The notes beneath the pieces were generated by a model that was not told the DNA's origin, did no database searches, and worked only from the letters and a program-made list of their open reading frames with translations. 24,570 bases of DNA from a virus. The stretch lies in IMG/VR virus record IMGVR_UViG_3300017991_003087, positions 1 through 24,570 of that record; one strand, given 5' to 3'. The translations under genes were made by a program, and so were the position numbers. Positions within the stretch are counted from its first letter, which is position 1. Every line of letters starts with the position of its first letter. Of the stretch, positions 1 to 24,570 are shown piece after piece.

Positions 1-1773
1 GCGTTTGATTTCCATGGCCTGCTTGTAGAGCGGCTCGGCCTCGGTGTGGCGCCCCATGGCCCGATAGAGCCCGGCGAGGTTGTTGAGGCTCGTTGCGTAG
101 TCCGGGTGCTGCTCGCCGAGAGCGGTTCGATCGATTTCCATGGCCTGCTTGTAGAGCGGCTCGGCCTCGGCGTATTCAGCTTGGTCATAGAGGAAGTAGC
201 CCGCTTGGTTTGCCAGGCGGCCGGCCGCTCTGGTCTGGATGTCGAAGGCCTTGACGTGACCCAACATGGCCACGGCATGGCGAGTCAGGCGACGGTACAG
301 ATCCCATTTCTCGAATTCGGGATCTGGGGCGGCCTCGTTCGCCATGTTGACCGCCCGCTCGGCCCACGAGCGACGATCAGCGTCGTTCATCGCGTGCTTG
401 ATCGCTTCCTGAACCAGCCGGTGGATGCTGAAGGTCTTTTCGTCGCCGTTGACGGTGACCAGCGAGAACCGCTCAAGCTTGGCGAGTGCCTCGCGAAGGG
501 CCAGGTCCGGGTCGTCGGATTCGGTGACCGCCTTGGCTGACGAGCAATCCGCCGCGGAGGCGCCGTCGAGGAACAACTCGAACGGAATGTTGTCAGGGCC
601 GAGGAACGCCGCGAGCCGAAACAGGTCGGCGGCGGGCTTGGACTCCTCCTCGACTTCCTCGAAGTTGACCTGCCACGTCGTCGCCACGGACTGGGGGTAG
701 TCGCCCATCCGGGGTCTTCCGCGTTCCAGGAGTTCGAGCCGCTGCTTGCGATTGCGATACTTGTCCAGGTAGCCCACAAAACTCAGTTGCAGCTCGTGGA
801 TGTATGCCCCGGCCTGCTCAAGCGCGATCGGGAGCAAGCCGAGTTCCTCTGCCAGATCGCGCGCGGCGTCCGACTCGCCCTTGTCACAGCCCACGCGCTC
901 CGTTCGCTCGAGAAGAAACTCCACCGCGTGGTCGACCGAGAGCAACGGCAGCTCGATCGAACTCCGGATGTGGAGTGCGTCGAATTCGGACGCCGACGCT
1001 CGCGACGTGAGCAGAACATGCCCGTCCGACGCTCGCGGCATGACCGGCTTCAGCAGCTTCGGATGGTCGGCGTTGTCGAAGACAAGCAACCAGTCCGAGG
1101 TTCGTTCGAGCCAGATCTTCAAGGCCCTTGCAGCGTCGTCCGGCTTGGCCTCGGCGTCCGCGAGCTTGAGCTCTCGGGCGATCTCGGCCATGTCCTGGCG
1201 GATGTCGAGTTCCGTCTCGGCCTTGACCCACAGGATCGCCTTGTAGTCATCCTTGTGCCTGTACGCATACTCAACGGCCGTCTGCGTCTTGCCGATCCCG
1301 CCCAAGCCGCGGATGACCTGTGTGAGGGCGGTCTTCTTGCCGTTGACGAGCAGATCGCGGAGGTTGTCCAAGTCGTCGTCTCGGCCCTTGAAGCACGTGT
1401 GCCGCGGGTAGGGGACGGTGAATAGGGGGAGGGGGCTGTCTCCCTCCATGGCTGTGTTGACAGCATCCTCGTGCTGCTTCTTCCATTGAAGCAGGAGCGA
1501 GACAGGGAAATCGGCTTCCTGTTTGTCTATTTGGTCATGATGATCGCGGCAGAGATAGATTAGATTGTCAACGCCATCCCGCTGCTCGGCGGTCATGGTC
1601 GCGTCGTATCTCGCGGCGTCCGGCTTCTCGCCTGCGATGTGTGCGGCTTGTCCCGTGAACGCCGCTTTCGCAAACTTCCCATCGACGGTGAGCTTGCGAT
1701 CGCACCCTGGAAACGCGCACCGGTCGCCGCTACGAGCTGCCAGGGTGAGCTTGGTCGGATAGGATGCCCCCAT
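1..1773 (-). CDS. HNH endonuclease - NB-ARC ATPase - TPR protein (STAND family), 3' end outside window
   Basis: The minus frame is open from an ATG at 1773 to the window edge (591 codons, no stop), so the protein is partial at its C-terminus. Residues 14-83 form an HNH fold: Cys19 and Cys24, the motif AHIAGE (His45), and NLIYLCRDHHDQID (Asn70, His78/79). From about residue 125 an NB-ARC domain follows, with P-loop GLGGIGKT (156-163), Walker B-like LLVFDNAD and the GLLPIAL motif. The last ~60 visible residues are kinesin-light-chain-type TPRs (AEPLYKQAMEI twice). AAAGGAGAG stands 8 nt before the ATG. STAND proteins of this layout (effector, NTPase switch, repeat sensor) are known from anti-phage immunity. 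By analogy the TPRs sense a trigger and the HNH domain cuts DNA; this role is inferred. A later in-frame Met109 would drop the HNH domain and lacks a comparable ribosome site. Confidence 0.85.
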   Translation of the reverse strand, partial: MGASYPTKLTLAARSGDRCAFPGCDRKLTVDGKFAKAAFTGQAAHIAGEKPDAARYDATMTAEQRDGVDNLIYLCRDHHDQIDKQEADFPVSLLLQWKKQHEDAVNTAMEGDSPLPLFTVPYPRHTCFKGRDDDLDNLRDLLVNGKKTALTQVIRGLGGIGKTQTAVEYAYRHKDDYKAILWVKAETELDIRQDMAEIARELKLADAEAKPDDAARALKIWLERTSDWLLVFDNADHPKLLKPVMPRASDGHVLLTSRASASEFDALHIRSSIELPLLSVDHAVEFLLERTERVGCDKGESDAARDLAEELGLLPIALEQAGAYIHELQLSFVGYLDKYRNRKQRLELLERGRPRMGDYPQSVATTWQVNFEEVEEESKPAADLFRLAAFLGPDNIPFELFLDGASAADCSSAKAVTESDDPDLALREALAKLERFSLVTVNGDEKTFSIHRLVQEAIKHAMNDADRRSWAERAVNMANEAAPDPEFEKWDLYRRLTRHAVAMLGHVKAFDIQTRAAGRLANQAGYFLYDQAEYAEAEPLYKQAMEIDRTALGEQHPDYATSLNNLAGLYRAMGRHTEAEPLYKQAMEIKR

Positions 1774-1850
1774 GCCGCGATCTCTCCTTTGCCGTAACAG
1801 CAGCAATGGTACGCCGCACGCGCATGGTTGCCAAGGAGAATCGCAAGAAC

Positions 1851-1887
1851 GACCCACGGCGCCCTGCTCCCCTGAGCGCCGCGGGTC
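1851..1887. repeat. Inverted repeat, 12-bp arms with one mismatch
   Basis: GACCCACGGCGC (1851-1862) and GCGCCGCGGGTC (1876-1887) are complementary except for one A/C position, around a 13-nt loop. There is no T-tract on either strand, so it does not look like a simple intrinsic terminator. It lies about 80 bp upstream of the HNH-NB-ARC start and could be an operator or a leader hairpin. Confidence 0.45.
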
Positions 1888-2090
1888 GGGACGGGAGCCC
1901 GCCGGCCCCCACGAACGTGGGGACCGACGAGCGGAAGCGTATCAAAGGGGGCGGAGGAGGTTCCCCTACCTACTAAGTGTTCATCCGCGCGCGGAGCGGC
2001 GCGGAAATCTGGAAAGAATCTGAGACTTCTTGGGAATCGGGCCGTGAGCGCTCATGAGCGCCTCGCGGTCGAAACACTTGGCGCCGAGTG

Positions 2091-2140
2091 TTGCGTTGCG
2101 TATTGCGTATTGCATTGCGTATTGCGTATTGCGTGTTGCG
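2091..2140. repeat. Tandem TTGCGTA heptamer array
   Basis: Eight copies of TTGC(G/A) occur in 50 bp, mostly spaced by 7 bp (starts at 2096, 2103, 2115, 2122, 2129, 2136) with two 5-bp units (2091, 2110). The array sits in the non-coding gap beside a GC-rich spacer repeat. Slipped-strand expansion of a simple repeat is the plain explanation. Confidence 0.7.
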
Positions 2141-2154
2141 CCTACGGCGCCCCG

Positions 2155-2209
2155 CTCGCCCCCAGGCGGCTTGGGCCTGAGCGCCGCCCGGGGGGCGAAG
2201 GTCAGGGGG
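2155..2209 (-). repeat. GC-rich intergenic spacer repeat, copy 1
   Basis: The stretch with CCCAGGCGGCTTGGGCCTGA followed by a GCCGCCCGG-GGGCGAAGGTCAGGGGG segment lies directly downstream of the stop codon of the gene at 2210-2725. Nearly the same sequence lies directly after the stop of the gene at 3986-4558 (about 3931-3982). Shorter copies are at about 2796-2816 and 4628-4659. The G/C arms can fold, so it may act as a transcript 3' end, but it has no T-tract. Confidence 0.6.
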
Positions 2210-2725
2210 TTACGCAGTCGCCGCTCGTCGTTGCCGCATGAGGTAGCTGCCGGCGCCCAAGAGCAACACGACCAGGATCGCCAGGCCGTTGTTGCCGATG
2301 GCGGAGGCGTAGGGGGGATTGCATGCCGTGCAGGGGTCGGGGCAGGGGACGTAGCCGCTGATTGTGATGGCCGCTCCGCTTGGACCTACCACGTCGATCG
2401 CTGATCCGGGGGCGAAGTAAATGCCTGAGCGAAAATGGTAGGTCGGAGATGCGCCGGTCGGGTCGGTGGAGTGCTTCAGTTCAAGCCTCACGTAACGCGC
2501 CGTGTCGACACGCTCCCAGAAAGCGAGGTCACCACTGTTCGCGTAGGCGAAGGAGATGTCTGTCATGACGAAACCGCCTGGCGGTATCACATCGACGATT
2601 TCCTCGAGAGTTGTGCTACTGCGGCTTTGGTAGTAGCTTCGCACCTCCCCCCTCGCATCCGCCAACGCACTCCCCGCTCCCACCAACATTACCGCCGCAA
2701 CCGCCAAACTCGTGATCGTTCTCAT
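2210..2725 (-). CDS. Secreted protein with C-terminal membrane tail (sorting-signal candidate)
   Basis: The 171-residue protein starts at the ATG at 2725, preceded by AAAGGGAGAA. Residues 1-22 are a signal peptide (MRTITSLAVAAVMLVGAG, then SALA cleavage). The middle has no family I recognise; it contains a CPDPCTAC segment near residue 137. The last ~30 residues are a glycine/asparagine turn, a hydrophobic helix and the basic end MRQRRA. That layout (short motif, helix, Arg cluster) is like CTERM sorting tails, although no PEP or IPTL motif is present. Signal peptide and tail are almost identical to those of the gene at 3986-4558, while the middles differ. Likely exported and membrane-held or processed at the surface; the function is unknown. 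Confidence 0.75.
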   Translation of the reverse strand: MRTITSLAVAAVMLVGAGSALADARGEVRSYYQSRSSTTLEEIVDVIPPGGFVMTDISFAYANSGDLAFWERVDTARYVRLELKHSTDPTGASPTYHFRSGIYFAPGSAIDVVGPSGAAITISGYVPCPDPCTACNPPYASAIGNNGLAILVVLLLGAGSYLMRQRRAATA

Positions 2726-2820
2726 GGTTCTCCCTTTCCATAGTTGAGTGAACGAAGTCCTAGCTTCTCCTATGCAAGCCGCCGCCGACGCACCGAACGC
2801 CCGGCGGGCGAGGGTCAGCA
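2723..2820 (-). repeat. Duplicated leader, copy 1
   Basis: From the start codon of the gene at 2725 outward, about 95 bp (including CATAGTTGAGTGAACGAAG and TAGCTTCTCCTATGCAAGCC) are nearly identical to 4556-4660, upstream of the gene starting at 4558. The shared part includes the ribosome site, presumably the promoter, and ends in the GC-rich spacer element. On the minus strand TTGCAT is a possible -35, but no clean -10 was found. Confidence 0.75.
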
Positions 2821-2826
2821 ACGTCG

Positions 2827-3879
2827 CTACGGCTCGTCGTCCGTCGGCTCGGGGTTGGGGAAGCCGGCTTTCTTCCACGCTAGCCACTTGTCGTGGTCCT
2901 TCAACTTGGAGGCGCCGTGCTCCAGAGCCCGGGCGACGAACACGGGGTTGTTCTTGATGGTGTGGACGTAGGCGTTGGTGAAGTGCCACGGATAGCCGAT
3001 GACTTCTCCGAGATTCGCTTCGTGTAGGTCCGCTCCGTCGAATCTCACCGCGCGGAGGTAGGCCCCGCGAAGGTTCGCCTCGGCGAGGTTCGCTCGGCTG
3101 AGGTCCGCCTGGTCGAGGTTCGTCCCGTTGAGGATCGCCCCGCTGAGGTCCGCATCGATGAGCGTCGCCTGGATGAAGCACGCCCCATTGAGGATCGTCC
3201 CGCGGAGGTTCGCCTCGTGGAGGTCCGCCCCCCCGAGCTCCGCATCGATGAGCTTTGCTCCGCTGAGGTCCACTCCGCTGATGTCAGATCCTCTGAGGTC
3301 CGCACAGTAGAGATTGCCCTTGTTCCTGACGATCCACTCTCGGGTGCGCCCCCTTGGGGCAGGACGTGCCGCCGCCACCGGCTTCGCTCTGAGACGGGCG
3401 ATCTCCGCCTCTTTCTCGGATATGGTCGCCTGGAGTGCGTCCGTCTTCTCCTGGAGTGCGGCTTTCTCCTCGGCCGTCTCGGCCGTCTTCGCATTCGCCT
3501 CCGCCAGAGCTTTCTGGGCGACCTTCAGGTCCTTCTCCGCCTTGGTCACGTTGTCGTAGTCGGCCCTCACGGCATCATGGTACGTCTTCCAGAGGCCGCG
3601 AGACTCTTTGTCGGGCAAGACGGCAGCGAAGTATTCGGTGAACCGGACACGGTCTTCAAGTTCTCCCCCAACCGCCCGGTCCATGAACTCGCTATACATC
3701 CTGAACTGTGCGAGCGACACCTCGGCGTTCTGGATCTGGTGGTTCCCGTAGGCCACGAGTACGGTGACCAAGAACGTCCCCAGCAGGAACTTGATGAGAC
3801 CGAACCACCTACCGGCCCTCGCGTCCCGTCGAGCAGTCTCGGCCTCGTATTGCTTCAGTTTCAGCTCTTCCGGCGTCAT
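2827..3879 (-). CDS. Membrane-anchored coiled-coil pentapeptide-repeat protein
   Basis: The product has 350 residues. The ATG at 3879 is preferred over one 36 nt upstream because GAGGAGG stands 9 nt before it. One hydrophobic segment (about residues 25-45, FGLIKFLLGTFLVTVLVAYG) follows a charged start. Residues about 105-165 are an Ala/Lys/Glu-rich coiled coil. Residues about 185-300 are pentapeptide repeats of the A(D/N)Lxx type, which fold as a right-handed quadrilateral beta helix. The last ~45 residues are not repetitive. The family shape suggests a scaffold or sensor held at the inner face of the membrane; no enzymatic motif is visible. Its 3' end abuts the leader of the gene at 2210-2725, and the two may share a transcript. 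Confidence 0.8.
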   Translation of the reverse strand: MTPEELKLKQYEAETARRDARAGRWFGLIKFLLGTFLVTVLVAYGNHQIQNAEVSLAQFRMYSEFMDRAVGGELEDRVRFTEYFAAVLPDKESRGLWKTYHDAVRADYDNVTKAEKDLKVAQKALAEANAKTAETAEEKAALQEKTDALQATISEKEAEIARLRAKPVAAARPAPRGRTREWIVRNKGNLYCADLRGSDISGVDLSGAKLIDAELGGADLHEANLRGTILNGACFIQATLIDADLSGAILNGTNLDQADLSRANLAEANLRGAYLRAVRFDGADLHEANLGEVIGYPWHFTNAYVHTIKNNPVFVARALEHGASKLKDHDKWLAWKKAGFPNPEPTDDEP

Positions 3880-3924
3880 GGGTTCGATCCTCCTCGTTGC
3901 TCCGTCAACGCCCAATCTGCTCGC

Positions 3925-3982
3925 CCCCCGCCCCCCAGGCGGCTTGGGCCTGAACGCCGCCCGGCGGGCGAAGGTCAGGGGG
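3925..3982 (-). repeat. GC-rich intergenic spacer repeat, copy 2
   Basis: This is the second full copy of the spacer described at 2155-2209: CCCAGGCGGCTTGGGCCTGA, then GCCGCCCGGCGGGCGAAGG, then TCAGGGGG. It fills the space between the stop of the gene at 3986-4558 and the start region of the pentapeptide gene. Confidence 0.65.
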
Positions 3983-3985
3983 CTA

Positions 3986-4558
3986 CTACGCCGTCACCGC
4001 TCGTCGTTGCCGCATGATGTAGCTGCCGGCGCCCAAAAGCAAGACGATCAGGATCGCCAGGCCATTGTTGCCGATGGCGGAGGCGTAGGACTCGTCGGGG
4101 TAAACCATGATGGTCCACGAGATTCCGCCGTCCACAACAAGGGATCCGTCACCGCTACCAGCCTTCCTGCCCTGCAACCGTACCACCACCTCCCCTGCTT
4201 CCACGGCTGTTGCCCAGCTGCCGGAGATTGTCCCTCTGTCTGTGGCGGGATCACTACCGATCCTTCTTTGCATTCCCTCCGACGGGAATGCCGCCCCAAT
4301 CGCCGGGCGAATCTGGAAATCGCTGAACGGCGACCCCGTGGAGTTCTCAAACGTCACAGACCACATGATAACCGCAGTACCGTCCACCGGGATGGCGACC
4401 GTTTTTGACGAGTCGCCGATGTCCTGGAAGAAGGTCTCGTGGCACATACCCGAAGCATTGGTCACCACCAGATTGTCGATGAATGGTGTCTGCCCGGACG
4501 CGGCCCCCGCCCCCACCAACACCACCGCCGCAACCGTCAGACTCGTGATCTTCCGCAT
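3986..4558 (-). CDS. Secreted protein with C-terminal membrane tail, paralogous ends to 2210-2725
   Basis: The 190-residue protein starts at the ATG at 4558 after AAAGGGAGAG. It has a signal peptide (MRKITSLTVAAVVLVGAG, residues 1-18, cleavage near 22). The middle domain has no recognised family and looks beta-rich and hydrophilic. The C-terminal ~32 residues (YASAIGNNG, hydrophobic helix, MRQRRA) differ from those of the 2210-2725 product in only a few positions. Two TAG codons in a row end the frame. Probably exported and anchored by the tail. Cargo and function are unknown. Confidence 0.75.
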   Translation of the reverse strand: MRKITSLTVAAVVLVGAGAASGQTPFIDNLVVTNASGMCHETFFQDIGDSSKTVAIPVDGTAVIMWSVTFENSTGSPFSDFQIRPAIGAAFPSEGMQRRIGSDPATDRGTISGSWATAVEAGEVVVRLQGRKAGSGDGSLVVDGGISWTIMVYPDESYASAIGNNGLAILIVLLLGAGSYIMRQRRAVTA

Positions 4559-4660
4559 GGCTCTCCCTTTCCATAGTTGAGTGAACGAAGTCCTAGCTTC
4601 TCCTATGCAAGCCGCCGACGACGCACCGAACGCCGCCCGGCGGGCGAAGGTCAGGGGGTA
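4556..4660 (-). repeat. Duplicated leader, copy 2
   Basis: Near-identical partner of 2723-2820. It covers the start codon, the ribosome site and about 60 bp upstream, ending in the spacer element GCCGCCCGGCGGGCGAAGG directly against the stop codon of the zinc-ribbon gene at 4661. Confidence 0.75.
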
Positions 4661-5011
4661 TCACACCGCCGTCAAGCGTTTCCAGCCACATCTTGAGCAG
4701 ACCAGGTACCTGGGGCCGCCGAACACCGTTGCGAAGCCCAAGCCGCCCAGGATGCCTGGCAACACTACTAGCAGCACCGGTTGCGCGTTGGGTTTGGCGA
4801 GTGCAACGGCTCCCACCAGAAGAAGCACGACAAGGAGTACTGTCCCCATGGCCTTCGAAGGAACGCGACGCGTTCGCAGACCCATCTCTCCGCACTGCGG
4901 ACAGTTGGCGCCGTCTACCGCCAGAGACTGCCCGCAGACGCAACAGAACCGTGCGACTTCAGCGTTCGCGTGTTGGCACCTCGGACATCTGCCCACCTGC
5001 GTCTCGGCCAT
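4661..5011 (-). CDS. Zinc-ribbon protein with two membrane segments
   Basis: A 116-residue product. Cysteine pairs CPRC (9-12) and CCVC (23-26), then CPQC (37-40), form zinc-ribbon knuckles at the N-terminus. Two hydrophobic stretches follow (about 56-72 and 78-93) with a short turn. A last CSRC pair stands near the C-terminus (about 107-110). GGGAGGTG lies 7 nt before the ATG, so the start is well supported. Such short zinc-ribbon membrane proteins are common and mostly uncharacterised; no function is assigned. The gene is first in the minus-strand group, which begins in the divergent gap at 5012-5292. Confidence 0.75.
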   Translation of the reverse strand: MAETQVGRCPRCQHANAEVARFCCVCGQSLAVDGANCPQCGEMGLRTRRVPSKAMGTVLLVVLLLVGAVALAKPNAQPVLLVVLPGILGGLGFATVFGGPRYLVCSRCGWKRLTAV

Positions 5012-5292
5012 AATCCGGCACCTCCCGTCCCATATCCTACGGGATCCCGTCGTCGGGATGCAAGGGGACGATCGCCCGTGTGTCGCCCCCGGTGCGCTTT
5101 GCGTAGACTACCAGCGGTCGACATGGGGCAACCGATCGGGTAGGATACGGCGTCTCGGGGGATGTCTCGCACTGGCGATTTCGAGCGGATTCGCCTTGTG
5201 GACCGCCTCGTCTCGTGGTATTATTGGTAGTGTCTCCATCGGGGCGCCATGCTGGCGCTCGGCTGTCGTGGCGGGCATACGGGAGTTGCCAC
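5012..5292. other. Divergent intergenic region
   Basis: This region separates the minus-strand group from the plus-strand group. It contains a 12-bp perfect palindrome ACGGGATCCCGT (5039-5050), a candidate rightward promoter at 5196-5224, and near-complementary segments around 5034-5046 and 5137-5149 (TATCCTAC / GTAGGATA). No gene is supported here. Confidence 0.5.
5196..5224 (+). promoter_or_regulatory. Candidate sigma70-like promoter for 5293-6845
   Basis: TTGTGG (5196-5201) and TATTAT (5219-5224) are separated by 17 bp, the usual spacing. It faces the kinase-fragment/receiver gene pair about 70 bp downstream. This is a sequence match only. Confidence 0.4.
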
Positions 5293-5601
5293 ATGGCACG
5301 ACTAATTCCAGCTCTGCTGATCATCGCCTGCTCGCTCGGCGCCGCCGAGGCCCGCGGGCGCCGTCTTCTGTTGTTTGAGGACACCGGAATCGGTGTCGAC
5401 CTCGACGAAGCAGAGCAGCTCTTTGAGCCTTTTCAGCGGAGAGTGTACGTGTCGCCAGATCGAAAGTCCCTCGGGCTTGGGGGCAACGGCCTCGGCCTGA
5501 CAATCGTCCGAATGATCGCCGAGGCAACCGACTGTCGAGTAGCCTTTATCAAGCCCACGGGCGGTTTCGCCACAGCCTTCTGCCTGTCTTGGAAAGAGTG
5601 A
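5293..5601 (+). pseudogene. Histidine-kinase ATPase (HATPase_c) C-terminal fragment behind a signal-peptide-like start
   Basis: A 102-residue ORF; GGGAG stands 8 nt before the ATG. From residue 28 it matches the end of a GHKL/histidine-kinase ATPase domain: EDTGIGV (G1 box), LFEPFQRR (F box), GLGGNGLGLTIVRMIAE (G2 box) and a final GGFATAF strand. The N box, the phosphorylatable histidine and all sensory parts are absent. The first ~22 residues (MARLIPALLIIACSLGAAEA) instead look like a signal peptide, which makes no sense for an ATP-using domain. This looks like a recombination product or decayed kinase. It sits 2 bp before the receiver gene, as a kinase would. A short functional ATPase partner cannot be excluded. 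Confidence 0.55.
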
Positions 5602-5603
5602 CC

Positions 5604-6845
5604 ATGGCCAAGAGAAAAACCGACAAACCACTCATTCTCGTATGTGACGACAATGCCGAGGCAAGTGAATCTTGGACGCGTCGCCTACAGGAGATCTCAT
5701 CCGTGAAGAGCAAATACCGGGTCGAGGCGAAAAGCGCCGGTGACCTGGCCACGCTTCTCGACAAGCTCAAGAGTGGTCTTGAGGAGCTACGCAAGGGTCA
5801 GAGCCCGGCCGAAGATCCACTCAAGGACGTTGAGGTGCTTGTCATCGACTTCGATTTGCTCGATGCCACGACGCAGACTGGTCGCGAGTTCGCGTACTTG
5901 GCGCGACTGGTGTCATCTTGCGGACTGATAGTCGCCCTCAACGAGCACGGAATCAACACCTTCGATCTCACGATGTCCCGCTATGAGGAGTCTTTTGCCG
6001 ACGTCAACGTCGGCGCGGAGCACTTCCTGAGTCCCGGGATGTGGAAACAGCCCTGGAAAGGGTTTCGACCCTGGTCCTGGCCACTAATCCCGAAGGAAGT
6101 GGCCAGCTGGAACAGCCGACTCAAGCAGGTCGGCAGAAGCCTGTTGGATAAGCCGATTCTCCCCCACTTCGGCCTCACGGGGGATGTCCATGTCCACTTG
6201 CCGGTGAAGTGCCGGCAGCACATCGTCGGCCCCAAGAACAAGCCACCAGAAGAAGTCACATTCCGCGAATTCGCCGCACACTCCCCGTTCTGCCTGCGTG
6301 ACAAGGATCGGCGTGCGAGCGCCAAGCTGCACCAGCGCTGTATTGAGCGAATTGCCGCAGCGCGCGTCGCGCATTGGCTCGAACGTGTGGTCGGGCCAGG
6401 CCAGAACGTCCTTATCGATGTTCCGCATCTTGTCGAACGATATCCAAGCCTCTACAATGGCCGTAGCAGACAACCCAAGAGTTTGGACAAGCTCGCCAAA
6501 TTCGGACCCGTGTCCGAACTCCCTGTTCACTACCGCAAGATCGGGAGACATGCCTTCAAGAACGCACAGTGGGTGTCTCGCCCGATGTACTTGTGGCCGA
6601 CAATCTCGGCGGATGACTCGATCGCCGAAGTCCAAGATCCGGCACAGGTATCGTCGCTGGGCGCCGTATTCTGCGAAGATGTTGCGCGCTTCGCGCCCCC
6701 CGACGCGGCGCGCGAATACGTGGCCGACTTGGCCTCTCCGTACACACGACGCTTCGCGGCAGACCCTTCCGCGAGCCACTTCGAGGCGTTTGGAGAGGAG
6801 ATTGGAAGAGTGAACTATGAACCCGCAGTGCGATTCTCAATGTGA
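5604..6845 (+). CDS. Receiver-domain protein with uncharacterised C-terminal region
   Basis: A 413-residue product. The ATG at 5604 follows GGAAAGAG and is 2 bp past the stop of the kinase fragment, so the two are co-transcribed. Residues 10-125 resemble a CheY-like receiver: the acidic pair Asp15-Asp16 (ILVCDDN) and the phospho-acceptor strand VLVIDFDLLD (Asp82 or Asp84). The usual Thr/Ser and Lys positions are not clear, so the fold may be degenerate. Residues 130-413 carry no domain I recognise; they are rich in Trp, Pro and His (LTGDVHVHLPVKCRQH near 193) and contain no DNA-binding motif. Probably a two-component-like protein with a novel output. An IS4-type transposase begins 15 bp after the stop. 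Confidence 0.6.
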   Translation: MAKRKTDKPLILVCDDNAEASESWTRRLQEISSVKSKYRVEAKSAGDLATLLDKLKSGLEELRKGQSPAEDPLKDVEVLVIDFDLLDATTQTGREFAYLARLVSSCGLIVALNEHGINTFDLTMSRYEESFADVNVGAEHFLSPGMWKQPWKGFRPWSWPLIPKEVASWNSRLKQVGRSLLDKPILPHFGLTGDVHVHLPVKCRQHIVGPKNKPPEEVTFREFAAHSPFCLRDKDRRASAKLHQRCIERIAAARVAHWLERVVGPGQNVLIDVPHLVERYPSLYNGRSRQPKSLDKLAKFGPVSELPVHYRKIGRHAFKNAQWVSRPMYLWPTISADDSIAEVQDPAQVSSLGAVFCEDVARFAPPDAAREYVADLASPYTRRFAADPSASHFEAFGEEIGRVNYEPAVRFSM

Positions 6846-6860
6846 TACGGGGGGAGTAGC

Positions 6861-8060
6861 ATGCCTGTCAACTACGCCGCATTTCGACGCACGCTCATCG
6901 AAGTCCAGAAGAGCCACGGCGTTGAGCGGGGGCCGTGCTCGAGCAACACCGGCGCCTATTGCCGGGCACGAGCGAAGCTGCCGGAGACGGTCATCCGACG
7001 TCTCACTCTGGAACTGGCCGACGGCTGCCGGGAGCAGGCCGGCAAGACGTGGCTGTGGCACGGCCGTCACGTTCAGATGGTCGACGGCACGACCGTCAGT
7101 ATGCCCGACACGAAGGCGAACCAAAAGGTCTATCCGCAACAGTCGCAACAGAAGGAGGGCCTCGGATTTCCGATCGCTCGGATGGTCGTGCTCCTGTCAT
7201 TGTCGACGGGCATGCTCACAGGTATGGCCATGGGGCGATACCAAGGCAAGGAGACGGGCGAGCCGGCCCTGTTGCGCGATCTGCTGGACAGGTTCAAGCC
7301 CGACGAAGTCATGTTGGCCGATCGGTACTACTGTTCGTACTTCATGATCGCCCTTCTGATGGAACGCGGCATCGATTTCGTGGTGCGTCTTCACCAACGT
7401 CGCTCGGTCGACTTTCGACGTGGCCGATCGCTGGGTACCGCCGATCAACTCCTCACATGGATGCGACCGGCCAGGCCGGAGTGGATGGACCGGGACACGT
7501 ACGATCGAATGCCTGAGTCGATCGAAGTCCGCCAGGCGCGGGTACACGTCGACGAGGCCGGCTTTCGCACCAAGTCCCTCGTCGTTGTCACCAGTTTGAC
7601 GCACGCCAAGACCTACCCCAAGGACGACATTGCGGAACTGTACCGCGCGCGTTGGCAGGTGGAATTGGACATCCGCACGATCAAGGTCACGTTGGGCATG
7701 GATATTCTGCGCTGCCGCACACCTGCCATGGTCCACCGGGAGATCTGGACGTGCCTTCTTGCATACAATCTGATCCGCCAGGCCATGCTGCAATCAGCCC
7801 GGGCGTCGGGTCTTTCGCCGCGGGAGCTGAGTTTCACGGCGGCCATGCAGTCCGTCGCCGCGAATTGGCAAGTGATAGCATTGAGCGACGGCGCCGCGGC
7901 CGACGCCCTGATCGAGGCCGCGTGGGCGACTATGGCAGATCATCTCGTCGGCAAACGCCCCGGGCGCGTGGAACCGCGTGCAGTCAAACGTCGACCGAAA
8001 GAACAGGCACTTCTGATGGAACCGAGGGCCCAAGCGAAAGCCAAGCTGCAGGCGGCTTGA
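6861..8060 (+). mobile_element. IS4-family DDE transposase, probably short at the N-terminus
   Basis: A 399-residue transposase. The catalytic triad is visible: Asp75 (QMVDGTTV), Asp154 (MLADRYY) and Glu268 within the exact IS4 signature Y261-x2-R264-x3-E268-x6-K275. A GGGGGAG ribosome site lies 4 nt before the ATG. Relatives usually carry some tens of residues more before the SxxTGAYCxARxxLP segment, which here begins already at residue 27, so the left end may be lost or the start lies in replaced DNA. Clear terminal inverted repeats were not found. GCAGTGCGATTCTC (6825-6838) and GCAGTGCCATTCGA (8087-8100) are similar but in direct orientation. It separates host-like genes from the phage block. 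Confidence 0.85.
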
Positions 8061-8114
8061 TCGACGAAAACCCCGCGAAATCAGCGGCAGTGCCATTCGA
8101 GACAGGACTACAAT

Positions 8115-8351
8115 ATGACAACCTACGAATGCGACGTGCGCAGTGCAACCAGGATCAGCATACCCAAGGAGGACATACCGGCTTTGTTCATACAGATGAC
8201 CCCCAGAATCAAGGACAAATACGGGTACCTCTACGATCCCCGAGAACACAGGATGGACCTTTGCGAGTCGTGTGCACGGAGCCTTCTGGACGTGCTGGAC
8301 AGCGACACAAAGCGGCGGAAATGGTTGCAGGACGGGACAGGGAACAAGTGA
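8115..8351 (+). CDS. Small phage protein with one CxxC pair
   Basis: A 78-residue product starting at the ATG at 8115, with GACAGGA upstream. A single cysteine pair (CESC, about residues 53-56) follows MDLC, suggesting a small zinc knuckle. It heads the co-directional phage block, 50 bp before the exonuclease gene. No family recognised. Its position suggests an early accessory protein. Confidence 0.6.
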   Translation: MTTYECDVRSATRISIPKEDIPALFIQMTPRIKDKYGYLYDPREHRMDLCESCARSLLDVLDSDTKRRKWLQDGTGNK

Positions 8352-8401
8352 CCCCCGTCGAGGAAGAAGAGCCAGCAAGCGACACACAAGGATAGCGAAC
8401 A

Positions 8402-9487
8402 ATGGAACACGAAACGAACGACAAACTCGACAATGCCGCGACGAAGGATCAGCGCGGCAACGACCATGAAAGCCAGGCAGCGATCCTAACACAACTGGCA
8501 ACCAGCGCCCCGGATGACCCGGTGCATATGCACTTGTTGGCTCGTGGCTGCGACCTCGATACGCGCCGATGGTTGCGATCGTTAGTCGGTACATTCGACA
8601 CTGTGAACTGGCAAGGCCAGGTCGAAACAGAAGCCGAGCCGGAACCCGAGACGCTCCCCGCAGTCTTTCAGGAGCAGAAGAGCGACCAGGCGACAACCAC
8701 GGACTGGCTGATCCACGAGCCGGCGGGCGAGTATCACGCGAAGCGTACGCGATACCTGAGCAGCCACCAACTGGCCGACTTCCGGCATTGCCCGCTGCTG
8801 CACCGCAAGAAGATCGGCGGGCTGATCGGGGACAGGGACAGCGCCGCGTACGCGCTCGGGCGAGCGGGCCACGTGCTCATCCTCGAAGGCCGCCAGGCCT
8901 ACGAAGAGGAGTACTCGGTCGGCGGACCGATCAATCCGAAGACCGCGAAACCGTATGGCAAGGACACCAAGAAGTTTGCCGAATGGGCCGCGGAACAAGG
9001 CGGGCAGGTAATCAGCGAAGGCGATGCGGGAATCGTCGAGGCCATGAACGCGAGCGTGCATGACCATCACATTGCGGCTGACCTGTTAAGTGTGGGCGTT
9101 CCCGAGGGCGTGGCACGCGCCGTATACTGTGGCATCGAGTGTCAAATTCGGCTGGATTGGTACGACCCGAGAAACGGTATCGTCGATCTGAAAACGTGCG
9201 AGAACCTGTCATGGTTCGAACATGACGCCAGGCGATACGGCTATATCCATCAACTGGCATTCTACCGCGCCGTGACGCTCATGGTCATCGACACGACCGT
9301 GCCCGTCTACGTGATCGCGGTGGAGAAGCGCGAGCCGTTCCGTTGCGGCGTTTGGCTGGTCGGCGAGGAGGTGCTCGGCATCGCCGAGACGGAGAACGAT
9401 GAGGCAATGAGGCGACTGGCCGAGAGCCGTCGGCACGACGTCTGGCCGACCGGCTACGAAGAGCTGCGCACACTGGATCAGATTTGA
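8402..9487 (+). CDS. Phage PD-(D/E)XK exonuclease (exonuclease VIII / DUF3799-like)
   Basis: A 361-residue protein. The first ~115 residues are hydrophilic and not recognised. The nuclease core begins near residue 120 (YLSSHQLADFRHCPLLHRKK). It has the RecB/exonuclease-VIII order: His in AGHVLILEG, Asp252 (IRLDWYD), Asp262-x-Lys264 (IVDLKT) and Gln284 (YIHQLAFYR). Such enzymes resect double-stranded DNA ends to give single strands for annealing during phage recombination. The next genes (Sak4-like ATPase, DUF669) are the usual partners. AAGGA lies about 10 nt before the ATG. Confidence 0.8.
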   Translation: MEHETNDKLDNAATKDQRGNDHESQAAILTQLATSAPDDPVHMHLLARGCDLDTRRWLRSLVGTFDTVNWQGQVETEAEPEPETLPAVFQEQKSDQATTTDWLIHEPAGEYHAKRTRYLSSHQLADFRHCPLLHRKKIGGLIGDRDSAAYALGRAGHVLILEGRQAYEEEYSVGGPINPKTAKPYGKDTKKFAEWAAEQGGQVISEGDAGIVEAMNASVHDHHIAADLLSVGVPEGVARAVYCGIECQIRLDWYDPRNGIVDLKTCENLSWFEHDARRYGYIHQLAFYRAVTLMVIDTTVPVYVIAVEKREPFRCGVWLVGEEVLGIAETENDEAMRRLAESRRHDVWPTGYEELRTLDQI

Positions 9488-9495
9488 CATCACCC

Positions 9496-9559
9496 TGACG
9501 CAGTGGGACGGCGTGGCCTTAAAGAGCCCGGACTCCCTATGCCCGCTGCGTCACTTTTT
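9496..9559 (+). terminator. Terminator- or attenuator-like hairpin between exonuclease and Sak4 genes
   Basis: TGACGCAGTGGG (9496-9507) pairs with CCCGCTGCGTCA (9542-9553) with one G-U wobble; the loop is 34 nt and the 3' arm is followed by CTTTTT (9554-9559). The T-tract runs straight into the AGGAG of the next gene. It could reduce read-through or hide that ribosome site. The long loop makes it an atypical terminator. Confidence 0.4.
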
Positions 9560-9571
9560 GACAGGAGCAAC

Positions 9572-10345
9572 ATGAGTCTTTTGAGACACGTCAAGAGCGG
9601 TCGGCAGCCCGCGCCGCACAGGATTATGATCTACGGCACGCACGGCATCGGCAAATCAACGTTTGCCTCGCAGGCGCCGAAGCCGATCTTCATACAGACC
9701 GAAGACGGGCTCGGCGAAATCGACTGCGATCGGTTCCCGCTGGCCGAATCATTTGACACAATCATCGAACAACTCGCCGCACTCTACACGGACAAGCACG
9801 ACTACCAGATGGTTGTGATCGATTCGCTCGATTGGGTTGAACAGCTTGTCTGGGCTAAGGTGTGCAAGACGCATGACGTCGATCACGTCGAGGAGATCGG
9901 CTACGCGAAAGGGTACAAGTTCGCAGTCACCCACTGGCGCCGCCTGCTCGACGGGCTCACCGCGCTGCGCACAAAGCGAAAGATGGGCTGCATCCTGATT
10001 GCCCATTCCGACGTGGAGAGATTCGAAGATCCGGAAACGGACAGTTACGACAGATACTCTCCACGGCTGCACGAGAAGGCATCATCGCTGGTACAAGATT
10101 GGTGCGACGCGGTCCTGTTCGCGCATTACAAGGTGATGACGCGCACAAAGAAGGAAGAGTTCGGCCGCGAGACGACCAAGGGGGTAGGGACAGGCGAGCG
10201 TATCCTACGGACTCAAGAGCGCCCCGCTTACATCGCCAAAAACCGATTCGGGCTACCGCCGGAGGTGCCGCTCAGTTGGGCGGCGTACGCCAACGGCATC
10301 AGTACCGCAGAGACCAAGAAGAAGGAGACGTCAACCGATGGTTGA
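9572..10345 (+). CDS. Phage RecA-like ATPase, Sak4 / AAA_24 type
   Basis: A 257-residue protein. The ATG at 9572 is chosen because AGGAG lies 4 nt before it; upstream in-frame starts add unrelated sequence. Walker A is GTHGIGKST (22-30). Walker B ends at Asp84 (MVVIDSLDW). A later IAHSDVERF segment fits the sensor strand of these small P-loop proteins. The family binds single-stranded DNA and promotes annealing together with a phage SSB. The following DUF669 gene overlaps by 8 bp, the usual pairing. Confidence 0.8.
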   Translation: MSLLRHVKSGRQPAPHRIMIYGTHGIGKSTFASQAPKPIFIQTEDGLGEIDCDRFPLAESFDTIIEQLAALYTDKHDYQMVVIDSLDWVEQLVWAKVCKTHDVDHVEEIGYAKGYKFAVTHWRRLLDGLTALRTKRKMGCILIAHSDVERFEDPETDSYDRYSPRLHEKASSLVQDWCDAVLFAHYKVMTRTKKEEFGRETTKGVGTGERILRTQERPAYIAKNRFGLPPEVPLSWAAYANGISTAETKKKETSTDG

Positions 10346-10787
10346 ACTCAACAACTTCGATGCAAACGAAGTCGAGCCGGCTCAGGATTTCGAAGTGATC
10401 CCCGCCGGGAAGTACACGGCTTGCATCGTCGCGAGCGAGGGCAAAGCCACCAAGAAAGGCGACGGCCACTATTTGGAGGTCGAGCTGGATATCCTGGAAG
10501 GCGACTACAAGGGTCGCAAGCTGTGGGATCGTCTCAACCTCGCCAATCCCAGCGCGAGGGCGGTGGAAATAGCACGAGCTACGCTGTCGTCCATCTGTCG
10601 AGCCGTCGGCGTCATGCAGCCGAAGGACTCCGGCGAGCTGCACAACAAGCCGCTTGTCATACGGGTCAAAGCAAAGAAACAGAAGGACACCGGGGACATC
10701 TACAATGAGATCGCCGGATACCACAAAATCGATGCGCAAGGGGGACAGCCGGCCCAGACGACCTCCGACAGGCCGCCCTGGGGATGA
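10338..10787 (+). CDS. DUF669-type phage protein, probable ssDNA-binding partner
   Basis: A 149-residue product overlapping the ATPase gene by 8 bp. It has the DUF669 pattern: NNFDANEVEP, then FEVIPAGKYTACIV, then YLEVELDILEGDYKGRKLWDRLNL, then a conserved middle with SICRAVGV. The C-terminus is flexible and ends in RPPWG, reminiscent of the short aromatic tail tip of SSB proteins. DUF669 proteins regularly accompany Sak4-type ATPases and are thought to coat single-stranded DNA; that role is inferred here. Confidence 0.75.
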   Translation: MVELNNFDANEVEPAQDFEVIPAGKYTACIVASEGKATKKGDGHYLEVELDILEGDYKGRKLWDRLNLANPSARAVEIARATLSSICRAVGVMQPKDSGELHNKPLVIRVKAKKQKDTGDIYNEIAGYHKIDAQGGQPAQTTSDRPPWG

Positions 10788-11134
10788 TGATCGAGCTGGA
10801 GCTGCCGTACCCGCCGAGTGTCAATCACTACTACCGGCGTGACGGGCCAAGAACACTGATCAGTCGCCGTGGTCGCGCGTACCGGAAATCGGTGTGCGAG
10901 GTGCTGGCGGCAACGGGAATCAAGCCGCTCGTGGGTCCGCTTGCCGTCGAGATCGAAATGTTCCCGCCGGATCGACGTAGGCGTGATGTAGACAACGTGC
11001 AGAAAGCACTCCTTGACGCTCTGCAACACGGCGGCGCGTACGAGGACGACAGTCAGATTGAGCGATTGAGTATCGAGCGATTCGACCCGACGAGAGGCGG
11101 ACGAATGATCGTGAGACTTGAAGAGAGAAGATAA
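10784..11134 (+). CDS. rusA: RusA-type Holliday junction resolvase
   Basis: A 116-residue protein, close to the family's usual ~120. N-terminal LPYPPSVNHYYRR is the RusA signature. The catalytic acidic cluster is Asp68 and Asp70 (RDVDNVQKALLDAL) plus Asp88/Asp89 (AYEDDSQI), matching Asp70, Asp72 and Asp91 of the E. coli enzyme. It cuts four-way junctions made during phage replication and recombination. ATG overlaps the previous stop (ATGA); a second Met follows directly. Confidence 0.88.
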   Translation: MMIELELPYPPSVNHYYRRDGPRTLISRRGRAYRKSVCEVLAATGIKPLVGPLAVEIEMFPPDRRRRDVDNVQKALLDALQHGGAYEDDSQIERLSIERFDPTRGGRMIVRLEERR

Positions 11135-11325
11135 TGGGCGATAGCTGGGCCATTGAAACGCTGGAAATCGAGCGATACAGGCTGGTCGAGAAGCGGCGCA
11201 GAGCGATGGATGTCCCCGTCGATGGAAGGGCAAGCACCTGCTCTGATCAGGCAGACCGCCGCCGATTAGCCGGCGTCGTCAACGCGCTCAAAGTACTGAG
11301 GGGAGGCAAGGGCAGAAGCGAATGA
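11134..11325 (+). CDS. Small hypothetical phage protein
   Basis: A 63-residue, charged product. Its ATG overlaps the rusA stop and its end overlaps the helicase start by 4 bp, so it is translationally coupled in the operon. A helical stretch rich in Arg/Glu (about 8-25) is the only visible feature. No family recognised. Confidence 0.6.
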   Translation: MGDSWAIETLEIERYRLVEKRRRAMDVPVDGRASTCSDQADRRRLAGVVNALKVLRGGKGRSE

Positions 11326-13853
11326 AACTCCGCCCCTACCAAGAAGATGCTGTCGCTGCGGTGTACAGCCACCTGCGAAGTCGGAACGACAACCCGTGTG
11401 TCGTCATTCCGACAGGTGGAGGCAAGACACCCGCAATCGCGACGATCTGCCGCGACGCCGTCAAGCGATGGCGTGGTCGCGTGCTCGTGCTGGCGCACGT
11501 CAAAGAGCTGCTCGAGCAGACGGTCGACAAGTTACAGCAGATCGCGCCCGATCTGTGGGGACAAGTCGGTGCGTACTCGGCCGGCCTGAAAAGTCGGGAC
11601 ACCGAGCAGCCGATCATCGTAGCCGGAATCCAGTCTGTCTACAAGCGTGCCTGCGAACTGGATGGGTTCGACCTCATCATCATCGACGAGTGCTTTGTAG
11701 AAGGGACACTCGTAGCCACACCGGCAGGCGATGTCCCGATCGAACAAATACAGCCAGGCACATATGTCTACAACGCGACCGGTATTGGCCAAGTGGAGGC
11801 TCTGTCTGCGAAGTGCTCGGGCAACCTTGTCACTTTGGAGTATGACGATGGAACAACAATCACATGCACGGCCAACCATCCAATCTGCACCGAATCAGGA
11901 TGGAAGCAGGCGGGCACCTTGGCAGTCGGTTCGATGGCGTTCGGCCTCGAAGTTGTGCGAATGCTGCGGGGTGCTGTTCCGTCCTCGAACCAAGCTGCGG
12001 TCGGACGGGCGTATGACCGTCCAAAAAGAGAAGCTCTGGCTGAAGCAGAGGTACTGCTCAATATCCTGCTCCAAGATCCACGACAATCCCATGAGGTCGG
12101 CAGAAGTACGACAGAGAGTCAGCAGTACGTTGAAGGCGACGGGGCATGCCCCGAGAGTTCGCGGCGGCAACGGCCGGTTGACGAAGGAGCAGAAGGCGAT
12201 GCTGGAAATCTTGGGGGAGGGCTGGATCGCAGAGCATGCGGTCGGCGTTCGGGGCCACAAGAGCAAACGCCTGCCGAAATGCCTGAAGATGGACTTGGCG
12301 AACCCGTCGCTGATGATGGGGATAGAGTTGGACGGCAACAGTCACCAGGCAGCGAACCGAAGAGAACAGGATGCGAGGAAAAACGTATTCCTAGCGCAAA
12401 ACGGCTGGTCCGTATTTCGCATCACCAACGCACGCGCCGGCGAGTTGTGTTCAACCTGCAAGTCAAGGGACATCCTTCTTACTTCGCTAACGGAATTCTA
12501 GTCCACAATTGCCATTTGATTCCCCCGAACGGCGAGGGCATGTACCGCACTTTTCTGGCCGACGCCGAGGCTGTCAACCCGAAGGTGCGTGTGATCGGCA
12601 TGACGGCCACGCCGTTCCGCATGACCAGCGGGCTGATCTGCGGCAAAGACAACATCCTCAACCACGTGTGCTACGAGATCGGGGTCAAGGAGCTGATCGA
12701 CGCGGGCTTTCTATCCCCCTTGGTCAGCAAGGGCACCAAGAAGCCGATCGATCTGTCCGGCTTGCACGTTCGAGGGGGGGAATTCATCGCGAGCGAGGCC
12801 GAGGAGTTGATGGACTCGGTTGTCGAGCAAGCGTGCCGAGAGATCGTCGCGCAGGCGCATGACCGCAAGTCCGTGCTCATCTTCACAAGCGGCGTCAAAC
12901 ACGGCAACCACGTAGCCGACGTGCTGCGCAAGAACCACGGGATCGAGGCCGGGACGGTCTTCGGCGACACGTTGCCGCACGTGCGAGAGCAGGTGCTGCG
13001 GGACTTCGTCGAGGGCAGGCTCAAGTATCTGGTCAACGTCAATGTGCTGACCACCGGGTTCGACGCGCCGAACATCGACTGTGTGGCGCTGCTTCGGCCG
13101 ACCATGTCGCCGGGGCTTTACTACCAGATGGTGGGTCGAGGGTTCCGGCTGTCCCCGAGCAAAAGCGATTGTCTCGTCCTGGATTTCGGCGGCAACGTAC
13201 TGAGGCACGGGCCGGTAGATGACATCCAGGTACGAGAGACAAACGGCACACGCGAAGGCGGCGAGAGCGGCGAGCCGGCCGCGAAGGCCTGCCCCGAGTG
13301 TCAAACGCTGCTCGCGACCGGGTTCCTGGCGTGCCCCACGTGCGGCTACATGTTCCCGATCCCGGAAGACGCCGGCCACGACGGCGAAGCGTCGACACTC
13401 GGCATCCTGTCGGGCCAAACGACGATTGAAGAGCAATACGTCGGAAGCGTCGCCTACGACGTGCACCACAAGAAGGATGCGCCGCCTGACGCACCGACAA
13501 CGATGCGTGTCACGTACTACGCCGGTCACCTCTACAGCGGGGCTCGCACGTCAGAATGGGTCTGCTTTGAGCACACCGGATGGCCGCGGCAGAAAGCGGA
13601 ATCCTGGTGGCGCAGGCGATCCGACTCGCCTGTCCCTGAGACAACAAGAAAGGCAGTGGACCTGGCGACCGAAGGCGCCGTTGCCGAGCCTACGGCGATT
13701 ACCGTCAGCAGCACAGCCGGTCAGAAGTTCGACAAAATCGTAGGCTATGAGCTGGGGCCGAAACCCGAGTGGCGCGAGCCCGGCGAAGACCCGTACGAAG
13801 GACCGCCGCGGACCGGCCTGGTGACCGTCGACCTCGAGGATGTACCTTTTTGA
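11322..13853 (+). CDS. Phage superfamily II DNA helicase interrupted by an intein
   Basis: An 843-residue frame. Residues 1-123 and 397-843 are the helicase, 570 residues once the intein is removed. Motif I is VIPTGGGKT (27-35). Motif II is split: DE ends the N-extein and CH begins the C-extein, giving DECH after splicing. Motif III is GMTATPFR, motif V is NVLTTGFDAPNID and motif VI is QMVGRGFR. A zinc ribbon (CPEC...CPTC) follows, and then a C-terminal region of unknown role. The enzyme probably unwinds DNA in phage replication, next to RusA and the primase. Because motif II is destroyed by the insertion, the unspliced protein should have no ATPase activity. Confidence 0.88.
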   Translation: MKLRPYQEDAVAAVYSHLRSRNDNPCVVIPTGGGKTPAIATICRDAVKRWRGRVLVLAHVKELLEQTVDKLQQIAPDLWGQVGAYSAGLKSRDTEQPIIVAGIQSVYKRACELDGFDLIIIDECFVEGTLVATPAGDVPIEQIQPGTYVYNATGIGQVEALSAKCSGNLVTLEYDDGTTITCTANHPICTESGWKQAGTLAVGSMAFGLEVVRMLRGAVPSSNQAAVGRAYDRPKREALAEAEVLLNILLQDPRQSHEVGRSTTESQQYVEGDGACPESSRRQRPVDEGAEGDAGNLGGGLDRRACGRRSGPQEQTPAEMPEDGLGEPVADDGDRVGRQQSPGSEPKRTGCEEKRIPSAKRLVRISHHQRTRRRVVFNLQVKGHPSYFANGILVHNCHLIPPNGEGMYRTFLADAEAVNPKVRVIGMTATPFRMTSGLICGKDNILNHVCYEIGVKELIDAGFLSPLVSKGTKKPIDLSGLHVRGGEFIASEAEELMDSVVEQACREIVAQAHDRKSVLIFTSGVKHGNHVADVLRKNHGIEAGTVFGDTLPHVREQVLRDFVEGRLKYLVNVNVLTTGFDAPNIDCVALLRPTMSPGLYYQMVGRGFRLSPSKSDCLVLDFGGNVLRHGPVDDIQVRETNGTREGGESGEPAAKACPECQTLLATGFLACPTCGYMFPIPEDAGHDGEASTLGILSGQTTIEEQYVGSVAYDVHHKKDAPPDAPTTMRVTYYAGHLYSGARTSEWVCFEHTGWPRQKAESWWRRRSDSPVPETTRKAVDLATEGAVAEPTAITVSSTAGQKFDKIVGYELGPKPEWREPGEDPYEGPPRTGLVTVDLEDVPF
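11691..12509 (+). other. Intein in helicase motif II (273 aa)
   Basis: Block A begins with Cys1 (CFVEGTLVATPAGDVPIE). Block B is TITCTANHPI with Thr60-x-x-His63. Then comes GWKQAGTLAVGS. Block F is VVFNLQVKGHPSYFA, and block G is NGILVHN with the penultimate His and terminal Asn; the +1 residue is Cys. All catalytic residues for protein splicing are present. Residues about 85-245 of the intein frame are low in recognisable structure (rich in Arg, Gln, Glu, Gly, Pro), because this DNA is read in another frame as an endonuclease. The element can be seen as a mini-intein with an out-of-frame insert. Confidence 0.88.
11848..12501 (+). CDS. Zinc-finger plus Vsr/DUF559-like homing endonuclease, nested in the intein in the +1 frame
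   Basis: The frame is open from 11731 to the TAG at 12499-12501. From about 11953 it encodes a clear nuclease: CECCGVLF...RYCSISCS (zinc finger CxxC...CxxxC), a helical linker, then GEGWIAEHAVG, MDLANPSLMMGIELDGNSH, RREQDARKNVFLAQNGW and SVFRITN. The strand with ELDG..H, followed by Arg..Asp and GW.VFRI, is typical of Vsr/DUF559-type nucleases, some of which are homing enzymes of inteins and introns. The start is uncertain: ATG 11848 has GGAG 7 nt upstream, TTG 11953 begins the homology, and ATG 12013 would lose the zinc finger. It overlaps the helicase-intein frame throughout and ends 8 nt before the intein does. Confidence 0.75.
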   Translation: MEQQSHARPTIQSAPNQDGSRRAPWQSVRWRSASKLCECCGVLFRPRTKLRSDGRMTVQKEKLWLKQRYCSISCSKIHDNPMRSAEVRQRVSSTLKATGHAPRVRGGNGRLTKEQKAMLEILGEGWIAEHAVGVRGHKSKRLPKCLKMDLANPSLMMGIELDGNSHQAANRREQDARKNVFLAQNGWSVFRITNARAGELCSTCKSRDILLTSLTEF

Positions 13854-13864
13854 GCAGGGATGCC

Positions 13865-16036
13865 ATGAGTCTACCGACCGCCGCGCTGGAGTATGCCGAG
13901 CTGGGTTACCGCGTGTTCCCCTGCATCCCGGGCGCCAAGGCGCCGGCCACGCCGCACGGCAGCAAAGACGCGACCACCGACCCCGAGCAGATCGAGGCCT
14001 GGTGGGAGCGGACGCCCCAGGCCAACATCGGGATGTCCACCGACGGTCTGCTGGTGGTCGACGTCGACGGCGCAGACAACCCATGGCCGGCAGACACAAA
14101 ACAGACCATGGAGCTGTGTGCCTGCCCCATCTCACGCACGCCGAGCGGTGGTCGACACCACGTGTTCAAACAGCCCCCGGGCGCCGACCTGCGCAACACG
14201 GCGGGCAAGCTCGCACCGAAGGTCGACACGCGCGCCGACGGCGGCTACATCGTCGTCCCGCCGAGCGTCGTCGGCGAAGTCTACACCTGGCTGCCGACCT
14301 ACGAGCTGACCGACCCGCCCGACCAACTCGCCGAACCGCCGCCGTGGATCATGTCGGCCTTGATCGACAACTCGGGCGTGCTCAGCCAAGCGGCGACCGA
14401 CGCCAACGAGATCCCACCCGGTCAGCGCAACGACACGCTGACCAGGCTGGCGGGCACCATGCGACGTGTCGGCATGAGCGAGGCCGAAATCCTGGCCGCG
14501 ATCACCACGGTCAACCAGGACCGGTGCGACCCGCCTTTGGGCAAACGAGAGGTCGCCAGGATCGCCGCGAACGTGAGCCGGTACGAGCCCGACCAGGTGT
14601 CGGTCGCTGTGATCGAGGATCATTGGGGCCAGGACAACGATGAGGCAGAGGATTTCGAGCCGGTTACCGAGGATCCCGGGGCCATACCGGTAGAGCTGCT
14701 ACGCGTGCCGGGGTTTGTGTCGGAGGTGATGGACTGCTGCCTTGAGACGGCGCCGTACCCCAATCAGGTCATGGCGTTCGCCGGCGCACTGGCGCTACAG
14801 GCGTTCCTGGCCGGCCGCAAGGTCCGCGACCCCGGCGACAACCGCACCAACATGTACATCCTCGGCCTGGCGCACTCTTCGGCGGGCAAGGACTGGCCGC
14901 GACGGCTCAACGGCAAAATCCTCGACACAGTCGGTCTCGGCAGTTGTATCGGTGACAAACTCGTGAGCGGTGAGGGCGTGCAGGACTCGCTCCTCCGCCA
15001 CCCGTGCATGTTGTACCAGACAGACGAAATCGACGGCATGCTCCAGTCGATCCGTCACGCAAAAGACGCGCGACATGAAGCCATGATGGGGGCCCTGCTC
15101 ACGCTCTACTCGGCCGCCGCGTCGACGATGCCGATGCGGGCCAAGGCGGGCAAGGACTCGCTGGGATCCATCGATCAGCCCTGCCTCGTCCTGCTTGGCA
15201 CCGCGATCCCTAACCACCTGTACGAAGCCATGACGGCGCGCATGCTCAGTAACGGGCTGTTTGCCCGCATGCTGATCCTCGAGAGTACCAAGCGCGCCGA
15301 GGGCCAGGAGCCGGGCCTCATACGGCCGCCTGACCGTGTGCTGGCCACTGCGGAGTTCTGGGCCAACTACCGCCCGGGCCACGGTAACCTGGCTGACTGG
15401 CACCCCGAGCCGGCCGTGGTGCGCCAGACTGACGCCGCTCGCGCTGTCCTGATTGAGACGCGCAAGGCGGCCGAGGCGGAGTACGCCAAGGCCGAGGAGG
15501 CTAATGATACTGTGGGTACCACCGTATGGGGCCGCGTCGCTGAGCAGGTCCGCAAGCTCGCCCTAATCTATGCAGTCAGCGAGCGTCACCAAGCCCCAGA
15601 GATCGGCGTAGAGGCCGTCAAATGGGCCAGGGGTGTCATCCTGCACCAGACGCGACGGATGCTCTACCAGGCCGGCGTACACGTCTCAGAGAGCGAGTTT
15701 GACAAGCTCTGCCTCCGAGTACTGGCCAAACTCAGAGAGGCCCCGAGAAACACGCTCAGGCACTCTGTGCTGCTCAAGGCCATGCGGGTGAGTGCCAAGG
15801 ATATGGGCGAGCTGATCGCCACGCTGGAGGCCCGCGGAGACATCGAGGTGACCACCATGCTGACGGCCGGTCGATCGGGTCGCAGGTACCGTCTGCGGGG
15901 TGGCCGGCAGGCCGGGAAAGAAGCCGAGAAAGAAGCCGGGAAAAAAGCCTGTCCCGAAAAAGGGACATGCTTGGTTGTAGCGAAAACGGACGGGCAAGAA
16001 GCAGAAACAAGTGAGAACAAAGTGGGAAAGAAGTGA
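13865..16036 (+). CDS. Primase-polymerase / DUF3987-like helicase replication protein
   Basis: A 723-residue protein. The ATG at 13865 follows GCAGGGA; an upstream start inside the helicase gene adds unrelated residues. Residues 1-165 are a Prim-Pol domain (AELGYRVFPCIPGAKAP; Asp66 and Asp68 in VVDVDG; SGGRHHVF with His98). A helical primase linker follows (about 190-240, GQRNDTLTRLAGTMRR). From about 285 comes a P-loop ATPase of the DUF3987 type, with a Walker A variant SSAGKD (338-343) and Walker B-like YQTDEID (Asp387, Glu388). The end, after residue 660, is Lys/Glu-rich. It likely primes and unwinds phage DNA. Confidence 0.82.
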   Translation: MSLPTAALEYAELGYRVFPCIPGAKAPATPHGSKDATTDPEQIEAWWERTPQANIGMSTDGLLVVDVDGADNPWPADTKQTMELCACPISRTPSGGRHHVFKQPPGADLRNTAGKLAPKVDTRADGGYIVVPPSVVGEVYTWLPTYELTDPPDQLAEPPPWIMSALIDNSGVLSQAATDANEIPPGQRNDTLTRLAGTMRRVGMSEAEILAAITTVNQDRCDPPLGKREVARIAANVSRYEPDQVSVAVIEDHWGQDNDEAEDFEPVTEDPGAIPVELLRVPGFVSEVMDCCLETAPYPNQVMAFAGALALQAFLAGRKVRDPGDNRTNMYILGLAHSSAGKDWPRRLNGKILDTVGLGSCIGDKLVSGEGVQDSLLRHPCMLYQTDEIDGMLQSIRHAKDARHEAMMGALLTLYSAAASTMPMRAKAGKDSLGSIDQPCLVLLGTAIPNHLYEAMTARMLSNGLFARMLILESTKRAEGQEPGLIRPPDRVLATAEFWANYRPGHGNLADWHPEPAVVRQTDAARAVLIETRKAAEAEYAKAEEANDTVGTTVWGRVAEQVRKLALIYAVSERHQAPEIGVEAVKWARGVILHQTRRMLYQAGVHVSESEFDKLCLRVLAKLREAPRNTLRHSVLLKAMRVSAKDMGELIATLEARGDIEVTTMLTAGRSGRRYRLRGGRQAGKEAEKEAGKKACPEKGTCLVVAKTDGQEAETSENKVGKK

Positions 16037-16220
16037 GCTGCATAAACTCTATATATATAGATATATCTCTCTTTCTACGTGTCTTTATACACATATTTCC
16101 ATACCCCCCCTCGCACACACTCGCGTGTCCCGCACGCGTTACACGTGCAGGCGTCTGTGCGCGTACGCGCGTAGGGGATGCGAGAAGTCACGGCAAACCA
16201 GAGTACAGGAGACCCACAGA
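16037..16220. promoter_or_regulatory. AT-rich island followed by alternating purine-pyrimidine palindromes
   Basis: In a GC-rich phage block, 16040-16095 is strikingly AT-rich (CTCTATATATATAGATATAT). It is followed by 16110-16175 with many CG/TG/CA steps, including a 12-bp perfect palindrome GCGCGTACGCGC (16159-16170) and CACGTG. The combination resembles an unwinding element beside protein-binding or Z-DNA-prone DNA, as at origins or strong promoters. It stands directly behind the primase-helicase gene. AGGAG for the next gene is at 16207-16211. Confidence 0.4.
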
Positions 16221-17309
16221 ATGACATCGGAACTACACGAATTGACCGAGCAGACAATCGAACTCGCAAATCAAGTGCGCGAGCACATGGACTTGGTTAC
16301 ATGGTCACCGTACCAAGCAGAGATGATCGATCCGGTCAACGAGGCACGGGTTCGAGCTTGCGCCCGTGCCACCGGCAGCATCCCCCTGTACTGGGGCGCC
16401 CGAGCGGAAGTTGTGGCCAGGATGCGACAGATTGCAGACGAGGATGGCGCCGCACTCACGGTGTGCATCTCGCCGCTCAAAAGGACTGACGAGGACCCGC
16501 GGCACGTCGGCCCCTCGTTGCGGGAGTTTCACGGACGATTGGCGGGCTCACGCGGGGTCATCGGCGAGGCTACGCATGTGTTGATCAACCTCGAACGCAA
16601 GGCGACGTACCTGGCCGGCGACCTGGCACGTGATGTGCACGTCAAGCCCTTGTGCATGGGTATCGTTGATGCGATCGCCGAGGCGTATCCCGAGGCTCGA
16701 CTGCATGTCTGGAACTGGCACCAGGGCGGCCGCGTGATGCCTGGTGTGCCGAAGGGCTATCACGACATCCCTCATTGCTCGGCGTGCTACCTCGCGGCCA
16801 ATCGCATAGACGGTGAGGTCGAGTGGCGCAACACCACCCCGCGAGCCGAACGGTGTGCGACCTACACTTGGGAGCACTCGCTTTCCTTCGCCGGTCGGCA
16901 CCTATTCAAGCCCCAATGGTCGTGGGACTGGGAGTGGGACGGCGTCGAGGCCGAACGCTACCACGCTCTCGGCCGGGCCATCGGGCTGCCGGACTGCCGG
17001 GCTGACGGCAAGACTCGCCCAAACCGCGTGCGCAGCCTCTACATCTGGCCCAACCCGTTTCTGGACACGCGATGCCCCAGGGTACTGCAACTCGAGCGGA
17101 TGATCCCGTTTCTCAAGGGCGTGGTGTCCGGACTGGCGGAGCGCATCCCGGCCAAGGCCAGGGAGGCGCTGGCTGTCGTCGAAGACGCACGCAACGCCAT
17201 GCGTACGGTGGAGCGCCTTGAGGACATGACGGCCGGCGACGTGGCCAAGCGAGCGATGGATCGGGTGCCGGTGCTCGACTTGGTGGAGAGGGCGAGCGAT
17301 GACTGTTGA
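16221..17309 (+). CDS. Phage protein of unknown function, 362 aa
   Basis: The ATG at 16221 is 9 nt after AGGAG; the frame is open further upstream into the AT-rich spacer, but that part encodes non-protein-like sequence. The product is soluble, with many Trp and His (HVWNWHQGG about 170; QWSWDWEWDG about 232) and a C(S)AC pair near 193. The last ~90 residues are helical (LAERIPAKAREALAVVEDARNAM). I recognise no family. Its end overlaps the next start by 11 bp. Good codon continuity and the ribosome site support a real gene. Confidence 0.65.
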   Translation: MTSELHELTEQTIELANQVREHMDLVTWSPYQAEMIDPVNEARVRACARATGSIPLYWGARAEVVARMRQIADEDGAALTVCISPLKRTDEDPRHVGPSLREFHGRLAGSRGVIGEATHVLINLERKATYLAGDLARDVHVKPLCMGIVDAIAEAYPEARLHVWNWHQGGRVMPGVPKGYHDIPHCSACYLAANRIDGEVEWRNTTPRAERCATYTWEHSLSFAGRHLFKPQWSWDWEWDGVEAERYHALGRAIGLPDCRADGKTRPNRVRSLYIWPNPFLDTRCPRVLQLERMIPFLKGVVSGLAERIPAKAREALAVVEDARNAMRTVERLEDMTAGDVAKRAMDRVPVLDLVERASDDC

Positions 17310-17628
17310 GCAGATACTGGCAATCACCGTGCCGCCGTGTGCCGTGGCAGCCTTGTGGCTTTGGTTGCGATTCCTGCGTAACTGTTCGTCCGCTGCAAAG
17401 CCGGACAATCTGGATCGAACACTGAAGCATCTTCGAGACGGGAAAGAGACGACGTACACGTATGCACGCATACCAATGACTGTTGCGGAGGCGGTAGCCG
17501 AGGAGCGTGAACGGTGTGCGAAGATCGCGGAAGAGTTTAGAAGCCTGCGGTTCTACGGGGACCAAGATAGGTGCATGGCAAAGCTCGCCGAGAAGATCCG
17601 CAAGGGGGACGAGTGCCGCCGTCCTTGA
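17299..17628 (+). CDS. Small phage protein with N-terminal membrane segment
   Basis: A 109-residue product overlapping the previous gene by 11 bp; GGAGAGG lies upstream. Residues 6-26 are hydrophobic (ILAITVPPCAVAALWLW), followed by a basic region. Residues about 65-80 carry the EAVAEERERCAKIAEEF helix, a motif seen in many small phage proteins of unknown role. Probably anchored in the inner membrane with a cytoplasmic helical domain. Confidence 0.65.
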   Translation: MTVEQILAITVPPCAVAALWLWLRFLRNCSSAAKPDNLDRTLKHLRDGKETTYTYARIPMTVAEAVAEERERCAKIAEEFRSLRFYGDQDRCMAKLAEKIRKGDECRRP

Positions 17629-17703
17629 CCTGCACCGGCAGAAAGACGATAGTCGATAGCCTCGTGCGGTACCGGACGGACATCGAACAGCGGAGAGCGA
17701 GAT

Positions 17704-18756
17704 ATGCTTGATTTTGCCGAAATGCCTAAGGATAAGCTGGCCGCCTGGCTGAGGGCAGCGGATGGCGGGGCGATCGGAGAGTGGAATCGGTACCGTGGTA
17801 AGAATGTCGAATGGGCGCCGGATCTCAATGGGGCGAACCTCGCCGGGGCGAATCTCGAAGGGGCGTTTCTCGAAGGGGCGAATCTCGAAGGGGCGTTTCT
17901 CGAAGGGGCGGACCTCGACGGGGCGGACCTCAGGAAGACGTACCTCAGGTGGGCGAACCTCCGCGGGGCGATCCTCGACGGGGCGGACCTCGTCGGGGCG
18001 AAACTCGAATGGGCGAACCTCGAAGGGGCGTTTCTCGAAGGGGCGAACCTCGCCGGGGCGGTTTGCCATTGGACCGCCTTCATCAACCTCGACCTGAGCC
18101 GGACCCTCGGCCTTAATGAAATCCGGCACAACGGCCCGTCGTCCATCGGCACCGACACGCTGTCACGCTCCAACGGCAGACTGCCGGATGCGTTCCTGCG
18201 CGGGTGCGGCCTCAAGCCCTGGGAAGTCACGTTCGCCAGGATCTATGACCCCGATCTTCCGGCGTCTGACATTCTCAACCTGACGACCGAAGCCTTCCGC
18301 CAACGCACAGAGGGCCCCATCTTCATCGGGGGCGTGTTCATCTCGTACAGCCACGACGACGCTGATTTCGCCGACAAGGTCTACAACCGGTTGTCCAAGA
18401 CAGGTGCGAACGCCTGGCTCGATCGACATGACGCCGTGGCCGGCCCGCTGGCACGGCAGGTGGTCGACTCGATCAGGCTGCATGACATCGTGCTGCTTGT
18501 TCTCTCGAAGTCATCAATTGACAGCGATTGGGTCGACTACGAACTGGAGAAGGCACTCCAGAAAGAAGTCGACGAGGCTCGGGACGTTCTGTGCCCGGTC
18601 GCTCTGGATGATGCGTGGGAGGCAAAAACGTCCGGGCCCAGTCATTGGCGCAGGGTTCGCGAGAAGCTGGTCCTCGACTTCTCCGACCCCGAGGCGTTCG
18701 ATGCCGAGTTCGACAAGCTTCTCGAGGGGCTCAAGAAGTACTATCCGCCCAAGTGA
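17704..18756 (+). CDS. Pentapeptide-repeat - TIR domain protein
   Basis: A 350-residue protein with GGAGAG 6 nt before the ATG. Residues 40-120 are about sixteen pentapeptides (ANLEG, AFLEG, ADLDG), a beta-helix. A linker of ~85 residues follows. The TIR domain starts at about 210 (GVFISYSHDDADFA) and contains the W276-x3-E280 motif (DWVDYELEKAL) with the glutamate expected for NAD+ cleavage. TIR NADases are effectors of several anti-phage systems. Placed between replication and packaging genes of a phage, it looks like a cargo gene against competing phages, with the repeat domain perhaps sensing or oligomerising; that role is inferred. No separate promoter was identified in the 75-bp gap before it. 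Confidence 0.85.
   Translation: MLDFAEMPKDKLAAWLRAADGGAIGEWNRYRGKNVEWAPDLNGANLAGANLEGAFLEGANLEGAFLEGADLDGADLRKTYLRWANLRGAILDGADLVGAKLEWANLEGAFLEGANLAGAVCHWTAFINLDLSRTLGLNEIRHNGPSSIGTDTLSRSNGRLPDAFLRGCGLKPWEVTFARIYDPDLPASDILNLTTEAFRQRTEGPIFIGGVFISYSHDDADFADKVYNRLSKTGANAWLDRHDAVAGPLARQVVDSIRLHDIVLLVLSKSSIDSDWVDYELEKALQKEVDEARDVLCPVALDDAWEAKTSGPSHWRRVREKLVLDFSDPEAFDAEFDKLLEGLKKYYPPK
17824..18060 (+). repeat. 15-bp tandem repeat encoding pentapeptides
   Basis: The DNA repeats GGGGCGAACCTCGAA-like units about sixteen times, with some 30-bp blocks exactly duplicated (GGGGCGAATCTCGAA next to GGGGCGTTTCTCGAA). The near identity at DNA level, not just protein level, points to recent expansion. Confidence 0.8.
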
Positions 18757-18769
18757 CCTGGTGAAACCG

Positions 18770-19102
18770 ATGACCGGCTCAACACTCAAGTCGCTCTGTC
18801 CCTCACCCGACTGCGACCGGATTGACTTTTCGCGCGAGCGGCCGATCTCACTGGTGGATTTGGCCGAGCTGCTGGGTCGGCCCGCCCGCTCGATCTACCG
18901 TTGGGCACACACGGGCATACGCGGCGTGAAGCTCGAAACTGCTCCGGTCGGCGACCAACTCTACACCACTCGCGAGGCATTGCAGCGATTTTCTCTCGCC
19001 TATGCAGAAAAAAAGTCGTGCGCCATAGAGCGCCACTCAGCGCCACTGAGCGCCATGGAGGGACACTTAGACATTCCCTTCGCAAACGGGCTCTATTTTT
19101 GA
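18770..19102 (+). CDS. DUF1580-like small DNA-binding protein
   Basis: A 110-residue product. Residues 27-75 have a helix-turn-helix look (LVDLAELLGRPARSIYRWAH) followed by GVKLETAPVGDQLYTTREALQRF, the pattern of DUF1580 proteins, which are known mainly from planctomycetes. It probably binds DNA in the manner of excisionase/MerR-like winged helices. The ATG at 18770 is 13 bp after the TIR gene; a GTG at 18761 is an alternative. The last 30 residues are encoded by DNA with 10-bp repeats and look unconserved. Confidence 0.65.
   Translation: MTGSTLKSLCPSPDCDRIDFSRERPISLVDLAELLGRPARSIYRWAHTGIRGVKLETAPVGDQLYTTREALQRFSLAYAEKKSCAIERHSAPLSAMEGHLDIPFANGLYF
19022..19061 (+). repeat. Four 10-bp direct repeats GCCA(C/T)NGAGC
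   Basis: GCCATAGAGC, GCCACTCAGC, GCCACTGAGC and GCCATGGAGG follow one another exactly. The middle also forms CTCAG-CGCCA-CTGAG. The 10-bp spacing puts all copies on one face of the helix. They lie inside the end of the DUF1580-like gene, but the 10-bp period does not keep the reading frame, so the DNA itself may be what matters. Confidence 0.6.
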
Positions 19103-19110
19103 CTTGCATC

Positions 19111-19137
19111 GCCCCCTTCATGCCGTACGTTTGAGAC
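19111..19137 (+). promoter_or_regulatory. Repeated motif GCCCCCTTC + GCCGTACGTTTGAGAC, copy 1
   Basis: The 16-bp GCCGTACGTTTGAGAC (19122-19137) ends at the start codon of the membrane protein gene and recurs with one change at 19819-19834. GCCCCCTTC precedes it by 2 bp here and also precedes the second copy. TTGACT (19099-19104) upstream is a possible -35, but there is no good -10. Confidence 0.4.
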
Positions 19138-19380
19138 ATGGAGACCGCAGCACAAATCAACTGGCTGATGAGCATGGTCGGCGGGGTCTTGCTCACAGGG
19201 ATCGGCTGGGTGCTGCGGAGTCTGCACAACCGCATCACGCGAGTGGAGACTGCGCAGACGGACGACCACACCAACATCGCCGTACTGCTGGAGCGCACCG
19301 GCACGCTTGGTGAGCGGCTGGATTCGATCGAGGGCAAGCTCGACGAACTGATCAAGAGGCTATCGGAGCAAAAGCGATGA
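19138..19380 (+). CDS. Small membrane protein with coiled coil (holin-like candidate)
   Basis: An 80-residue product: one membrane segment (about residues 9-26, WLMSMVGGVLLTGIGWVL), then a coiled coil of ~50 residues (RITRVETAQTDDHTN... LGERLDSIEGKLDELIKRL). This layout is common in phage lysis cassettes next to spanin-like lipoproteins. The next gene overlaps by 4 bp (ATGA) and encodes a lipoprotein. No clear Shine-Dalgarno precedes the ATG. Confidence 0.65.
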   Translation: METAAQINWLMSMVGGVLLTGIGWVLRSLHNRITRVETAQTDDHTNIAVLLERTGTLGERLDSIEGKLDELIKRLSEQKR

Positions 19381-19580
19381 AACTCGACCTGACTGTACTT
19401 CTTGTAGCGTTCGTCACTGCACTGTTCATGCTCTTCGGTGCGACCGGCTGCAAGCTCGGCAAGTGGCGACTGACCGACGAACCGCTGCCGTCTGAGTTTC
19501 AGCAGAACATGGATGAGTGGATTCAGGCAGGCGAGGGGATCCTCGACAAGTACAACGAGCTGCGGGACGAGGACGACTGA
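19377..19580 (+). CDS. Small phage lipoprotein (spanin-like candidate)
   Basis: A 67-residue product with a lipoprotein signal peptide (MKLDLTVLLVAFVTALFMLF) and a lipobox FGATGC, modified Cys25. The mature part is a short, acidic helix of ~42 residues ending in EDD. With the preceding membrane/coiled-coil protein this could be part of a lysis cassette. An unrelated small lipoprotein is the alternative. Confidence 0.65.
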   Translation: MKLDLTVLLVAFVTALFMLFGATGCKLGKWRLTDEPLPSEFQQNMDEWIQAGEGILDKYNELRDEDD

Positions 19581-19630
19581 ACACTCGTTCGCAGCGCCTT
19601 GTCTTGGCCGCATGAGTGAAGGGGACAGGC

Positions 19631-19831
19631 ATGGGTGAGGTCACGCTATCCGACGCCGGCTGCGATGAGCAGTTGCCTGCGGACCTAATCCGCGGGCAAC
19701 TCGAGAGCTGCTATCATATCTACTACGGGCGGCCTCGCGCCGCCTGTGAGCAGCGTCTGCGGCTGTTGTGTGCGTTGCCCCCTTCGCAGGATCCTGCGAT
19801 CTACGCCATGCCGAGGGCGCCGTACGCTTGA
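19631..19831 (+). CDS. Doubtful 66-aa ORF over a structured region
   Basis: An ORF with AGGGGAC before the ATG at 19631. The translation (MGEVTLSDAGCDEQLPADL...) is not clearly protein-like at its end and matches nothing I know. Three strong inverted repeats fall inside it, which argues that the DNA or RNA structure is the selected feature. Confidence 0.25.
   Translation: MGEVTLSDAGCDEQLPADLIRGQLESCYHIYYGRPRAACEQRLRLLCALPPSQDPAIYAMPRAPYA
19673..19799 (+). other. Three successive inverted repeats: structured RNA or packaging-site candidate
   Basis: Hairpin 1 is TTGCCTGCGGA / TCCGCGGGCAA (19673-19699), 11 pairs with one G-U, 5-nt loop. Hairpin 2 runs from 19724 to 19748: 10 pairs with two G-U around GGCGGC-CTCGC-GCCGCC. 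The third is a perfect 16-bp palindrome TCGCAGGATCCTGCGA (19784-19799). They lie between the lipoprotein gene and the small terminase gene, where cos/pac sites are often found. No T-tract follows any of them. Confidence 0.5.
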
Positions 19832-19834
19832 GAC
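19777..19834 (+). promoter_or_regulatory. Repeated motif GCCCCCTTC ... GCCGTACGCTTGAGAC, copy 2
   Basis: GCCCCCTTC (19777-19785) and GCCGTACGCTTGAGAC (19819-19834) are the same two blocks as at 19111-19137, here separated by 33 bp that contain most of the palindrome. The copy precedes the terminase genes as copy 1 precedes the lysis-like genes. Confidence 0.4.
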
Positions 19835-19891
19835 GCAGTGGGTCCTTTCCGGGACACCTGTCCCCCGGGCGGATCGTTCTTTCGCCCGCAC

Positions 19892-19911
19892 TTTGGTTAA
19901 TATTACCCAAA
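19892..19911. promoter_or_regulatory. AT-rich 20-bp quasi-palindrome upstream of the small terminase gene
   Basis: TTTGGTTAATATTACCCAAA: arms TTTGG/CCAAA and an inner TAATATTA match, with one mismatched pair. It lies 22 bp before the GTG start of the small terminase gene and could be an operator or the terminase-binding site. Confidence 0.4.
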
Positions 19912-19933
19912 ACGTCGCATTTACAGACAATCC

Positions 19934-20506
19934 GTGGCCGGCAAGAAGCCAAAACGACGTTCCGCCAAACGTGATGCGACGGAGATTATCCCCACGCAGA
20001 CGGCCTTGGCGGCCGCTTTGGGGGTGAGTCGGCAGACGGTTGCCCAGTACATCAAGCGTGCGGATTGGCCGTTCGGGCGCGCCAAGTTTGACCTCGCCCA
20101 GGTGCTGGAATGGCGGCGTGAAACGCTCAAGCGCGGGCCGGTTGCGATCGACGACGACTGCACGTTGGCCGAGGCCAACCGGCGGCTCAGGATTGCGCAA
20201 GCCTCCAAGCTCGAGCACGCCAATGAGGTTGAGCGGAGCAAGTACGTCTCACGGGAGATCCGCGACCGGGAACGTGACGACCTGTGCGAGATACTCAATC
20301 GTACGCTCGAGGCCGTATGTGCCGGCGTACCGATGGCGACGGCCGGCATGGACCCGGCCGAAGAGGAGGAGTATTTGCGTGACCGATGCGAGCAGCACCG
20401 AGCGATCGTGAGAGCGGAGTGCCTGCGCCAGGACGCCCTATTGGCCGCAAAGACGAAGATTAGAAGGCGCGGCCCCGGTCGGCCCCGGAAGTCTGATGGC
20501 ACGTAG
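19934..20506 (+). CDS. Phage terminase small subunit (Nu1-like) candidate
   Basis: A 190-residue product from a GTG start at 19934; no strong ribosome site is visible. Residues 20-50 form a helix-turn-helix (TQTALAAALGVSRQTVAQYIKRADWP) like that of Nu1-type small terminases. A long charged helical region and an Arg/Lys-rich end (RRRGPGRPRK, AT-hook-like) follow. It overlaps the large subunit gene by 11 bp. It would recognise the packaging site on phage DNA and pass it to the large subunit. Confidence 0.75.
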   Translation: MAGKKPKRRSAKRDATEIIPTQTALAAALGVSRQTVAQYIKRADWPFGRAKFDLAQVLEWRRETLKRGPVAIDDDCTLAEANRRLRIAQASKLEHANEVERSKYVSREIRDRERDDLCEILNRTLEAVCAGVPMATAGMDPAEEEEYLRDRCEQHRAIVRAECLRQDALLAAKTKIRRRGPGRPRKSDGT

Positions 20507-22436
20507 GCGACCGGACAAGTCGTGCCTTGCGGGGCTGGCGCATTGCTTTGCCCCGGCCCCGGTACTCACCGTTACCGAGTGGGCCGACAAGCATCGGATC
20601 ATTGACGACGACGCTTCGGAGCCGGGGCGGTATCGATCGGCGCGTACACCGTATATTCGGGGGGTGATGGACGCATTCTGCGACCCGAGCGTGTCTCGGA
20701 TCACGTTCGTCAAGAGTGCCCGTGTCGGCGGTTCCGAAGCGATGAACAACTGTCTGTTGTACGCCATCGCCGGGGCCCCGGGTCCGTCGCTGTACGTGTT
20801 GCCGACCGAGCAAGACGCCAAAGATGAAGCGACCGGGCGGCTGAAGAAGATGATCGAGTCGTGCCCGGAGGCCGCCAAGCACATTGTTCGCGACGGATTT
20901 GCGACGGCGAGAGCTCTGTACCTCCGAGGTGGGCGAACGATTTGGATGGCTTGGGCAGCGGCGCCGCGCACGATGATCCGGAGAACCTGCCGGCATGTGT
21001 TCTTTGACGAGTTGGACAACTGCGAGAGCGAGGCCGGTTCGCTGGGCAACCACCTGTCCGTCGCGGCCGAGCGTGTGACGACGTACGGGTATCGGGGGAA
21101 GGTAATGTCGGCCACGACGCCGACGCACCCGGATGCCGCGGCCTGGAAGGAGTGGGAGGCGAGCGACCGGCGGCGGTACCACGTTCCATGTCCCCACTGC
21201 GGTGGGTATCAGGACCTGACGTTCTCGCGGATCAAGATCCCGGAGGACGTGCGTGATCCGGAACGGATCGAGGCAGGTAAGTTGGCGTGGTACGCGTGTG
21301 CTCACTGCGAGCAGGAGATCTTCGACATCGATCGGCTATGGATGGTCGCGCGTGGGGTGTGGGTGCCTGAAGCGCAGACGGTTGCCGAGAGACTGCCGGT
21401 CGATGACGCGGCGATTGTGAAGCAGGCGGCCGGCGTCGGGCGTGAGCAATGGCGGCCGAAACTCGACGGCGAACCGCCGGTAACGCGGCGCGTCGGTTTC
21501 CACATCTGGAGTGCCTACAGCCCATGGCGAACGTTCTCGGAGATTGCGGCGGCGTTCCTGCGTGCGGGGCATGATCGGGAGAAGCTGCGGGTATTCACCA
21601 ACTCCTGGTTGGGGGAGACGTTTAAGGAGACCAGCGAGGATGTTGACATCGAATTGTACCGGGAGAAGCGTCTTGGGGCACTGCCTCGCGGTGTCGTGCC
21701 CGACGAGTGTCTTGTCATGTACGCCGGCGTCGATGTCCAGGCGACTTGCTGCTACTACGTCATCCGGGGATGGGGCTACGACAAGAAGTCTTGGCTGATC
21801 CATGAGGGCGTGACGGGCACGCTGGAGGACGTCTACAAGATCGTCATGAAGCCGTACCGGCGCTTGAACGGCGACATTCTGCATGTTTCCCGCATGGCTG
21901 TAGACAGCGGCTACCGCACGCAGGAGGTGTATGCCTTCGTTCGTGCCCACCAGCCCGGCGCCTATGCCGTCAAAGGCGGCGGCAAGTCGCACGGGGTGCA
22001 GCCTTCACGGATCGATTACATGCCTGACGGCACGCTGGACAAGTACTCGCTCCTGCTGCACCACGTCAACACGGACCAGTACAAGGAGACCGTCTACCGG
22101 CACGCTCGCGCCGCACCGGGGGATCCGGAGTATTGGGCTCTGCATCGGGACGCCACGGACGACTACTGCGAGCAATTCTGCAGCGAGCATCACGTGATGA
22201 AGCTCGTGACCGTCAACCGCAGCAAGCGTATGGCGGCGGTGTGGGATTTGAAGCACGTAGGGGCAGCGAATCACTACTTGGACTGCGAGGTGTACGCCGT
22301 GGCGCTGGCCGACTTCTCCGGGGCCTTCTACTTGCAGCCGGAGTTGCCGCGTCCGCCGAGACCGGAACCACAACGCGAGACGGGCGGCGGCATACGGATG
22401 CCGGACGGCCGTCCGTTCTTGATCACACAGAGGTGA
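20496..22436 (+). CDS. Phage terminase large subunit, GpA family
   Basis: A 646-residue protein, the normal size. The ATPase has a Walker A variant KSARVGGSE (73-81) and Walker B VFFDELD (Asp171, Glu172). Two cysteine pairs (CPHC 232-235, CAHC 268-271) form the zinc site typical of GpA. The nuclease part has Asp413 (YAGVDVQ) and Asp470 (AVDSGYRT), then an aspartate-rich end (YLDCEVYA). It pumps DNA into the prohead and cuts it. The position before the head-joining and portal genes follows the lambda order. Confidence 0.92.
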   Translation: MARRRPDKSCLAGLAHCFAPAPVLTVTEWADKHRIIDDDASEPGRYRSARTPYIRGVMDAFCDPSVSRITFVKSARVGGSEAMNNCLLYAIAGAPGPSLYVLPTEQDAKDEATGRLKKMIESCPEAAKHIVRDGFATARALYLRGGRTIWMAWAAAPRTMIRRTCRHVFFDELDNCESEAGSLGNHLSVAAERVTTYGYRGKVMSATTPTHPDAAAWKEWEASDRRRYHVPCPHCGGYQDLTFSRIKIPEDVRDPERIEAGKLAWYACAHCEQEIFDIDRLWMVARGVWVPEAQTVAERLPVDDAAIVKQAAGVGREQWRPKLDGEPPVTRRVGFHIWSAYSPWRTFSEIAAAFLRAGHDREKLRVFTNSWLGETFKETSEDVDIELYREKRLGALPRGVVPDECLVMYAGVDVQATCCYYVIRGWGYDKKSWLIHEGVTGTLEDVYKIVMKPYRRLNGDILHVSRMAVDSGYRTQEVYAFVRAHQPGAYAVKGGGKSHGVQPSRIDYMPDGTLDKYSLLLHHVNTDQYKETVYRHARAAPGDPEYWALHRDATDDYCEQFCSEHHVMKLVTVNRSKRMAAVWDLKHVGAANHYLDCEVYAVALADFSGAFYLQPELPRPPRPEPQRETGGGIRMPDGRPFLITQR

Positions 22437-22439
22437 CAT

Positions 22440-22676
22440 ATGGCAAAAAAGGAAGAGACGAGGACGATTGTCGTGCCGCTCGGCGCACCGATGGGGCATC
22501 AGTACATCCAGCGGCATCTCAATGTGCAGCTGGCCCAGGCTCACGGTTTGACGCTTCGAGCGCTGCGGGACGGCTTGGACGCTCGCGGGGCGACGCTGAC
22601 GGGCGGGCGCCACGTGCAGACCAACGCAGATGCGGTCAAGTGGCTCCTTGAGGCCGTGGCAGCGGCAACAGAGTAG
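22440..22676 (+). CDS. Small phage protein after large terminase
   Basis: A 78-residue product; GAGGTGA is 4 nt before the ATG, overlapping the end of the terminase gene region. Helical, with HLNVQLAQAHGLTLRALRDGLDARGATL and a final NADAVKWLLEAV that may be a winged-helix-like fold. Its role is unknown; the position hints at packaging or head assembly. Confidence 0.65.
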   Translation: MAKKEETRTIVVPLGAPMGHQYIQRHLNVQLAQAHGLTLRALRDGLDARGATLTGGRHVQTNADAVKWLLEAVAAATE

Positions 22677-22680
22677 CCGC

Positions 22681-22760
22681 GGTATTTTGGTATTTCGCCG
22701 AAATGGTATTTTGGTATTTCGGTATTTCGCCGGAATGGTATTTCGGTATTTCGGTATTTT
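22681..22760. repeat. Ten-unit 8-bp phased repeat array (GGTATTTY)
   Basis: The 80 bp divide exactly into ten 8-mers: GGTATTTT or GGTATTTC at 22681, 22689, 22705, 22713, 22721, 22737, 22745 and 22753, and GCCGAAAT / GCCGGAAT at 22697 and 22729. ATTTCGCCGAAAT (22692-22704) is a perfect inverted repeat. The array fills the gap before the head-joining gene and is AT-rich against its surroundings. Confidence 0.85.
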
Positions 22761-22797
22761 TCGAGACGCCTGATCCGGCGTTGCTCAAACTCGGGTC

Positions 22798-23085
22798 ATG
22801 GCAACGCTCGGATCTACATCAACGCTCGAAGAGATCGTCGCGGCCTACGCGGACAACGCGTCGTACGCCGAGGACGGATCCGCAGAGAAGGCTCGCGGAT
22901 TCGTCACGGCTTGCCGGTTGCTCTTGCTTCGCAAGCCGCGGCGCGTGTCGCACGGCGGGGCGGAGATCGAGCTTGATCTGAGCCTGATTGCCAAGGAGCT
23001 CGAGGCCGCTCAGCAGTGGTCGGCGGTCGGCGGCGGTACGGCCGGCGGGGCCAAGTACGCTTCATTTCGGGGGTTCCGCGACTGA
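22798..23085 (+). CDS. Head-joining (gpW-position) protein candidate
   Basis: A 95-residue product, ATG at 22798. The N-terminal two thirds are helical (TLEEIVAAYADNASYAEDGSAEKARGF), then a short strand pair (VSHGGAEIELD) and a helix. Size and place between terminase and portal equal that of lambda gpW-like head completion proteins. Its stop overlaps the portal start (TGATG). Homology was not proven by sequence alone. Confidence 0.6.
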   Translation: MATLGSTSTLEEIVAAYADNASYAEDGSAEKARGFVTACRLLLLRKPRRVSHGGAEIELDLSLIAKELEAAQQWSAVGGGTAGGAKYASFRGFRD

Positions 23086-24570
23086 TGGCCGGGCGACGGA
23101 ACAACCCTGAGACGCTCGCTGAACGGTTTGACGATCTCCGTGCCGACTATGCGGCCACGAAGGACTCGCGGTTCCGGCGTCGGCGCACGGGCCTGGCGCC
23201 GCTGGGCGGCGGGGCAGACTACCACTACCGCAACGAGGGCGACTACCTCAAGCTGATCGAGCTGGCGCGCGACATGGATCGCAACGACGTGATCGTCGGC
23301 GCTCTGATCGACCGAGCCGTCATCAATATCATGCAGGGCGGTTTCCGGCCGGATCCGCAGACAGGGGATCCGGAACTCGACGCTGAGTTGGCCAAACGAT
23401 GGACGGCCTGGGCGAACGACGCGGATCGGTGCGATGTGGCCGGTGAGCTGACCTTTCCGGAGATGGAATCGCTGGTTCTGCGGCATGTCTTGGTTGACGG
23501 CGACGTGGTGGCGTTGGCTTCCAAGTGCGGTGCTTTGGAGCTGGTCGAGGGGCATCGGTTGCGGACGCCGCGAAATACCAAGCGCAACGTCGTCCATGGG
23601 ATCCTGATGAACGCCAACCGTCGGCGTCTGGAGTATTGGCTGACGGCGGAAGACATCGATCCGCTCAGACCACTGGTTCGCGTCTCCGACACCAAGCCGT
23701 ATCCGACACGGGACGCCGGCGGAGAGCGTCAGATCTTCCATGTATACAAGCCCAAGCGAATCAGTCAGTCCCGAGGCGTAACGGCACTGGCGCCGATCTT
23801 CGACCTGTTGGGTATGTTCGAGGACATCAACTTCGCCAAGTTGGTTCAGTCGCAGATCGTCTCGTGTTTCGCTGTTTTCCGCGAACGGGAACCGACCTTC
23901 CGCGGCGGTGGCGATTTGCAGACGGGGCCGCGGACGGTTGAGACGCAGTACGACGGCTCGACGCGCATCATCGAAGGCATCGCACCGGGTCTTGAGGTTC
24001 TTGGGGCACCGGGCGAGAAGCTCCACGGCTTCTCGCCGAATGTGCCCAACGACGAGTTCTTCAAGCATGTTCAGATGATGTGGACGATGGTCTCGGTGAA
24101 TTTGGGGCTGCCGTTCATCATTGCGTTCATGGATGTGAGTGACACGACCTATTCCGGCTATCGCGGGGCGGTCGACCAAGCTCGGCTTGGGTTTCGGCAG
24201 TTGCAGGATCAGATGATCCGGCGATTCCACCGTCCGGCGTGGCGGTGGTGGGTGCGTCAGGAAACCTCGCACGATCCGGCGTTGCGCAGCCGACTCGAGG
24301 CCGTTGGCGAGAACGCACAATCCGTCGTTTGGCGGCCGCCGCTTTGGCCGTACGTCGACCCGGAGAAGGACGCCAAGACGGATGCGCTCCGGCTTGGTGA
24401 AAACTTGACGAGCCCGTCGAGACTTCACGGCGAGCGCGGCGCCGACTGGGCGGAAGTGGTTGAGGAGATTGTCCGCGACCAGGGTGTGGCTGCCAGGTCC
24501 GCGATCGCCGAGGCGGCAGATATCAACAAGACAAATCCCGAGGCTCGGCTCGATTGGCGCGAACTGATCA
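23085..24570 (+). CDS. Phage portal protein (lambda-type), 3' end outside window
   Basis: The frame runs from the ATG at 23085 to the window edge (495 codons, partial). It has the lambda-portal pattern: an Arg-rich start, DMDRNDVIVGALIDRAVINIMQ, the segment VSDTTYSGYRGAVDQARLGFRQLQDQMI and a later WRPPLWPYVDPEKDA motif. Twelve copies of such a protein form the ring through which DNA enters the head. It is translationally coupled to the gpW-position gene (TGATG). Confidence 0.9.
   Translation, partial: MAGRRNNPETLAERFDDLRADYAATKDSRFRRRRTGLAPLGGGADYHYRNEGDYLKLIELARDMDRNDVIVGALIDRAVINIMQGGFRPDPQTGDPELDAELAKRWTAWANDADRCDVAGELTFPEMESLVLRHVLVDGDVVALASKCGALELVEGHRLRTPRNTKRNVVHGILMNANRRRLEYWLTAEDIDPLRPLVRVSDTKPYPTRDAGGERQIFHVYKPKRISQSRGVTALAPIFDLLGMFEDINFAKLVQSQIVSCFAVFREREPTFRGGGDLQTGPRTVETQYDGSTRIIEGIAPGLEVLGAPGEKLHGFSPNVPNDEFFKHVQMMWTMVSVNLGLPFIIAFMDVSDTTYSGYRGAVDQARLGFRQLQDQMIRRFHRPAWRWWVRQETSHDPALRSRLEAVGENAQSVVWRPPLWPYVDPEKDAKTDALRLGENLTSPSRLHGERGADWAEVVEEIVRDQGVAARSAIAEAADINKTNPEARLDWRELI

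Follow-up and report, generated by a model that had tools for sequence, protein, structure and literature searches.

In textbook inteins, the endonuclease is a fused domain. The element described here shares with classical inteins (e.g., PI-SceI) the splicing blocks, the placement of an endonuclease between blocks B and F, a conserved active-site motif as insertion site and apparent mobility. However, the classical endonuclease is an in-frame fusion that leaves the precursor with the excised intein, whereas the one found here lies in a different frame and, on the evidence below, is separately initiated. Dassa et al. reportedly described, in 2009, Vsr-like homing endonucleases in fractured genes between split-intein halves. 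The resemblance lies in a nuclease of Vsr-like fold encoded as a separate ORF between the intein halves; in the present group, unlike in such fractured genes, the host frame is continuous, and splicing would therefore be in cis. Group I introns with a free-standing endonuclease ORF (I-Bth0305I, EDxHD family) likewise harbor a separately translated endonuclease within a splicing element, and the nuclease folds are similar (Z 9.1), but our element would splice at the protein level.

The closest published architecture appears to be that of mycobacteriophage methylases with the ShiLan domain and the Pacc40 insertion (Arsenault, Gosselin and Gogarten 2025, PMC11855218). There too, a phage gene carries a stop-free insertion that keeps the frame, is sporadically distributed and has a homing-type nuclease in another frame, thought to be separately translated. 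In contrast to the present locus, the nuclease there is of the HNH type and the host gene encodes a methylase; a ribosome-binding site was not found and splicing blocks are missing, the authors stating that the insertion is not an intein. The paper cites Gosselin et al. 2025 (bioRxiv 10.1101/2025.01.02.630785) on overlapping reading frames in actinobacteriophages, a preprint that, going by this citation, may overlap with the present finding and is the main prior-art risk. One member of the present group has already been noted as an intein: the authors of the phage phi673 genome recorded a putative intein in gp43 that is missing from phi674 (PMC6132909), and the available part of their paper does not mention the out-of-frame nuclease alongside it.

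The helicase intein and its nested nuclease gene

The window analyzed here is a 24,570-nt stretch of virus DNA (IMG/VR virus record IMGVR_UViG_3300017991_003087, positions 1 to 24,570). Its + strand carries an ORF at 11322-13853 whose domain matches identify a RadD/ResIII-type SF2 helicase, with a precursor of 843 amino acids. The N-extein (11322-11690, +) and C-extein (12510-13853, +) flank a 273-residue intein (11691-12509, +), which sits in helicase motif II (DE|C ... HN|CH). Splicing blocks A, B, F and G are read directly in the helicase frame (DE|CFVEGTLV ... NHP ... VFNLQVKGHPSYFANGILVHN|CH), and this frame has no stop anywhere in 11322-13853, the intein included; the initial annotation had the coordinates and phases of the intein right, as well as the absence of stops across the nuclease. 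The assignment draws on the Pfam Intein_splicing profile (E 2.4e-7, below Pfam's own cut-off), the TIGR01443 intein C-terminus profile, the four blocks, an AlphaFold-predicted HINT fold and the boundary features C1, TANH in block B and VHN|C.

Within the host frame, the N-terminal splicing part (blocks A and B, 11691-11939, +) matches our own IntN profile with an E of 7.7e-29 and the C-terminal part (blocks F and G) occupies 12435-12509 (+). AlphaFold models these ends as an ordered HINT domain (pLDDT 94-98), whose best structural match is the gp41-1 intein (TM-score 0.86 on target). The intervening linker (11940-12434, +) is open, its protein sequence is not conserved and the model is mostly disordered there, with pLDDT mostly <50 for residues 134-228; the host-frame loop over the nuclease is thus predicted to be disordered. 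The insert is absent from most helicases related to that of the window. A self-splicing intron, removed by RNA splicing, was rejected because no known ribozyme family gave a credible score in the window in Rfam: within 11500-12700 there was no group I or group II intron match, the sole match being a sub-threshold snoRNA (E 0.41). Two helicase relatives (L044:1818-4490 and L045:2990-5680) carry another, in-frame insertion, located after LYYQM and before the CGRGFR motif.

The nuclease is encoded in the +1 frame, where the ORF contains a DUF559 match (E 5.6e-6, above Pfam's cut-off), as supported by nested relatives. It had been placed at about 11953-12501. The frame and the end hold, but the start has to be moved: a search for a ribosome start in this frame points to the ATG at 11848, behind the Shine-Dalgarno-like GGAG at 11837-11840 (+; duplex energy -5.9 kcal/mol), as the most likely start, with TTG 11953 as an alternative. 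If so, the gene spans 11848-12501 (+), and the nuclease therefore has 217 amino acids and overlaps block B too. Its TAG stop (12499-12501) falls within the CTA-GTC (Leu-Val) codons that precede the intein's C-terminal His-Asn.

The nuclease harbors a Cys4 zinc finger (11956-12069, +; cysteine codons 11956, 11965, 12055 and 12067) and a catalytic core (12292-12372, +) formed by Asp 12292, Glu 12325, Asp 12331, His 12343 and Asp 12370. Among 41 sequences the first cysteine pair is invariant and the second at least 90% conserved, and the core residues are invariant except Asp 12331, which is at least 90% conserved. A DUF559 match was present in 8/8 members checked. In the AlphaFold model (pLDDT 89.5), the five conserved core residues (Asp, Glu, Asp, His and Asp) sit in a predicted PD-(D/E)XK-like fold. 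Structural comparison retrieved the DUF559 protein 3hrl (Z 9.8, E 2.5e-11), I-Bth0305I (3r3p, Z 9.1) and Vsr (Z 8.9), and the core aligns with those of 3hrl and I-Bth0305I. The modeled fold is thus DUF559-like and near the homing endonuclease I-Bth0305I and Vsr.

Elsewhere, the window encodes an NB-ARC/DUF7779 protein with TPR repeats (3-1857, -), truncated by the contig end and of cellular or defence-like appearance, and a protein with pentapeptide repeats and a fused TIR domain (17704-18756, +; TIR_2 E 1e-21) that has a weak Thoeris ThsB match. A DDE_Tnp_1 transposase gene (6861-8060, +) separates the non-phage-like from the phage-like part of the contig.

Relatives, reading-frame phase and selection

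A first round of helicase and nuclease scans of viral contigs yielded two relatives with the same layout, one in the same helicase (L003) and one in an SNF2-type helicase (L002). Matches from tblastn came from the Vibrio phage isolates CP-T1, 104E43.1, 159E43-1b, 1.088.O and 1.194.O, Corynebacterium phage phi673 and Pseudomonas phage MR14, and in all these genomes the nuclease is +1 relative to the annotated CDS. A blastn search of phages with the intein DNA gave no match, so every relative stems from protein searches; as these relied on nuclease motifs only, an open host frame was not selected for. From a first profile scan 80 of 216 returned relatives were kept, and the first set had phase +1 in 90/90 loci, all with intein ends. 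A second profile scan added 80 further relatives and three genome contigs, with 81/83 at +1 and two free-standing. Two of the three genome-contig loci, Kribbella DUF559 genes counted among these 81, lack an intein end and were set aside as unrelated.

Removal of redundancy at 90% identity left 113 nucleases, 111 nested at +1 (the window's included) and 2 free-standing; in-frame or split relatives were looked for among these 113 and none was found. At the sequence level, an intein with its nuclease encoded in another frame is thereby confirmed for the window and 110 further non-redundant loci. The initial annotation had offered two readings of this arrangement, and the survey separates them: a free-standing nuclease housed in the loop of an intein fits what is seen, while an intermediate between contiguous and split inteins finds no split or fractured relative in its favor. 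The recurrence of the layout in more than 100 distinct phage genes indicates that it is a real, widespread type of mobile element, not a sequencing error.

Both intein ends are present in 62/62 non-redundant loci, and 59/62 insertions come after DE, with Cys 1. Wherever a family was found, the host genes tested are SF2 helicases (ResIII, SNF2, DEAD). The composite inteins occur in phage DNA of 34 to 72% GC, and the phage records examined annotate a single helicase or hypothetical CDS over the nuclease. In two loci (L108 and L113) composite inteins follow DEAH and DEAQ, not DE, and the target position is thus not fully fixed.

To obtain the number of host-frame stops expected, synonymous codons of the nuclease were resampled according to host codon usage, with the nuclease protein left unchanged. 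The window's overlap would be expected to contain 5.2 such stops and contains 0 (P of none 0.004). Over the overlap in the 62 non-redundant loci, 0 are observed versus 486-616 expected, with 842 stops in the third frame; since related loci are counted as separate in these statistics, the combined probability is not the product of independent tests. Across 111 loci the host frame has 0 stops in 17,868 codons. This deficit argues that the host frame is read through.

Substitutions tell which frame is constrained as protein. In eight disjoint close pairs, 91/95/289 substitutions fall at nuclease codon positions 1/2/3, and pN/pS, in a simple form that ignores interactions of overlapping frames, is 0.20 in the nuclease frame and 0.17 in IntN, as against 1.09 when the same DNA is read in the host frame; the codon-position counts and ratios both favor the nuclease frame. 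Compared with L003, L054, L056 and L057, all nested, the window is 44-49% identical in the nuclease and 52-58% in the intein ends, with 30-31% in the host-frame linker. Judged by these comparisons, purifying selection acts on the nuclease frame and the intein ends but not on the host frame across the nuclease; the latter appears to be a passenger merely kept stop-free, with protein constraint in the overlap on the nuclease alone. The proposal that two proteins are overprinted therefore stands as to the two open frames and fails as to protein constraint on the host frame, and homologues show the opposite of a conserved frame 0 over an unconserved +1 frame: it is the +1 frame that is conserved and the host-frame middle that is not. 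With selection on the nuclease, an unconstrained linker and a middle modeled as disordered, the overprinting is asymmetric.

Start signals and empty sites

At many loci a +1-frame stop shortly before the zinc finger is followed by an ATG behind a purine-rich site, as in L125 (AAAAAGGAGATATTGTTTATG) and L089 (CAGGAGGCATCCGATG), and in several the stop codon lies immediately 5' of the ATG. Shine-Dalgarno enrichment relative to control ATGs was weak over all 62 loci (p 0.015), because starts are unclear in an 18-locus L002-like group; with this group left out, a step taken only after the all-loci result was seen, the median duplex energy is -5.9 versus -2.4 kcal/mol at control ATGs (p 8e-6). In the window's subfamily, the AGG/GAG core of the site is kept in 7/7 members despite different encoded amino acids. 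There the nuclease ATG arises from Asp/Asn-Gly codons of the host frame, and the T-ending GAT/AAT codon needed to form it is used in 7/7 versus 2.4 expected; other inteins show the T-ending codon at the background rate (6/23 versus 6.5 expected). Production of the nuclease by internal initiation is the best-supported reading of these signals.

The phage pair phi673 and phi674 provides an empty site. Their flanks are 99.2% identical, and what phi674 is missing corresponds precisely to the 906-nt intein. Immediately after the site, phi674 reads GTGCATCAC and phi673 TGTCATCAT, a base difference that turns Val (phi674) into the Cys (phi673) required for splicing. This difference looks like a co-conversion footprint, as expected under homing. 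Intein-less counterpart proteins are phi674 gp40, versus phi673 gp43, and those of Vibrio phages with DEAHH or DESHH. One Vibrio helicase family shows, at the same site, no insert, an ~150-residue mini-intein without nuclease, or the composite element, and the two free-standing nuclease relatives (L176 and L183) lie directly upstream of intein-less helicases. Nuclease distances correlate with intein-end distances (r 0.40, p <= 0.001), which indicates that both parts traveled together in good part.

Further arrangements were observed around these sites. In L183, one surplus base at the DE|xHH site (L183:4941-4965, GATGAACGGACACCACGCAGC) disrupts the helicase downstream of the free-standing nuclease, either as a repair scar from nuclease cutting or as a sequencing error. 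In Vibrio phage K459 (L224:78-1376), a free-standing T5orf172 (GIY-YIG-type) endonuclease gene is located directly 3' of a helicase gene whose mini-intein has no nuclease of its own, a candidate for collaborative homing. Vibrio phages PS65A.1 (L135) and 13VV501A (L139) carry, besides the motif II mini-intein, a second intein at Walker A (GK|T), large in the former and small in the latter.

Proposed mechanism, rival readings and significance

We consider it very probable that these elements are mobile inteins with a nested, separately translated homing endonuclease, which we call composite mobile inteins. The conserved phase, the open host frame, selection on the nuclease and the intein ends, the start signals, the empty sites and the co-conversion footprint can be read from the DNA itself; splicing, nuclease translation, cleavage and homing we infer. 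Ribosomes from the helicase start codon would read through to give a single precursor. Both intein ends would fold into its splicing (HINT) domain, leaving the middle as a loop that is free of stops and disordered for the most part, and splicing would take out the entire intein to restore an intact DECH motif. Other ribosomes would initiate within the intein, one base out of phase, at the ATG with its own Shine-Dalgarno site, to produce a free zinc-finger/DUF559 nuclease. Motif II of helicase genes that lack the intein would be cleaved by this nuclease, and repair would copy the intein into them.

Programmed +1 ribosomal frameshifting, rather than internal initiation, might make the nuclease as an N-extein-IntN-nuclease fusion. 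The invariable +1 phase and the weak start signals at some L002-like loci would suit it. However, common descent explains the constant phase, and in many loci the +1-frame stop 0-12 codons 5' of the zinc finger, in some directly before the ATG, leaves almost no space for a frameshift. The Shine-Dalgarno enrichment and selected start codons also fit initiation, and the release-factor-type slippery motif CTTTGAC has no match on the + strand of the window's intein. Frameshifting is thus quite improbable as the route to the nuclease, though it could be an additional source of minor product. A different proposal, that the intein is real but its nested nuclease is a passenger that serves a purpose other than homing, for instance against competing phages, draws on the occurrence of DUF559 domains in defence proteins (weak Hhe and ProA matches); it is unlikely given the position within the intein, the sporadic distribution, the empty sites with their co-conversion footprint, the fold near I-Bth0305I and the free-standing relatives that directly adjoin intein-less helicase genes.

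Since the nuclease gene already comes with a start and a stop, a fractured layout would result from a stop in the host frame together with a restart for the C-terminal half, and the nuclease's Vsr-like fold is that reportedly found in the nucleases of Dassa et al. Nevertheless, with 0 split relatives among the 113 non-redundant nucleases and a host frame actively kept open, a transitional stage toward a split intein or fractured gene is very improbable. An error of sequencing or assembly, or an intein in decay whose two indels compensate each other, has nothing in its favor beyond the unusual layout, and the homologous sequences have already refuted it: the phase is identical in 111 non-redundant loci, independently sequenced isolates among them, and both the nuclease and the intein ends are under purifying selection.

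As to the origin of composite mobile inteins, a tentative scenario, to which we give somewhat less than even odds, is that a free-standing DUF559 nuclease that cut helicase motif II entered, out of frame, a mini-intein at the same site. This would have founded a large unnamed class of phage mobile elements, in which two selfish elements are locked together by dual-read DNA. All three states, nuclease alone, mini-intein alone and composite, are extant. Were this origin true, the intein would hide the nuclease gene from the host protein and the nuclease would spread the intein, with the host frame over the nuclease persisting merely as a stop-free loop.

The phi673/phi674 pair makes the homing question directly testable on C. 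glutamicum. Annotation pipelines overlook the nested nuclease. Because one of the frames is bound only to remain free of stops, the evolution of overlapping frames becomes measurable here. The findings indicate that inteins in phage DNA can house a homing-type nuclease as an overlapping gene of its own, an arrangement both widespread and stable, and the composite inteins suggest a concrete route by which inteins may gain a nuclease.
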